Assembly: GCF_026712205.1 (NCBI RefSeq)
Contig: NZ_JAPPUW010000015.1
Location: 1-64,000 of the forward strand
DNA length: 64,000 bases
Origin: Pelomonas aquatica
GTDB taxonomy: Bacteria > Pseudomonadota > Gammaproteobacteria > Burkholderiales > Burkholderiaceae_C
Direction: 5' to 3'
In this document: positions 1-64,000 of the stretch, piece after piece
Position numbering within the stretch: the first letter of the stretch is position 1
How the letters are laid out: every line of letters starts with the position of its first letter
Program-made: the position numbers and the translations under genes
The notes under the pieces: model-generated
Told to the model about the DNA's origin: nothing
The model's database searches: none
What the model saw: only the letters and a program-made list of their open reading frames with translations

Positions 1-1
1 A

Positions 2-100
2 GGCCAGCGCCGCAGGCAGTCACCATGGGGGCACGGAAGTCAGTTCCTACCCTCGGTCCACCTCCTCGTCGATGTCAACAAGCAGGAGGTTGCCCAATGA
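2..100 (+). CDS. 3' end of an unidentified gene (partial)
   Basis: The frame that opens at base 2 runs 32 codons to a TGA at 98-100 and ends in SVHLLVDVNKQEVAQ. I do not recognise the product. The main support for a real gene is positional: a family A repeat begins right after this TGA and leads into rfaE2, exactly as the second copy begins right after the yaeQ stop codon. If real, it would be the gene before rfaE2 in the same operon. It may be a chance open frame. Confidence 0.35.
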   Translation, partial: GQRRRQSPWGHGSQFLPSVHLLVDVNKQEVAQ

Positions 101-245
101 GCGCCGCGCAGGGCCGCCCCAAGCAGGCTCGCTCCCGCTCGGCGGGAGTGAGCCCGGACACGGGATGCCCAGTGGGCATCCCGTGCCTGGCGAACGCCTG
201 GTCGCACCGTCGGCCAGGCAAGGCCGCAGGCCGAAGGGTGCATCA
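101..245 (+). repeat. Intercistronic repeat, family A, copy 1 (long form)
   Basis: This GC-rich, hairpin-rich spacer shares its two ends with 41637-41707. The left part has the form GCCGCCCvAAG, then GGCTC, then a CTCCCGC/GCGGGAG hairpin. The right end is CGAAGGGTGCAYC, running straight into the start codon. This copy also holds a near-perfect palindrome at 159-185 (13-base arms CACGGGATGCCCA, one central base) and a GCCTGG/CCAGGC stem at 196-219. GAAGGG at 233-238 is the likely ribosome binding site for rfaE2, 7 bases from its ATG. Confidence 0.65.
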
Positions 246-740
246 ATGACTCCGTTGGAGAACAAGCTCGTCGGCGCGGCCGCACTGGACGATGCGGCGC
301 TGGCTGAGCGACTGGCCACGCTGGGCCGGCCGATGGTGTTCACCAACGGCGTGTTCGACGTGCTGCACCGCGGCCATGTGGCCTATCTGCACGCCGCGCG
401 CGAGCTGGGCGCCAGCCTCGTCGTGGCCGTCAATTCCGACGCGTCGGCCCGCGGCCTCGGCAAGGGGCCGGACCGGCCGCTGAACCGCGACGCCGACCGC
501 GCGCTGGTGCTGGCCGGCCTGGCCTCGGTCGATGCCGTGCTGTTCTTCGACGAACCTACGCCTTGCGAGCTGCTGAAGCGGGTGAGGCCGCAGCTCTACG
601 TGAAGGGCGGCGACTACGACATGGAAACGCTGGAAGAGACCCGCCTCGTGCGCTCCTGGGGCGGCGACGCGCTGGCCATCCCCTTCGTCGACGGCTACTC
701 GACGACGGCCCTCGTCAACCGCATCCGCGCCCACAGCTGA
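246..740 (+). CDS. rfaE2: D-glycero-beta-D-manno-heptose 1-phosphate adenylyltransferase
   Basis: This 164-residue cytoplasmic nucleotidyltransferase corresponds to the C-terminal half of HldE. It transfers AMP from ATP to heptose 1-phosphate, making ADP-heptose for the LPS inner core. Visible motifs are FTNGVFDVLHRGH near the N-terminus (the HxGH nucleotide site), KGGDYDMETL in the middle and the C-terminal GYSTTALVNRI. I chose ATG 246 because the longer frame upstream is only translated repeat sequence and GAAGGG sits 7 bases before this ATG. The stop overlaps the gmhB start (TGATG), so the two are translationally coupled. The kinase half (rfaE1) is not fused to it here. Confidence 0.95.
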   Translation: MTPLENKLVGAAALDDAALAERLATLGRPMVFTNGVFDVLHRGHVAYLHAARELGASLVVAVNSDASARGLGKGPDRPLNRDADRALVLAGLASVDAVLFFDEPTPCELLKRVRPQLYVKGGDYDMETLEETRLVRSWGGDALAIPFVDGYSTTALVNRIRAHS

Positions 741-1285
741 TGCGCCCGGCCGCCTTCCTCGACCGCGACGGCGTCATCAACATCGACCGCGGCTACGTCT
801 GCCGCTGGGAAGACTTCGCCTTCGTGCCTGGCGCGGTGGACGCGCTGCGGCGCCTGCAGGCCGCCGGCTACGCACTGATCGTCGTGACCAACCAGTCCGG
901 CATCGCACGCGGCTACTACGACGAAGCCGCGCTGCAGGGCCTGCATGAGGCGCTGCGCGGGCATCTGGCCGGACAGGGCGTGATGCTGGATGCCATCGAA
1001 TACTGCCCTCACCTGCCCGGCGGTTCCGTGCCCCGCTACGCCATCGACTGCGACTGCCGCAAGCCGGCCCCCGGCATGATCCTGCGCACCGCCGCAGCGC
1101 TGGGCATCGACCTGGCCGCCTCGTTGATGTTCGGCGACAAGCCGTCCGACATCGAGGCCGCACGACGCGCCGGCGTGGGCCGTGCGGTGCTGGTCGCCAC
1201 GGACGCGAACCCCGCCGCCGCCAAGGGCGAGCACCCCGAGTTCGCCAGCCTTGCCGACGCGGTCGACGCGCTGATCGATGCCTGA
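740..1285 (+). CDS. gmhB: D-glycero-D-manno-heptose 1,7-bisphosphate 7-phosphatase
   Basis: This HAD-superfamily phosphatase of 181 residues removes the 7-phosphate from heptose bisphosphate, the step before RfaE2. The nucleophile motif FLDRDGVIN (D8 and D10), the TNQSG motif, the zinc-binding Cys/His cluster YCPHLP...CDCRKP and the late FGDKPSDIEAA acidic motif are all present. Start ATG 740 overlaps the rfaE2 stop. The last 8 bases overlap the next gene, so rfaE2, gmhB and the DUF5672 gene form one operon. Confidence 0.96.
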   Translation: MRPAAFLDRDGVINIDRGYVCRWEDFAFVPGAVDALRRLQAAGYALIVVTNQSGIARGYYDEAALQGLHEALRGHLAGQGVMLDAIEYCPHLPGGSVPRYAIDCDCRKPAPGMILRTAAALGIDLAASLMFGDKPSDIEAARRAGVGRAVLVATDANPAAAKGEHPEFASLADAVDALIDA

Positions 1286-2099
1286 AAAAACACTCATCGC
1301 CGACCTGCGCGGCCGCGTCGCCCTCGTCTGCCTGGAGACGCGCCACCTCGGGCTGGCGCTGAACGCCATCCGCCGCTGCACCGAGCGCTTCCGCTTCGAC
1401 GAGATCCTGCTGTTCACCGACCAGGACTGGGTCGTGGACGGCGTGACGGTCGTGCGCTGCGAGCCCATCCGCTCGGCGCAGGAATACTCGAAGTTCATGC
1501 TGGGCGACTTCCACCGGCACATCCGCGCGCCGCACTTCCTCGTCGCACAGTGGGACGGCTTCGTCATCCATCCCGAAAAATGGCGCGAGGACTTCCTCGC
1601 CTGGGACTACATCGGCGCGCCCTGGCCGCACCGCGACGACGCGGTCGGCAATGGCGGCTTCTCGCTGCGATCCGTGCGGCTGCACCAGGCCGTGTCGACG
1701 CTGCCGCAGCCCGAATGCCACCCCGAGGATTCGTTCATCTGCCTGTGGAACCGCCCGCAGCTGGAGGCGCTGGGCATGCGCTTCGCGCCGCTGGCGCTGG
1801 CGCGCGAGTTCTCGGCGGAGACCGACGGCTACGAATACCAGCCCTTCGGCTTTCATCGCTTCGGCAACTTCAACGAGGCCTATGACGAGGCCGGGCTGCT
1901 GGACTTCCTGCGCGCCGCGCCGGACGACATCCTGCTCTCCACCGAGGGCCGCGTGCTGTTGAAGAAGTCGCTGCTGCTGGGGCGCCGGGCCGTCACGCGG
2001 GAGCTCATGGCGCGGCGCCTGGCCGGGCCGCTGCGCATGCGCATCGACACGCTGTGGATCAGGCTGCGCTACGGCCTGCGGCGCGTCTTCTCGCGCTAA
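1278..2099 (+). CDS. DUF5672 family protein, putative glycosyltransferase-like
   Basis: A 273-residue soluble protein. The segment VGNGGFSLRS followed by HPEDSFIC is typical of the DUF5672 family, which occurs in polysaccharide and LPS loci and resembles nucleotide-sugar transferases. Its start overlaps gmhB by 8 bases, and its TAA overlaps tail to tail with the stop of the glycosyltransferase on the other strand. The operon context suggests a role in modifying the LPS core or O-chain. The reaction is unknown. I see no signal peptide or membrane segment. Confidence 0.8.
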   Translation: MPEKTLIADLRGRVALVCLETRHLGLALNAIRRCTERFRFDEILLFTDQDWVVDGVTVVRCEPIRSAQEYSKFMLGDFHRHIRAPHFLVAQWDGFVIHPEKWREDFLAWDYIGAPWPHRDDAVGNGGFSLRSVRLHQAVSTLPQPECHPEDSFICLWNRPQLEALGMRFAPLALAREFSAETDGYEYQPFGFHRFGNFNEAYDEAGLLDFLRAAPDDILLSTEGRVLLKKSLLLGRRAVTRELMARRLAGPLRMRIDTLWIRLRYGLRRVFSR

Positions 2100-3109
2100 C
2101 CCAGCTCGGCCAGCACACGCGACTCGACGTCCGCCGGGCCGATGTCCGCCAGCCGAGCCGCCTGCAGCATGTGCACATGCTCGGGGTCGTGCTCCAGCGG
2201 CGGCCGCGGGCCCAGCACGACGAAGGCATGCGTGCCGACGCCGGCCGCGAACTGCACGGCGCCCGTGTCGTTGCCGATGCAGGACTGCACCAGCGACAGC
2301 GCCGCCACGCTCTCGGCCACCGTGCCGTCGGTCATCGTCGTGACGAGGCCGCGCAGCGCCGGCTCGACGCGCGCCTGGATGTCCTTCGCCAGTTGGCTCT
2401 CCGCCGGCCCGCCCAGCAACAGCACGCCGTGGCCGCGCGCGGCCAGCCGGTTGGCCAGCTCGACGAAGTTGCGCTCGCCCCACTGCTTGTAGGGCTCCGA
2501 CGCGCCGATGGCCAACGCATGCAGCGGCCGCTGCAGCGGCGCCAGGCGCTCGCGCATGCGGGCCAGCGCGTCGGGCCGCACGCTGATGCGCGGCACGATG
2601 GGCGCGCGGCAGAAGCCCTGGGCGATGGAAAAGGCCGTCGCGTCCTTGTAGCCGGCCACGGCCGGGCCGCGGTAGCGCTGGATCCACGGCGTCTTCGTCA
2701 GCAGCAGCCGCTGCAGCCGGGTCTCGCCGAAGCCGAGGATGGTGCGGATGCCGGCACGCCAGCAGACGAGGATGGCGCGGCCCGGATGATCCGAGAACAG
2801 CACCATGCGGTCGAAACGCCTGGGCGCCAGCTCGGCGCCAAAACGCAGCAGCCCGGCCCAGCCGCTGTGGCGGCCCTTGCGGCGCTCGCTCCGGCGCGGG
2901 CGGCGGTCGAAGTCGATGACCTCGCGTACCCAGGGTTCGTGGCCGACCAGCTCGCGCGCCATCGTCGTCGGCGCCGCGATGAGGCTGATCTGGCCGCCCT
3001 GGCTCTGCTCGGCCACGCAGCGGAAATACTGCGCATGCCAGACCAGGTCGCCCATGCCGTTGAGCTGCAGCTGCACCGCGGTGCGCGGGCGGGTGTCGTC
3101 CATGCTCAT
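2096..3109 (-). CDS. Glycosyltransferase family 9 (heptosyltransferase-like), paralogue 2
   Basis: A 337-residue GT-B enzyme of the WaaC/WaaF/RfaQ superfamily, expected to add heptose or another sugar from a nucleotide donor to the LPS core at the inner membrane. Family landmarks are the N-terminal GMGDLVWHAQYFR, the ASEPYKQWGERNF donor-site segment and SCIGNDTGAVQFAAGVG near the C-terminus. It is a close paralogue of the gene just upstream on the same strand (3106-4146) and overlaps it by 4 bases (ATGA). The donor sugar cannot be told from sequence. Confidence 0.88.
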   Translation of the reverse strand: MSMDDTRPRTAVQLQLNGMGDLVWHAQYFRCVAEQSQGGQISLIAAPTTMARELVGHEPWVREVIDFDRRPRRSERRKGRHSGWAGLLRFGAELAPRRFDRMVLFSDHPGRAILVCWRAGIRTILGFGETRLQRLLLTKTPWIQRYRGPAVAGYKDATAFSIAQGFCRAPIVPRISVRPDALARMRERLAPLQRPLHALAIGASEPYKQWGERNFVELANRLAARGHGVLLLGGPAESQLAKDIQARVEPALRGLVTTMTDGTVAESVAALSLVQSCIGNDTGAVQFAAGVGTHAFVVLGPRPPLEHDPEHVHMLQAARLADIGPADVESRVLAELG

Positions 3110-4146
3110 GCCGCCAACGCGATGCGGGCCACGTCGGCCGGCTTGATGTCGGCCAGGTTGCGGGCGGTCAGGTTGTGCAGCGTCCGCGGGTCGTGGTTGA
3201 GCACCGGCCGCGATCCCAGCATGACCCAGGTCGGCGTGCCGACCGCGGCGGCGATCTGCACGCCGCCGGTGTCGTTGCCCAGGCAGGTCTTCATCAGCGA
3301 CATCGCCGCCACCGTCTCAGCCACGGTGCCGTCGGTGACGGCCAGGATGCGCGGGCGCAGCGCCGGCTCGACGCGCTGCAGGATGGCCTGCGCCATGTCG
3401 CGCTCCGCCGGCCCGGCGATCAGCAGCACGCCGTGGCCGGCACTGGCGATCGCGGTGGCCAGCGCCGCGAAGTTGTCGCTGCCCCACTGCTTGTACGGCT
3501 CCGACGAACCGATGCACAACGCGTGCATGGGCTGCGGCAGGCCCTGCAGGCGCTGCTTCACGCGCTGCAGCGCCTCGGGGCGCACGACCAGGCTGGGCGC
3601 GATGGGCGCGTCGCACCAGCCCTGCGCGATGGCGAACATCGTCGCGTCTTCATAGGCGCCCACGGCCGGTCCGGCGTAGCGCCGTATCCACGGCCCATGC
3701 GACAGCAGACGGCGCTGCAGCCAGGTCGTGCCATAGCCCAGCCGTTCGGGAATCCTGGCGCCCAGGGCCACCAGCGAGCGGTTCGTGTGGTTGGTGAACA
3801 GCACGATGCGGTCGAAACGCCGCTCGCGCAGCTCGACACCCATGCGCCACAGCCCCAGCACACCGCGATGCCGCCCCTGGCGGCCCTCGTGGCGGCGCGG
3901 GTGGCGGTCGAAGTCGATGATCTCCTGCACCCAGGGCTCGTGGCCCACCAGCTGCCGCGCAAACACGGTCGGCGACGCGATCAGCGCCACCCGGCCGCCG
4001 CGGCTGGTCTCGGCAACCCGCCGGAAGTAGGACACATGCCAGACCAGGTCTCCCATGCCGACCCACTGCAGCAGCACCGCGGTGCGGGGGCGATTGTCGA
4101 TAGCGGCAGGCAGGGGTGTGGAAGGCATCAGGAACAGCGGCGCCAA
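3106..4146 (-). CDS. Glycosyltransferase family 9 (heptosyltransferase-like), paralogue 1
   Basis: A 346-residue paralogue of the adjacent gene. Shared blocks include GMGDLVWHVSYFRRVAE, GHEPWVQEIIDFDR, SSEPYKQWGSDNF and CLGNDTGGVQIAAAVGT. The pair looks like an old tandem duplication, probably for two successive core sugars. The N-terminus MAPLFLMPST allows a later start at Met7 (base 4128), which would fit the paralogue's length better. It is divergent from msbA across 120 bases that hold the promoters of both units. Confidence 0.88.
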   Translation of the reverse strand: MAPLFLMPSTPLPAAIDNRPRTAVLLQWVGMGDLVWHVSYFRRVAETSRGGRVALIASPTVFARQLVGHEPWVQEIIDFDRHPRRHEGRQGRHRGVLGLWRMGVELRERRFDRIVLFTNHTNRSLVALGARIPERLGYGTTWLQRRLLSHGPWIRRYAGPAVGAYEDATMFAIAQGWCDAPIAPSLVVRPEALQRVKQRLQGLPQPMHALCIGSSEPYKQWGSDNFAALATAIASAGHGVLLIAGPAERDMAQAILQRVEPALRPRILAVTDGTVAETVAAMSLMKTCLGNDTGGVQIAAAVGTPTWVMLGSRPVLNHDPRTLHNLTARNLADIKPADVARIALAA

Positions 4147-4266
4147 GGAGGCCGAAGGCGCGGCATTCTAGGTGGCCGCGTCCGCGGCCCCGCCTGCTCG
4201 CGGCCGGCCCGAAAGCAATGTTTCGTGAAGCAGGCGGTGCCCCGGCAGCGACGACAATCGCGCCCC

Positions 4267-6000
4267 ATGTCTCCCGACAACGTCTCTCCCGCCCGGCGCC
4301 TCGGCCAGTTCGTCTACCCACACCGCTGGGGCGCCGTGTGGACGGTGCTGGCCTACATCGGCCTGGCCACCACCGAACCCGCCATCCCCAAGCTCATCAA
4401 GTACGCGTTTGGCGAGGGCTTCGCGAAGAACGCCTTCGAGCTGTGGATGGTGCCGGTCGTGCTCATCGGGCTGTACGTCATCCGCGGCGCATTCGGCTTC
4501 GCGGGCCAGTACCTCTTCAACTGGACCGTCACGCGCTGCGTGATGGACTTCCGCGCCGCGCTGGTCAACGCACTGCTGCGGCTGGACGCCCAGGTCTACA
4601 CGCGCATGCAGCCCGGCACCGCGGTCAGCAAGGTCGTCAACGATCCGCAGCAGATCCTGCAGCTGGTCGGCGAGGTCGGCATCAACGTGCTGCGCGACGG
4701 CCTGCCCGCCCTCGCGATGCTGATCTATCTGTTCTACGTGAACTGGCAGCTGACCCTGCTCAGCCTCGTCGTCACGCCGCTGATGGCCTTCGTGATGAAG
4801 AAGGTCAACCAGCGCGTGCGGCTGATGGCCTCGCGCTCCTACGACACCCAGCTCGCACTGGTGAACCGCGTCGACGACATCACGCGCGCCTGGCGCGTCG
4901 TGCGGCAGTTCGGCGCGGCACCGCACGAGCTGGAGCGCTTCACCGCCGTGTCGCAGGAGGTGCGCCGTACCAACCTGAAGACGGTGACGGCCGGTGCGCT
5001 GTCGCAGCCGATGTCGCAACTGGTCGCGTCGGTGGGGCTGTCGGCCATCATCTGCATTGCGCTCTGGCAGGCCCGCCACGCGGGCACCGGCGTGGGCGAT
5101 TTCGCCGAGTTCGTCGCCGCGCTGCTGCTGCTGACCTCGCGGCTGCGCCATCTGTCCGACCTGGCCGCACCGGTCACGCGGGCACTGGTCATCGCGCGCG
5201 GCTGCTTCGAGCTGATGGATGCACCCAAGGAGGCCGACGCCGGCACGCGCGAGCTGCCCGGCCCGGCACGCGGCGCAATCGCGCTGCACGACGTGCGGCT
5301 GACCTACCCCGGATCGGCCCAGCCGGCCCTGGACGGGTTGAGCCTCGCCTTCCCCGCCGGCAGGACCTCGGCCCTGGTCGGCGCCTCGGGCGCCGGCAAG
5401 AGTTCCATCGTCCACCTGCTGCTGGGCTTCGACCAGCCGGACGCCGGCCGCATCACGCTGGACGGCGAGGACGTCGAGACGCTGACCCGCGCATCCCTGC
5501 GCCGCCAGTTCGCCGTCGTGTCGCAGGACATCGTGCTGTTCGACGACTCCGTCGCCAACAACATCGCCTACGCGCAACCTCGTGACGACGCGCGGCTGGA
5601 GGCTGCGCTGCGGGCCGCCCACCTGTGGGACTTCGTGCAGGGCCTGCCCGAGGGCGTCGAGACCCCCGTGGGCGCCAACGGCAGCAAGCTCTCCGGCGGC
5701 CAGCGCCAGCGCCTGGCCATCGCGCGCGCCCTCTACAAGGACGCGCCGATCTGGATCTTCGACGAGGCCACGTCGGCCCTCGACACCGAAAGCGAGCGCG
5801 CCGTGCAGCAGGCCCTGGCGCAATGGTCAGGCCGCAAGACGCTGATCGTCATCGCGCACCGCCTCTCCACCATCCGCGACGCCGACGCCATCCATGTGCT
5901 GGGCGGCGGCCGGCTGGTCGAGACCGGCACGCATGCCGAGCTGATCGCGCGCGACGGCGCCTACGCGGCCATGGTGCGGGCGCAGGCCGGCGAGCCCTGA
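4267..6000 (+). CDS. msbA: ABC transporter ATP-binding/permease protein, MsbA-type lipid A flippase
   Basis: A fused half-transporter of 577 residues: about six membrane helices in residues 20-310, then one ABC domain. The Walker A GASGAGKSS is near residue 372, the LSGGQRQR signature near 475, Walker B IWIFDEATSALD near 495 and the switch IAHRLST follows. Homodimers of this class flip lipid A-core across the inner membrane, which fits the neighbouring LPS core genes. Start ATG 4267 is the first Met with the expected N-terminus. The longer open frame upstream reads through the antisense glycosyltransferase gene and is not credible. The stop overlaps the next start (TGATG). Confidence 0.93.
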   Translation: MSPDNVSPARRLGQFVYPHRWGAVWTVLAYIGLATTEPAIPKLIKYAFGEGFAKNAFELWMVPVVLIGLYVIRGAFGFAGQYLFNWTVTRCVMDFRAALVNALLRLDAQVYTRMQPGTAVSKVVNDPQQILQLVGEVGINVLRDGLPALAMLIYLFYVNWQLTLLSLVVTPLMAFVMKKVNQRVRLMASRSYDTQLALVNRVDDITRAWRVVRQFGAAPHELERFTAVSQEVRRTNLKTVTAGALSQPMSQLVASVGLSAIICIALWQARHAGTGVGDFAEFVAALLLLTSRLRHLSDLAAPVTRALVIARGCFELMDAPKEADAGTRELPGPARGAIALHDVRLTYPGSAQPALDGLSLAFPAGRTSALVGASGAGKSSIVHLLLGFDQPDAGRITLDGEDVETLTRASLRRQFAVVSQDIVLFDDSVANNIAYAQPRDDARLEAALRAAHLWDFVQGLPEGVETPVGANGSKLSGGQRQRLAIARALYKDAPIWIFDEATSALDTESERAVQQALAQWSGRKTLIVIAHRLSTIRDADAIHVLGGGRLVETGTHAELIARDGAYAAMVRAQAGEP

Positions 6001-6275
6001 TGAAGCGCCGCAGCCTGCTGCTGTGGGCCGTGCTGCCCGCCATCGCGCAGGCCGAGGTCGAGGCCAACACGGCCAGCCGCGCCCAGCTCGAATCCCTGCC
6101 CGGCCTCGGCCCGGCGCTGGTGCAGCGCCTGCTGGCCGCGCGGCCGTTCAAGGACTGGGCCGACCTGACGCGGCGCGTGTCGGGCATCAAGGCCGCCACG
6201 GCCCGCAAGCTTTCGGCGGCGGGGCTGCGCGTGGCCGGCGAGGCCTTCTCAGGCGCCGGCCGCGAACCCGGCTGA
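6000..6275 (+). CDS. ComEA-like helix-hairpin-helix protein, exported
   Basis: A 91-residue protein with a short signal peptide (MKRRSLLLWAVLPAIAQA) and one helix-hairpin-helix domain: NTASRAQLESLPGLGPALVQRLL and the following ~35 residues. In ComEA this domain binds incoming double-stranded DNA in the periplasm during natural transformation. Many Burkholderiales carry such short stand-alone versions. It is translationally coupled to msbA (TGATG), which is an odd partner for a DNA-uptake gene. Its 3' end overlaps the patatin gene on the other strand by 27 bases. Confidence 0.82.
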   Translation: MKRRSLLLWAVLPAIAQAEVEANTASRAQLESLPGLGPALVQRLLAARPFKDWADLTRRVSGIKAATARKLSAAGLRVAGEAFSGAGREPG

Positions 6276-7562
6276 GCGGCCGCGCCGCAGCGATGCCGGG
6301 TCGATCTGCGGCGCCCGCGCCGGCCAGCCGAAGAAGCGCTGCACCTCGGCCCGCTTGGCCAGCGTGTCGCTCATGCCCAGGTTGATGAGTTCACCGACGA
6401 AGCTGGGCTCGAACAGCAGATAGCTGACCAGGGCCGAGCCGCTCATCGCCTTGCCCTTGCCGCTGGCGCCGAAGGCTCGCAGCAGCGCGCGCACCGACGG
6501 CGGCAGGCTGGCCTGGTGCTCGCCGGCCAGGTCGTCCAGCCGCCGGCTGGGCGCGATGACGAGCAGCTCGATGGGCCGCAGCGCGGTGGCCGAGCGGTTC
6601 TCGCGCGGCAGCAGGGCCAGCGTGCGGTTGATGCGGCGCAGGCGCTCCACGTCCACGGCCAGCGCGTCCAGGAAGATGTTGGACAGCGCATGGCCGGCGA
6701 TCTGGGCCATGCTGGGATGGTCGTCCGTCGTGCCGACGCGCCGGCCCTCGGGCTCCTTCATGCGGCCCGCGCCGATGACGAGCACGCGCTCGGCACCCAG
6801 GTGCACGGCCGGCGAGATCGGCGCGCTCTGGCGCATCGAGCCGTCGCCGAACCACTCGGCCATGCCGTCCAGCTCCACCGACTCGGCCGGGAAGATGAAG
6901 GGGATGGCCGACGAGGCCATCAGATGGCTCAGCGTCAGCCGCGCCTGCACGGCCATGCGCTGCTCGCGCAGCCAGGGCACGATGTGGTGGTGGGTCTGGA
7001 AGAAGGTGACGTGCTGGCCGGTGGTGTAGCTGGAGCCGGTCAGCGCCAGCGCGCGCAGGTGGCCGCCAGCCAGCATGGGCTCGATGCGGTCCATGGGCAG
7101 GTAGCGGCCCAGCAGCTCGCGCAGCGGCTGGTTGTCGAGCAGGCTGCGCGGGTGGCTGCGCGTCCAGCGCGCGATGGCCCAGCCCAGGCTCAGCATGCTG
7201 AGCCAGCGCGCGCCGCTCTTCACCGCCTCGAAGGCGTCGGCGCGGTAGATGTTCTCGACGTGCAGGCCCTGCCAGAGGTGAACGAGGCCATCGACCGCGG
7301 CGTCGAAGTCATCGGCATGGCAGGCCAGCGTGGACGCGTTGATCGCGCCGGCCGAGGTGCCGCTGATGATGGGAAAGGGATTGCCTCGCGTCGCGCCGGC
7401 ATCGCGGCGCAGCTGGGCGATGGCGGCCAGCACGCCCACCTGGTAGGCCGCACGCGCGCCGCCGCCGGTCAGGATCAGGCCCGTGACCGGCTGCGGACGG
7501 GTCAGCCCCTCCGTCGACCGGTCTGCGGGCTTGGGCACGGCATGCAGCATCGGCGAAATCAT
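6249..7562 (-). CDS. Patatin-like phospholipase family protein
   Basis: A 437-residue lipid acyl hydrolase with a Ser-Asp catalytic dyad. The oxyanion loop TGGGARAAYQ is at residues 32-41, the nucleophile elbow GTSAG puts Ser at 70, and the DG motif (FGDGSMRQ) puts Asp at 240. I see no clear signal peptide, so the protein is probably cytoplasmic or membrane-associated. It starts 15 bases after the dnaE stop on the same strand and is probably transcribed with dnaE. Met5 (base 7550) is an alternative start. Confidence 0.9.
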   Translation of the reverse strand: MISPMLHAVPKPADRSTEGLTRPQPVTGLILTGGGARAAYQVGVLAAIAQLRRDAGATRGNPFPIISGTSAGAINASTLACHADDFDAAVDGLVHLWQGLHVENIYRADAFEAVKSGARWLSMLSLGWAIARWTRSHPRSLLDNQPLRELLGRYLPMDRIEPMLAGGHLRALALTGSSYTTGQHVTFFQTHHHIVPWLREQRMAVQARLTLSHLMASSAIPFIFPAESVELDGMAEWFGDGSMRQSAPISPAVHLGAERVLVIGAGRMKEPEGRRVGTTDDHPSMAQIAGHALSNIFLDALAVDVERLRRINRTLALLPRENRSATALRPIELLVIAPSRRLDDLAGEHQASLPPSVRALLRAFGASGKGKAMSGSALVSYLLFEPSFVGELINLGMSDTLAKRAEVQRFFGWPARAPQIDPASLRRGRSAGFAAGA

Positions 7563-7577
7563 CGCCGATGCCGGCGC

Positions 7578-10500
7578 TCATCCAAGCTCGTAAATGACCT
7601 CGGCCGCCGTGCCCAATTTGGCAAGCGCCTCGTCCGCGGGCCAGAAGCGGCTGGTCTCGCCGAGGTCCACGGCCCAGCGCGCGCCCACGCGCTCGCCCTC
7701 GGGCTCGGCCCGCAGGGCCACGCGCACGGACAGGCCCTGCTGGCGCGTCTGGCCTTCCTCGGTCTCGACCAGGCGCGGCGGGAAGCGCTCCACCAGGTCC
7801 TTGACCAGGCCGGCCGCGCCGGCATTGCCCAGCAGCAGATGGCGGCCGAACCTGGCACGCGCCGCGGCCAGGCTCCAGACCGCCTGCACATTCATGCGCA
7901 GGCCGCCGGAGAAGCGGTCGTTCTGCACCTTGCCCTGGGCGATGACGAGCTCGTCCTCGGCCAGCAATTCCTTGTTGGCGTTCAGCATCTCCTCGTTGGC
8001 GACGGCCTCGATGGCGTCGCTCTTGTCGTCGAGCTTGAAGATGCCCACGCGCCCCCGCTGGCCGTTGATGACGCGCATGCCGCTGACGATGCCAGCCACC
8101 AGCACCGGGTCGCGGCTGTCCACGAGGTCGGCGATCTGGCGCTTGACGACGCGCCTGACCTCCGCGCCGCTCTGGTCGAACAGATGGCCCGACAGGTAGA
8201 AGCCGATGGCCGTCTTCTCCAGCGACAGGCGCTCCTTGATGCTCCACGGCGGCGCGTCGACGAGGTCGGGCTCGGCGGTGGACGAGGCGTGCCAATCATG
8301 GTCATCCGGGCCGAAATCGAACAGGCCACCCTGGTCGGCGTTGGCCTCGGTCGTCTCGGCATGCGTGTAGCCGCGCGCGACGCTGGCCAGCAGCTTGGAC
8401 CGCTCAGGGTTGATGCTGTCGAACGCGCCGGCCTTGATGAGGGCCTCCACCACGCGCTTGTTGACCGACTTGCGATCCACGCGCAGGCAGAAGTCGTAGA
8501 AGCTCAGGAAGGGCCCGCCGGCCTCGCGCGCCGCGATGATGGCCTCGATGGCGCCGCGGCCCGTGCCCTTGATGGCGCCGAGGCCGTAGTTCACCAGCCG
8601 GTTGGACAGCGGCTCGAAGCGATACATGCCCTTGTTGACGCAGGGCGGCTGGAACTCGACGCCGAAGATCTTGGCATCGTTGAGCAACACCTTGAGCTTG
8701 TCGGTGTCGTCCATTTCGATGGTCATGTTCGCGGCGTAGAACTCGGCCGTGTAATGCGTCTTCAGCCAGGCCGTGTGGTAGCTCAGCAGCGCATAGGCGG
8801 CGGCGTGCGACTTGTTGAAGCCGTAGCCCGCGAACTTCTCCATCAGGTCGAAGACCTCGTCGGCCTTGGCCTGGTCGATGCCCTTCTCCGCGGCTCCCTT
8901 GCGGAAGATCTCGCGGTGCATGGCCATCTCCTCGGCCTTCTTCTTGCCCATGGCTCGGCGCAGCATGTCGGCGCCGCCGAGGCTGTAGCCGCCCAGCACC
9001 TGGGCCGCCTGCATCACCTGCTCCTGGTAGACGAAGACGCCATAGGTCTCCTCCAGCACCTGGCCCAGCAGCGGATGCGGGTACTCGATGACCTCCTTGC
9101 CATGCTTGCGGGCCACGAACGACGGGATCAGGTCCATCGGCCCCGGGCGATAGAGCGACACCAGCGCGATCAGATCCTCGAAGCGCGAGGGCTTGGCGTC
9201 CTTCAAGAGGCGCTGCATGCCGGGCGATTCAAACTGGAACACGCTCTCCGAGTAACCGTCGCCGAAGAGCTTGAAGGTCTTGCGGTCGTCCAGCGCGACA
9301 TTGGCCCAGTCGAAGTCCGCACGATCCGGGTGGCGGGCGACGATGAAGTTCTTGGCCAGCTCCAGGATGGTCAGCGTGGCCAGGCCCAGGAAGTCGAACT
9401 TCACGAGGCCGATGGCCTCCACGTCGTCCTTGTCGAACTGGCTGACGGCGCTGGTGGAGCCGGGCTGCTGGTACTGCGGGCAGAAGTCGGTGATCTTGCC
9501 CGGCGCGATCAGCACGCCGCCGGCGTGCATGCCGATGGAACGCACCGTCCCCTCCACGCGGGCCGCCATCTCCAGCAGGCCGGCCACTTCCTCGTCGGAC
9601 TTCTCGCGCTCCTCGATCTCGGGCGATTCGTGGCGGGCGTAGACCATCTTGGCCTTGTCTGGGTCGAAGCCGGGCGGCAGCTTGGCCAGCGTGACGGTCT
9701 TGCCGGGCGGGGCCGGCACCAGCTTGGCGATGGAGTCCACATGGCCGAAACCCATGCCCAGCACGCGGCCGATGTCGCGCAGCGCGCCCTTGGCGGCCAT
9801 GGTGCCGAAGGTCGCGATCTGGCTGACAGCCGGCCGGCCGTACTTGTCCTTCACGTACTCGATGACGCGGTCGCGGTTGCCCTGGCAGAAGTCGATGTCG
9901 AAGTCGGGCATCGAGACCCGCTCGGGGTTCAGGAAGCGCTCGAACAGCAGGTTGTAGCGCAGCGGATCCAGGTCCGTGATGAGCAGCGCATAGGCCACCA
10001 GCGAGCCCGCACCCGAGCCCCGGCCCGGGCCCACTGGGCAGCCGTTTTCCTTGGCCCAGCGGATGAAGTCCGACACGATGAGGAAGTAGCCCGGGAAGCC
10101 CATCTTGATGATGGTGTTCAGCTCGAACTCCAGGCGCTCCACATAGCGCGGGCGCTCCTTGTCACGCTCGGCATCAACGGGGAAGAGGTGGACGAGGCGG
10201 TCCTTCAGGCCGGCATGGCTGAGCTCGCGGAAGTAGCGCTCCATCGGCATCGGCGTGCCGTCGTCCAGCAGCGGCGTCGGGAAATTGGGCAGCTGCGGCT
10301 TGCCCAGCACCAGCGTCAGCGAGCAGCGGCGCGCGATCTCGACAGTGTTCCGAATGGCGCTGGGCACGTCCTTGAACAGCTCCCGCATCTGCGCCTGGGT
10401 CTTGAAATACTGGCTGGGCAGGAAGCGCTTGATGCGCTTGGGGTTGGCCAGCGTCTCGCCCTCGGCCACGCAGACGCGCGCCTCGTGGGCCTCGAAGTCG

Positions 10501-11138
10501 TCCTCGGCGAGGAACTGGATGGGGTGGGTGGCCACCACCGGCAGGCCCAGCTCGGCCGCGAAGGGCACGCTGGCCTGCACCAGCGCCTCCTGGCCGGGCA
10601 GGCCGGCGCGCTGCAGCTCGATGTAGAAGCGGCCCGGGAAGGCCTCCGCGCAGCGCAGCGCGGCCTCGCGCGCGCGGGCCTTGTCGCCCTGCATCAGCGC
10701 CATGCCCACCGCGCCGTGCTGCGCGCCGGACAGGCAGATCAGCCCCTCGCCCAGTTCGGCCAGCCAGGCCCACTTCAGGCAGGCCTGGTTGCGCTGCACG
10801 TTGTCGATCCAGGCGCGCGACAGCAACTCGCTGAGGTTGAGATAGCCCTGCTTGTTCTGCGCCAGCAGCAGCAGCCGCGTGGGCGGTTTGTCGGTGGCAT
10901 CGGCCTCCAGCCAGCAGTCGGCGCCGAGGATGGGCTGCACCCCCTTCTTGCGCGCCGCCGAGTAGAACTTGATGCCGCCGAACAGGTTGGCCAGGTCGGT
11001 GATGGCCGCCGCCACCTGCCCGTCCTTGGCCGCGGCGGCGGCGGCGTCATCGGTGCGCAGCGTGCCGTCCACGACCGAGAACTCGGTGTGCATGCGCAGG
11101 TGGACGAAGGGCAGATCGGTATCGGGGGAGACAGGCAT
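7578..11138 (-). CDS. dnaE: DNA polymerase III subunit alpha
   Basis: The replicative polymerase, 1186 residues, the usual length for DnaE1. In order: the N-terminal PHP domain (FVHLRMHTEFSVVDG at the start), the polymerase palm with catalytic PDFDIDFCQGNRD near residues 411-423, the GPGRGSGAGSLVAY motif before it, the GMHAGG segment, the tandem helix-hairpin-helix region and a C-terminal OB fold. All expected landmarks are intact. It is divergent from the cyclophilin gene with only 36 bases between the starts, so the two promoters must overlap. Confidence 0.98.
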   Translation of the reverse strand: MPVSPDTDLPFVHLRMHTEFSVVDGTLRTDDAAAAAAKDGQVAAAITDLANLFGGIKFYSAARKKGVQPILGADCWLEADATDKPPTRLLLLAQNKQGYLNLSELLSRAWIDNVQRNQACLKWAWLAELGEGLICLSGAQHGAVGMALMQGDKARAREAALRCAEAFPGRFYIELQRAGLPGQEALVQASVPFAAELGLPVVATHPIQFLAEDDFEAHEARVCVAEGETLANPKRIKRFLPSQYFKTQAQMRELFKDVPSAIRNTVEIARRCSLTLVLGKPQLPNFPTPLLDDGTPMPMERYFRELSHAGLKDRLVHLFPVDAERDKERPRYVERLEFELNTIIKMGFPGYFLIVSDFIRWAKENGCPVGPGRGSGAGSLVAYALLITDLDPLRYNLLFERFLNPERVSMPDFDIDFCQGNRDRVIEYVKDKYGRPAVSQIATFGTMAAKGALRDIGRVLGMGFGHVDSIAKLVPAPPGKTVTLAKLPPGFDPDKAKMVYARHESPEIEEREKSDEEVAGLLEMAARVEGTVRSIGMHAGGVLIAPGKITDFCPQYQQPGSTSAVSQFDKDDVEAIGLVKFDFLGLATLTILELAKNFIVARHPDRADFDWANVALDDRKTFKLFGDGYSESVFQFESPGMQRLLKDAKPSRFEDLIALVSLYRPGPMDLIPSFVARKHGKEVIEYPHPLLGQVLEETYGVFVYQEQVMQAAQVLGGYSLGGADMLRRAMGKKKAEEMAMHREIFRKGAAEKGIDQAKADEVFDLMEKFAGYGFNKSHAAAYALLSYHTAWLKTHYTAEFYAANMTIEMDDTDKLKVLLNDAKIFGVEFQPPCVNKGMYRFEPLSNRLVNYGLGAIKGTGRGAIEAIIAAREAGGPFLSFYDFCLRVDRKSVNKRVVEALIKAGAFDSINPERSKLLASVARGYTHAETTEANADQGGLFDFGPDDHDWHASSTAEPDLVDAPPWSIKERLSLEKTAIGFYLSGHLFDQSGAEVRRVVKRQIADLVDSRDPVLVAGIVSGMRVINGQRGRVGIFKLDDKSDAIEAVANEEMLNANKELLAEDELVIAQGKVQNDRFSGGLRMNVQAVWSLAAARARFGRHLLLGNAGAAGLVKDLVERFPPRLVETEEGQTRQQGLSVRVALRAEPEGERVGARWAVDLGETSRFWPADEALAKLGTAAEVIYELG

Positions 11139-11174
11139 CGCGGCATTTTAGGAAGGCCGCTAAGCTGCGCCGCC

Positions 11175-12083
11175 ATGAAAAAGACCGCCCTCGCCCTCAC
11201 CGCCGCCGTCCTCGCCTGCGCGGCCCATGCCGCCAAGCCGGCCAAGTCCGCCGCCGACGTGCTCAAGGACAGCCCGGCCGCCGACTGGCGCGGCCTGGAC
11301 CCCGACAACACGCTGCTGATGGATCTCGCCGCCGGCCAGGTCATCATCGAGCTGGCGCCGCGCTTTGCGCCGGCCCACGCGGCCAATATCCGCGCCCTCG
11401 CCCACGGCGGCTACTGGGACGGGCTGGCCATCGTGCGCGTGCAGGACAACTTCGTCACCCAATGGGGCGACCCGGACGGCGATGACGCGGCCAAGGCCAG
11501 GCAGCTGCCGGCCGGCGCTATGCCCAAGCTGCCGGCCGAGTTCTCCGTGCCCCTCGACCGCGTCGGCAAGGCCGCCGGCTTCACGAAGCTGGCCGACGTG
11601 GACGGCTGGGCGCCGCGTGCCGGCCATGCGGAGGGCTTCCCCGTCGCGGCCGACCCCAAGAGCGGCCGGGCCTGGCTGGCGCATTGCTATGGCATGGTCG
11701 GCGCCGGCCGCGGCGACACCGTCGATTCCAGCAACGGCACCGAGCTCTACGTCGTCATCGGCCATGCGCCGCGCGGGCTGGACCTGAACATCACCGTCGT
11801 CGGCCGCGTGCTCAAGGGCATGGAGCTGCTGTCCGCCCTGCCCCGCGGCACCGGCGCGATGGGCTTCTACGACAAGCCCGAGCAGCGCACCGGCATCCAG
11901 CGCGTGCGCCTGCTGGCCGACGTGCCCGCCGCCGAGCGCCCGGCCCTGCAAGTGCTGAAGACCGACTCGGCGACCTGGCAGCAGCTGCTCGACGCCCGGC
12001 GCTTCCGTGGCGGCTGGTATGTGCACAGCCCGGGCCACGTCGACATCTGCAGCGCCGGCGTGCCGACGCGGCCGATACCGTAA
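11175..12083 (+). CDS. Periplasmic peptidyl-prolyl cis-trans isomerase, cyclophilin type
   Basis: A 302-residue exported protein with a signal peptide ([19 protein letters not shown]), then a cyclophilin-like fold that begins [42 protein letters not shown] and the [24 protein letters not shown] block match the core strands. Compared with E. coli PpiA it carries long insertions between the strands and a C-terminal extension of about 60 residues. That is usual in Burkholderiales versions that assist periplasmic protein folding. A family B repeat starts one base after its stop. Confidence 0.88.
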
Positions 12084-12200
12084 AGCCCCTTGCCCGGTCT
12101 CGCCGCGCTGAACGCGGGCGAGTCCGATCGGTCCCCCGCGGGGACGAGGCCGTTTGCGGCGTTAAGCCGCAATCAGCCTCAGCCGGGCCGGCTCGGGAAC
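12084..12200 (+). repeat. Hairpin repeat, family B, copy 1
   Basis: A row of hairpins begins directly after the cyclophilin stop codon. Stems are 97-104/117-124, GTCCCC/GGGGAC at 131-145, and a longer one at 146-180 with inner arms TTGCGGC/GCCGCAA and outer arms GAGGC/GCCTC (add 12000 to each position). A short AGCCGG/CCGGCT palindrome lies at 12181-12193. The same element occurs in the opposite orientation at 57505-57637, also starting at a stop codon, with paired base changes in the stems. No open frame is implied. Confidence 0.75.
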
Positions 12201-12326
12201 TGGAGTCGGACACAAGCAGTCCCTGCGGACTGCTTGCGCCTACGGAAGGTCATTGGCCTCTGGCCAATGGCAGGCCCAGCGCTCGGCCCGGAATACGTTG
12301 CCTTCATGCGCAGTGGACAGGAAAGG
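12201..12326. other. Remainder of the convergent ppi/feoB gap, two more perfect hairpins
   Basis: Between convergent genes. CAAGCAGTCC (12213-12222) pairs with GGACTGCTTG (12227-12236) around a four-base loop, and CATTGGCC (12251-12258) pairs with GGCCAATG (12262-12269) around three bases. Neither is followed by a clear T-run, so they are not classic intrinsic terminators, but they may stop or stabilise converging transcripts. I see no credible gene here. Confidence 0.55.
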
Positions 12327-14195
12327 TCACGCGCCCAGCCAGGTCGCCACGCGGTAGGTGACGAAGGCGGCCAGATAGGCCAGGCCGAAGAGATAGCCCG
12401 TCATGATCAGCGGCAGCCTGAGGCCGCCGGTCTCGCGGCGCACCGCGGCCATCGTCGCAATGCACTGCGGCGCGAACACATACCAGGCCAGCAGCGACAG
12501 CGCCGTGGCCAGGCTCCAGCTCTGGGCGACCAGCGGCGCCAGGGCCTGGGCGGCCTCGTCGCCGGTGGCGGACAGCGCATAGACGGTTCCCAAGGCACCG
12601 ATCACGACCTCGCGCGCGGCCAGCCCCGGCACCAGGGCCAGGCTGATCTGCCAGTTGAAGCCGATGGGCGCGAAGACCTTAGCCAGGCCGGCGCCCAGCC
12701 AGCCGGCCACGCTGTACTGGATGGGCGCGCCCGTGGCGCCCTCCGGCGGGCCGGGGAAGCTGGCCAGCAGCCACAGCGCGAGGGTCAGCACGAGGATGAT
12801 GCCGCCGACGCGCTTCACGAAGATCATTGCGCGCTGCCACAGGCCGATCGCGATGCTGCGCGGATGCGGCCAGTGGTAGGCCGGCAGTTCCATCATCAGC
12901 GGCCGCACCAGGCGGCCGGCGCTGGTGAAGCGCTTCATCAGCCAGGCGATGAACAAAGCACCGAGGATGCCGGCGAGATAAAGGCCGAACAGCACCAGGC
13001 CCCGCAGCTCGAAGCCCGCCAGGTTGCGATGCGGCACGAAGGCGCCGATCAGCAGCGCATAGACGGGCAGCCGCGCCGAGCAGGTCATCAGCGGCGCGAT
13101 CATGATGGTCACGAGCCGGTCGCGCGGGTTGGAGATGGAGCGCGTGGCCATGATGCCGGGGATGGCGCAGGCGAAACTCGACAGCAGCGGGATGAAGCTG
13201 CGTCCCGACAGGCCGACGCTGCCCATCAGCCGGTCCAGCAGCAGCGCGGCGCGCGGCAGATAGCCCGACTCCTCCAGCACGAGGATGAAGAAGAACAGGA
13301 TCAGGATCTGCGGCAGAAAGGCCAGCACGCTGCCGGCGCCGGCGATGACGCCGTCGACGACGAGGCTGCGGAACCAGCCCTCGGGCAGCCCATGGCCCAC
13401 CTGCTGGCCGAGCCAGGCCATGCCGCCCTCGATCGCGCTCTTGGGCGGCTCGGCCCAGGAGAACACGGCCTGGAACAGCAGGAAGAGCAGCACGGCCAGC
13501 ACGACCGAGCCGGCCACCGGATGCAGCAGCACGCGGTCGACGCGGTCGCTGGGCAGTTGGGGCAGTTCGTGGTCGAGGTTGAGCGAGTTCAGCAGCGCCT
13601 TGACGGCGACGTGGTCGTCCACAGGGTCGGCCTGCGCGGGCGCCGCAGCAGCGGCCCAGACCTCGGGCCGGTCCAGCAGCGCACGCAGCTCGTCCAGGCC
13701 TTCGCGGTGGATGGCGACGGTGCGCACGACCGGCAGGCCGAGCTGGGCGCTCAGCGCCGCCGGGTCGACATGGATGCCGCGCCGGGCCGCGAGGTCGGCC
13801 ATGTTGAGCGCGACGACGATGGGCAGGCCCATGCGCCGCACGGCCAGCACCAGGCGCAGGTTGCGGCGCAGATTGGTCGCGTCGAGCACGCAGATGACGA
13901 GGTCGGGCCGCTTCTCGCCCTTGGCGCGGCCGGCCAGCACGTCGCAGGTCACGCGTTCGTCCGGCGAGCGCGGGTGCAGGCTGTAGGTGCCGGGCAGGTC
14001 CAGCAGGCGCAGCGCCTTGCCGGCGGCCGTGACGAGGCGGCCCTCCTTGCGCTCGACGGTGACGCCGGCGTAGTTGGCCACCTTCTGGTGGCTGCCGGTC
14101 AGGCCGTTGAACAGCGCGGTCTTGCCGCAGTTGGGGTTGCCGACCAGCGCGACCAGCTTGCCGCCGCGGTGGACATGGACGATGGCCTCAGCCAT
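12327..14195 (-). CDS. feoB: Ferrous iron transport protein B
   Basis: A 622-residue inner-membrane Fe(II) transporter. The N-terminal G domain has G1 GNPNCGKT at residues 19-26, switch residues in NYAGVTVERKEG, G3 DLPGTYS and G4 NMAD. The membrane part carries the two Gate motifs with conserved cysteines (FACAIPGIMATR; MIAPLMTCSARLPVY) and ends in several helices. It is somewhat shorter than E. coli FeoB (773), mainly at the C-terminus and in the helical linker. It starts inside the end of feoA (8-base overlap). Confidence 0.97.
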   Translation of the reverse strand: MAEAIVHVHRGGKLVALVGNPNCGKTALFNGLTGSHQKVANYAGVTVERKEGRLVTAAGKALRLLDLPGTYSLHPRSPDERVTCDVLAGRAKGEKRPDLVICVLDATNLRRNLRLVLAVRRMGLPIVVALNMADLAARRGIHVDPAALSAQLGLPVVRTVAIHREGLDELRALLDRPEVWAAAAAPAQADPVDDHVAVKALLNSLNLDHELPQLPSDRVDRVLLHPVAGSVVLAVLLFLLFQAVFSWAEPPKSAIEGGMAWLGQQVGHGLPEGWFRSLVVDGVIAGAGSVLAFLPQILILFFFILVLEESGYLPRAALLLDRLMGSVGLSGRSFIPLLSSFACAIPGIMATRSISNPRDRLVTIMIAPLMTCSARLPVYALLIGAFVPHRNLAGFELRGLVLFGLYLAGILGALFIAWLMKRFTSAGRLVRPLMMELPAYHWPHPRSIAIGLWQRAMIFVKRVGGIILVLTLALWLLASFPGPPEGATGAPIQYSVAGWLGAGLAKVFAPIGFNWQISLALVPGLAAREVVIGALGTVYALSATGDEAAQALAPLVAQSWSLATALSLLAWYVFAPQCIATMAAVRRETGGLRLPLIMTGYLFGLAYLAAFVTYRVATWLGA

Positions 14196-14448
14196 GGCGC
14201 GGGGTCACGGCGATGCATTCGGCCTCGGCATGGCGCAGCGCGAACGTCGACTGGCCGACGCGCACGACCAGGTTGCCCGTGCGCTGCGCGCCGCGGCGCA
14301 GGATGCGCACCGCCTCGCCCGGCAGAAAGCCCAGGTCGGACAGCCAGGCGGCCCATTCCGGCGAATGCCCGGGCGCGCTGACCTGCTGGACGGTCAGCGC
14401 CTGGCCCGTGGGGGCGGCGGCGAGGCTGGAGGGCAGCGGCTCGGGCAT
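14188..14448 (-). CDS. feoA: Ferrous iron transport protein A
   Basis: A small SH3-like cytoplasmic protein of 86 residues that supports FeoB. The core WLSDLGFLPGEAVRIL followed by GNLVVRVGQSTFALRHAEAECIAV is typical of FeoA. I chose the ATG at 14448 (MPEPLPSS). The longer open frame starts upstream of the Fur-box-like palindrome and would run across the promoter. It overlaps feoB by 8 bases, so the two form a bicistronic unit. Confidence 0.93.
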   Translation of the reverse strand: MPEPLPSSLAAAPTGQALTVQQVSAPGHSPEWAAWLSDLGFLPGEAVRILRRGAQRTGNLVVRVGQSTFALRHAEAECIAVTPRHG

Positions 14449-14477
14449 GTGAGGAGCCCGCCGAAGCGAGCGATTCG

Positions 14478-14496
14478 AATGAGAATGATTCGCATT
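14478..14496 (-). promoter_or_regulatory. Fur-box-like palindrome upstream of feoA
   Basis: AATGAGAATGATTCGCATT. The core TGAGAAT-G-ATTCGCA is a 7-1-7 inverted repeat with six of seven pairs matched and closely follows the Fur consensus TGATAATnATTATCA. Its edge is 29 bases upstream of the feoA ATG, where a repressor would block the promoter. Fur control of feo is established in other proteobacteria. The assignment here is by motif only. Confidence 0.75.
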
Positions 14497-14618
14497 GTAG
14501 GCGCTTCTGGATTGCCGAGGGCCTTCATTGGCCGTCCAGGCCATGCAGGTCTCGCGGACCACACGAGCCGGCTGCAAGCCTCCCGACAGCTTGGCAATCC
14601 CGCCGCTTCGTTAACATT

Positions 14619-14637
14619 AATGCGAATTACTCGCATT
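14619..14637 (+). promoter_or_regulatory. Second Fur-box-like palindrome, upstream of the cytochrome operon
   Basis: AATGCGAATTACTCGCATT, with core TGCGAAT-T-ACTCGCA (six of seven pairs matched). It ends 19 bases before the ATG of the dihaem cytochrome gene. It is very similar to the palindrome at 14478-14496 and faces the other transcription unit, so iron probably controls both arms of the divergent region. Confidence 0.7.
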
Positions 14638-14656
14638 TGCAAACGCAACCAAAATC

Positions 14657-15859
14657 ATGCAGAAGAAGAAACTCCAGGCCATGCGCAGTTGGTGCCGGGC
14701 CCTGGCCGGGGTGGCGGTGGCCGCCGCGCTGGCGGGCTGCGGCGGAGGCGGCACATCCGCGCCGGCCGCGCCCGGCCTCTCCCCGGCCGCGGCCCTGGGC
14801 GAAAAAATCTTCAAGGACGCCTCGCTGTCGGCCTCGGGCCGGATGAGCTGCGCCACTTGCCACGCCCCGGCCGCCGCCCACGCACAGACCAGCGACCTCG
14901 CCGTGCAGCTTGGTGGCCCGGCGCTGGACGTGGCGGGCTTGCGCGCCGTGCCCTCGCTGCGCTACCTGGCCACCGCGCCGGCCTTCTTCTTCGCCAAGAA
15001 CGGCACGCCCACCGGCGGCTTCAACCACGACGGCAGCGCCGACAGCCTGCTCGCCCAGGCGGTGCGGCCCTTCCTGGCCGCGCACGAAATGGCCAATGGC
15101 GACGCGAAGACGGTCGTCGCCAAGCTCGCCCGCGCCAGCTATGCGGCGGACTTCCGCAAGGCCTTCGGCGACAACGTGCTGGCCGACCCCGACGCCGCCT
15201 TCCTGGCGATGCGGCATGCGCTGCAGCGCTACCAGCTCGAAGACACGGCCGAGTTCGCGCCCTTCACGAGCAAGTACGACGCCTTCCTGGCCGGCCAGCT
15301 CAAGCTCGGCGACCAGGAACTGCGCGGTCTGGCGCTGTTCAACAACCCGACCAAGGGCAACTGCGCGGCCTGCCACCCGAGCGCGCGGGGCAGCGACGGC
15401 TCGCCGCCGCTGTTCACCGACTTCACCTTCGACAACCTCGGCGTGCCGCGCAACACGGACATCCCGGCCACGGCCGACCCGGGCTATTTCGACCTCGGCC
15501 TGTGCCAGGCCACCCGCCCCGGGCTCGAGTCGCGCGGCGACCTCTGCGGCGCGTTCAAGGTGCCGACGCTGCGCAACGTCGCGACGCGCCGGGCCTTCTT
15601 CCACAACGGCCGCTTCAAGACGCTGCGCGAGGCGCTGCGCTTCTACGTCATGCGCGACACCAACCCCGAGCTCTGGTACCCGGTCGTCAACGGCACGACC
15701 GACAAGTTCAACGACCTGCCCCCGGCCTACCGCGCCAACGTGAACACCAAGGAAGTTCCCTACAACCGCAAGCCCGGCGACGCGCCCGCGCTCAGCGACG
15801 CCGAGATCGAAGACGTGCTCGCCTTCCTCGCGACGCTCAACGACGGCTACACGCCCTGA
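14657..15859 (+). CDS. MauG/CcpA-like dihaem cytochrome c lipoprotein
   Basis: A 400-residue exported protein. The lipobox LAGC gives the lipidated Cys at 28. Two c-type haem motifs are present: CATCH at residues 65-69 and CAACH at 236-240, the spacing of dihaem cytochrome c peroxidases and MauG. The segment FKVPTLRNVATRRAFFHNG also fits the family. Members reduce peroxide or oxidise partner proteins. Here the operon (porin, FMN-binding protein, ApbE) suggests electron transfer at the outer membrane instead. It is the first gene after the second Fur box. The substrate is unknown. Confidence 0.87.
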   Translation: MQKKKLQAMRSWCRALAGVAVAAALAGCGGGGTSAPAAPGLSPAAALGEKIFKDASLSASGRMSCATCHAPAAAHAQTSDLAVQLGGPALDVAGLRAVPSLRYLATAPAFFFAKNGTPTGGFNHDGSADSLLAQAVRPFLAAHEMANGDAKTVVAKLARASYAADFRKAFGDNVLADPDAAFLAMRHALQRYQLEDTAEFAPFTSKYDAFLAGQLKLGDQELRGLALFNNPTKGNCAACHPSARGSDGSPPLFTDFTFDNLGVPRNTDIPATADPGYFDLGLCQATRPGLESRGDLCGAFKVPTLRNVATRRAFFHNGRFKTLREALRFYVMRDTNPELWYPVVNGTTDKFNDLPPAYRANVNTKEVPYNRKPGDAPALSDAEIEDVLAFLATLNDGYTP

Positions 15860-15893
15860 CCTCAAGACCACCCGTAATCCCCAGGAGCCCCCC

Positions 15894-17219
15894 ATGTCCC
15901 GCCATCTCCCCGCAGCGCCACTGTCGCGCCTCGCCCTCGCCGCCGCGCTGACGCTCGGCGCCGCCACCGCCTTCGCCCAGACCCAGCCGCCCAACCAGGA
16001 GGCACTGCTGCAGCGCGTGGAGCTGCTGGCCCGCGAACTCGAGCGCGTGAAGGCCGAGCTGCAGCAGCTCAGGCAGGCCCAGCAGGCCGCACCGGCTCCG
16101 GCCCCCGCTGCCGTGCAGGCCGCCGCTCCGGTCGCCCTGGCGCCCGCTGCGCCGGCCCAGCCCGCCACCGTCGTCAGCTCCTATGGCGAGCTCACCTACA
16201 ACCGCCCCAAGGACGGCAGCAAGGCCCAGGCCGACATCCGCCGCTTCGTCATCGGGCTGCAGCACCGCTTCGACGAGCAGACCAAGATGGTCTCCGAGCT
16301 TGAGGTGGAGCACAGCGTCACGTCCTCGTCCGACCAGGGCGAGGTCGCGGTCGAGCAGCTCTACATCGAACACCGCCTGAACGAGACCTACGGCCTGCGC
16401 GCCGGCCTCTTCCTGATGCCGGTCGGCCTGCTCAACGCCAACCACGAGCCCACCGCCTACTACGGCGTGGAGCGCAACTTCGTCGAGACGGCCATCATCC
16501 CGTCGACCTGGCGCGAAGGCGGCCTGCAGGTCTTCGGCGAACACGACAGCGGCATCAGCTGGAGCGCCGGCATCACGACGGGCTTCGACCTGACCAAGTG
16601 GGATGCCACGTCCGGCGAGGGCCGCGAAAAGCCGCTGGCCTCCATCCACCAGGAGATGCAGCTCGCCAAGGCGCACAGCCTGGCCTGGTTCGGCAGCGTC
16701 GACTGGCGCGGCATCCCGGGCCTGCGCCTGGGCGCCTCGGTCTTCGGCGGCAAGGCCGCCCACGGCACGGCCGGCTTCGCGTCGCCCGGCGCCAAGGTCG
16801 GCCTGTGGGACGTGCACGCCCGCTGGACTCCCGGCGCCTGGGACCTGTCGGCCCTCTACACCCGCGGCGGCATCAAGGGTGCGGGCGACCTCAACCAGTC
16901 CTTCCTGGACAAGTCCACGGACCCCGCCTTCGTGCCCAATGCCTTCGACGGCTGGTACGCGCAGGCCGCCTACCGCTGGCAGCTCAAGGGCGATCGCGTG
17001 CTCGCACCCTTCGTCCGCTACGAGCGCTACAACACCGGCCGCGGCTTCGACGGCCTGCCCGCCGGCATCAACCCGGGCAGTTACGGCACCGAGGGCGTGC
17101 GCACCGTGGGCCTGAACTTCTACCTGAACCCCAACGTCGTGCTGAAGGCCGATCTGCAGCGCTTCAGGCTCAACACCGACAACAACCGCCTCGACCTCGG
17201 CGTCGGCTACGCCTTCTGA
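15894..17219 (+). CDS. Porin, OprO/OprP-like, with N-terminal coiled coil
   Basis: A 441-residue outer-membrane protein. The signal peptide ends at AFA-QTQ, a short coiled coil follows (LLQRVELLARELERVKAELQ), then an Ala/Pro-rich linker, then a beta-rich barrel domain that ends in Phe (GVGYAF), the usual outer-membrane targeting signal. The pattern matches the phosphate-selective porin O/P family. The substrate is not predictable, and in this operon it might pass iron or a redox carrier. It lies 34 bases after the cytochrome gene, and its stop overlaps the next start (TGATG). Confidence 0.85.
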   Translation: MSRHLPAAPLSRLALAAALTLGAATAFAQTQPPNQEALLQRVELLARELERVKAELQQLRQAQQAAPAPAPAAVQAAAPVALAPAAPAQPATVVSSYGELTYNRPKDGSKAQADIRRFVIGLQHRFDEQTKMVSELEVEHSVTSSSDQGEVAVEQLYIEHRLNETYGLRAGLFLMPVGLLNANHEPTAYYGVERNFVETAIIPSTWREGGLQVFGEHDSGISWSAGITTGFDLTKWDATSGEGREKPLASIHQEMQLAKAHSLAWFGSVDWRGIPGLRLGASVFGGKAAHGTAGFASPGAKVGLWDVHARWTPGAWDLSALYTRGGIKGAGDLNQSFLDKSTDPAFVPNAFDGWYAQAAYRWQLKGDRVLAPFVRYERYNTGRGFDGLPAGINPGSYGTEGVRTVGLNFYLNPNVVLKADLQRFRLNTDNNRLDLGVGYAF

Positions 17220-17758
17220 TGGGCACGCTGCGCTGGCTCCCGCTGGCCCTCGCGGCGCCTGCCCTCGTGCAGGCGGCGCAGTTCGCGACGCTCGACGAGG
17301 CCGCGAAACGCGCCTTTCCCGAGGCCACGGCCTGGCGCGACCAGCTCGTGCAGGCCACGGCCGACGACATCAAGGCCCTCGCCGCGCTGGGCGGCGCCAC
17401 GCCGCGCACGTCGACCTGGCGCGCCCTCGTCGCGCTCAAGGGCGAGCAGGTGCTGGGTGTCATCGTGGCCGACGCCGTCGTCGGCAAGTTCGAATTGATC
17501 GACTATGCGGTCGCCGTCGGCAGCGACGGCCATGTCCGCAGCATCGAAGTGCTGAACTACCGCGAAAGCCACGGCTACGAGATCAAGCTGCCGGCCTGGC
17601 GCAAACAGTTCGTCGGCAAGGACGCACGGGCGCCGCTGCGCATCGGCGACGACATCGCCAACATCAGCGGCGCGACGCTGAGCTGCACCCACGTCACGGA
17701 CGGCGTGCGCCACATCGTCGCGCTGCTGGAGCGGCTGCACGCCAGCGGGCGGCTCTGA
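17219..17758 (+). CDS. FMN-binding domain protein (target of ApbE flavinylation)
   Basis: A 179-residue protein with a signal peptide (LALAAPALVQAA) and an FMN-binding domain of the NqrC/RnfG type. The flavinylation motif is DDIANISGATLSC. In this family ApbE links FMN to the Thr of SGAT, here Thr153. The domain start is recognisable in KGEQVLGVIVADAVVGKFELIDYAVAV. As a periplasmic flavoprotein it would shuttle single electrons between the membrane and an acceptor. The next gene, apbE, begins at the base after its stop. Confidence 0.9.
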   Translation: MGTLRWLPLALAAPALVQAAQFATLDEAAKRAFPEATAWRDQLVQATADDIKALAALGGATPRTSTWRALVALKGEQVLGVIVADAVVGKFELIDYAVAVGSDGHVRSIEVLNYRESHGYEIKLPAWRKQFVGKDARAPLRIGDDIANISGATLSCTHVTDGVRHIVALLERLHASGRL

Positions 17759-18871
17759 GTGGGCAGCACGCGGCGGGCCCAGGCCCTGCTCGGCACCCTC
17801 GTCGACATCGAGGTGCAGGCGCCCGCGGACGTCGCCGAGCCGGCGCTGGCCCTGGCCTTCCGCCGCGTGGCCGAGGTGCACGCGGCGATGAGCTTCCATG
17901 ACGCAGCCAGCGACCTGCGCCGCGTCGCGCGCGCCGCCGCCGGCACGGTGCTGCGCGTCGCGCCCGACACCCACGCCGTCCTCGCGCTCGCGCTGCGGCT
18001 GGAGGCCGGCAGCGATGGCGCCTTCAACCCCTGCTGCGCCGCGGCCCTGGTCGAGCGCGGCCTGCTGCCGCGGCCCGACGACGCCCTGCCCGGCACGGCC
18101 ACGTCGCTGGCCGAAGGCATCGAGCTGCTCGACGATGCGCAGCTGCGCCTGCGCCGGCCCGTGTGGATCGACCTCGGCGGCATCGCCAAGGGCCATGCGG
18201 TCGACGCGGCCGTGCAGGCCCTGCGCGACGCAGGCGTCGCGGCCGGCGTCGTCAACGCGGGCGGCGACCTGCGCACGTTCGGCCCGCAGCCGCTGACCGT
18301 GCAGCTGCGCGACCCGCGCCGGCCCGGCCTCGCCCGGCCCGTGGCCGAGATCCGCGACATGGCCTGCGCCACCAGCGCCTGGCTGTTAGGAGCCTGCGCG
18401 GCAGAGCGTAGCGCCCGCGCCGGGGCGAGTTGCGAGGCCAGGCCAGGCGCCGGCGAGGCGTGGGTCGGGACCCACAACGAGCCGGCAACGCCGCATGGCC
18501 CCGCAAATCGCCCCGGCCCTTCGGGTTGGGCCTGGCTCGGGCGCATGCGGTGTTGCTCGTCGTTGCGGGCGCGAGCCCGCGGCCTCCTCGCGCCTAGCCT
18601 GCGCCCGAGCCAGGCCCAACGCGGGTGCCACGCTCTGCCGCGCAGGCTCCTAGCCCAGCCCGACCGCCGCGCGGCCCACCTCGTCGGGCCGGCCCGGGGC
18701 GTCGAGGACAATCCGCCCATGTCCGTGACCGTATTCGCCCCTTGCTGTGCCGTCGCCGATGCGCTGACCAAGGTGGTCTGGCTGCGCGGCGCCGAGGCCG
18801 CACCGCTGCTGCGCGCCGAGCGGGCGCAGGCCCTGCTCTGGCGCGAGCAGGACGAACCGCTGACGCTGTAG
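17759..18871 (+). CDS. apbE: FAD:protein FMN transferase (ApbE) with an in-frame repeat insertion
   Basis: ApbE takes FMN from FAD and attaches it to Thr/Ser of periplasmic proteins, here presumably the upstream FMN-binding protein. Family blocks are present: LLGTLVDIEV, DLGGIAKGHAVDAA (Asp138), VVNAGGDLRTFG, CATSA (204-207), AHLVGPARG (His307) and VTVFAPCCAVADALTK (Asp334). Between CATSAWLL and QPDRRAAH lie about 89 extra residues encoded by a palindromic DNA element. Without it the spacing is nearly normal for the family. The frame stays open, so a 370-residue product is possible. I see no signal peptide. It starts with GTG. Confidence 0.82.
   Translation: MGSTRRAQALLGTLVDIEVQAPADVAEPALALAFRRVAEVHAAMSFHDAASDLRRVARAAAGTVLRVAPDTHAVLALALRLEAGSDGAFNPCCAAALVERGLLPRPDDALPGTATSLAEGIELLDDAQLRLRRPVWIDLGGIAKGHAVDAAVQALRDAGVAAGVVNAGGDLRTFGPQPLTVQLRDPRRPGLARPVAEIRDMACATSAWLLGACAAERSARAGASCEARPGAGEAWVGTHNEPATPHGPANRPGPSGWAWLGRMRCCSSLRARARGLLAPSLRPSQAQRGCHALPRRLLAQPDRRAAHLVGPARGVEDNPPMSVTVFAPCCAVADALTKVVWLRGAEAAPLLRAERAQALLWREQDEPLTL
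18387..18652. repeat. 266-bp palindromic element inserted within apbE
   Basis: The ends are perfect 22-base inverted repeats: TAGGAGCCTGCGCGGCAGAG at the left (18387-18408 in full) and its complement at 18631-18652, with weaker pairing for about ten more bases inward. A second pair of 21-base arms, based on GTTGGGCCTGGCTCGGGCGC, lies near 18526-18546 and 18600-18620. A third, imperfect pair is CAACGCCGCATG against CATGCGGTGTTG. There is no transposase. The form is that of a non-autonomous palindromic repeat (MITE or REP-like). Net length with one flanking base is 267, a multiple of three. Confidence 0.85.
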
Positions 18872-18881
18872 CAGGCTCCGC

Positions 18882-19415
18882 TTGAACCGGCCCCACAGTC
18901 CTCGGGCGGCGCATGCCCGCCACCACCTGCACCGGCCGCCGGCCACGCGGCCGCTGCCCGTGGGCCTGCGCCCGCAGCGCTGGCAGCGCTGGGCCGTGCA
19001 TGCGTCCACGCTGGCGCTCACGCTGACCGGCATCGCCTGGCTGCTGGCCCACCACCTGCTGCGTTCCACCGGCACCTTCGGCGAGGAGCTGCCCAGCCCC
19101 ATCGAGCCCTGGGCGCTGCGGCTGCACGGCATGCTGGCCCAGGTCTTTCTGCTCGTGCTGGGCTCGATGAGCGCCGTGCACATCGTGTTCGGCTGGCGGC
19201 TGAAGCGCAGCCTGTGGAGTGGCGGCGGCCTCGTCGCGCTCAGCGGGGTGCTGCTCACCAGCGGCCTGGCGCTCTACTACGCGCCCGAGCACTGGCATGC
19301 CGGCGCCAGCCTGCTGCACTGGGGCACGGGCCTGGGCCTGCTGCCGCTGGTCTGGGTGCATGTGCTGGCCGCGCGACGCTCGCGCCCGCAGCCGCCGCGC
19401 GTCAGCGCGGATTGA
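18882..19415 (+). CDS. Small polytopic membrane protein, possible b-type cytochrome
   Basis: About 177 residues if it starts at TTG 18882, or 151 from GTG 18960. There are four predicted helices: AVHASTLALTLTGIAWLLA, LRLHGMLAQVFLLVLG, GGGLVALSGVLLTSGLALYY and LLHWGTGLGLLPLVWVHVLA. Histidines inside or at the edges of helices (VHAST, LHGML, VHIVF, LHWG, WVHV) could ligate haem b, as in cytochrome b561-like or ferric-reductase-like proteins. As the last gene of the operon it is a plausible quinol-to-periplasm electron donor. The family assignment is uncertain. Confidence 0.65.
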   Translation: MNRPHSPRAAHARHHLHRPPATRPLPVGLRPQRWQRWAVHASTLALTLTGIAWLLAHHLLRSTGTFGEELPSPIEPWALRLHGMLAQVFLLVLGSMSAVHIVFGWRLKRSLWSGGGLVALSGVLLTSGLALYYAPEHWHAGASLLHWGTGLGLLPLVWVHVLAARRSRPQPPRVSAD

Positions 19416-22400
19416 GCCGGTCCAGCAGCAGGTCGCAGGCCTTCAGCGCCTTCGCGAAATCCAGCCGCGCGACGGCCGCGCCCAGCGCCGCGAACTCCGG
19501 CCCCAGCGCGTCGCCATGGGCGGTGGCCAGTTGCTCGCAGGCGGCCACCGAGCGCATATTGCGCTCCACCAGCAGCAGGCGCAGCCGCCGCAGCGCCTCC
19601 AGCGGCGTGCCCGGCGCCTGCGCCTGCGGCGCGGCCGGGCCGGCGGCTGCGCCGGGATCCAGCAGCCTCAGCGTGGCGTCCAGCAGGGTCTGCAGTTCGC
19701 CCAGCCCCGCCTCGGCCGCCGCGATGTCGCCGCGGCTCCGCAGCGCCTCTTCCTGCCGCCCGGCCAGCGCGGCCAGCGCGTTCGCGCCGACGCCGCCGGC
19801 CAGGCCGCGCAGCGTGTGCAGCACGCGCAGCGCGTCGCCGGCGGCCTGCCCGCGCAGATGGCGGCGCAGCGCGCCCATCTCGGCCGGCATGTCCAGCACG
19901 AAGGACTTGGCGAGGCGCTCATACAGGGCCTGCCGGCCGCCCAGGCGCTGCAGCGCGGCGTCGCGGTCCAGCAGCACGGGCGCCGGTGCGGCCTCGGGCG
20001 CGCGGGCCAGCGCCGGCTCGACATGGCCGACATGGCGGCGCAGGCAGGCGACGAGCTGCTCCAGGTCCACCGGCTTGGCGATGTGGTCGCGCATGCCGGC
20101 GGCCAGGCAGGCCTCGCGGTCGGCGGCCATCGCATTCGCCGTCATCGCGATGACGAGGCTGCCGGGGCGGCGCGCCAGGATGCGCTGCGTCGCCTCGAAG
20201 CCGTCGATGTCGGGCATCTGCAGGTCCATCAGGATGGCGTCGAAGCCAGGCTCCGCGACTGCGGCCAGGTGCACGCCCTCGATGCCGCCGCCGGCCAGCG
20301 TGACGCTGGCGCCCTCGCCTTCCAGCAGTTCCTGCGCGACCTGGCGGTTGAAGCCGTTGTCCTCGACGACGAGCAGGCGCATGCCTGTCAGCCGCGGCTC
20401 GCCGCCCTCGCCCGGGCGCAGCTGCACCGGCTCGCCGCGCGTGGCCTCGGCGACCACGTCGTGCAGCATGGAGGCCGTGACCGGCTTGACCAGATAGCCG
20501 CCCAGGCTGGCGATCTCCTGCTCGCTGCGCTCGGCCAGCAGCTCGCGGCCGTGGGCCGTGACCATGATGATGACGGGCGCGTCGGACTCGTGGCTGTCGC
20601 GGATGCGGCGCGAGGTCTCCCAGCCGTCCAGCCCGGGCATGCGCCAGTCCATCAGGATGAGCTCGTAGTGCGGCTCGCCGCGCTCGGCGGCCAGATGCAC
20701 CAGGGCCAGGGCCTGCTCGCCGCTGGCGGCCAGGTCGCAGTCCCAGCCCAGGCTCGAGGCGATGCCCTGCAGCACCTCGCGGGCCATCGGGTTGTCGTCG
20801 ACGATCAACACCTTGAGGCCGGGGCGGACCGGCTCCGGCGGCAGGGCTTGGGCGGGTGCGACGGGCAGCGCCAGCTCGAAATGGAAGCGGCTGCCCTCGC
20901 CGACGCGGCTTTGCACGCGCAGCTCGCCGCCCATCAGCGCGACGAGGCGGCGGCTGATCGCCAGGCCCAGGCCGGTGCCGCCGTAGCGTCGCGAGGTCGA
21001 CTGCTCGGCCTGGCTGAAGCCGGTGAAGATGTGCTCCAGCTTGTCGTCCGGGATGCCGATGCCGGTGTCGCCGACCTCGAAGCGGATGCGGGCCTGGCCG
21101 TCCTCCGCCTTCAGCAGCGCCAGCCCCAGCACGACCTCGCCATGCTCGGTGAACTTGAGCGCATTGCCGGCCAGGTTCAGCAGCACCTGGCGCAGCCGCG
21201 TCGCATCGCCGACCAGGGCCGCCGGCAGGCGCGGGTCGAGGCGGAACAGCATCTCGACGTCCTTGGCGCCGACCTGGGCCGACAGGATCACGGCCAGCTC
21301 GCGCATGAACTCGCTGAGCTCGAAGCGGTGCGGGTCCAGCTCCATCTTGCCGGCCTCGACCTTGGAGAAGTCCAGCACATCGTTGATGACGGCCAGCAGC
21401 GCCTGGGCCGCCGTGCGGGCCTTGCTCGCGTAGTCGTGCTGGCGCGGCGTCAGCCCGGTGCGCAGCAGCAGGTTGAGCATGCCCAGGGCACCGCTCATCG
21501 GCGTGCGGATCTCGTGGCTCATATTGGCCAGGAAGTCGCTCTTGGCCTGGCTGGCCGCCTCGGCCACGACGCGCGCGCGCACCAGCTCGACCTCGGCGCG
21601 GTGGCGCTCGGTCACGTCGATCAGCATCTGCACGACGTTGACCAGCCGGCCGCGCCGGTCGCGGATGGCGCTGGCGCTGCCGTCGACGAAGAGCTCGCCG
21701 CCGCCCGGCAGCGCGAAGCCGCGCTCGAAGCGGACATGGTCCAGCCGCGCGCTGGCCAGGCGGTTCAGCTCGCCGCCGTGCAGCCGGCCGGGGCGGAAGT
21801 CCGGCAGGTCGGCCAGCTTGGCGCCGCGCAGCGACTCGGCCGAGCGGCAGAGCATGGCCGTCAGCGCGGTGTTCACGTCGACGATGAGGCCATGCGCATC
21901 GCACAGCGCGATGCCCACCTGGGCACGCTCGAACATGCCGCGAAAGCGCCGCTCGCTGTCGTTCAGCGCCCGCGTGCGCTGCTCCACGCGCGCTTCCAGC
22001 AACTGCCTCTCGGCCGCCAACTGCTCGGTCATGCGGTTGAAGCTGAGCGCCAGCGTGCGGAACTCGCGGAAGCCGTTGACCGGCGCCCGCTCGTCCAGGC
22101 GGCCGTCGGCGATGCGCGCGGCCGAGCGGGTCAGCTGCCGCACCGGCGCCAGCAGCCGCCGCCCGGCCAGCAGGGCCAGCGCCAGCGCGGCCAGCGAGAC
22201 CAGCGCGACCAGCAGCAGCAGCCGCTGGCGCAGCAGGCGGGCCGGCGCCAGGGCCTCGTCCGCATCGATCTTGCTGGCGATGCCCCAGCCCAGCGCCGGC
22301 AGGTGGGCCCAGGCGGCGATCACGTCGACGCCGGCGTAGTCGCGCGCCAGGCCGCTGCCGCTTTCGCCGCGCAGCCCGCGCAGGGCCGGCACGGGGGGGC

Positions 22401-23178
22401 TCATCTGCGGGTCGATCGACCGGGCCGCCGCGCCGGCCGCACGCCGCCCCACGTTGACGAAGACGGCCCGCTCGCCGTCGCGCTGCAGCAGCACGGTCTC
22501 GCCGCTCAGCGCCAGGCCCGAGCGATCGGCGGCAACGGCCGTCAGGCGCCGCATGTCCAGCTGCAGCACGACGCTGCCGAGCACGCGGCCCGCGGCGACG
22601 ACGGGATGGATCACGAAGGGCGCGGCCGGCCCGGCCCCGCGCGGCGGCTGCATGCGGGCCAGTTGGGGGTTGAGCTGTTCGATGACGAGGCGGTGGGCCG
22701 CGAGCAGGTCGCTGCCTTCGAAGGGCCCCTGGTCCAGCCGCGCCGGCACCGGGCCGGCGAGCGGTTCGAGCGCATAGCTGATGCGGCCATCGGGCTGCAC
22801 CAGCAGCAGGTTGAGGTATTTGCCGTTGTCGCGCAGGCGCTGGAAGAAGGCCAGGCTCGCGGCCGGCACGCGCGTCGCGGCCGCGTCCCGTTGCTGCGCC
22901 AGCAGTTCGCCGCTGTCGCTCGACTGGGCGACGAGGCGGGCGTCGACGTCGACCTCGTTGAGGAACTCGTTGATCTCGTGGACCTTCTTGCGCGTGATCG
23001 CCACCAGGCCCTCGGTCACGAGGGCGCGCAGTTGGCTCTCGGAGGCCTGCAACTGCCACCATCCCGCCAGCCCGAGCGGCAGCACGGACAGCAGCATGAA
23101 GCCGATGAGCAGGGCCGGTCCCAGCCCCGGGGCCGGCCGCGACGGGGCTGGGGCGGCGATGGCGTCAGCGCTCGGCAT
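19402..23178 (-). CDS. Hybrid sensor histidine kinase (dCache-HAMP-PAS-HisKA-HATPase-REC-REC-HPt)
   Basis: A 1258-residue membrane kinase. Helix 1 is near residues 19-40, a ~260-residue periplasmic dCache-like sensor follows, then helix 2 ([20 protein letters not shown]), HAMP and PAS. The H-box is [11 protein letters not shown] (intact). HATPase has [17 protein letters not shown] and GGTGLGL. Two receivers follow ([28 protein letters not shown]) and a C-terminal HPt ([13 protein letters not shown]). It is thus a self-contained phosphorelay. I chose ATG 23178, which overlaps the end of the binding-protein gene by 14 bases. It overlaps the previous operon tail to tail. Confidence 0.92.
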
Positions 23179-24391
23179 GGCTTTCCGGCAGGGCTTCCCA
23201 GAAGGCCTTGGGCCGGTAGGTCGGCCAGGGCGAGGGCTTGATGTAGCGCGGCGACGCGAACACCTCGTCGAGCCGCCCGTCGGCGCGGACCTGGGCGATG
23301 CGCAGCTGCCGCCACAGGTGGCGGGTCTGCGCATCGACGATCGCGACGCCATGGGGCGCAACGACCGACTGCTGGCCGATGTTGGCGTTGACCGCCTCGG
23401 TCTGCGGGTCGCCGACCTCGCGCACCGCGGCCGCCCAGAGCTGCACGCCGACATAGGCCGAGACCACCGGGTCGCTGGCCTTGGCCCTGTCGCCATCGAA
23501 GCGGCGCAGCCGGGCCAGGAAGTCGCCGTTGCCGGGGCCGGGCAGCGAGGCCAGATAGCTCCATGCGGCGAAATGCCGTTCCAGCCGCCCGCCGCCTTCG
23601 GCGTGCATCGCCGGCTCGTCGGCGCTGAAGGACAGCAGCGGCAGACTGCCCATGCCGGCGTCCGCCAGCGCGCCGAACAGCGCCGCGTTGCTGTCGCCAT
23701 TGATCGTGCTGAGCACCAGGTCGGGCTTCAGCCGGCGCAGGTCGACGACGACGTCCGCCATGCCGGTCGATCCCAGCGGCAGCAGGCGCTCGCCCAGCAC
23801 CTGGCCGCCTTGGAGCTGGACGAAGTCGCGCAGCAGCGCATGGGCGACGCGCGGGAACACATAGTCCGAGCCCACCAGATAGACCCGCCGCCCGAAGCCC
23901 TGCATGGCCCAGCCGGTGGCCGGCAGCAGCTGCTGGTTCGGCGACGCACCCAGGTAGACGATGTGGGGCGACTGCTCCAGGCCTTCGTAGGCCATCGGGT
24001 AGAACAGCAGATGCCGGTGCGCCTCGATGACGGGCTTGACGGCCTTGCGGCAGGCCGAGGTCCAGCAGCCGAACAGCGCCACGGCCTGCTTCTCGCCGAT
24101 CAGGCGTTCGGCCGCCACGGCGGCCCGCGCGGGGTCGGAGCGGGTGTCCTCGACCAGCACCTGCACCGGCCGCCCGAGCAGGCCGCCGGCCGCGTTGATC
24201 TCGGCCGCCGCCATCTGCACGGCGGCGACGAGGGGCGCCTCGCTGACGGCCAGCGTGCCGCTGAGCGAATGCAGCACGCCGATGACGATGGGCCTGCGCT
24301 CGCCGGGCGGGTGCCACAGCAGCCACGCGACCACCGCCACGGCGACCACCAGCGCCGCCTGCAGCAGGCTCCAAGCGGCACGCCGGCGCAT
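23165..24391 (-). CDS. UrtA/AmiC-like periplasmic binding protein with N-terminal membrane anchor
   Basis: A 408-residue protein with one N-terminal helix (LLQAALVVAVAVVAWLLW) and a type I periplasmic binding fold. FGCWTSACRKAVKPVIEAHR, LFYPMAYEGLEQSPHIVYLG and ASPNQQLLPA are the family hallmarks of urea and short-chain amide binding proteins. No permease or ATPase is nearby. It lies between two signalling genes, 5 bases after one and overlapping the next by 14. It is therefore probably a ligand sensor subunit rather than a transporter part. A Cys lipobox is not obvious. The start ATG 24391 avoids the upstream antisense-type extension. Confidence 0.85.
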   Translation of the reverse strand: MRRRAAWSLLQAALVVAVAVVAWLLWHPPGERRPIVIGVLHSLSGTLAVSEAPLVAAVQMAAAEINAAGGLLGRPVQVLVEDTRSDPARAAVAAERLIGEKQAVALFGCWTSACRKAVKPVIEAHRHLLFYPMAYEGLEQSPHIVYLGASPNQQLLPATGWAMQGFGRRVYLVGSDYVFPRVAHALLRDFVQLQGGQVLGERLLPLGSTGMADVVVDLRRLKPDLVLSTINGDSNAALFGALADAGMGSLPLLSFSADEPAMHAEGGGRLERHFAAWSYLASLPGPGNGDFLARLRRFDGDRAKASDPVVSAYVGVQLWAAAVREVGDPQTEAVNANIGQQSVVAPHGVAIVDAQTRHLWRQLRIAQVRADGRLDEVFASPRYIKPSPWPTYRPKAFWEALPESHAER

Positions 24392-24396
24392 CGCGA

Positions 24397-25566
24397 TCAG
24401 CCCGCAGCCGTGCGCCGCGCCTCCGGTGAAATCATCGGCAGCGTCAGCCGCACCGTGGTGCCCAGGCCGGGCGTGGACTCGACCTGGATCTGGCCGCCCA
24501 GCGCGAAGGTGACGAGGTTGCGCACGATGTAGAGCCCGGGCTCGCTGCGGTTGGGACCGAAGCGGGTCGAGAAGAAGGGGTCGAACACGCGGCCCAGCAG
24601 GCCCGGCGGGATGCCGACGCCGTGGTCCTGCACGGTGACGACGAGCTGGTCCGTGCCCAGCGGCCGCACGCGGATGCGGACCTCGCCGCCGGCCTCGCGG
24701 TAGGCGTGCTTGACGGCGTTCTGGATCAGCGTGGAAAGCACCTTGGCCAGCGCGCCGCGGAAGCTCAGCAGGTGCAGGTCGTCGCCCGCGTCCAGCTCGC
24801 AGTGCACCTGGTGGGCCTCCAGCGCCTCCGACAGGCCGGCGACGACCTCGTGGACAAGCTCCAGCAGCGAGAAGCTGCGGCGCTGGTCGCCGAAGTTGTC
24901 GGCCGTGGACTGCAGGAAGGAGTCGACGATGGACAGCGTGCGCTGCAGGTTGGACAGCACCAGGCCGACGCTCTCCTCGCTGACGCGCAGATGCTTGTCG
25001 AGGTCGCTGCGCTTGAGCTGGCCGGCCTGCACCAGCGTGTTCAGCTGGGCCAGGTCGTCCTGCATCGTGCAGGCCGAGATCAGCGCGTTGCCCAGCGGCG
25101 AGCTCAGCTCCTGCGCGATGCCGGCGATGGTGCGGCCGACCGACGCGAGCTTGTCGCGCTGGAAGAGCTCGATCTGCGAGCGCGCAAAGCTCTCCGACGC
25201 CAGCTTCAGCGCCAGCTGGGTGCGCACGCGCGCCTTCACGACGACATCGACGAAGGGCTTGGGGATGTAGTCCACCGCGCCATGCGCGAAGCCCTCGGCC
25301 TCGTCGGCGGCGCTGCCCTGTACGGTCACGAAGATGACGGGAATGCCGCGCGTGCGCGGGTCGGCCTTCAGGCGGTCGCAGACCTCGTAACCGCTCATCT
25401 CGGGCATCAGCACGTCGAGCAGGATCAGGTCGGGCAGCTGCTGGGCGCAGAAGGCCAGCGCCTCGGCGCCGCTGGTGGCCATCGACACCTCGCATTCGTC
25501 CACCAGCAGCTGGTAGAGGGCGTGGATGTTGCTGGGCTGATCGTCAACGACGAGTATGAGCGGCAT
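24397..25566 (-). CDS. Receiver-histidine kinase protein lacking the phospho-accepting His
   Basis: A 389-residue soluble protein: an N-terminal receiver (VVDDQ with Asp8/9, phospho-Asp51, Lys103), a coiled linker, a HisKA-like dimerisation region and a C-terminal HATPase (N-box LIQNAVKHAY, G1 DHGVGIPPG, G2 GLYIVRNLV). The expected H-box AHEL..PLG reads GIAQELSSPLGN, so residue 152 is Gln (codon CAG, bases 25111-25113) where family members have His. The ATP site looks intact. It may be a pseudokinase, phosphatase or scaffold driven by its receiver. It is the first gene of the leftward unit. Confidence 0.88.
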   Translation of the reverse strand: MPLILVVDDQPSNIHALYQLLVDECEVSMATSGAEALAFCAQQLPDLILLDVLMPEMSGYEVCDRLKADPRTRGIPVIFVTVQGSAADEAEGFAHGAVDYIPKPFVDVVVKARVRTQLALKLASESFARSQIELFQRDKLASVGRTIAGIAQELSSPLGNALISACTMQDDLAQLNTLVQAGQLKRSDLDKHLRVSEESVGLVLSNLQRTLSIVDSFLQSTADNFGDQRRSFSLLELVHEVVAGLSEALEAHQVHCELDAGDDLHLLSFRGALAKVLSTLIQNAVKHAYREAGGEVRIRVRPLGTDQLVVTVQDHGVGIPPGLLGRVFDPFFSTRFGPNRSEPGLYIVRNLVTFALGGQIQVESTPGLGTTVRLTLPMISPEARRTAAG

Positions 25567-25704
25567 GGCCGTTCAGGATAACCGCAGCGCCGGCCCGCAC
25601 ACCAGGAGCCGGCCGGTGGTTTTCCCCAGGGCGCAGCCGTGCAATCCGTCGCGCATCGGCGTCGCCTCGCACGCCCATAATCGACCGGCACGACGCTACC
25701 GCCC

Positions 25705-27968
25705 ATGCCCCAGCGCACGCTCACGCTCGGTCTCCTCTGGCTTGCCATGGCGGCGCTGCTGGCGCTGCTGGCCCTGCTGCTGAGCCTGCGCGGCAGCGGC
25801 GGCGGCCTGGCCCTCGACGCCGCGCTGGCTCTCGACCTGGCCCTGCTGCCGCTGCCGCTGCTGTGCGCCGTCGCGCTGCGCCGCCACGAGGCGGCCCAGG
25901 CCCTGGCCCGGACCCGCTTCCTGGCCCGGATCAACCACCAGATCCGCACGCCGATGAACGCGATCATGGGCATGACCCAGCTCGCGCTGCAGACGCCGTT
26001 GAGCCCCGAGCAGCGCGAGCTGCTGACCCGGGCCGACGCCGCCTCGCGCGGCCTGCTCGGCATCGTCGGCGACGCGCTGGACGTGGCCCGGATCGAGGCC
26101 GGCCAGCTGGAGATCGCGGCCCTGCCGCTGCGGCTGGAGGAAGTCGTGGCCCAGGCCATCGAGCCGGTGCGGCGCATGCACGACAACCCGTCCGTCGCCC
26201 TCATCTGCGACTGGGCCGACGCCAGCCTGCTGGGCGAGCGCGGCCAGCTGCGCGGCGACGCGCAGCGCCTGCAGCAGGTGCTCGTCAAGCTGCTGTCCAA
26301 CGCGCTCAGGTTCACGCCGTCGGGCCAGGTCTCGCTGCGCCTGGCCGCCGGGCCGACCGACGCCTCGGGACGCGTGCCCCTCGCCATTGCCGTCAGCGAC
26401 AGCGGCGTGGGCATGAGCGCCGAGCAGGTCGCCGGGCTGCTGCAGGGCCACGGCGACGCGGGCCTCGGCCTCGCCGTCACGCGCCACCTCGTCGAGCTGA
26501 TGGGCGGCAGCCTGGCCCTGCAGAGCGCGCCCGGGCGCGGCAGCGCCGTCGAGATCCGCCTGGCCCTGCCGCTGGAGGCCGGCAGCGCGCCGGCGCCGCT
26601 GCCGGCCCGGCGCGTGCTGATCGCCCAGGCCTGCGCCGGCGGCCGCGCGGCCACGCTGGCCCTGCTGCGCCATCTCGGCCTGGGCGACGAGCTGGCCGCG
26701 AGCGCCGACGTCGCCGGCACGCTGGCCGCGCTGGACGGGGCCCGCCGGGCCGGCAACGCCTTCGACTGGCTGCTGCTGGACTGGCAGCTGCCCGGCCCCG
26801 GCCCGACCGGTGCCGAGCTGCTCGCCCAGCTGCGCCGCGAACACCCGGCGCTGCGCGTCGCCGTGCTGAGCCCGCCCGGCCAGCCCGGCCAGCCCGACGG
26901 CCCGGCCCAGGCGCGCGCCTTCGGCGCCCGCGCGCTGTGCCCCGAGCCGCCGCTGCCCGGCGAACTGCGCCGCCTGTTCGGCGACGCCGCCGCCGAGCGC
27001 AGCGCCCCGGCCGACGGCCAGGCCCTGGCCGGGCTGCGCGTGCTGCTCGTCGAGGACCACCCCGTCAACCAGGAGATCGCGCTGCGCCTGCTCGGCAGCC
27101 GCGGCGCCCGGGTCGACGTGGCCGGCAACGGCCAGGAGGGGCTGGAGCGCCTGGTGGCACACGGCCCTGCGGCCTACGACCTCGTGCTGATGGACCTGCA
27201 GATGCCCGTGCTCGACGGCCTCGGCGCCACCCGGCGGCTGCGCAAGCTGGCCGGCTTCGAGGCCCTGCCCGTGCTGGCGATGACGGCCCATGCGCTGCCC
27301 GAGGAGCGCGCCGAATGCCTGGCCGCCGGCATGCAGGGCCATATCGCCAAGCCGCTGGACGTGGCCCGGCTGGTGCGCGAGCTGCAGCGCTACCTGCCGC
27401 CCCCGCCGCCGCCGCAGGCGCCCGCCCGCTTGCTGGACATGGGCGTCGGCCTGCGCCAGTTCGGCGGCCAGACGGCGCTGTACCGCCGCACGCTGCAGAG
27501 CTTTGCCGGCCAGTACGCCGACGGCCTCGCGGCCTGGTCAGGCTGGCTGGCCGGCGGCGAATGGGGCGAGCTGCGCCGCGCCGCCCACACGCTGCAGGGC
27601 CTGGCGGCCACGCTGGGTGCCCAGCCGCTGCACCGCCTGGCACTGGCCCTGGAGCGCAGCGCGCTGGAAGCCGACGCGGCGGCGGCCGGCAGCCAGTTGG
27701 GCCGCGTGGAGGCCGCGCTGGCCGCGCTGCTCGGCGACATCCGCGCGGTGCTGGCCCGCGACGACGACGGCGCCGCAGCGTCCGCCGGCGGGCCGGGCGA
27801 CCTGGCTGAACTGCGCCGGCTGCTCAGCCAGAGCGACAGCCGCGCCCTCGACTGGTGGCAGGCCCACGGCGCACACAGCGGCCTGGACGCCGCCACCATG
27901 CAGCGCCTGGAGCAAGCTCTGGCCGTGCTGGACTTCGACGCCGCCGCCGCGCTGCTGGAAGCCGCCTG

Positions 27969-27969
<1 letters not shown>
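25705..27969 (+). CDS. Hybrid histidine kinase with altered H-box, pseudo-receiver, receiver and HPt
   Basis: A 754-residue protein with two N-terminal helices (residues 6-28 and 36-57). HisKA reads [11 protein letters not shown]: His78 is present but the next residue is Gln79 instead of the usual Glu/Asp. HATPase has [18 protein letters not shown] and [10 protein letters not shown] receiver-like region follows with the acidic pair replaced ([10 protein letters not shown]) but LLLDWQLPG kept. Next come a normal receiver ([25 protein letters not shown]) and an HPt ([14 protein letters not shown]). It is divergent from the leftward signalling genes across 138 bases. Its stop overlaps the next start. 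Confidence 0.88.
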
Positions 27970-29980
<2,011 letters not shown>

Positions 29981-29984
<4 letters not shown>

Positions 29985-31084
29985 CGCTGCCCGAGCCCCT
30001 CGCCGCCCGCCAAGCCACCATCCTCGTCGTGGACGACACGCCGGCCAATCTGACGCTGCTGGCCCAGGTGCTCAAGCCCGACTACCGCGTGCAACTGGCC
30101 GTCAGTGGCGCCAAGGCGCTGGAGATCTGCGGCCGCCAGCCGCCCGACCTCATCGTGCTCGACGTGATGATGCCGGAGCTGGACGGCTACGAGGTCTGCC
30201 GCCGCCTGAAGGCCGACCCGGCCACGCGCCGCGTGCCGGTCATCTTCCTGACCGCGCTGCCGCGGCCCGAGGACGAAAGCGCCGGCTTCGAGGCCGGCGG
30301 CGCCGACTTCATCCACAAGCCCTTCAACCCGGCCACGGTGCGGGCGCGCGTGCGCACCCATCTGCAGCTCAAGCAGGCCGAGGACCGCCTGCTGCACCAC
30401 AACGCCCAGCTCAGCGGCGAGCTGCAGGCGCGCCGGCGCGAGGTCGAGCGGCTGCGCGACACCACCCTCTTCGTCATGGTCAGCCTGGCCGAGTTCCGCG
30501 ACGCCGACACCGGCAACCACATCCAGCGCACCCAGGAATACGTGCGCACGCTGGCGCGCTGGATCGCGGCCCAGCCCGGTGGCCCGGCCGAGCTGACCGA
30601 GGACGCCATCGACGAACTCGCCAAGGCCGCGCCGCTGCACGACATCGGCAAGGTCGCCATCCCCGACGGCATCCTGCTCAAGCCCGGCCGGCTCTCGCCC
30701 GAGGAATGGCAGATCATGAAGACGCATGCCGAGCACGGCGCCGACCTGCTGCAGCGTGCCATCGACCGCCTCGGCGACGACGCCGGCCCGATGCTGAGCT
30801 TCGGCAAGCAGATCGCCCGCCACCACCACGAGAAATGGGACGGCAGCGGCTACCCTGACGGCCTGGCCGGCGAGGCCATCCCGCTTGCCGCCCGGCTGAT
30901 GGCCGTGGCCGATGTCTACGACGCACTGATCAGCATGCGGCCCTACAAGCAGGCCATGAGCCACGACGAGGCCCTGGCCTTCATCCGCGACGGCAGCGGC
31001 AGCCACTTCGACCCGCACGTCGTCGCGGCGCTGGAGGCCTGCCTTGACGAGGTCCGCGCGATCGCGTCGCGCTGGTCCGACTGA
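29981..31084 (+). CDS. Response regulator with HD-GYP c-di-GMP phosphodiesterase domain (RpfG-like)
   Basis: A 367-residue protein. The N-terminal receiver is complete ([14 protein letters not shown], phospho-Asp in [15 protein letters not shown], Lys in FIHKPF). The HD-GYP output has [17 protein letters not shown] and [18 protein letters not shown], and the metal-binding and GYP residues are intact. It should lower c-di-GMP in response to phosphorylation, probably by the two kinases just upstream, whose unit it closes with a 4-base overlap (ATGA). Confidence 0.95.
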
Positions 31085-31108
31085 CGGGCCGCCGATAATC
31101 GGCGCCCC

Positions 31109-31849
31109 ATGCCCACCGCCGCCATCCTCAACATCTCCTGCTACCTCTTCGTGTCGCTGCAAGACACCGCGGCGCTGCGCGAGCGCCTGCATGCGCGCGC
31201 CGACAGCCTCGGCCTCAAGGGCACGGTGCTGATCGCCGAGGAGGGCATCAACCTCTTCCTGGCCGGCCCGGCCGACGCCGTGAACGCCTGGGTCAACGAG
31301 CTGCGCGCCGACCCGCGCTTCGCCGCGCTGACGCCCAAGCTGAGCTGGAGCGCGGCCCAGCCCTTCCGGCGCCTCAAGGTCAAGGTCAAGCCCGAGATCA
31401 TCCGCATGAACCGGCCCGCCGTCCGCCCCGACCAGGCGCCCCGCGCGCCGGCGCTGGCGCCCGCGACGCTGGCGCGCTGGCTGGGCCAGGGCCACGACGA
31501 CGACGGCCGCGAGGTCGTCATGCTGGACACGCGCAACAGCTTCGAAGTGGACTTCGGCGCCTTCGACGACGCCATCGACTGGCGGCTGCACAAGTTCAGC
31601 GACTTCCCCGCCGCGCTGGCCGCCCACCGCGACGAACTGGCCGGCAAGACCGTCGTCAGCTACTGCACCGGCGGCATCCGCTGCGAGAAGGCGGCCATGG
31701 TGCTGGAGGCCGAGGGGCTGACCGCCTGGCAGCTCGACGGCGGCATCCTGAAGTATTTCGAGGACACCGGCGGGCCTCACTACCACGGAGGCTGCTTCGT
31801 CTTCGACGAGCGCGAGTCGCTGGCCCCGGACCTGAGTCCCGTCGAGTGA
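31109..31849 (+). CDS. trhO: tRNA uridine(34) hydroxylase TrhO, rhodanese domain (UPF0176)
   Basis: A 246-residue protein of the YceA/TrhO family that hydroxylates the wobble uridine of certain tRNAs, the first step toward cmo5U/mo5U. The N-terminal domain (ISCYLFVSLQD, KGTVLIAEEGINLFLAG) is followed by a rhodanese domain with YCTGGIRCEKA, giving Cys186 and Cys192. Length is somewhat shorter than E. coli YceA at the C-terminus. The GTG of the hydrolase gene overlaps its stop. Confidence 0.92.
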   Translation: MPTAAILNISCYLFVSLQDTAALRERLHARADSLGLKGTVLIAEEGINLFLAGPADAVNAWVNELRADPRFAALTPKLSWSAAQPFRRLKVKVKPEIIRMNRPAVRPDQAPRAPALAPATLARWLGQGHDDDGREVVMLDTRNSFEVDFGAFDDAIDWRLHKFSDFPAALAAHRDELAGKTVVSYCTGGIRCEKAAMVLEAEGLTAWQLDGGILKYFEDTGGPHYHGGCFVFDERESLAPDLSPVE

Positions 31850-32802
31850 GCAGCCGGTTTTCAGATTTCGCGCTCAAGGCCTTCGGCATCCTGCTGATGC
31901 TGGCGGCGCTGGGCTTCGCCGTCAGCAAGGCGCCGGACCGCTCGCTGGACAGCCTGGTGCCGCGCTGGGCGCCGCCGCCGTCCGACTTCCTCGACCTCGA
32001 CGGCCAGCTCGTGCACTACCGCGACCAGGGCCCGGCCAGCGACCCGGTGCCGCTGGTGCTCATCCACGGCACCAGCGCCAGCCTGCACACCTGGGAGGGC
32101 TGGGCGACGGCGCTGGCGCAGACGCACCGCGTCGTCAGCTTCGACCTGCCGGGTTTCGGCCTCACCGGGCCGAACGCCGACGGCGACTACCGCGACGCCC
32201 GCTACGTCGACTTCGTGCGCAGGCTGCTGGCGCGCCTGGGCGTGGCGCGGGCCGTCGTGGCCGGCAACTCGCTGGGCGGCGAGATCGCCTGGCAACTGGC
32301 CCTGGCCGACCCGGCCCGCGTGGCCGGCCTCGTCCTCATCGATTCGGCCGGCCACGACTTCGTGCCCGAGTCCCTGCCCCTCGGTTTCCGCATCGCCCGC
32401 ATCCCGGTGCTGCGCCAAGGCATGCGCTGGGTGCTGCCGCGGCGCGCCATCGAGGCCAGCGTGCTCGACGTCTACGGCGACCCCAGCCACGTCAGCGCCG
32501 CCCTGGTGGACCGCTACTACGAGCTGACGTTGCGCGAAGGCAACCGCGTCGCGCTGATGCAGCGCATGGACCAGCTCGCGCCCGGCCCGGTCGAGCGCCT
32601 GCCCGGGATCAAGGTGCCGACGCTGATCCTCTGGGGCGGCCGGGACCGCCTGATCCCGCTGCGCTGGGGCGAGGCCTTCCACCAGGCCATTGCCGGCAGC
32701 CAATTGGTGGTTTTCCCGAAGCTCGGCCATGTGCCGCAGGAGGAAGACCCGGCTGCTACCCTTGCGGCCTTGCGCGACTGGCTACCTCAGGTCGCCCGCT
32801 GA
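31846..32802 (+). CDS. Alpha/beta hydrolase with N-terminal membrane anchor
   Basis: A 318-residue protein with one N-terminal hydrophobic helix (AFGILLMLAALGFAV), then a standard alpha/beta hydrolase fold. The HGTSAS oxyanion motif, the GNSLGG nucleophile elbow, the acidic residue in WGGRDRLIP and the late His in LGHVPQEE make a complete triad. The substrate is unknown. It starts with GTG overlapping the trhO stop by 4 bases. Confidence 0.87.
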   Translation: MSSRFSDFALKAFGILLMLAALGFAVSKAPDRSLDSLVPRWAPPPSDFLDLDGQLVHYRDQGPASDPVPLVLIHGTSASLHTWEGWATALAQTHRVVSFDLPGFGLTGPNADGDYRDARYVDFVRRLLARLGVARAVVAGNSLGGEIAWQLALADPARVAGLVLIDSAGHDFVPESLPLGFRIARIPVLRQGMRWVLPRRAIEASVLDVYGDPSHVSAALVDRYYELTLREGNRVALMQRMDQLAPGPVERLPGIKVPTLILWGGRDRLIPLRWGEAFHQAIAGSQLVVFPKLGHVPQEEDPAATLAALRDWLPQVAR

Positions 32803-32825
32803 ACCCTGTCCCCACGAGGCACGAC

Positions 32826-33614
32826 ATGAAAAAACGCATCCTGCTCGCCCTGTCCCTGGCGGCGGCCGCCTCCCTCGCCCAGGCCCAGGCGCCCGAGTGG
32901 AAGAAGCTGCGCATCGGCGTCGAAGGCGCCTACCCGCCCTTCTCCGAGATCGGCCCCGACGGCAAGCTCAAGGGCTTCGAGATCGAACTGGTGCAGGCCT
33001 ACTGCGCCGAAATGAAGGCGCAGTGCACGCTGGTGCAGCAGGACTTCGACGGCCTGATCCCCGCGCTGCAGTCGCGCAAGGTGGACGCCATCTTCGCCAG
33101 CGTCTCCATCACCGACGAGCGCCAGAAGGTCATCGGCTTCTCCAAGCCCTACTACAACACCCCGGCCCGCCTGATCGCCAAGGCCGGCGTGAAGCTGGAG
33201 GCCACGGCCGCCGGCCTGAAGGGCAGGAAGATCGGCGTGCAGCGCGGCACGACGCACGAGACCTATGCCGCCGGCCATTTCACGCAGAGCGAGATCGTGC
33301 GCTACGGCAGCCAGGACCAGGTCTTCCTGGACCTGAAGAGCGGCCGCATCGACGCCACGCTGATGGACGCGCCGGCCGGCGACTTCGGCTTCCTGAAGAA
33401 GCCCGAAGGCAAGGGCTATGCCTTCTCCGGCGGCCCCGTGATGGACGAGAAGATCTTCGGCGTGGGCACCGGCGTGGGCATGCGCAAGGCCGACGAGGCG
33501 ACGCTGGGCAGAAAGTTCAACGCCGCCATCGACGCGGTGCAGGCCAACGGCACGTTCAAGAAGCTGGCCGACAAATACTTCGACTACGACATCGCCCCCC
33601 GCACCAAGCAGTGA
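32826..33614 (+). CDS. Basic amino acid ABC transporter, periplasmic binding protein 1 (ArgT/HisJ type)
   Basis: A 262-residue exported protein with signal peptide MKKRILLALSLAAAASLAQA. The family 3 solute-binding fold shows IGVEGAYPPFSEIGPDGKLKG, DFDGLIPALQSRKVDAIFAS and IGVQRGTTHETY. Members bind lysine, arginine, ornithine or histidine. It begins the importer operon and ends with a 1-base overlap (TGATG) into a second binding protein. Confidence 0.92.
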   Translation: MKKRILLALSLAAAASLAQAQAPEWKKLRIGVEGAYPPFSEIGPDGKLKGFEIELVQAYCAEMKAQCTLVQQDFDGLIPALQSRKVDAIFASVSITDERQKVIGFSKPYYNTPARLIAKAGVKLEATAAGLKGRKIGVQRGTTHETYAAGHFTQSEIVRYGSQDQVFLDLKSGRIDATLMDAPAGDFGFLKKPEGKGYAFSGGPVMDEKIFGVGTGVGMRKADEATLGRKFNAAIDAVQANGTFKKLADKYFDYDIAPRTKQ

Positions 33615-34390
33615 TGCGACGCCGCACCGCACTGGCAGCAACGCTGGCGCTGCCCGGCGCCGTGCGCGCCCTGCCGCCGGCGCGTCTGCACATCGGCTTC
33701 GCCGTCGGCTACGCGCCCTTCAGCGAGGTCGGCAGCGACGGCGAACTGCAGGGCTTCGAGATCGACCTGGCCAAGGCCCTGTGCGAACGCCTGCACGCCC
33801 GTTGCCTGCCGGTCATCCTGGACTTCGACGGCCTGATCCCGGCGCTGCTGTCGCGCAAGATCGACGCCATCATGGCCTCGATGGCGGTCACGGCCGCGCG
33901 CGAGCAGGTCATCGCGTTCTCGGCGCCCTACTACTACTCGCCGGCCCGCCTGGTCGCGGCCCATGATTCGCGGCTCAACGTCAGCCCCTCGGGGCTGCGC
34001 GGCAAGCGCATCGGCGTCGAGCGCGGCACGGTGCACGAACGCTTCCTCGCCGAGGTGTTCAAGGACAGCCAGATCGTGCGCTACGGCACCCAGGACCAGG
34101 TCTTCCTGGACCTGAAATCGGGCCGCCTCGACGCCGCGCTGGCCGATGCCGTCATCGCGAATTTCGGCTTCCTGAACAAGCCCGAAGGCCGCGGCTTCGG
34201 CTTCGTCGGCCCCGACTTCCGCGAGCCGCAATACTTCGGCAAGGGCATAGGCATCGGCCTGCGCAAGGTCGACGCCCCCGGCCTGGGCCGGCAGTTCGAC
34301 CAGGCGCTGGCCGCGCTGCGCGGCAGCGGCGCGCTCAAGGCCCTGAACGACCGCTATTTCAGCCTCGACCTCGTCAGCCCGCCGCGCTGA
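33614..34390 (+). CDS. Basic amino acid ABC transporter, periplasmic binding protein 2
   Basis: A 258-residue paralogue of the preceding gene with a shorter signal sequence (MRRRTALAATLALPGAVRA). Shared blocks are DFDGLIPALLSRKIDAIMAS, IGVERGTVHERF and QDQVFLDLKSGRLDAA. The second copy is clearly diverged, so it may have a different ligand preference. ATG 33614 overlaps the previous stop. The longer open frame upstream reads through the first gene out of frame. Confidence 0.9.
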   Translation: MRRRTALAATLALPGAVRALPPARLHIGFAVGYAPFSEVGSDGELQGFEIDLAKALCERLHARCLPVILDFDGLIPALLSRKIDAIMASMAVTAAREQVIAFSAPYYYSPARLVAAHDSRLNVSPSGLRGKRIGVERGTVHERFLAEVFKDSQIVRYGTQDQVFLDLKSGRLDAALADAVIANFGFLNKPEGRGFGFVGPDFREPQYFGKGIGIGLRKVDAPGLGRQFDQALAALRGSGALKALNDRYFSLDLVSPPR

Positions 34391-34405
34391 CTCATCCTCA
34401 TCCCC

Positions 34406-35098
34406 ATGTTGCTGCACGGTTTTCTCCCCAGCCTGATCGAAGGCGCCTCCGTCACGCTGTCCGTGGCCCTGTCGTCGCTGGCCGTGGCCGCGGCGCTGGG
34501 CCTGGCCGGCGCGCTGGCCAAGCAGTCGCGCTCGCGTCTGCTGCAGGCCATCGCCGGCACCTACACCACGCTGATCCGCGGCGTGCCCGACCTGGTGCTG
34601 ATGCTGCTGGTGTTCTACGGCGGGCAGATCGCCGTGAACGCCGTCGCGCCCCTGCTCGGGCACGAGGACTACGTCGACATCGACCCCTTCTTCGCCGGCG
34701 TGCTGACCATCGGCTTCATCTTCGGCGCCTACCTGACCGAGGCCTTCCGCGGCGCCTTCCTGGCCGTGCCGCCGGGCCAGCGCGAGGCCGGGCTGGCCTA
34801 CGGCATGTCGCCGCTGCAGGTGCTGCGCCGCATCACGCTGCCGCAGATGCTCAGGCATGCGCTGCCCGGCATCTCCAACAACTGGCTGGTGCTCATCAAG
34901 AGCACCGCCATCGTGTCGCTGATCGGCCTGTCGGACCTGATGACCCGCGGCAAGCAGGCCGCCGGCACCACGCGCGAACCCTTCACCTTCTTCCTGGCCG
35001 TGGGCATGATCTATCTGGTGTTCACCAGCGTCTCCGAGCTGTTCTTCGCCTGGGCGCAGCGGCGCCTGGCCATCGGCGCGCGGGAGGGGCGACTGTGA
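34406..35098 (+). CDS. Basic amino acid ABC transporter permease, HisQ type
   Basis: A 230-residue inner-membrane permease with about five helices. The cytoplasmic coupling loop QREAGLAYGMSPLQVLRRITLPQ is the EAA motif that contacts the ATPase. The start MLLHGFLPSLIEGASVTLSVALSSL is typical of HisQ/ArgQ. Its stop overlaps the GTG of the partner permease (GTGA). Confidence 0.93.
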   Translation: MLLHGFLPSLIEGASVTLSVALSSLAVAAALGLAGALAKQSRSRLLQAIAGTYTTLIRGVPDLVLMLLVFYGGQIAVNAVAPLLGHEDYVDIDPFFAGVLTIGFIFGAYLTEAFRGAFLAVPPGQREAGLAYGMSPLQVLRRITLPQMLRHALPGISNNWLVLIKSTAIVSLIGLSDLMTRGKQAAGTTREPFTFFLAVGMIYLVFTSVSELFFAWAQRRLAIGAREGRL

Positions 35099-35781
35099 AC
35101 TTTGATGCCATTGCGGAAAACCTGCCGCTGTATCTGGGCGGGCTGCTCGTCACGCTGAAGCTGCTGCTGCTGTCGCTGGCCGCCGGCATGGCGCTGGCGC
35201 TGCCGCTGGCCGTCGTGCGCACGGTGTTCAAGGGCTGGCCGTCGCGCCTGGTCTGGGTCTACACCTATGCCTTCCGCGGCACGCCGATGCTGGTGCAGCT
35301 CTTCCTCATCTACTACGGGCTGGCGCAGTTCGACGCGGTGCGCGACAGCTGGGCCTGGCCGTGGCTGTCGTCGGCCACCTTCTGCGCCTGGCTGACCTTC
35401 ACGCTGAACACGGCCGCCTACACGACCGAGATCATCGCCGGCAGCATCCGCGCTCTGCCCGCCGGCGAGATCGAGGCCGCCAAGGCGCTGGGCATGAGCC
35501 GCGGGCAGATGCTGCGCCGCATCGTGCTGCCCGCCGCGCTGCGCCGCGCGCTGCCGGCCTATGGCAACGAGGCCATCTTCATGCTGCACGGCACCTCGCT
35601 GGCCAGCACGGTCACGCTGGTCGACACGACCGGCGCGGCCCAGATGGTCTATGCCAAGTTCTACCTGCCCTTCGAGGCCTTCATCACCGCCGGTGCGTTC
35701 TACCTCGTGCTGACGCTCAGCCTGGTCGGTCTGTTCCGCTGGGCCGAAACTCGCTGGCTGAAACCCATGATGGCGCGCTGA
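35095..35781 (+). CDS. Basic amino acid ABC transporter permease, HisM type
   Basis: A 228-residue permease, the partner of HisQ. Helices begin LPLYLGGLLVTLKLLLLSLAAG, and the EAA loop is EIEAAKALGMSRGQMLRRIVLP. It starts with GTG 35095, overlapping the upstream stop by 4 bases. A hairpin repeat follows its stop and separates it from the rest of the operon. Confidence 0.93.
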   Translation: MNFDAIAENLPLYLGGLLVTLKLLLLSLAAGMALALPLAVVRTVFKGWPSRLVWVYTYAFRGTPMLVQLFLIYYGLAQFDAVRDSWAWPWLSSATFCAWLTFTLNTAAYTTEIIAGSIRALPAGEIEAAKALGMSRGQMLRRIVLPAALRRALPAYGNEAIFMLHGTSLASTVTLVDTTGAAQMVYAKFYLPFEAFITAGAFYLVLTLSLVGLFRWAETRWLKPMMAR

Positions 35782-35795
35782 ATGAAATTCAAAGC

Positions 35796-35869
35796 CAACC
35801 ACAGAGACACAGAGGCACTGAGCAAGCACGGAGATGACATTTCTCTGTGCCTCTGTGCCTCTGTGGTTG
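35796..35869. repeat. CACAGAG hairpin repeat inside the ABC operon
   Basis: Arms of 27 bases at 35796-35822 (CAACCACAGAGACACAGAGG, then CACTGAG) and 35843-35869 are reverse complements at 25 of 27 positions, separated by 20 bases. Each arm holds three direct CACAGAG-type units. It fills the hisM-to-hydrolase gap. It is not followed by a T-run, so it is not an obvious terminator. Such a stem could set mRNA stability or the expression ratio between the permease genes and the ATPase gene. Confidence 0.8.
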
Positions 35870-35887
35870 CATTTCCGGATTCGTGAC

Positions 35888-36999
35888 ATGCAAATCGTCC
35901 GCCACGCTCTCCTCTCCCCCGCCCCGGGCACCCAGCGCGAACTGGTCTCCCTGCACTATGGCCAGGCAGGCGGCCAGAAGGCCTATGTCCAGGCCTCGCT
36001 GCATGGCGACGAACTGCCCGGCATGCTGGTGGCCCACCATCTGCGCCAGCAGCTCGACGCACTGGAGGCCGCCGGCCGGATCAGCGGCGAGATCGTCCTC
36101 GTGCCCATGGCCAACCCCATCGGCCTGAGCCAGTTCCTGCTGCATGCCCACCTCGGCCGCTTCGAGCTGATGTCGGGCGAGAACTTCAACCGCCATTACC
36201 CGGACCACGTCGACGCCGTCGCCGCCAGCGTCGAGCCGCAGCTGGGCGCCGACGCGGCGGCCAATGTCGCCATCCTGCGCCGTGCGCTGAAGGCGGCCGT
36301 GCTGGCCACGCCGGTCGACACCGAGCTGCAGTCGCTGCGGCGCACGCTGATGGGCCTGTCCTGCGATGCCGACATCGTGCTGGACCTGCACTGCGACGCC
36401 CAGGCCGTCATGCACCTCTACGCCGAGACGCCCTGCTGGCCCGACTGCGAGCCGCTGGCGCGCTTTCTCGGCGCGCGCCTGACGCTGCTGGCCCAGGACT
36501 CCGGCGACAGCCCCTTCGACGAGGCCTGCTCCCGGGTCTGGTGGAAGTGGGGCCGGCATTTCGGCGGCCGCTTCCCAATCCCGCAGGCCTGCCTGTCGGC
36601 CACGGTCGAACTGCGCGGCGCGACCGACGTGACGCACGAGCTGGCCGCGGCCGATGCCGGCAACATCGTCGACTTCCTGCGCTGGCGCGGCCTGATCTCG
36701 GGCGACAGGCCGGCACTGCCCGGCGCCGTGGGCGATGCCCGCCCGCTGGCCGGCAGCATGCCGATCCAGGCGCCGCTGCCGGGCGCGCTGGTCTTCCTGA
36801 AGGAGATCGGCAGCGAGGTCCAGGCCGGCGACGTGCTGGCCCATGTCATCGACCCCGTCACCGCCCAGGTCACCGAACTGAAAAGCCCCGTGGACGGCCT
36901 GCTGTTCGCGCGCGATTTCCTGCGCTTCGCCAATGCCGGCATGCGCGTCGCCAAGGTCGCCGGCCGCGAAGCGCTGCGCAGCGGCAAGCTGCTCGGAGC

Positions 37000-37003
<4 letters not shown>
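35888..37003 (+). CDS. Succinylglutamate desuccinylase/aspartoacylase family zinc hydrolase
   Basis: A 371-residue M14-like metal hydrolase. The HGDE pair (ASLHGDELPG) and the downstream His in VLDLHCD are the zinc ligands. NFNRHYPDH is the substrate Arg region. The C-terminal part (MPIQAPLPGALVF...GDVLAHVIDP) resembles a lipoyl-like lobe. Family members deacylate N-acyl amino acids. Inside a basic-amino-acid importer operon it may release the imported amino acid from an acylated form. I chose ATG 35888, because the upstream extension would translate the hairpin repeat. Confidence 0.88.
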
Positions 37004-37771
<768 letters not shown>

Positions 37772-37779
<8 letters not shown>

Positions 37780-38176
37780 CGGCCTTGCAGACGGCTTCGA
37801 GATGGTGACCGTCGGCGTCAACCACGAAGGCGGCGTAGTAGTCGGGCCCGTAATGCGGCCGAAGGTCCGGGCCACCGTTGTCTCGGCCGCCTGCTGCGAC
37901 GGCCGCCGCGTGGAAGGCAGCCACTGCGGCACGCGACGGCGCAGCAAAGGCGATATGAAAACCCGGGCAGCTCAGCGATGCGGAGCGTACGACCTGCTTG
38001 AGCGCCAGCTGGTCGCCGCCACCCGACAGCCCATAGCCGACGGCCTGGCCGGTCTCGCCCGGCCGCAGGTCGCTCCAGACCCGCACATAGCCGAGCGGCG
38101 CAAGCGCCGTGTCGTAGAAGCGGGCCGCCGCCTCGATGTCGGCCACGCCCAGCGACAGATGGTGGAGCATGCTCAC
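37772..38176 (-). CDS. VOC family protein (glyoxalase/dioxygenase-like)
   Basis: A 134-residue protein of the vicinal-oxygen-chelate superfamily: an N-terminal MLHHLSLGVADIEAAARFYD and a C-terminal YYAAFVVDADGHHLEAVC give the paired beta-alpha-beta units with metal-ligand His/Glu positions. The substrate is unknown. It starts with a 4-base overlap on the prlC stop and so is co-transcribed with prlC. Confidence 0.88.
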
Positions 38177-40230
38177 GCTAGCAGCCCCCGTTCCTCCAGC
38201 ATCGGCTCAACGATCGGATCACGGCCACGGAAGGCGCGGAATGCCGCGCCGGGCTCGCAGCTATTGCCGCTCGAATAGATGCACTCGCGCAGCCGCGCCG
38301 CGACCGCCGGGTCGAAGACGTTGCCGGCCTCGACGAAGGCGCCGAAGGCGTCGCAGTCCAGCACCTCGGCCCACAGGTAGACGTAATAGCCCGCCGCGTA
38401 GCCGGCGCTGCTGAACAGGTGCTGGAAGTGGGTCAGCCGGTGGTTCATGCCGACCTCGGCGGGCAGGCCCCAGGCCGCGACGGTGGCGGCCTCGAAGGCC
38501 ACCACGTCGGCGGGCGCGGCCGGCAGCGCATGGGCCGCCATGTCGACGATGGCGCTGGCCGTGTAGCGCAGCGTCTCGTAGCCCTGGCCGAACTGGCGCG
38601 CGGCCTGCAGCCTGGCCAGCAGCGCGTCGGGCAGGGGCTCGCCGGTCCGCCAGTGGCGGGCGAATTTCTTCAGCACCTCGGGCTCGGCCATCCAGTGCTC
38701 GAAGAGCTGGGAGGGCAGCTCGACGAAGTCGCGCAGCACCTGGGTGCCGGCCAGGCGCTCGTGCTCGACGTTGCTCAGCAGGCCGTGCAGGCCGTGGCCG
38801 AACTCGTGGAAGAGCGTGCGCACATCGTCGAAGCTCAGCAGCGTCGGCTCGCCTTCACCTGATCCACCGCCGCGCGCGAAGTTGTTGTTGTTCAGGATGA
38901 CCGGCGTGGCGCCGAGGGCGCGGCTCTGGTTGCGCAGCGCGTTCATCCACGCGCCGCTGCGCTTGGCGGGCCGCGCGAAGTTGTCCTGCAGGAAGAGGCC
39001 GCTCAAGCGACCGTCGGCATCGAAGACCTCCCAGGCACGCACGTCGGCGTGGTAGCCCCGGATGTCGGGCCTGGCCTTGAACTGCAGGCCAAACAGGCGG
39101 CCGGCGCAGTCGAACATCGCAGCCACCATGCGGTGCAGCGGGAAATAGGGCTTGACCTCGGCCTCGTCCAGCTCGAAGCGGGCGCGCCTGGCCTGCTCCG
39201 CATAGAAGCGCCAGTCCCAGGGCTCCAGCGCATGGCTGGCGCCGGCCGCGGCCATCGCGCCGAGCACGGCCTCGCGCTCGCACTGCAGCGCGGCCAGCGC
39301 CGGATGCCAGACGCGCTCCAGCAGCCCCATGACGGCGGCCTGGCTGCGCGCCATCGTGTCTTCCAGCGCGTAGTCGGCATAGCAGGGGTGGCCGTGCAGG
39401 CGGGCCTGCTCGGCGCGCAATTCGAGGATCTCGCGGCAGATGGCGCGGTTGTCGGTGTCTCCCGTGTCGTCGCCCCGGCCGACCCAGGCGCGCCAGGCCT
39501 GCTCGCGCAGGTCGCGCCGCGCGCTGAAGCTCAGGAAGGGCAGGATCAGCGAGCGCGACAAGGTGATGACGTGGACGCCCTCATGCGCCAGCCCACGGTC
39601 GAGAGCGTCCTGGCGGGCCGCCGCGCGCACGAAGTCCGGCAGGCCGGCCAGTTCCTCGGTCGTCGTGAGCTTCAGCTGGTAGCCGCTCTCGGCGCCGAGC
39701 ACGTTCTGCGCGAAGCGGGTGTTCAGCTCCGCGAGCCGCGCCATCACGGCGGCGCAGCGCTCGCGGGCCGCCGGCGCGAGGCGCGCGCCGGCGCGCACGA
39801 AGTCCAGGTGCAGGCGCTCCAGCAGGCGGCGCTGCTCGGGCGTCAGGCCCAGGCTCTCGCGCCGCTCGAACAGCGCGTCGATGCGGGCGAACAGGCCCTG
39901 GTGCATGTAGACGGCGCTGCCGTGCTCGGCCAGCGGCGCGGCCAGCGCGCGCTGCACGGCCTGCAGGGCCGGCGACGTGGCCGACGCGGCCAGCGTGTAG
40001 AAGAGATGCTCCAGCCGGGCCAGCAGCCGGCCGCTGGCGTCGAAGGCGGCCACGGTGTTCGCGAAGCTCGGCGCCCCGGCTTGGCGCGCGATGGCGTCGA
40101 TCTCCGCGCGGTGCCCGGCCAGAGCGGCCTCGAAGGCGGGCGGGAAATGCTCGGGCGCGATGGCGCCGAAATCGGGCAGGCCGTGGGCCTGGGGCCAGGT
40201 CTGCAGCAGCGGGTTGCCGAGGGTGTTCAT
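38173..40230 (-). CDS. prlC: Oligopeptidase A, M3 family zinc metallopeptidase
   Basis: A 685-residue cytoplasmic peptidase, the normal length for PrlC/OpdA. The zinc motif HEFGHGLHGLL places HExxH at residues 475-479, and a Glu-containing segment follows. It degrades small peptides, including cleaved signal peptides. A purine-rich ribosome site (GGGAGA) precedes the ATG. A strong terminator-like hairpin ends only 12 bases upstream of its start codon on the same strand. Confidence 0.95.
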   Translation of the reverse strand: MNTLGNPLLQTWPQAHGLPDFGAIAPEHFPPAFEAALAGHRAEIDAIARQAGAPSFANTVAAFDASGRLLARLEHLFYTLAASATSPALQAVQRALAAPLAEHGSAVYMHQGLFARIDALFERRESLGLTPEQRRLLERLHLDFVRAGARLAPAARERCAAVMARLAELNTRFAQNVLGAESGYQLKLTTTEELAGLPDFVRAAARQDALDRGLAHEGVHVITLSRSLILPFLSFSARRDLREQAWRAWVGRGDDTGDTDNRAICREILELRAEQARLHGHPCYADYALEDTMARSQAAVMGLLERVWHPALAALQCEREAVLGAMAAAGASHALEPWDWRFYAEQARRARFELDEAEVKPYFPLHRMVAAMFDCAGRLFGLQFKARPDIRGYHADVRAWEVFDADGRLSGLFLQDNFARPAKRSGAWMNALRNQSRALGATPVILNNNNFARGGGSGEGEPTLLSFDDVRTLFHEFGHGLHGLLSNVEHERLAGTQVLRDFVELPSQLFEHWMAEPEVLKKFARHWRTGEPLPDALLARLQAARQFGQGYETLRYTASAIVDMAAHALPAAPADVVAFEAATVAAWGLPAEVGMNHRLTHFQHLFSSAGYAAGYYVYLWAEVLDCDAFGAFVEAGNVFDPAVAARLRECIYSSGNSCEPGAAFRAFRGRDPIVEPMLEERGLLA

Positions 40231-40242
40231 GGGGATCTCCCG

Positions 40243-40282
40243 GAAACAAAACGGGCCGCTCCCTGGTGGGGAGGCGGCCCGT
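40243..40282 (-). terminator. Intrinsic terminator-like hairpin between the coiled-coil gene and prlC
   Basis: On the minus strand, ACGGGCCGC (with a CTCCC extension) pairs with the GGGA-GCGGCCCGT arm around a short CACC-type loop. TTTTGTTT follows directly. The outer 9-base arms (40251-40259 and 40274-40282) are perfect complements. This has the form of a Rho-independent terminator for the gene at 40308-40970. Because prlC starts just downstream in the same direction, it may also act as an attenuator. Confidence 0.78.
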
Positions 40283-40307
40283 CGAGGGGGTCAGCGGATC
40301 GTGGCGA

Positions 40308-40970
40308 TCACTTGCCGGCGGCGGCCTTCTCCTTGCGGATGGCCTTCTCGTCGTTCTCGTCGTAGGCCTTGTTCTGGCACTCGGCCTTCCACTTGTCGTT
40401 GGCGTCGAAGTGCTTCTCGGTGCGGTCCTCGATGGCCTTGTACTGCGCGTCCAGCGCATCGACCTTCGCGCTGAATGCCTTGCGCTTGACGCCCTGCTCG
40501 GCATCGGCGGCCTTCACGGCGTCGACCATCGTGCCGAAGGCGGTCGTGCGGGCCGTGTAGGCCTCGTTGCGCGCCTTGAGCTCGGCCTTCTCGAGCTTGG
40601 GGGCCTCGGCCGTCAGCGCCTCGTGGGCCTTCAGGATGCCTTCCTTCTCGGCCTTCAGGGCGTCGACCTGCTTGCCCAGCGCCGCCTCGCCGGCCTCGAT
40701 GGTGGCCTTCTCGGCCTTGAGCTGATCGGCATTGGCCTTGTAGGAGTTCTGCTCCGCCTTGATGGCCTCGGCCTCCTTGCCGTTGGCCTCCTGCTGGTCG
40801 ATGCAGGCGCGCAGTTCGTCGCGCGTCATCAGCTTGGGCTTGGGTTTCTCCACGACCGGGTTGGCGACCTTGTTGTTCTTCGGGTCGACCTTGGCCTTGG
40901 TGTTGGTGGCGATCTGCGCCTGGGCGGACACGGCAAGGACCAGGGCCAGCGGGAGAAGGATGCGTTTCAT
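40308..40970 (-). CDS. Exported coiled-coil protein of unknown function
   Basis: A 220-residue protein with a clear signal peptide (MKRILLPLALVLAVSAQA), a Lys/Pro/Asn-rich linker and then a long, highly charged helical region rich in Ala, Glu and Lys, with heptad-like spacing from about residue 55 to 200. There is one Cys early (RACIDQ) and one late (AECQN), which might form a disulfide. I do not recognise the family. It ends in a strong terminator and is probably a single-gene unit in the periplasm. Confidence 0.75.
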   Translation of the reverse strand: MKRILLPLALVLAVSAQAQIATNTKAKVDPKNNKVANPVVEKPKPKLMTRDELRACIDQQEANGKEAEAIKAEQNSYKANADQLKAEKATIEAGEAALGKQVDALKAEKEGILKAHEALTAEAPKLEKAELKARNEAYTARTTAFGTMVDAVKAADAEQGVKRKAFSAKVDALDAQYKAIEDRTEKHFDANDKWKAECQNKAYDENDEKAIRKEKAAAGK

Positions 40971-41075
40971 GTCGAGGGCGCAACACGGGGTTGCGAAGGT
41001 TCAGAACGGGAGCCGGCATGATGCCACGAGGCTTCGCCGCGATAATCGCGGGCTGCCCTTCGTTACGACCTCCGC

Positions 41076-41636
41076 ATGGCGCTCAAAGCCACCATCTACA
41101 AAGCCCAGCTCCAGATCGCAGACATGGACCGCCACGTCTATGGCGACCACAACCTCACGCTTGCCTGCCACCCCAGCGAGACCGAGGAGCGGCTGATGAT
41201 CCGCGTGCTGGCCTTCGCGCTCAACGTGCCGGCCGACGAGCTGCGCGGCCGCCTGGAGTTCACCAAAGGCCTGTCCGACGTCGACGAGCCCGACCTCTGG
41301 CAGCTGGACCTGACCGGCGACGTCGTGCACTGGATCGACCTCGGCCAGCCCGACGACCGTCGCCTGATGAAGGCCCACGGCCGCAGCGAGCGCGTCAGCG
41401 TCTACAGCTTTGCGTCCAGCACCGAGGTCTGGTGGCGCAACCTGGAGAACAAGCTGACGCGGGCGCCCAGGCTCGCCGTCTGGCAGATTCCGGCCGAGCA
41501 GTCCCAGGCCCTGGCCGCGCTGGCCGAGCGCAGCATGCAGCTGCAGATCAGCATCCAGGACGGCAGCGTCTATGTGTCCACCGCCAACGCGTCGGTCGAG
41601 ATCCACCCCGTCGCACTGAAGACGCCCGCCGAATGA
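41076..41636 (+). CDS. yaeQ: YaeQ family protein
   Basis: A 186-residue cytoplasmic protein. MALKATIYKAQLQIADMDRHVYGDHNLTLA, GLSDVDEPDLWQ and WWRNLENKLTRAP are the conserved blocks of the YaeQ family, which has a PD-(D/E)XK-nuclease-like fold and no settled function. Its length matches E. coli YaeQ. A family A repeat begins immediately after its stop. Confidence 0.93.
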   Translation: MALKATIYKAQLQIADMDRHVYGDHNLTLACHPSETEERLMIRVLAFALNVPADELRGRLEFTKGLSDVDEPDLWQLDLTGDVVHWIDLGQPDDRRLMKAHGRSERVSVYSFASSTEVWWRNLENKLTRAPRLAVWQIPAEQSQALAALAERSMQLQISIQDGSVYVSTANASVEIHPVALKTPAE

Positions 41637-41707
41637 GCCCCGCACGGCCGCCCGAAGGGGCTCAACTCCCGCTTGGCGGGACAGCGCGCAGCGCGAAGGG
41701 TGCACCA
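41637..41707 (+). repeat. Intercistronic repeat, family A, copy 2 (short form)
   Basis: The spacer from the yaeQ TGA to the next start is a short version of the repeat at 101-245: GCCGCCCGAAGGGGCTC, a TCCCGC/GCGGGA hairpin and the terminal CGAAGGGTGCACC. The palindromic middle of copy 1 is missing. GAAGGG at 41695-41700 lies 7 bases before the TTG start of the acetyltransferase gene, exactly the geometry seen for rfaE2. Confidence 0.68.
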
Positions 41708-43295
<1,588 letters not shown>

Positions 43296-43326
43296 ACGCG
43301 CGCGGCACTGGCCAGTCTCCATTGAA

Positions 43327-43346
43327 TACTGTATAAATCAACAGTA
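43327..43346 (+). promoter_or_regulatory. LexA (SOS) box within a larger inverted repeat
   Basis: TACTGTATAAATCAACAGTA contains CTGT-N8-ACAG and matches the E. coli consensus TACTGTATATATATACAGTA at 17 of 20 positions. The palindrome extends outward: GTCTCCATTGAA on the left pairs with TTCAAT...ATGGAGAC on the right, apart from a 4-base insertion. TATAAA inside the box could be a -10 element, so LexA would cover the promoter. The only rightward frame is the 26-codon ORF 22 bases downstream. Confidence 0.8.
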
Positions 43347-43367
43347 TTCAATGAATGGAGACCGGCC

Positions 43368-43448
43368 ATGTACAGCCAATACCGCCAGAACTACGTCCCC
43401 GGCCGCCCGCTGCCCCAGTGGCTGCAGCGGCTGCTGAGATGGCTCTGA
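43368..43448 (+). CDS. Putative SOS-controlled 26-residue peptide
   Basis: ATG 43368 to TGA 43446-43448 encodes 26 residues that begin MYSQYRQNYV and end QWLQRLLRWL. GGAG at 43357-43360 is a good ribosome site, 7 bases from the ATG. The N-terminal half is rich in Tyr, Gln and Arg, a PGRPLP turn follows, and the last ten residues would form an amphipathic, cationic helix with three Trp/Leu-rich faces. I do not recognise it. The LexA box directly upstream suggests induction by DNA damage. It lies between argG and the convergent murB, ending 4 bases before the murB stop. Confidence 0.6.
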   Translation: MYSQYRQNYVPGRPLPQWLQRLLRWL

Positions 43449-43452
43449 GGGC

Positions 43453-44526
43453 TCAGACCACCACCGGCTCCGGCTCCAGCCGGATGCCGAAGCGCCCGTA
43501 GACGCTCTCCTGGATGGCCCGCGCCAGCGTGACGACCTCGGCGCCGCGCGCGTCGGCCTTGTTCACGAGCACCAGGGCCTGCTTCTCGTAGACCGCGGCG
43601 CCGCCCACGGCCTTGCCCTTCCAGCCGCAGGCATCGATCATCCAGCCGGCCGCCAGCTTCACGCTGCCGTCCGGCATGGGGTAGTGCACGATGCCGGGGT
43701 CGCGGCCGATGATGTCCTTGCACTGCTCGGCCGTGACGACCGGGTTCTTGAAGAAGCTGCCCGCATTGCCGATGACGGCCGGGTCGGGCAGCTTGGCCCG
43801 GCGCACCGCGCAGATCCAGTCGAAGATCTGGCGTGCATCGGGCGCCGCGATGCCCGTCTCGGCCATCTTGCGCTCGATCTCGAGATAACCCAGCACCGGC
43901 CGCCAGGGCCTGGGCAGCCTCAGCCTCACCTTGGTGATGACGCTCTTGCCGGCCAGGCCGCCGAAGTCGCCGTGCTTGAAGACGCTGTCGCGGTAGCCGA
44001 AGCGGCAGACCTGCGCCGGCAGCAGCGCCGGCCTGCCGGTGACGAGGTCCATCACCTCCACCGCCTCCAGCCTGTCCTTGAGCTCGATGCCGTAGGCACC
44101 GATGTTCTGCACCGGTGCCGCCCCCACGGTGCCGGGGATCAGCGCCATGTTTTCCAGCCCCGGGTAGCCCTGGTCCAGCGTCCAGCAGACCAGGTCGTGC
44201 CAGACGACGCCGGCGCCGGCCTCGACGATCCAGGCGTCGTCGCGCGCCTCCAACAGCCGGATGCCGGCGATTTCCACCTTCAGCACGACGGCGTCGATGT
44301 CCTTCGTCAGCACGAGGTTGCTGCCGCCGCCGAGCACGAACTTGGGCGCCCGGCCCAGCTCCGGGTGGTCGACGACGCGGCGCACGTCTGCCGCCTCGCG
44401 GATGCGCACCAGGCGGCGGGCGACGGCCGGCAGCGCGAAGGTGTTGTAGGGCTTGAGATTGACGTCGGTCTCGATGGCAAGACTGGCGGGCACTCTGTTC
44501 GAGGGGGGATGGGCACTGGCAGACAT
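43453..44526 (-). CDS. murB: UDP-N-acetylenolpyruvoylglucosamine reductase
   Basis: A 357-residue flavoenzyme of peptidoglycan synthesis. It reduces the enolpyruvyl group to lactyl, giving UDP-MurNAc. Visible blocks are [22 protein letters not shown] (FAD site), [24 protein letters not shown], the Tyr-containing FGYRDSVFK and [12 protein letters not shown] (catalytic Ser). Near the end, [28 protein letters not shown] is typical of type I MurB. I chose ATG 44526 (MSASAHPPS); a Met 11 codons upstream is less likely. Confidence 0.95.
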
Positions 44527-44600
44527 GGGACACTTTTGGGCGCCTTGCGCGGCGCGCAAGCGGCAAAATTTTCGCAGACCCTCACATCCCCCGAATTCAC

Positions 44601-45089
44601 ATGCCCAGCTTCGACACCGTTCTCGAACCCGACCACGTCAAGATCCGCAATGGCGTGGACAACAGCATCAAGGAAATCGGCACCCGCTTCGACTTCAAGG
44701 GCACGGGCGCCAAGGTCGAGCTCAAGGACAAGGAAATCCACGCCACCGGCGACAGCGAGTTCCAGCTGGAACAGATCGAGGCCGTGCTGTACGCCAAGCT
44801 GACCAAGCAGGACGTCGTCATCAGCTTCCTCGACAAGCAGGACAAGGTCGAGAAGCTCGGCGGCGACAAGGTACGCCAGGTCTACAAGATCAAGGAAGGC
44901 ATCGAGGCCGCGCTGGCCAAGAAGATCGTGAACTCGCTGAAGGAAAGCAAGCTCAAGGTTCAGGCCAGCATCCAGGGCGACGCCGTGCGCGTGACCGGCA
45001 AGAACCGCGACGATCTGCAGGTGGCCATCGCCCACCTGAAGAAAAGCTTCAGCGACACGCCGCTGACCTACAACAACTTCCGCGACTGA
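44601..45089 (+). CDS. yajQ: YajQ family cyclic-di-GMP-binding protein
   Basis: A 162-residue cytoplasmic protein with two similar ferredoxin-like domains. [28 protein letters not shown]-like ([15 protein letters not shown]), [17 protein letters not shown] and the end [12 protein letters not shown] are hallmarks. Homologues bind c-di-GMP and modulate transcription factors. The HD-GYP protein at 29981-31084 would affect the same messenger. It is divergent from murB. Confidence 0.95.
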
Positions 45090-45091
45090 AC

Positions 45092-45742
45092 ATGCCCCGC
45101 CTCGCGCTCCGGGCCTTGCTGCTGGGCCTGACCCTGCCGGTCCTGGCCGGGGCCCAGCCCACGCAGGTGCAGCTCAACGGCATGCTCGGCGCGCGCGCGG
45201 CCCTGCTGCTCATCGACGGCGAGCCGCATACGCTGGCGGTCGGCACCTCGGCCAACGGCGTCAAGCTCGTTGCGCTGGAGGACGGCAGCGCCATCGTCGA
45301 GTTCGGCGGCCGGCGCCAGAGCCTGACCCTCGGCGCCGCGCCGGGACGCATCGGCCCGCAGAAACCGCTGCAGTCCCGCCAGATCGTGCTGTCGGCAGGC
45401 CCGGGCGGGCACTTCACGACGATGGGCGCGATCAACGGCCACGCGACGAGCTTCCTGGTCGACACCGGCGCGACCAGCGTCGCAATCGGCCAGATCGAAG
45501 CCGAGAAACTCGGGCTGCGCTACCTCGCCGGCAGACGCGTCGTCACGCAGACGGCCAACGGCCCCGCTCCGGCCTACCAGATCCTGATCGGCAGCCTGCG
45601 CGTCGGCGAGGTCGAGGTGCGCGATGTCGAGGCCATCGTCATCCCCGGGCTGCTGGGCCAGGTGCTGCTCGGCAACAGCTTCCTGAACCGTTTCCAGATG
45701 CGGCGCGAGAACGATGTCATGACGCTGGAGCTGCGCTACTGA
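45092..45742 (+). CDS. Retropepsin-like aspartic protease, exported (TIGR02281-like)
   Basis: A 216-residue protein with a signal peptide (LALRALLLGLTLPVLAGA). The single retroviral-type active site FLVDTGATSVAIGQ is preceded by FTTMGAINGHATS, and the later LLGNSFLNRFQM is the flap/hydrophobic-Gly motif. Such proteins act as dimers; cellular targets are unknown. The N-terminal ~90 residues are a separate small beta-rich region. ATG 45092 is 2 bases after the yajQ stop. Confidence 0.88.
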   Translation: MPRLALRALLLGLTLPVLAGAQPTQVQLNGMLGARAALLLIDGEPHTLAVGTSANGVKLVALEDGSAIVEFGGRRQSLTLGAAPGRIGPQKPLQSRQIVLSAGPGGHFTTMGAINGHATSFLVDTGATSVAIGQIEAEKLGLRYLAGRRVVTQTANGPAPAYQILIGSLRVGEVEVRDVEAIVIPGLLGQVLLGNSFLNRFQMRRENDVMTLELRY

Positions 45743-45796
45743 ACGTCCCGCGGGCGTCTGCAAGAATCGGCCGCCCACCTCCGCCGGCCCGCCCCG

Positions 45797-48604
45797 ATGA
45801 CCCGTCACCCCGTCTTGCTCTCCGGCCTGCTGGCCGCCCTGCTGGTCGTCACGACGCCCGCCGCCCAGGCCCAGGACACGGCCAAGGCCTCGCGCTTCTA
45901 CGAGGACGCGCTGCAGCGCTACGAGAAGCGCGACATCGCCGGCGCCATCATCCAGCTGAAGAACGCGCTGCAGGCCGACAAGACCCAGTTGCCGGTGCAT
46001 GTGCTGCTCGGCAAGGCCCTGCTGGCGGACAGCCAGCCCGCGGCCGCCGAATTCGAGCTCGGCGAGGCCCTGCGCCTGGGCGTCAACCGCGCCGAGGTCG
46101 CCGTTGCGCTGGCCATGGCCCTGGATGCCCAGGGCAAGCAGCCCGACATGCTGGACGACCCGCGCCTGCAGCCCGCCGGCCTGCCGCCGTTCATCCAGAC
46201 GCAACTGCTGCTGGAACGCTCGCTGGCCCAGTCCGACCTGGGCGACGGCAAGGCTGCCCTCGCCTCCGTGATGGCGGCGCGCGCACTCGATCCGGGCGAC
46301 GCGAACACCTGGGTCGCCGAGGTGCCGCTGCGCATTCGCAGCCGCCAGTTCGCCGAGGCCATGGCCGCGGCCGACCAGGCCCTCAAGCTCGCGCCCGACA
46401 ACGGCGAAGCCCTCTACCAGAAGGCCTCGATCCACCACGCCAACGGCCAGATCGCCCAGGCCCTGGCCGGCCATGACCAGGCCCTCAAGGCCGAGCCCAG
46501 GCATGCCGAAGCCCACCTGGCGCGCGCCGGTCTGCTCGTCGACCTGAACCGCGACGCGGAGGCGCTGGCCGAGGTGAACAAGCTGCAGGCCCTCAGGCCC
46601 AACGACCCGCGCGGAGCCTACCTGCGCGCGGTGCTGGCCGAACGCGCCGGCGATGCCTCGGCCGCCAAGGCTTCGCTGAAGAAGATCACTGGCCTGCTGG
46701 ACCCGGTTCCCATCGAGTACATCCGCTACCGCACCCAGTTGCTGATGCTCAACGGCCTGGCCCACTACAGCCTGGGCGAGCCGGAGAAGTCCAAGCCCTT
46801 CCTGGAGATGGCCGCGCGCCAGCGGCCCGGCAGCCCGCTGGTCAAGCTGCTGGCCCAGATCGCACTGGCCGAGCCCAACGTCAACCGCGCCATCGATCTG
46901 CTGGACGGCTATGTCAAGGCCCAGCCCGGCGACAGCCAGGCGCTGCTGATGCTGGCCTCGGCCTATATGAGCCAGGGCCGCCATGCCCGCGCCGTGCAGC
47001 TAATGCAGGACGCACTCAAGGCCAGGGATTCCGCCGACTACCGCACGGCGCTCGGCCTGTCGTTGCTGCAGTCCGGCCAGGCCCCGATGGCCGAGGAGCA
47101 GCTGGCCAAGGCCTACAAGGCCGATCCCAAGCAGACCTACGCCGGCCTGGCTCTCATCACCGTCTACCTGCGCGACAAGCAGATCGCCAAGGCGCAGGCC
47201 GTGGCCGACACGCTGGCCCGCACCAACCCCAACAACGCCACCGTGCTGATGGTGCAGGCCTACGCCAAGACCCAGGCCAGAGACTACGCCGGCGGCCGCG
47301 CCGGCTACGAGAGGGCCCTCAAGCTCGACCCCAGCCAGCTGGAGGCCAAGCTGGGCCTGGCGCGCATCGACGCCGTCAGCGGCAACTTCGAGGCCGCCGG
47401 CACGCGGCTGAAGACGGCGCTGAAGGACGACGAGCGCAACACCGCCCTGCTCTTCGAGCTGGCCCTGCTGCACGAGCTCTGGGGCAGGGACGACGAGGCG
47501 CTGAAGTGGCTGGAGAGCAGTGCGTCCGCCAGCGGGCCGCGTGAAACCCGCGCCAACTTCGCCCTCGTCGCCTGGCATCTGCGCAAGGGCAAGCCCGCCC
47601 GCGCCGTCGAAGCCGCCAAGGTGCTGCTGTCCAAGCTGCCGGACGATGTCGAGGCCCTGCAGGCCTATGCGGCGGCCCAGCTCGCCAACGGCGACACCGC
47701 CGGCGCCAGGAGCACGCTGACCAATGCCGCGCGCCGCGCCGCGTTCGACGCGCCGCGCCTCGTCGAGGTTGCTCGCCAGCAGGTCATCGCCCAGGATCTG
47801 AAGGGCGCCGCCTACACGCTGGAAAAGGCCCTCAACGGCTCGCCCAACAACCCGGCCGCCATCGGCATGATGTCCAGCGTCGAGCTGGCCCAGGGCAACA
47901 TCGCCCAGGCCGAGCGGCGCGCCAGACAGGTCGTCGAGGCCAGTCCCAAGTCGGCCCTCGGCTACAACCTGCTCGCCGAGGTCGCCACGCGCCGCGGCCA
48001 GAACGCCGCCGCGCTGGACGCGCTGCGCAAGGCGCATGACATCGAGAAATCATCCTTGACGCTGGTGCGGCTGATGCGTACCCAGGCGGCGCAGGGCAGC
48101 CAGAAGGCGGCCATCGAATCGGGCGAGGCCTGGCTCCTGAAAAACCCGGCCGATGCCGCCGTGCGCGGCACGATGGCCGAGCTGCTGGTGCGCTCGCGGG
48201 ACTTCGCCGCCGCCCGCAGGCAGTACGAAGCCATCCTGAAGGACAGCCCCACCGATGCCGGCGCTTTGAACAACCTGGCCAACGTCCTGATTGAGCTGAA
48301 GGATCCCGGCGCCGTCGACATCGCCGAGCGGGCCCTGAAGACCGACCCGCGCAACCCCGTTTTGCTCGATACCGCCGGCTGGGCCAGCCACCGCGCCGGC
48401 AGGGCCGACCGGGCCTTGCAGCTGATGCGCGATGCCCGCCTGCGTGCGCCGGACAACCCCGACATCCGCTACCACCTGGCCGCCGTGCTGGCCCAGGCCG
48501 GCCGCAAGGCCGAGGCGCGCGACGAACTCACTGCCGCGCTGCGCACCGGCGCGACATTTGCCACGGCGGCGGACGCCAGGCAATTGCTCTCCACCCTCAA
48601 CTGA
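45797..48604 (+). CDS. prsT: PEP-CTERM system TPR-repeat protein, PrsT-like
   Basis: A 935-residue periplasmic protein with a signal peptide (LLAALLVVTTPAAQAQ) and about 20 tetratricopeptide repeats through its length. FYEDALQRYEKRDIAGAIIQLKNALQADK and LPVHVLLGKALLADSQPAAAEFELGEALRLG match the start of PrsT, the TPR protein linked to exosortase A and exopolysaccharide export. Described family members are usually lipoproteins, but I see no lipobox Cys here. It lies directly upstream of a PEP-CTERM substrate gene. The symbol follows that family resemblance. Confidence 0.85.
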   Translation: MTRHPVLLSGLLAALLVVTTPAAQAQDTAKASRFYEDALQRYEKRDIAGAIIQLKNALQADKTQLPVHVLLGKALLADSQPAAAEFELGEALRLGVNRAEVAVALAMALDAQGKQPDMLDDPRLQPAGLPPFIQTQLLLERSLAQSDLGDGKAALASVMAARALDPGDANTWVAEVPLRIRSRQFAEAMAAADQALKLAPDNGEALYQKASIHHANGQIAQALAGHDQALKAEPRHAEAHLARAGLLVDLNRDAEALAEVNKLQALRPNDPRGAYLRAVLAERAGDASAAKASLKKITGLLDPVPIEYIRYRTQLLMLNGLAHYSLGEPEKSKPFLEMAARQRPGSPLVKLLAQIALAEPNVNRAIDLLDGYVKAQPGDSQALLMLASAYMSQGRHARAVQLMQDALKARDSADYRTALGLSLLQSGQAPMAEEQLAKAYKADPKQTYAGLALITVYLRDKQIAKAQAVADTLARTNPNNATVLMVQAYAKTQARDYAGGRAGYERALKLDPSQLEAKLGLARIDAVSGNFEAAGTRLKTALKDDERNTALLFELALLHELWGRDDEALKWLESSASASGPRETRANFALVAWHLRKGKPARAVEAAKVLLSKLPDDVEALQAYAAAQLANGDTAGARSTLTNAARRAAFDAPRLVEVARQQVIAQDLKGAAYTLEKALNGSPNNPAAIGMMSSVELAQGNIAQAERRARQVVEASPKSALGYNLLAEVATRRGQNAAALDALRKAHDIEKSSLTLVRLMRTQAAQGSQKAAIESGEAWLLKNPADAAVRGTMAELLVRSRDFAAARRQYEAILKDSPTDAGALNNLANVLIELKDPGAVDIAERALKTDPRNPVLLDTAGWASHRAGRADRALQLMRDARLRAPDNPDIRYHLAAVLAQAGRKAEARDELTAALRTGATFATAADARQLLSTLN

Positions 48605-48770
48605 GGGGGCGCTCCGCCTTGGCGGTCTGACGGGGCTTCTTACAATTTCCCGGACAGGGGTGGTGGGGTTTAGGCAAACCGTTGACCGGCAAGGAATTTC
48701 TGGCATTGCATCGAGTTTGCTATCGATTCCCGAAGCCCCGCGCCGAAGGGCAAGAATCGAAGGAACAGAG
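48605..48770. promoter_or_regulatory. Promoter and leader region of the PEP-CTERM gene
   Basis: 166 bases that are less GC-rich than the surroundings. A short CCGCC-TT-GGCGG hairpin lies near 48614-48625, just after the prsT stop. TTGACC near 48682 is a possible -35 element, but I see no matching -10 at the right distance. I see no good sigma-54 site. A ribosome site (AAGGAACAGAG) precedes ATG 48771. Confidence 0.4.
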
Positions 48771-49730
48771 ATGACGATCCGGAATATCCGTTGGAGCTTG
48801 ATGACCCTGGGTGCTACAGCGGCACTGGCGTCGACGAGCGCCCACGCCGTATGGACCTTCGATACGTCGGGCAACAACGGCACTTCGACCAATACTGGCA
48901 CCTACTCCTATGTCGGCGCATCGGGTGACCCGAGTGTTTCGCTGAGCGGTGTCTACGCCGCCAACAACGCCAGTAGCGTTGTGACTGGCAACTGGTCGAA
49001 CGCCTCGACCGCCAACGGTTCCGCCAACCCGGTTTCGTTTGGCAGCTATGGCATCGGCATGCAGTCCGATGGCACCAATGCGCCCAATCACGCACTGGAC
49101 AATGTCGGCAACACCGAAGCCATCCTGCTTTCATTCGGTTCCAGCGTGGTGCTGAACAGCATCGGCTTGGGATACACATCCCGTGGCAAATGCTCGAATG
49201 GGACCACGCTGGCCAACAACGCCACCTGCCCGACGGGCACCACCCTGTTGGCGGATACGCCCACCACGGCCAACCCGACGATCAAGGTGGATACGTCGGT
49301 GTTCCGCTGGACTGGCACTGCCGCGCCGCCGTCGCTGGCCGGGGTCTCCGCGACGACCATGGCGGGCTGGGAACTGGTCGGCAACTACGGCGACATGGTG
49401 GTCGCCACCAGCAATCCCTACAACCTCGTGAATTCGTCCGGCAAGGCGTCCAGCTGGTGGTTGATCAGCGCCTACAACTCCGGTTTTGCGCAGACGGCCA
49501 ACAGCTCGACCAGCATCGCGACCGAAAATCGCGGCATCAGCACGCCCGGCAACGACTACTTCAAGCTCTACGCCGTGGCCGGCAGCAAGTGCACGGGCAC
49601 CGTCAACACCCAGGGCGTTTGCGGTGGCTCCACCACCAAGGTTCCCGAGCCCGCCACGCTGGCGCTGACCAGCGCTGCGCTGATCGGCCTGGCTGGCCTG
49701 CGTCGCCGCAAGGCCGGGCACCTCGTCTGA
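48771..49730 (+). CDS. PEP-CTERM sorting domain protein
   Basis: A 319-residue exported protein. The signal peptide ends at TSAHA-VW. The middle is a Ser/Thr/Asn/Gly-rich beta-type region. The C-terminus VPEPATLALTSAALIGLAGL followed by RRRK is a textbook PEP-CTERM signal, cut by an exosortase when the protein is sent to the cell surface or matrix. Base composition is lower in GC than its neighbours, as is common for these genes. No exosortase is in the window. It ends in a strong terminator. Confidence 0.92.
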   Translation: MTIRNIRWSLMTLGATAALASTSAHAVWTFDTSGNNGTSTNTGTYSYVGASGDPSVSLSGVYAANNASSVVTGNWSNASTANGSANPVSFGSYGIGMQSDGTNAPNHALDNVGNTEAILLSFGSSVVLNSIGLGYTSRGKCSNGTTLANNATCPTGTTLLADTPTTANPTIKVDTSVFRWTGTAAPPSLAGVSATTMAGWELVGNYGDMVVATSNPYNLVNSSGKASSWWLISAYNSGFAQTANSSTSIATENRGISTPGNDYFKLYAVAGSKCTGTVNTQGVCGGSTTKVPEPATLALTSAALIGLAGLRRRKAGHLV

Positions 49731-49750
49731 CAGCCCAGGGGCTCGGTTCG

Positions 49751-49777
49751 AAAAGGCACTCCACGGAGTGCCTTTTT
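49751..49777 (+). terminator. Intrinsic terminator after the PEP-CTERM gene
   Basis: AAAAGGCACTCC pairs with GGAGTGCCTTTT around two bases, and the U-tract is part of and follows the 3' arm. With A's on the left it could work in both directions, but only the rightward gene ends here (21 bases upstream). Confidence 0.92.
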
Positions 49778-49888
49778 GCTTCCTGGCCCCTGCTCGCTGC
49801 ACTGTCCCTGGGCGGACAGCCAGCATGCGAACGACCGTGCTAAAAAGCCCGGCATTCCCATCACGACAACGCAGCGACGCGGAGACAA

Positions 49889-51088
49889 ATGGACCTCAAT
49901 TTCACCGATGCGGAACTGGCCTTCCGCACCGAGGTGCGCGAATGGGTGCGCGCCCACCTGCCGGCCGACATCACCCACAAGGTGCGCCATGCGCTGCGCC
50001 TGAACAAGGACGACCTGCAGCGCTGGGCCAGGATCCTCGGCGCCAAGGGCTGGCACGGCTGGGCCTGGCCCAAGCAGTTCGGCGGCCCGGGCTGGAATGC
50101 CGTGCAGCGCCATCTGTTCGAAGAGGAATGCGCCCTGGCCTGCGCGCCGCGCATCGTGCCCTTCGGCCCGGTCATGGTGGCGCCGGTCATCATGGCCTTC
50201 GGCTCGCTGGAGCAGCAGCAGCGCTTCCTGCCCGGCATCATGAGCGGCGAGGTCTGGTGGAGCCAGGGCTACAGCGAGCCGGGATCGGGCTCGGACCTGG
50301 CCTCGCTGAAATGCCGCGCCGAACGCCGCGGCGACAAATACATCGTCAACGGCCAGAAGACCTGGACGACGCTGGGCCAGTACGGCGACTGGATTTTCTG
50401 CCTGGTGCGCACCTCCACCGAGGGCAAGCCGCAGACCGGCATCAGCTTCCTGCTGATCGACATGAAGTCCCCCGGCGTCAGCGTGAAGCCCATCATCATG
50501 CTGGACGGCGAACACGAGGTGAACGAGGTCTGGTTCGACAACGTCGAGGTGCCGGCCGAGAACCTGATCGGCGAGGAGAACAAGGGCTGGACCTATGCCA
50601 AGCACCTGCTCTCGCATGAGCGCACCAACATCGCCGACGTGAACCGCGCCAAGCGCGAGCTGGAGCGCCTGAAGCGCATCGCCAAGGCCGAGGGCCTGAT
50701 GGACGACGCGCGCTTCCGCGACCAGATCGCGCTGTGCGAGGTCGACGTCGTGGCGCTGGAGATGATGGTGCTGCGCGTGCTGTCCGGCGAGCGCTCCGGC
50801 AAGCAGCCGCTGGACGTGGCCGGCCTGCTGAAGATCCGCGGCAGCGAACTGCAGCAGCGCTACACCGAACTGATGATGCTGGCCGGCGGCCCGCTGGCCC
50901 TGCCCCATGTCCACGAGGCCATGGAAGCCGGCTGGCAGGGCGACCAATGGCTGGGCGGTGCCTGGATGGGCGGCGCCGCGCACGCCATCCCGCTGACCGG
51001 CAACTACCTGAACGTGCGCAAGACGACGATCTACGGCGGCTCGAACGAAGTGCAGCGCAACATCGTCGCTCAGACGGTACTCGGCTGA
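49889..51088 (+). CDS. Acyl-CoA dehydrogenase family protein, subunit 1 (PimC-like)
   Basis: A 399-residue flavoprotein. MDLNFTDAELAFRTEVREWVRAHLP, YSEPGSGSDLASLKCRAER, FDNVEVPAENLIGEENKGW and the C-terminal YGGSNEVQRNIVAQ are acyl-CoA dehydrogenase blocks. Paired genes of this type encode heteromeric enzymes such as pimeloyl-CoA dehydrogenase or related dicarboxyl/branched acyl-CoA dehydrogenases. The exact substrate is unknown. A CGGAGA ribosome site precedes the ATG. The partner gene follows 18 bases later. Confidence 0.88.
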   Translation: MDLNFTDAELAFRTEVREWVRAHLPADITHKVRHALRLNKDDLQRWARILGAKGWHGWAWPKQFGGPGWNAVQRHLFEEECALACAPRIVPFGPVMVAPVIMAFGSLEQQQRFLPGIMSGEVWWSQGYSEPGSGSDLASLKCRAERRGDKYIVNGQKTWTTLGQYGDWIFCLVRTSTEGKPQTGISFLLIDMKSPGVSVKPIIMLDGEHEVNEVWFDNVEVPAENLIGEENKGWTYAKHLLSHERTNIADVNRAKRELERLKRIAKAEGLMDDARFRDQIALCEVDVVALEMMVLRVLSGERSGKQPLDVAGLLKIRGSELQQRYTELMMLAGGPLALPHVHEAMEAGWQGDQWLGGAWMGGAAHAIPLTGNYLNVRKTTIYGGSNEVQRNIVAQTVLG

Positions 51089-51106
51089 TTGCGGGAGGCA
51101 GACAAG

Positions 51107-52234
51107 ATGGATTTCGATTTCACCGAAGACCAGCAGGCCCTGCGCGACGCGGTGCAGCGCTTCGTCGACAAGGACTACGCCTTCGAACGCCGCCACCAGA
51201 TCGCCCGCGCCGGCGGCTTCGACCGCGGCGTCTGGGAAGGCCTGGCCGGCCTGGGCCTGACGGCGCTGGCCGTGCCCGAGGCGCATGGCGGCCTGGGCTT
51301 CGGCCCGGTCGAGGCGATGGTCGTCATGGAGGAACTCGGCCGCGGCCTCGTGCTGGAGCCCGTCGCCCAGGGCGTGCTGATCGCCCCGGCCGTGCTCCGC
51401 CACGCCCCCGACGCCTTGCAGGCCGCCTGGCTGCCGCGCATCGCCGGCGGCGAGGCCCTGGTCGTGCTGGCCCACCAGGAAGCCAGGTCGCGCTACCGCC
51501 TGAACCAGGTCGCCACGCGCGCCGTCGACGGCCGGCTGACCGGCGTGAAAAGCCTGGTGCCGGCCGGCGACGTGGCCGACGCCTTCATCGTGCCGGCCCG
51601 CGTGTCCGGCGCCGACGATGCGCGCGACGGTGTGGCCCTCTACCTCGTCGAGCGCACGGCGGCCGGCGTGCACACACGGCCCTACTCGCTGCACGACGGC
51701 TCGCGGGCCGCCGAGCTCCACCTCGACAACACGCCCGCCCAGCTCATTGCCGGCCCCGACGAGGGCCTGGCCCTGCTGGAACTGGCCGCCGACATCGGCA
51801 TCGCCGCGCAGGCGGCCGAGGCCATCGGCGTCATGGAGAAATACCTCGCGCTGACCGTCGACTACCTGAACACGCGCAAGCAGTTCGGCGTCGCCATCGC
51901 CAGCTTCCAGGCGCTGCGCCATCGCACGGCCGACGTGAAGATGCAGCTGGAGCTGGCCCGCTCCATGAGCTATTACGCGACGCTGCGCCTCGGCGACGCG
52001 CCCGCCGTGCGCCGCCGCGCGCTGTCGCAGGCCAAGGTGCAGCTGGGCAACGCGATGCGCTTCGTCGGCCAGCAGTGCACGCAGATGCACGGCGGCATCG
52101 GCGTCACCGACGAGTACGCCGGCAGCCACTACTTCAAGCGCCTGACCGTCATGGAGATGCAGTGGGGGGACACGATGCATCACCTGGGTGAAGTCAGCGC
52201 CCGGATGCAGGACACTGCGGGGGTGTTTGCCTGA
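51107..52234 (+). CDS. Acyl-CoA dehydrogenase family protein, subunit 2 (PimD-like)
   Basis: A 375-residue flavoprotein-family protein. MDFDFTEDQQALRDAVQRFV at the start and QCTQMHGGIGVTDEYAGSHYFKRL near the end fit the small subunits of two-gene acyl-CoA dehydrogenases. Start ATG 51107 has GGGAGG upstream at 51092-51097. It is expected to form a complex with the preceding gene product. Its C-terminal half shows less of the usual catalytic base region than subunit 1, which would be consistent with an asymmetric complex. Confidence 0.87.
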   Translation: MDFDFTEDQQALRDAVQRFVDKDYAFERRHQIARAGGFDRGVWEGLAGLGLTALAVPEAHGGLGFGPVEAMVVMEELGRGLVLEPVAQGVLIAPAVLRHAPDALQAAWLPRIAGGEALVVLAHQEARSRYRLNQVATRAVDGRLTGVKSLVPAGDVADAFIVPARVSGADDARDGVALYLVERTAAGVHTRPYSLHDGSRAAELHLDNTPAQLIAGPDEGLALLELAADIGIAAQAAEAIGVMEKYLALTVDYLNTRKQFGVAIASFQALRHRTADVKMQLELARSMSYYATLRLGDAPAVRRRALSQAKVQLGNAMRFVGQQCTQMHGGIGVTDEYAGSHYFKRLTVMEMQWGDTMHHLGEVSARMQDTAGVFA

Positions 52235-52284
52235 GCAGCGCCGGTCGTCGGCGCTGCCTTCTCTTGCCTCGCGGAGAACGCCTG

Positions 52285-52827
52285 ATGAAATTCCCTGCCC
52301 TGCTGCTGATCGCCGGCCTCGCCGGTGCCACCCATGCCCAGACCATGAAGCCCGGGCTGTGGGAGTTCAAGCAGACGCCCCAGCTCGACCCGGCGCGCCA
52401 GGCCCAGATGGCCCAGGCGCAGAAGGCCATGGAGAGCATGCCGCCCGAACGCCGCCAGATGATGGAGCAGATGATGGCCCAGAAGGGCGTCAGCATGAGC
52501 ATGGCCGGCGGCACCATCACCATCAAGACCTGCGTGACCAAGGAGCAGGCCGAGCGCAATATGGCGCCGGTCACGCACCATGGCAACTGCACCCAGGACG
52601 TGAAGCGCAGCGGCAGCACCATCCAGACCCATTTCGTCTGCACCGACCCGGCCTCCGAAGGCGATGCAACGATCACGCTGCGTGGCAACGAAGGCTTCAC
52701 CAACGACGTCACGGTGCGGCATCAGCGCCAGGGCAAGACCGAGGTCAGCAAGGTCAATGGCGAAGGCCGGTGGCTGGGCACCGACTGCGGTGACGTGAAG
52801 CCGATGCAGTCTTCCCAGGCCAAGTGA
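52285..52827 (+). CDS. DUF3617 domain-containing exported protein
   Basis: A 180-residue protein with a signal peptide (LLLIAGLAGATHA). QTMKPGLWEFKQTPQLD at the mature N-terminus, ITIKTCVTKEQAERNMAP and the paired cysteines (CTQDVKR, FVCTDPA, TDCGD) match DUF3617, a periplasmic family of unknown role. There is a Met/Gln-rich stretch in the middle. Its stop overlaps the GTG of rsuA (GTGA). Confidence 0.87.
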   Translation: MKFPALLLIAGLAGATHAQTMKPGLWEFKQTPQLDPARQAQMAQAQKAMESMPPERRQMMEQMMAQKGVSMSMAGGTITIKTCVTKEQAERNMAPVTHHGNCTQDVKRSGSTIQTHFVCTDPASEGDATITLRGNEGFTNDVTVRHQRQGKTEVSKVNGEGRWLGTDCGDVKPMQSSQAK

Positions 52828-53549
52828 AGCAGAGGCTGTCGCAAATCCTGTTCAGCCAGGGTTTTGGAACGCGCCGTCTGTGTGCGGGGTTGGTATGGAA
52901 CGGCGAGGTCGCGGTCCACGGTGAAGTCGTTGAAGACCCGGATGCCGAGTTCGAGACCACCGGTCTTCGCTTCACGGTCGCCGGTCAGGAATGGCCCTGC
53001 GTCGACAGGGCGCTGATCCTGCTGAACAAGCCGGCCGGCTACGAGTGCTCGCAGAAACCCAAGCACCACCCCAGCGTGATGAGCCTGCTGCCCGCGCCGC
53101 TGCGCGAGCGCGGCGTGCAGCCCATCGGCCGGCTGGACGAGGACACCACCGGCCTGCTGCTGCTGACCGACGACGGCACGCTGATCCACAAGCTGACCTC
53201 GCCCAAGCACCACGTGCCCAAGGTCTACGAGGCGCGCTGCAAGCATGTGCTGACGGCGGCGATGGTCGAGCAGCTGCTCGCAGGCGTCGAGCTGAAGGAA
53301 CCCGAGGGCAAGTTCCAGCGCCCGCCAGAGATCAGCAAGGCCGAAGCCGCCGAGATAGGCGACGAGACGCTGCTGCGCCTGACGCTGCTGGAGGGCAAAT
53401 ACCACCAGGTCAAGCGCATGGTGGCCGCCGTGGGCAACCGGGTCGAGGCCCTGCACCGCCCGCAATTCGGCGCACTGGTGCTGCCGGCCGACCTCAAGCC
53501 CGGCGAATGGCGCTGGGTCGGCAGCCCCGCCGAGGTCTGGGGACAATAG
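52824..53549 (+). CDS. rsuA: 16S rRNA pseudouridine(516) synthase RsuA-like
   Basis: A 241-residue pseudouridine synthase. An S4-like N-terminal region (RLSQILFSQGFGTRRLCAGLVWNGEVAVHG) is followed by the catalytic motif GRLDEDTTGLLLL with Asp105 and the C-terminal EGKYHQVKRMVAAVGNRVEALHR. Family members modify U516 of 16S rRNA or U2605 of 23S rRNA; the length and the KYHQVKRM motif favour RsuA. GTG start, overlapping the previous stop. Confidence 0.9.
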   Translation: MKQRLSQILFSQGFGTRRLCAGLVWNGEVAVHGEVVEDPDAEFETTGLRFTVAGQEWPCVDRALILLNKPAGYECSQKPKHHPSVMSLLPAPLRERGVQPIGRLDEDTTGLLLLTDDGTLIHKLTSPKHHVPKVYEARCKHVLTAAMVEQLLAGVELKEPEGKFQRPPEISKAEAAEIGDETLLRLTLLEGKYHQVKRMVAAVGNRVEALHRPQFGALVLPADLKPGEWRWVGSPAEVWGQ

Positions 53550-53554
53550 GGCCG

Positions 53555-54580
53555 ATGCGAGTTTTCAGAGGCTTCCACCACCCCGGCATCGCGCCCGCCT
53601 GCGCACTGACCATCGGCAACTTCGACGGCGTGCACCGCGGCCATCAGGCCATGCTGGCGCTGCTGCAGTCCGAGGCCCGCCACCGCGGGCTGCCGACCTG
53701 CGTGCTGACCTTCGAGCCCCATCCGCGCGACTTCTTCGCCGCCAGGGCCGGCAAGCCCGAGCTGGCGCCCGCGCGCATCGCGACGCTGCGCGACAAGCTC
53801 GGCGAGCTGGAGCGCTGCGGCATCGATCAGGTCGTCATCCTGCGCTTCGACGAGACTCTGGCCTCGCTGCCGCCGCAGGACTTCATCCGCCAGGTGCTGG
53901 TGGAAGGCCTGGGCGCGCGCTATGTGCTGGTCGGCGACGACTTCCGCTTCGGTGCCAAGCGCCAGGGCGACTACGCGACGCTGGATGCCGCCGGCCAGAC
54001 CAAGGGCTTCGACGTCGCGCGCATGATGAGCTACGAGGTGCACGGCCTGCGCGTCAGCAGCTCGGCCGTGCGCGAGGCGCTGGCCGCCGGCGACATGGTC
54101 AGGGCCGCCGCGCTGCTGGGCCGGCCCTACGGCATCTCGGGCCATGTCACGCACGGCCGCAAGCTGGGCCGGCAGCTGGGCGAAAGCGCGCCCGGCGCGG
54201 CCGACGGCTTCCGCACGCTGAACCTGCGCTTCCCGCACGACAAGCCGGCCGCCCACGGCATCTTCGCGGTGCTCGTCCACGGCCTGGCGCCCGAGCCGCT
54301 GCCGGGCGTCGCCAGCCTCGGCAACCGGCCCACCGTCGAGGACGCGGGCCGCGTGCTGCTGGAGGTGCACTGCCTGGAATGGCCTGAATCCGAGCTCGGC
54401 CCGGAGGGGGGCTACGGTAAACTCGCCCGCGTGGAACTGCTGCACAAACTCCGCGACGAAGCCAGGTACGACGGGCTGGACGCGCTCACGGCCGCCATCG
54501 CCGCCGACACCGAGGCAGCGCGCGCCTTCCTGGCCACCCACGCGGCCCAGCGTCGCCAGACCACGCGCGACCGAATTTGA
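53555..54580 (+). CDS. ribF: Bifunctional riboflavin kinase/FAD synthetase
   Basis: A 341-residue enzyme that makes FMN and FAD from riboflavin. The N-terminal adenylyltransferase domain has LTIGNFDGVHRGHQAML, FEPHPRDFF and the SSSAVREAL turn. The C-terminal flavokinase domain has ISGHVTHGRKLGRQLG and LGNRPTVED. It supplies the FAD that ApbE and the flavoenzymes here need. Start ATG 53555; the longer frame reads through rsuA. Next comes ileS, the common ribF-ileS-lspA order. Confidence 0.96.
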   Translation: MRVFRGFHHPGIAPACALTIGNFDGVHRGHQAMLALLQSEARHRGLPTCVLTFEPHPRDFFAARAGKPELAPARIATLRDKLGELERCGIDQVVILRFDETLASLPPQDFIRQVLVEGLGARYVLVGDDFRFGAKRQGDYATLDAAGQTKGFDVARMMSYEVHGLRVSSSAVREALAAGDMVRAAALLGRPYGISGHVTHGRKLGRQLGESAPGAADGFRTLNLRFPHDKPAAHGIFAVLVHGLAPEPLPGVASLGNRPTVEDAGRVLLEVHCLEWPESELGPEGGYGKLARVELLHKLRDEARYDGLDALTAAIAADTEAARAFLATHAAQRRQTTRDRI

Positions 54581-54654
54581 AGCGGCTCCCAGCCGCTCTT
54601 CGCTCCGCCCTCCCCGACTTCTGAATCGCCAGGCTTTTCGTCTGGCTGCACGCC

Positions 54655-57477
54655 ATGACCACCCCGGACTACCGCTCCACGCTCAACCTGCCCGACACGC
54701 CCTTCCCGATGCGGGGCGACCTGCCCAAGCGCGAGCCGGGCTGGGTCAAGGCCTGGGACGAGCAGGGCCTGTACAAGCGCCTGCGCGACGCGCGCTGCGG
54801 CAAGCCTAAATTCGTGCTGCACGACGGCCCGCCCTATGCCAACGGCCAGATCCACATCGGCCACGCTGCCAACAAGATCCTGAAGGACATGATCGTCAAG
54901 GCGCGCCAGCTGGCGGGCTTCGACGCGGCCTACATCCCCGGTTGGGACTGCCACGGCCTGCCCATCGAGAACCAGATCGAGAAGACCTTCGGCCGCGGCC
55001 TGCCGCGCGACGAGGTGCAGGCCAAAAGCCGCGCCTACGCCACCGAGCAGATAGCCGGCCAGCGCACGGACTTCAAGCGCCTGGGCGTGCTCGGCGAGTG
55101 GGACCACCCGTACAAGACGATGAACTTCGCCAACGAGGCCGGCGAGATCCGCGTGCTGAAGCGGATGTTCGAACGCGGCTTCGTCTACCGCGGCCTGAAG
55201 CCCGTCTACTGGTGCTTCGACTGCGGCTCCTCGCTGGCCGAGTTCGAGATCGAGTACGCGGACAAGCAGTCGCCCGCGGTCGACGTGGCCTTCCGGAGCG
55301 CCGAACCGGACAAGCTGGCCGCCGCGTTCGGCGTCGCGCCGCTGACCAAGGACGCCTTCACCGTCATCTGGACGACCACGCCCTGGACCATCCCGGCCAA
55401 CCAGGCGCTGAACCTGAACCCCGAGCTGCCCTACGCGCTGGTCGACACGCCCAAGGGATTCTTCGTCGTCGCCGAGGCGCTGGTCGAGAAATGCCTGGCG
55501 CGCTGGCAGCTCGAAGGCAGCGTCGTCGCCACCGTGCCTGGCCGCAAGCTGGAACTGCTGAAGTTCAAGCACCCGCTGGCCCATGTGCACCCCAGCTACG
55601 ACCGCGAAAGCCCGGTGTATCTCGCCGACTATGCGACCGCCGAAGACGGCACCGGCGTCGTGCACTCCGCGCCCGCCTACGGCCTGGACGACTTCCAGAG
55701 CTGCGTCGCCCACGGCATGGCCTTCGACGACATCCTGAACCCCGTGCAGGGCAATGGCGCCTACGCGGCCGAGCTGCCGCTGTTCGGCGGCCAGCACATC
55801 TGGAAGGCCAATGCCGTCATCGCGCAGACGCTGCTGGACAACGGCCGGCTGATGGCCCAGTCCAAGCTGACCCACAGCTACCCGCACTGCTGGCGCCACA
55901 AGACGCCGGTCATCTATCGCGCCGCGGCGCAGTGGTTCGTGCGCATGGACGAGGGCGACGGCTTGTTCACGACCGACAAGGCGCCCAAGAGCCTGCGTGA
56001 AACGGCGCTCGCCGCCATCGAAGCGACCAGCTTCTACCCCGAGAACGGCCGCGCCCGCCTGCACGACATGATCGCCGGCCGGCCCGACTGGTGCATCTCG
56101 CGCCAGCGCAGCTGGGGCGTGCCCCTGCCCATCTTCCTGCACAAGGACAGCGGCGAGGCGCATCCGAACACGCTGGAATTCATCGAGCGCGCCGCGCAGC
56201 TGGTGGAGCAGAGCGGCATCGAGGCCTGGTCCAAGCTGGACGCCGCCGAATGGCTGGGCGAGGAGGCGGCCCAGTACACCAAGGGCAACGACATCCTCGA
56301 CGTCTGGTTCGACTCCGGCTCCACCTTCGAGCATGTGCTCAAGGGCAGCCACAGGGGCGCTGCGCACGCGACCGGCCCCGAGGCCGATCTCTACCTCGAA
56401 GGCCACGACCAGCACCGCGGCTGGTTCCACTCCTCGCTGCTGATCGCCTGCGCCCTCTACGGCCGCGCGCCCTACAAGGGCCTGCTGACCCACGGCTTCG
56501 TCGTCGACGGCCAGGGCCGCAAGATGAGCAAGTCCATGGGCAACGTCGTCGCGCCGCAGGCCGTGTCGGACAAGTACGGCGCCGAGATCCTGCGCCTGTG
56601 GACGGCCGCGACCGACTACTCCGGCGATCTCGGCCTGGACGACAAGATCCTGGCCCGCGTCGTCGACAGCTACCGCCGCATCCGCAACACGCTGCGCTTC
56701 CTGCTCGCCAATATCAGCGACTTCGACCCGGCGACGGATGCCGTGCCGGCCGACCAGTTGCTGGAGGTGGACCGCTATGCGCTGGCCCGCGCGGCCGAGC
56801 TGCAGACGGACATCCTGGCCCACTTCGAGCGCTACGAGTTCCACCCGGTCGTCGCCAAGCTGCAGGTCTATTGCTCCGAGGACCTCGGCGCCTTCTACCT
56901 CGACGTGCTGAAGGACCGCCTCTACACGACGGCACCCAAGAGCCTGGCCCGCCGTTCGGCACAGACCGCGCTGTGGCAGATCACGCACGCGATGCTGCGC
57001 TGGATGGCGCCCTTCCTCAGCTTCACGGCCGAGGAAGCTTGGGGCGTCTTCGCCAAGGGCGAGAGCATCTTCACCGAGACCTACTGGGACTTCGGCGCGA
57101 CCGACGCCGGCCTCCTGGCCAAGTGGGACCGCATCCACCAGATCCGCGACGAGGTCAACAAGGCCATCGAGGCGGTGCGCACGACGGGCGCCGTCGGTGC
57201 CTCGCTGCAGGCCGAGCTGGTGCTGCAGGTCAACGAGCAGGATCAGGCCCTGCTCGCCAGCCTGGGCGAGGACCTGCGCTTCGTCTTCATCACGTCGGCG
57301 GTCGGGCTGGTGCCTGCGGCGCAGTTCGGCGTCGTCGTCACGCCCAGCAGCCATGCCAAGTGCGAGCGCTGCTGGCACTACCGCGCCGACGTGGGCAGCA
57401 GGCCCGAGCATCCGACGCTGTGCGGGCGCTGCGACAGCAACCTCTACGGCGCGGGCGAAACCCGCACCGTCGCCTGA
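54655..57477 (+). CDS. ileS: Isoleucyl-tRNA synthetase
   Basis: A 940-residue class I synthetase, the normal length. HIGH is at residues 67-70 ([12 protein letters not shown]), the editing domain carries [16 protein letters not shown], and KMSKS is at 623-627 ([10 protein letters not shown]). The C-terminal zinc finger [12 protein letters not shown]...CGRCDSNL is complete. Start ATG 54655, 74 bases after ribF. Unlike the common arrangement, lspA does not follow directly. Confidence 0.98.
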
Positions 57478-57504
57478 AAACCTCCATCCGCATTTCGCGG
57501 CGGA

Positions 57505-57637
57505 CCGGCGCCGGGCCGCTCCCAAGCCGGCCCGCAGGCGATGTGTTTGCGGCTCAACGCCGCAAACATCGCCGTCCCCTCGGGGGACCGACCAGACTTG
57601 CCCGCGTTCAGCGCGGCAAGTCTGGGCGAGGGGCTCA
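57505..57637 (-). repeat. Hairpin repeat, family B, copy 2
   Basis: Read on the minus strand, this starts at the TGA of the DUF1269-like gene and matches 12084-12200 nearly throughout. Stem 1: CAGACTTGCC/GGCAAGTCTG (57593-57602 with 57615-57624, perfect). Stem 2: GTCCCC/GGGGAC (57574-57588). Stem 3: a long one at 57537-57573 with TTTGCGGC/GCCGCAAA inside and GGCGAT/ATCGCC outside. It ends with CGGGCCGGCTTGGGA. Stem bases that differ from copy 1 change on both arms. Confidence 0.75.
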
Positions 57638-58141
57638 AGGGAAAGCGGGTACGTTCGGCTCCATCCCCTCGAAGTGGGCTTCGGGGTGGGTGCGTTCCAG
57701 CAACTGCTCAATCTCGGTGATGCGCGTGCGCGGCACGTCGACGATGAGCAGGTAGAGCCCTTCGGCGATCGCCCGCTCGAAGCGCTTCAGCCGCCGGCTC
57801 GGCGCCGCGCTGCCGATCATGCTGGACGACCAGGTACCCAGCATCGCGCCCAGCGCGGCCAGGCCGATGACGACCGCCGCGGGCGAGCCGGCATCGACGG
57901 CGAACGCCGCCGCGACGCCGCCCGCCGCGCCCAGGCCCGAGCCGATCAGCGCCCCGGACTGGGCCGCCTCGACCAAGTCCGAGGTCTGCAGCACATTGGC
58001 CGCGTGCAGGCCGTCCATGCTCGCGCCCTCGGCCGCGACGAAGTGGATATGGCGCTCGGTGATGCGGGCGAGCAAGAGCTCGTCCATCGTCCGCCGCGCG
58101 CTGCCCAGGTCGGGCAGCAGCCAGTAGATGCGCTTGCGCAT
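57635..58141 (-). CDS. DUF1269-like membrane-associated protein
   Basis: A 168-residue protein. [27 protein letters not shown] and [15 protein letters not shown] precede a glycine/alanine-rich hydrophobic pair ([35 protein letters not shown]), and [24 protein letters not shown] closes it. This layout fits the DUF1269 family of unknown function. It is inserted, antisense, between ileS and lspA, which are usually neighbours. Family B copy 2 follows its stop. Confidence 0.75.
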
Positions 58142-58254
58142 GGTGTCCTCCAGCGTGTTGGGACAATCCAGCTTCTACGCCGCTTCCGCTGCGCCCACAA
58201 GCCCCGCATCGGCGGCGCGTTACATTGACCGCCCCTCGCCTCGCGACCCATCCC

Positions 58255-58749
58255 ATGCCCCCTCGCTCCTCGTCTCCGTCCTCCGGCCTGACCGCCTGGC
58301 TGCTGATCGCCGCCGTCATCGTGCTGGCGGACCAGTTCACCAAGATCCTCATCATCGGCAGCTTCCAGCTCGGCGACGTCCACCCGGTCACCGGCTTCTT
58401 CAACCTGGTGCGCGCCCACAACTTCGGCGCCGCCTTCAGCTTCCTGCACGGCGCCTCGGGCTGGCAGCGCTGGTTCTTCCTCGGCCTGGGCCTGGCCGCC
58501 GCGGCCTTCATCGTCTGGATGCTGCGCCGCCACGGCCACCAGAAGCTGTTCGCCTGGGCGCTGACGCTGATCCTCGGCGGCGCTCTGGGCAACGTCATCG
58601 ACCGCGCCATCCACGGCTATGTCGTCGACTTCATACAGGTCCATGCGGGCGGCTGGTATTTCCCCGCCTTCAACGTCGCAGACAGTGCGATCACCATCGG
58701 CGCCATCCTGTTGATCCTGGATGAACTGCGCCGTGTCCGACGCACCTGA
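58255..58749 (+). CDS. lspA: Lipoprotein signal peptidase (signal peptidase II)
   Basis: A 164-residue inner-membrane aspartic protease that cleaves prolipoproteins after diacylglyceryl transfer. Four helices are visible. The catalytic pair is Asp116 ([19 protein letters not shown]) and Asp143 ([11 protein letters not shown]). Start ATG 58255; a TTG at 58225 would add ten residues and is less likely. It matures, among others, the dihaem cytochrome lipoprotein of this window. Confidence 0.96.
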
Positions 58750-59536
58750 GCCCCCTCCGCGCGGCTACGTCCCCTACGTCCCCGAGCCCGCCGTCGAGCT
58801 CGGCCCGCCGCTGCGGCGCCTGCCGCTGTCCGCGCCGCTGCACTGGCTCAGGCTGGGCTGGGCCGACCTGCGGCGCGCGCCCGCCATCGGCGGCTTCTTC
58901 GGCGCCTGCTTCGCGCTGATGGGCCTGGCGGTGCTGATGGTGTTCCGCCACGCACCCATCTACACGCTGGCCCTGTGCGCCGGCTTCCTGCTGCTGGGGC
59001 CGCTGCTGTGCCTGGGCCTCTACCAGGTCAGCCGGCGCCTGGAGCTGGGCCAGACGCCGCGCATCGAGGATGCCCTCGGCGCCTGGCTGCCCAACGTCCG
59101 GCAGATCGCCATCTTCGGCTTCGTGCTGCTGATCCTGGAAATGCTCTGGGGCCGCGCGGCCCTGGTCGTCTTCGCGGTCAGCTTCGACGGCATGCCGGAT
59201 TTCGCCGGCTCGGTGTCCAGGCTGCTGAGCGCCGACCACCTCGGCTTCATCGTCGCCTACCTCGCCGTGGGCGCCGTCTTCGCGGGCCTGATCTTCGCGG
59301 TCAGCGTCATCGCCATGCCGCTGCTGCTGGACCGCGACACGGACGCCGTCAGCGCCGGCCTGGCCAGCCTCAAGCTCTGCCTGACCCAGCCCGCCGTCAT
59401 GCTGTTCTGGGGCCTCGTCGTGACGACGCTGACCGTGCTGGCCATGCTGCCCTATTTCGCCGGCCTGCTCGTCGTCGGCCCCTGGCTGGGGCACGCGAGC
59501 TGGCATGCCTACCGGGCTGCACTGGGCGCCGATTAG
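58721..59536 (+). CDS. DUF2189 domain-containing membrane protein
   Basis: A 271-residue protein with about six helices (for example [56 protein letters not shown]). [30 protein letters not shown] is the conserved DUF2189 entry segment. Function unknown. It starts at ATG 58721 (29-base overlap with lspA) or GTG 58733. The family is widespread in proteobacteria, often near cytochrome oxidase genes, though none is seen here. Confidence 0.87.
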
Positions 59537-59599
59537 CGCAGAAGTTCACGCGGGCGGCTTTGTCGAACGGTGACAATCGCGCGCCGCTCGACACCCTCC

Positions 59600-61069
59600 A
59601 TGCTTCTCGACTTCGCCAGCCTCAGCCACTACGACTGGCTCGACGTCCCCCTGTGGGTCTTCGACCCGGACCAGCAGCGCAATCTGTGGGCCAATGCCGC
59701 GGCGCTGCGCTTCTGGCATGCCGAGAGTGCCGAGGAATTCCTGTCGCGCGACTTCGCCGAGCATGGCGACACCGTGCGCGAGCGCCTGGCCGTCACCGCC
59801 GCCGACCACGCGCAGGGCAAGATCGTGCGCGAACAGTGGACGCTCTACCCCAAGGGCGAACCGACGACGGTGATGCTGGTGTCGCGCGGCATGCGCACGC
59901 CGGACCGTCGCCAGATCATGCTGTTCGCGGCCGACTCGCTGGGCGGCGGCGCCGACGTGTCGATGCTGCGCGGCGTCGAGGCGCTGCAGCACACCTCGGT
60001 GCGCATCGCCGTGTTCGGCCTGCAGGGCGGCGAGCTGCTGATGCGCAACCCCGCCGCCGCGCTGACCTTCGGCGACACGCCGCCCGGCCCGGGCCAGACC
60101 GAGTTCACGCGCCTGTTCGCCCACCCGAGCGACGCCACCGGCGTTCTTGGCCGCGTGCAGCGCGGCGAAACCTGCCGCCAGGACGTCGAACTGCAGACCC
60201 TGGCCGGCCTGCGCTGGCATGCGCTGGACGCGCGGCCGATGCGCGACCCGGTGACCGGCGACACGACGCTGCTGCTGAACGCCCGCGACATCGCCGACCT
60301 GAAGGCCAGCCAGGCCGCCCTCGTCGCCGCCCGCGAGGCCGCCGAGGCCGCCAGCCAGGCCAAGAGCAGCTTCCTCGCGAACATGAGCCACGAGATCCGC
60401 ACGCCGATGAACGGCGTGCTCGGCCTGACCGAACTCGTGCTGCAGGGCGACGACCTGAACGAGCGCCAGCGCCGCTTCATCGCGATGGCCCACGACTCCG
60501 CCAAGGGCCTGATGACCATCATCAACGACCTGCTGGACGTGGCCAAGATCGAGGCCGGCCGCACCGTCATCGACGAGCAGCCCTTCTGCCTGCACGACTG
60601 CCTGGCCGAGTCGCTGCAGCCGCTGCTGCAGCAGGCCCTCGGCAAGGGCATCCGGCTGCATGCCCGCGTGCAGCCCAGCGTGCCCCAGGAGCTCGTTGGC
60701 GACGCGCTGCGCCTGCGCCAGGTGCTGATCAACCTGATCGGCAATGCGCTGAAGTTCACCGAGCACGGCGAGGTGCGCATCGAGATCGCGCTGGCCGAAG
60801 CGCAGCGCAGCGATGCCCCCGGCCGCCTGCGCCTGCGCATCGCCGTGACCGACACCGGCATCGGCATGACGCGCGACCAGATCGGCCAGATCTTCGACCC
60901 CTTCACGCAGGCCGACGGCAGCATCACGCGGCGCTACGGCGGCACGGGCCTGGGCCTGACCATCGTGCAGCGCCTCGTGGGCCTGATGGGCGGCGACGTC
61001 AGCGTCGAGAGCGAGCCCGGCCTGGGGTCGAGCTTCAGCTTCGAGATCGCGGTCGGCGTCGCCGGCTGA
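59600..61069 (+). CDS. Soluble PAS-type sensor histidine kinase
   Basis: A 489-residue protein without membrane helices. Two PAS-like regions (DVPLWVFDPDQQRNLWANAAALRFW; VRIAVFGLQGGELLMRNPAAALTFG) precede a coiled linker, the intact H-box [18 protein letters not shown] and an HATPase with [20 protein letters not shown] and GGTGLGLTIVQ. It has no receiver of its own, and no response regulator gene is adjacent. I chose ATG 59600; GTG 59570 would add ten residues. Confidence 0.9.
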   Translation: MLLDFASLSHYDWLDVPLWVFDPDQQRNLWANAAALRFWHAESAEEFLSRDFAEHGDTVRERLAVTAADHAQGKIVREQWTLYPKGEPTTVMLVSRGMRTPDRRQIMLFAADSLGGGADVSMLRGVEALQHTSVRIAVFGLQGGELLMRNPAAALTFGDTPPGPGQTEFTRLFAHPSDATGVLGRVQRGETCRQDVELQTLAGLRWHALDARPMRDPVTGDTTLLLNARDIADLKASQAALVAAREAAEAASQAKSSFLANMSHEIRTPMNGVLGLTELVLQGDDLNERQRRFIAMAHDSAKGLMTIINDLLDVAKIEAGRTVIDEQPFCLHDCLAESLQPLLQQALGKGIRLHARVQPSVPQELVGDALRLRQVLINLIGNALKFTEHGEVRIEIALAEAQRSDAPGRLRLRIAVTDTGIGMTRDQIGQIFDPFTQADGSITRRYGGTGLGLTIVQRLVGLMGGDVSVESEPGLGSSFSFEIAVGVAG

Positions 61070-61075
61070 CCTCGC

Positions 61076-62065
61076 TCAGGGCAGCAGCACCGCGCTGCCC
61101 AGCAGCCTGCGCGCCTCCAGGTCGCGGTGGGCCTCGGCCACGTCGGCCAGCGCATAGCGTTTGTCGATGCGGATCCTGACCTTGCCGCCGGCGACCATGT
61201 CGAACAGCTCGTTGCCCATCGCCTGCGTGGCCTGGTGCGTGGCGATGTGGGTGAACAGCGTCGGCCGCGTGACGTAGACCGAGCCCTTGGCCGCCAGCGT
61301 GCCGATGTTGATGGGCGGCACCGCCCCCGACGCGCCGCCGAAGCTGGCCAGCAGGCCGAAGGGCGCCAGGCTGTTCAGCGAGCCCTCCCAGGTGTCGGCG
61401 CCCACCGAGTCGTAGACCACCTTCACGCCGCGGCCGCCGGTGATCTCGCGCACCCGGGCCGCGAAATCCGCATCGCGCCGGTAGTTGATCGCATGGGCCG
61501 CACCGTGGTCCAGCGCGAGCTGGCATTTCTCGTCGCTCCCAGCCGTGCCGATGAGCTGCAGGCCGAGCGCCCGCGCCCACTGGCAGGCGATCAGGCCCAC
61601 GCCACCGGCCGCCGCGTGGAAGAGCACGAAGTCGCCCGCCTGCAGGCCGCCCTGCGGCAGCGTGCGGCGCAGCAGGTATTGCACCGTCAGGCCCTTGAGC
61701 ATCATGGCCGCGCCGGTCTCGAAGTCGATCGCGTCGGGCAGCTTCAGCACGCATTTGGCCGGCATCACGCGCGCCGTCGCATAGGCGCCCGGCGGCTGGC
61801 TGGCGTAGGCGGCGCGGTCGCCCACGCTCAGATGCGTGACGCCCTCGCCCACCGCCTCCACGACGCCCGCGCCCTCCATGCCCAGCCGGGCCGGCAGCGG
61901 CAGCGCATAGGCGCCGTTGCGGTGGTAGACATCGATGTAGTTCAGCCCGCAGGCGTGGTGCCGGATGCGGATCTCGCCGGGGCCGGGAGCGCCCACGTCG
62001 ACGTCCACCAGCTTCAATTGCTCCGGCCCGCCCGGGGCCGCGATGACGACCGCCTTTTCACCCAT
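61076..62065 (-). CDS. qorA: NADPH:quinone oxidoreductase, zinc-independent MDR family
   Basis: A 329-residue enzyme. MGEKAVVIAAPGGPEQLKLVDVDVG, ACGLNYIDVYHRNGAYALPLPARLGMEGAGVVEAVG, the Rossmann turn HAAAGGVGLIACQWARALG and SLAPFGLLASFGGASG match QorA. It reduces quinones with NADPH. No zinc-binding cysteines are present. Start ATG 62065 follows a purine-rich AGGAGAGA ribosome site. It converges with the PAS kinase gene. Confidence 0.93.
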   Translation of the reverse strand: MGEKAVVIAAPGGPEQLKLVDVDVGAPGPGEIRIRHHACGLNYIDVYHRNGAYALPLPARLGMEGAGVVEAVGEGVTHLSVGDRAAYASQPPGAYATARVMPAKCVLKLPDAIDFETGAAMMLKGLTVQYLLRRTLPQGGLQAGDFVLFHAAAGGVGLIACQWARALGLQLIGTAGSDEKCQLALDHGAAHAINYRRDADFAARVREITGGRGVKVVYDSVGADTWEGSLNSLAPFGLLASFGGASGAVPPINIGTLAAKGSVYVTRPTLFTHIATHQATQAMGNELFDMVAGGKVRIRIDKRYALADVAEAHRDLEARRLLGSAVLLP

Positions 62066-62127
62066 AGCTCTCTCCTCGTTGAGTTGTCGGCTATCGTGCC
62101 AGCCCTTTGCCTGCCGCGCCGCACCCC

Positions 62128-63030
62128 GTGAAGCTGACCCCACGCCTTGCCCTGCTGTTGACGCTGCCGCCGCTGTTCTGGGCCGGCAATGCCGTCGTCG
62201 GCCGCATGGTGCGCGACGCCATCCCGCCGCTGACGCTGAACGCGCTGCGCTGGGCGCTGGCCCTGCTGCTGCTCGCGCCGCTGGCCTGGCGGCTGCTGGC
62301 CGACCCGCGCCCGGCGCTGGCACGCTGGCGCGGCCTGGCCTGGCTCGGTTTTCTCGGCATGGGTTGCTACAACGCGCTGCAATACCTCGCGCTGCACACC
62401 TCGTCGCCGCTGAACGTGACGCTGATCACCGCCAGCATGCCGGTGTGGATGCTGGGCGTGGGCGCCCTCGCCTACGGCGTCAGGCCGACGCGGCGTCAGC
62501 TCGCCGGCGCCGGCCTGTCGCTGCTGGGCGTGGCCGTCGTCATCGCACGCGGCGACCCGGCGGCCCTGCTGGCCGTGCACTTCGTGCCGGGTGACCTGCT
62601 GATGCTGCTGGCCCTCTTCACCTGGGCCCTCTACTCGTGGCGGCTGGCACGGCCGGCACGGGGCCTGGGGCCCGGCGAGAAGCCCGACTGGAACTGGGCC
62701 GAGGCGCTGATGGCCCAGCTGATGTTCGGTGCCGTCTTCTCGGGCCTGTCGGCCGGCATCGAGCAGGTCGTCGCACCGGCCGCCATCCACTGGAGCCCGG
62801 CCCTCGTCGCGGCGCTGTTCTACGTCGCCATCGGCCCCTCGCTGATCGCCTACCGCTGCTGGGGCCTGGGCGTGGCCGAGGCGGGGCCGGCGCTGGCGGG
62901 CTTCTTCGTCAACCTGACGCCGGTGTTCGCCGCCGTCATCTCGGCCGCCCTGCTCGGCACGGCGCCGGCCTGGTACCACGGCCTGGCCTTCGCGCTCATC
63001 GCGGCCGGCATCCTCGTGTCATCGCGATGA
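62128..63030 (+). CDS. EamA-family drug/metabolite exporter (DMT superfamily)
   Basis: A 300-residue inner-membrane protein with ten predicted helices in two EamA repeats. LTLPPLFWAGNAVVGRMVRDAIPPLTLNALRW begins repeat 1. IGPSLIAYRCWGLGVAEAGPALAGFFVNLTPVFAA is in repeat 2. The substrate is unknown. GTG 62128 is the likely start; TTG 62107 would add seven residues. Its stop overlaps the next start (ATGA). Confidence 0.9.
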   Translation: MKLTPRLALLLTLPPLFWAGNAVVGRMVRDAIPPLTLNALRWALALLLLAPLAWRLLADPRPALARWRGLAWLGFLGMGCYNALQYLALHTSSPLNVTLITASMPVWMLGVGALAYGVRPTRRQLAGAGLSLLGVAVVIARGDPAALLAVHFVPGDLLMLLALFTWALYSWRLARPARGLGPGEKPDWNWAEALMAQLMFGAVFSGLSAGIEQVVAPAAIHWSPALVAALFYVAIGPSLIAYRCWGLGVAEAGPALAGFFVNLTPVFAAVISAALLGTAPAWYHGLAFALIAAGILVSSR

Positions 63031-63620
63031 TGCGCATCGTCCACGCCGACGACCGCCTGGTCGTCATCGACAAGCCCGCCGGCCTGCTCAGCGTGCCGGG
63101 CCGCACCGAGTCCGACTGCGCCAGCGCCCGCGTGCAGGCCGCCTACCCCGACGCGCTGATCGTGCACCGCCTCGACCAGGCCACATCCGGCCTGCTGCTG
63201 TTCGCACGCGGCCCCGATGCGCAGCGTGAGCTCAGCGCCGACTTCGCCGGGCGCCGCGTCGGCAAGACCTATGTCGCCGTCGTCGCCGGGCACCTGGAAG
63301 GCGAAGGCCTGATCGACCTGCCGCTGGGCGCCGACTGGCCCAACCGGCCGCGCCAGCAAGTCGACCTGGAACAGGGCAAGCCCTCGCAGACGCGCTGGCG
63401 CGTGCTGGCCCACGAGGGCGGCCACACCCGCGTCGCGCTGGAGCCGCTGACCGGCCGCAGCCACCAGCTGCGCGTGCACCTCGCCCACCTCGGCCACGCC
63501 ATACTCGGCGATGCCCTCTATGCCGAGCCCGACATCGCCGCCACCAGCCCGCGCCTGCTGCTGCACGCCAGCGAGCTGCACATCGGCGGCCACCACTTCG
63601 TCTGCCCACCGGAGTTCTGA
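63027..63620 (+). CDS. RluA-family RNA pseudouridine synthase
   Basis: A 197-residue compact pseudouridine synthase without an S4 domain. LVVIDKPAGLLSVPGR, the catalytic HRLDQATSGLLLFA and GRSHQLRVHLAHLGHAILGD are complete. The size resembles RluA (U746 of 23S rRNA and U32 of tRNAs), but other RluA-like targets are possible. It may start at ATG 63027 or 63030. Confidence 0.9.
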   Translation: MMRIVHADDRLVVIDKPAGLLSVPGRTESDCASARVQAAYPDALIVHRLDQATSGLLLFARGPDAQRELSADFAGRRVGKTYVAVVAGHLEGEGLIDLPLGADWPNRPRQQVDLEQGKPSQTRWRVLAHEGGHTRVALEPLTGRSHQLRVHLAHLGHAILGDALYAEPDIAATSPRLLLHASELHIGGHHFVCPPEF

Positions 63621-64000
63621 ATGCATCTCTACATCGTCACCGGCAGCTCGCGCGGCCTCGGCACCGCCCTCGCCAGGCAATTGGCCCAGCCCGGCAACAC
63701 CGTCGTCGGCATCGCCCGCAGCGCCAACCCGGCTCTGCAGGCCGAGCAATGGGCGCTGGACCTGGCCGACCCGCTGCCCGCCGCCGAACGCCTGCAGGCT
63801 TGGCTGCGCGCCCACACCGGCTGGCAGAGCGCCACGCTGATCAACAACGCCGCGCTGCTGAGCGAGCCCGGCCCGCTGGCGGCCAGCGACCTGGCCGGCC
63901 TGTCCGCGGCGCTGCGGGTCGGGCTGGAGGCACCGGTGCTGCTCAGCCGCGTCTTCCTCGCCGAGACGGCCGGCGTGCCGCGGCGGCGCATCCTCAACAT
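63621..64000 (+). CDS. SDR family oxidoreductase (truncated by window end)
   Basis: ATG 63621, right after the pseudouridine synthase stop, opens a frame of 126 codons that continues off the window. MHLYIVTGSSRGLGTALARQLA is the NAD(P)-binding TGxxxGxG turn, and SATLINNAALL carries the NNA motif of short-chain dehydrogenases. The catalytic YxxxK is beyond the end. SDR proteins of this look often process sepiapterin-like or small carbonyl substrates, but the substrate is unknown. Confidence 0.88.
   Translation, partial: MHLYIVTGSSRGLGTALARQLAQPGNTVVGIARSANPALQAEQWALDLADPLPAAERLQAWLRAHTGWQSATLINNAALLSEPGPLAASDLAGLSAALRVGLEAPVLLSRVFLAETAGVPRRRILN

Follow-up and report, generated by a model that had tools for sequence, protein, structure and literature searches.

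A conserved 26-codon gene behind a predicted LexA box, a probable SOS-controlled peptide gene of Pelomonas aquatica and related bacteria

We found that the short gap between argG and murB in the window (the whole 64,000-nucleotide stretch of Pelomonas aquatica DNA that was analysed) very probably holds a genuine coding gene of 26 codons under LexA control, as judged from sequence comparisons within the genus and beyond. In the scheme that we favour, LexA bound to a box that overlaps the promoter would keep this gene silent; upon DNA damage, LexA would be cleaved and RNA initiated close to the right-hand end of the box would be translated into the 26-residue peptide. The N-terminal core of this peptide, RQ-x-Y-x-P...P-x-W, would be extended and would probably dock on one protein partner, and its short cationic Trp/Leu amphipathic C-terminal helix would probably lie on the inner membrane or in a groove of the partner. 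The peptide would brake growth or division temporarily while the SOS response lasts. A further layer is proposed for Roseateles, in which argG and the box are 33 bp apart: RNA reading through from argG would have its ribosome-binding site masked by an outer inverted repeat, and RNA from the LexA promoter would leave this site open. We give this explanation as a whole, an SOS gene with a LexA-covered promoter and a product that brakes growth or division, a probability of about one half. The features of the locus are as follows.

41979..43295, + strand: argG (argininosuccinate synthase), NCBIfam NF003779 (E 6e-261) and TIGR00032 (E 4.8e-155); the ORF is open from 41922, so the start is provisional
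43309..43323 / 43354..43368, + strand: outer inverted repeat with 15-nt arms (93%), from repeat search and folding
43309..43314, + strand: putative -35 element TGGCCA, read from the sequence, also within the outer inverted repeat
43320..43332 / 43341..43353, no strand: inner inverted repeat with perfect 13-bp arms and an 8-nt loop, holding the box; from repeat search
43329..43344, no strand: predicted LexA box CTGTATAAATCAACAG, a consensus match with exact CTGT-N8-ACAG
43332..43337, + strand: putative -10 element TATAAA, read from the sequence, in the left half of the LexA box
43357..43360, + strand: Shine-Dalgarno sequence GGAG, 7 nt before the ATG at 43368
43368..43448, + strand: 26-codon peptide gene MYSQYRQNYVPGRPLPQWLQRLLRWL, an ORF conserved in relatives (stop codon 43446-43448)
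43453..44559, - strand: murB, NCBIfam NF000755 (E 1.1e-132); start provisional

The peptide gene thus lies downstream of argG on the same strand, and the convergent murB has its stop codon 4 bp past the stop of the peptide. The initial annotation had described a GGAG Shine-Dalgarno sequence and a 26-codon ORF behind the box, flanked by argG, ending upstream, and by convergent murB; the coordinates given above bear out the former and the NCBIfam matches the latter. GGAG or a variant of it precedes the start in other loci of the peptide family as well. TGGCCA and TATAAA are spaced by 17 nt and read towards the ORF, and CTGTATAAA is found on the ORF strand in 19 of the 20 genus loci. It is plausible from the sequence that they form a promoter which bound LexA would cover, with transcription beginning near the right-hand end of the box; a strict scan for sigma-70 consensus promoters, whose rules demand a T at position 6 of the -10 element, scored none here.

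A tblastn search with the window peptide alone matched all 19 sampled genomes of the same genus over 26/26 residues, at 69–85% identity and without stops, and an exact CTGT-N8-ACAG lies upstream in 20/20 genus loci, starting 36–40 bp before the ATG. The tblastn check set beforehand, that operator and ORF should recur as a unit, was borne out in 20/20 same-genus genomes and in many other genera. The anticipated bias towards synonymous substitutions was also found: among 19 distinct sequences, pN/pS was 0.416 in frame, compared to 1.00 and 1.60 for the two shifted forward frames and 0.71–1.66 for the antisense ones, and none of 200 column shuffles gave a value as low (minimum 0.48). Twelve of the 26 residues are invariant across the genus copies, and a nucleotide identity of 0.86 within the ORF gives way to 0.44 over the 60 nt that follow it. 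The low in-frame pN/pS, this drop in identity and the stop-free copies thus mark the ORF as a protein-coding gene under purifying selection. Taken at the sequence level, the conservation of the unit and the selection on its codons support the original proposal of an unannotated peptide gene under SOS control. In 14 of the 20 genus loci the gene sits between argG upstream and murB downstream; in the other six it is found elsewhere.

The properties of the product were computed for 113 distinct family peptides of 24–36 aa (the longer readings L081, L151 and G201 were left out). Tryptophan is the next to last residue in 110 of them, the last residue is L, F or C throughout, and the net charge ranges from +1 to +7, mostly from +3 to +6. 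The 11-residue tail of the window peptide, PQWLQRLLRWL, has a helical moment of 0.82, compared to 0.39 for its shuffles (p 0.0025), so the cationic amphipathic C-terminal tail described earlier holds for this peptide; across the 113 peptides the mean tail moment is 0.58 versus 0.36 for shuffles, with 43 individually at p<0.05. The best 15-residue Kyte-Doolittle mean in the whole set is 0.67 and the median of the best windows is -0.21, so no transmembrane helix is expected from hydropathy. In the alignment of 65 peptides, which were partly chosen by the RQ-x-Y-x-P motif and by a scan that required the box, the core residues R, Q, Y, P, P and W are invariant; they are less strictly kept in the wider alignment. 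(The 65 are the 66 distinct peptides minus L081, whose tail runs on, and L151, whose start lies inside the box, plus L026.) A core as strict as RQ-x-Y-x-P points to a specific partner. A structure model of a 32-residue member has an extended N-terminus and a helix at residues 23–31 (mean pLDDT 75.1, pTM 0.26; about 87–89 in the modelled C-terminal helix blocks), a picture that is consistent with the above but weak. Searches of the family members against NCBIfam gave no match at E≤1; the best Pfam match among the 65 members (E 0.006, to Mso1_Sec1_bdg, in 10/65) was judged spurious; and a PHROG search with three peptides gave, for one of them, a single match to an entry without an assigned function (E 0.038).

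The brake role during the SOS response is a tentative reading of these sequences. It is favoured because the box should keep the gene silent until damage occurs, because the gene is autonomous and tiny, and because the argG-locus group apparently has a safeguard against leaky translation, as would befit a costly product. A weaker point is that SulA was not found in this genome or in the other two genomes of the taxonomic family within a 100-genome sample of the order, in which 23 genomes pass the cut-off. We rate about equally an SOS peptide that, instead of being a membrane or division brake, serves as a soluble modulator of a DNA-damage protein (RecA, a translesion polymerase, a nuclease or the clamp). 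The strictest conservation falls in the non-helical core R-Q-x-Y-x-P...P-x-W, which fits a protein-binding linear motif, and no membrane-spanning stretch is expected; however, a Trp-rich cationic tail right at the stop codon is equally typical of peptides that lie on the membrane surface, and Pfam and NCBIfam place the peptide in no known family. The boldest version of the brake reading, in which a new family of soluble, non-transmembrane SOS peptides with the core RQ-x-Y-x-P...P-x-W-L-x-R-x-W-x-W-[L/F] would be a DNA-damage checkpoint that replaces SulA in many Burkholderiales, with a read-through-proof translation lock in Roseateles, appears unlikely to hold in full.

Whichever role the peptide has, the control that we propose depends on the box. 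The 20-mer at 43327-43346 agrees with the Escherichia coli LexA consensus TACTGTATATATATACAGTA at 17/20 positions, the top score in the window on both strands, and the exact CTGT-N8-ACAG occurs only once in the 64 kb. The near-consensus SOS operator of the initial annotation therefore stands, as does its position at the centre of a longer inverted repeat, whose 13-bp arms are perfect. When the window was scanned with a slight variant of the LexA consensus string, no match with up to three mismatches was obtained. Genome-wide (5.12 Mb), there are 22 exact sites, compared to 10 for the reversed control pattern, so that only ~0.0002 sites would be expected in the 73-bp gap between argG and the ATG. 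The box begins 33 bp after the argG stop and ends 23 bp before the ORF.

The box might instead be bound by another repressor, which would place the gene outside the SOS regulon; binding of the box by LexA is, after all, a prediction. We consider this improbable. A protein search of the host genome gave a single LexA match, and the lexA promoter carries a box, CTGGACAAAAATACAG, with one mismatch, that begins 80 bp ahead of the matched LexA domain. The box of the recA promoter, CTGTACAAACATACAG, ends 36 bp before the ATG of an ORF that we take, by eye, to be recA. Two features of the LexA/SOS regulon of beta- and gamma-Proteobacteria are thus present, namely a CTGT-N8-ACAG box near or overlapping a promoter (the overlap being with the TATAAA read by eye) and a host LexA of matching specificity, the lexA and recA boxes being alike. 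CTGT-N8-ACAG is the motif described for most beta- and gamma-Proteobacteria in the available parts of two reports on LexA (PMC3108266, PMC3323433), which further argues against another repressor.

Two other sites of this kind were seen in genome G000. An exact CTGT-N8-ACAG at C5:42855-42870 (L065) lies ~100 bp before an ORF that looks, by eye, like mraZ, the head of the division/cell-wall cluster; it could be due to chance or to an SOS link. At C53:42265-42280 (L068), a palindromic LexA-like sequence, TGTACTGTAATTTAGTACAGTACA, is found 146 bp before an ORF that resembles, again by eye, an integrase gene.

In read-through RNA, the arms of the outer repeat would allow the -35 region to base-pair with the Shine-Dalgarno sequence. 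In the window, the hairpin has a z score of -4.93, and the computed probability that the Shine-Dalgarno sequence is unpaired is 0.01 in read-through RNA versus 0.51 in RNA from the putative start point. With 40 shuffles per sequence, the left flank significantly masked the Shine-Dalgarno sequence in seven of the 19 genus sequences, each of which is at the argG locus, and in 2 of 53 sequences from other genera. In the 13 argG-locus sequences, pairing of an arm with its own counterpart was stronger (mean -21.1 kcal/mol) than with swapped arms (-16.6 kcal/mol), a preference reached in 0 of 20000 permutations, whereas the six genus sequences away from argG had no such preference (4705 of 20000 permutations were as good). 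Own arms also beat swapped arms in the 53 non-genus sequences, in a test that retains a shared G+C bias. Changes on both sides of a pair in the alignment give a modest signal (five compensatory pairs, with 49 of 500 shuffles as high); for the covariation score, 3 of 500 shuffles were as high. A hairpin that hides the ribosome-binding site throughout the family was rejected, as only two of the 53 non-genus sequences were significant and the argG-locus Roseateles group alone supports it. For that group, these sequences make it plausible that a local lock acts against argG read-through. Besides the repeat that holds the box, the window has a single perfect 13-bp inverted repeat with a loop of 3–20 nt, at 25978 (19-nt loop).

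The strong hairpin of the window and the own-arm preference of the argG-locus group are also what one would expect if the conserved element were a regulatory RNA or hairpin, for example of the argG 3' end, with an incidental ORF. The constraint on the ORF is at the protein level, on which ground the incidental ORF was rejected; moreover, the peptide and its box are kept away from argG in 6/20 genus loci and in other genera, where hiding of the Shine-Dalgarno sequence is rare. An Rfam scan gave only microRNA models far under their cut-offs and one weak sRNA match at 43610-43748, and a scan for terminator-like sites found none at the locus. We regard the RNA explanation as slightly less credible still than another repressor.

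Outside the genus, the reach of the window peptide as a query is short: tblastn matched 70 of 100 relatives at E≤10, the best beyond the genus having E 0.014, and nearly all matches beyond the genus are chance, the genome G032 being a true relative among them. A profile built from the genus alone matched 64 of the 399 taxonomic-family genomes at E≤0.05, mostly partially; the matches that we examined, besides the genus copies, were the five that covered the whole model (G269, G399, G446, G441 and G202). These five and the G032 locus all lie behind a box, which is perfect in five cases and has one mismatch in G269. A scan of 84,980 species for the box together with the peptide motif returned 88 stretches. 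Family peptides make up 81 of them, six are unrelated (Cyclobacterium, Paenibacillus, a Clostridia MAG, two Sulfurimonas and Blautia) and one (L160) is in neither group. The records with family peptides are titled Rubrivivax, Roseateles, Pelomonas, Rhizobacter, Piscinibacter, Paucibacter, Inhella, Azohydromonas, Aquabacterium, Albitalea, Schlegelella and others; one (L135, JAIPCJ010000049.1) is titled Methylotenera sp. MAG, probably wrongly.

A profile search matched 99 of the 399 taxonomic-family genomes at E≤0.05. With a broader profile, 88 of the same genomes were matched at E≤0.01, in 43 of 141 genera, and 79 at E≤0.001, in 36 genera, the latter including one match that is probably false (G033); the alignment rows of this profile were earlier matches in the same genomes, so these E-values are partly by construction. 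Most of the profile relatives share RQ-x-Y-x-P...P-x-W-L...W-x-W-[L/F]-stop. Outside the taxonomic family nothing convincing was found in 40 and 399 genomes of the order and 175 of the class: tblastn of the window peptide in the 40 gave weak matches only; a strict pattern found only its own genome among the 399, 12 of them family members including that genome, and this pattern is insensitive, missing the true member G149; and the profile, in the 175, found its own genome and three weak partial matches, of which the one inspected had neither a start nor a box.

Some genomes carry two or three copies of the family, namely Rubrivivax sp. D4_MAG_00017 (L085 and L144) and G290, G373 and G124 (loci L191, L213, L224, L226, L227, L234 and L238). 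The three copies in G124 are without a good LexA box; the conserved tryptophan of their P-x-W is replaced by F, and they perhaps represent a paralogue freed from SOS control. In L026, where the box ends 160 bp before the peptide, a 78-codon ORF (MSWLFRPWRRASGSYRF...; 1589-1825, + strand) directly follows the peptide gene and is possibly on the same SOS transcript.

SOS control is common among mobile elements, and a prophage or plasmid gene that has come under the control of the host SOS system might look much the same. Such an origin is very improbable here, as the window peptide was unmatched in 72,556 plasmid and 50,697 phage records, the one pattern match in viral contigs is in DNA that does not read as a family peptide, and the neighbours argG and murB in 14/20 genus genomes are housekeeping genes.

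The link between box and peptide holds across genera. In 82 profile loci from 78 genomes, a perfect box was found within 80 bp in 57 and within 220 bp in 59, and a box with at most one mismatch within 220 bp in 75; the corresponding figures for 5802 control ATGs in the same loci were 0.12%, 0.22% and 3.6%. Since part of the profile came from the scan that required the box, we counted separately the 58 loci from outside that scan (including that of the window): a perfect box lies within 80 bp in 34 of them and within 220 bp in 36, and 51 have one with at most one mismatch within 220 bp. These counts leave out G178, in which an ATG start was not found and a one-mismatch box lies upstream, and the unrelated second matches in G032 and G269; G033, probably false, was kept. 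Two or three box mismatches were seen in G428, G162 and G201, in all three of the divergent G124 copies and in G033, itself doubtful. A subgroup with peptides ending in PAPALLRRIWAWF has CTGA-N8-ACAG boxes and a core without RQ. Tandem LexA-type boxes upstream of the peptide were seen in Rhizobacter, Albitalea and one Pelomonas (L079, L099, L115, L123 and L019), which suggests tighter repression.

We found no conserved neighbour or partner gene: outside the argG-murB block no cluster of ORFs occurs in more than 12 of 148 loci, a set that counts some places twice and in which some recurring ORFs are shadow ORFs. As the neighbours vary, the heritable unit appears to be the box plus the peptide. 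Short ORFs abound, with 64 of 20 aa or more overlapping the 6 kb around the locus, but a chance LexA-like palindrome beside a random short ORF is refuted by the retention of both in 19/19 genus genomes and by the perfect boxes within 80 bp in the 34/58 loci just mentioned, and we give it almost no weight.

Among the known SOS products, SidA of Caulobacter, YneA of Bacillus and SosA of Staphylococcus are each small membrane-bound division inhibitors. Like the peptide gene described here, they are small, lineage-restricted SOS products, and they are the model for the brake reading; unlike them, the peptide family is without a transmembrane stretch or a credible match in Pfam or NCBIfam. A small size and membrane attachment are given as typical of the known SOS division inhibitors in the accessible portion of one report (PMC6051672). 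SulA (PF03846), with its SOS-induced block of division, is a possible functional counterpart, whereas homology to it was rejected, as the SulA profile had no match at E≤1 among the 65 family members.

According to the part of PMC8145889 seen, TisB is a very short LexA-induced peptide whose action is to depolarise the inner membrane; it forms part of the tisB/istR-1 toxin-antitoxin pair. The initial annotation had likened the window peptide to TisB. The comparison stands with respect to circuit logic and size, both being very short genes of LexA type below the size used in gene calling, and fails with respect to the membrane span: judged by hydropathy, the hydrophobic membrane-spanning helix of TisB and DinQ is not expected in any of the 113 family peptides, for which no similarity to a known family was recognised, and homology to TisB was rejected. 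Nor was an antitoxin identified from the sequence, in which only 33 bp separate the argG stop from the box and 4 bp the peptide stop from that of murB. DinQ of E. coli is described, in the section of PMC3567139 at hand, as a LexA-controlled 27-aa peptide with a single transmembrane segment whose translation is restricted at the RNA level, through the antisense agrB and RNA processing. It is similar to the window peptide in length, in LexA-type control and in a possible limit on translation at the RNA level; in the latter this limit, if real, would come from an inverted repeat in cis and be confined to one group.

The SOS core of beta-Proteobacteria, as listed in the consulted part of PMC3323433, comprises lexA, recA, dinB/polB, uvrA and imuA-imuB-dnaE2. 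The same part describes hypA and hypB as hypothetical genes with predicted LexA regulation, hypA being without homologues outside multi-chromosome beta-Proteobacteria and hypB found only in Burkholderia. As described there, they resemble our gene in being lineage-specific extras of the beta-proteobacterial SOS regulon; from their descriptions, rather than their sequences, either is unlikely to be the window peptide. A literature search, with bioRxiv and most subscription papers outside its reach, gave no report of the peptide or of six short family strings.

Thus, the peptide gene appears to behave like tisB, dinQ and sidA in its circuit logic and differs from them in the membrane span of its product, and no family library names it. 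SOS regulons beyond that of E. coli include lineage-specific genes that gene callers can miss, and the window peptide is a case in point, being too short for usual annotation and yet tied to a LexA box in many genera. It is likely to be a new part of the DNA-damage response in related bacteria and a candidate for how these bacteria may pause growth or division after DNA damage, and its motif offers a handle for finding the target.
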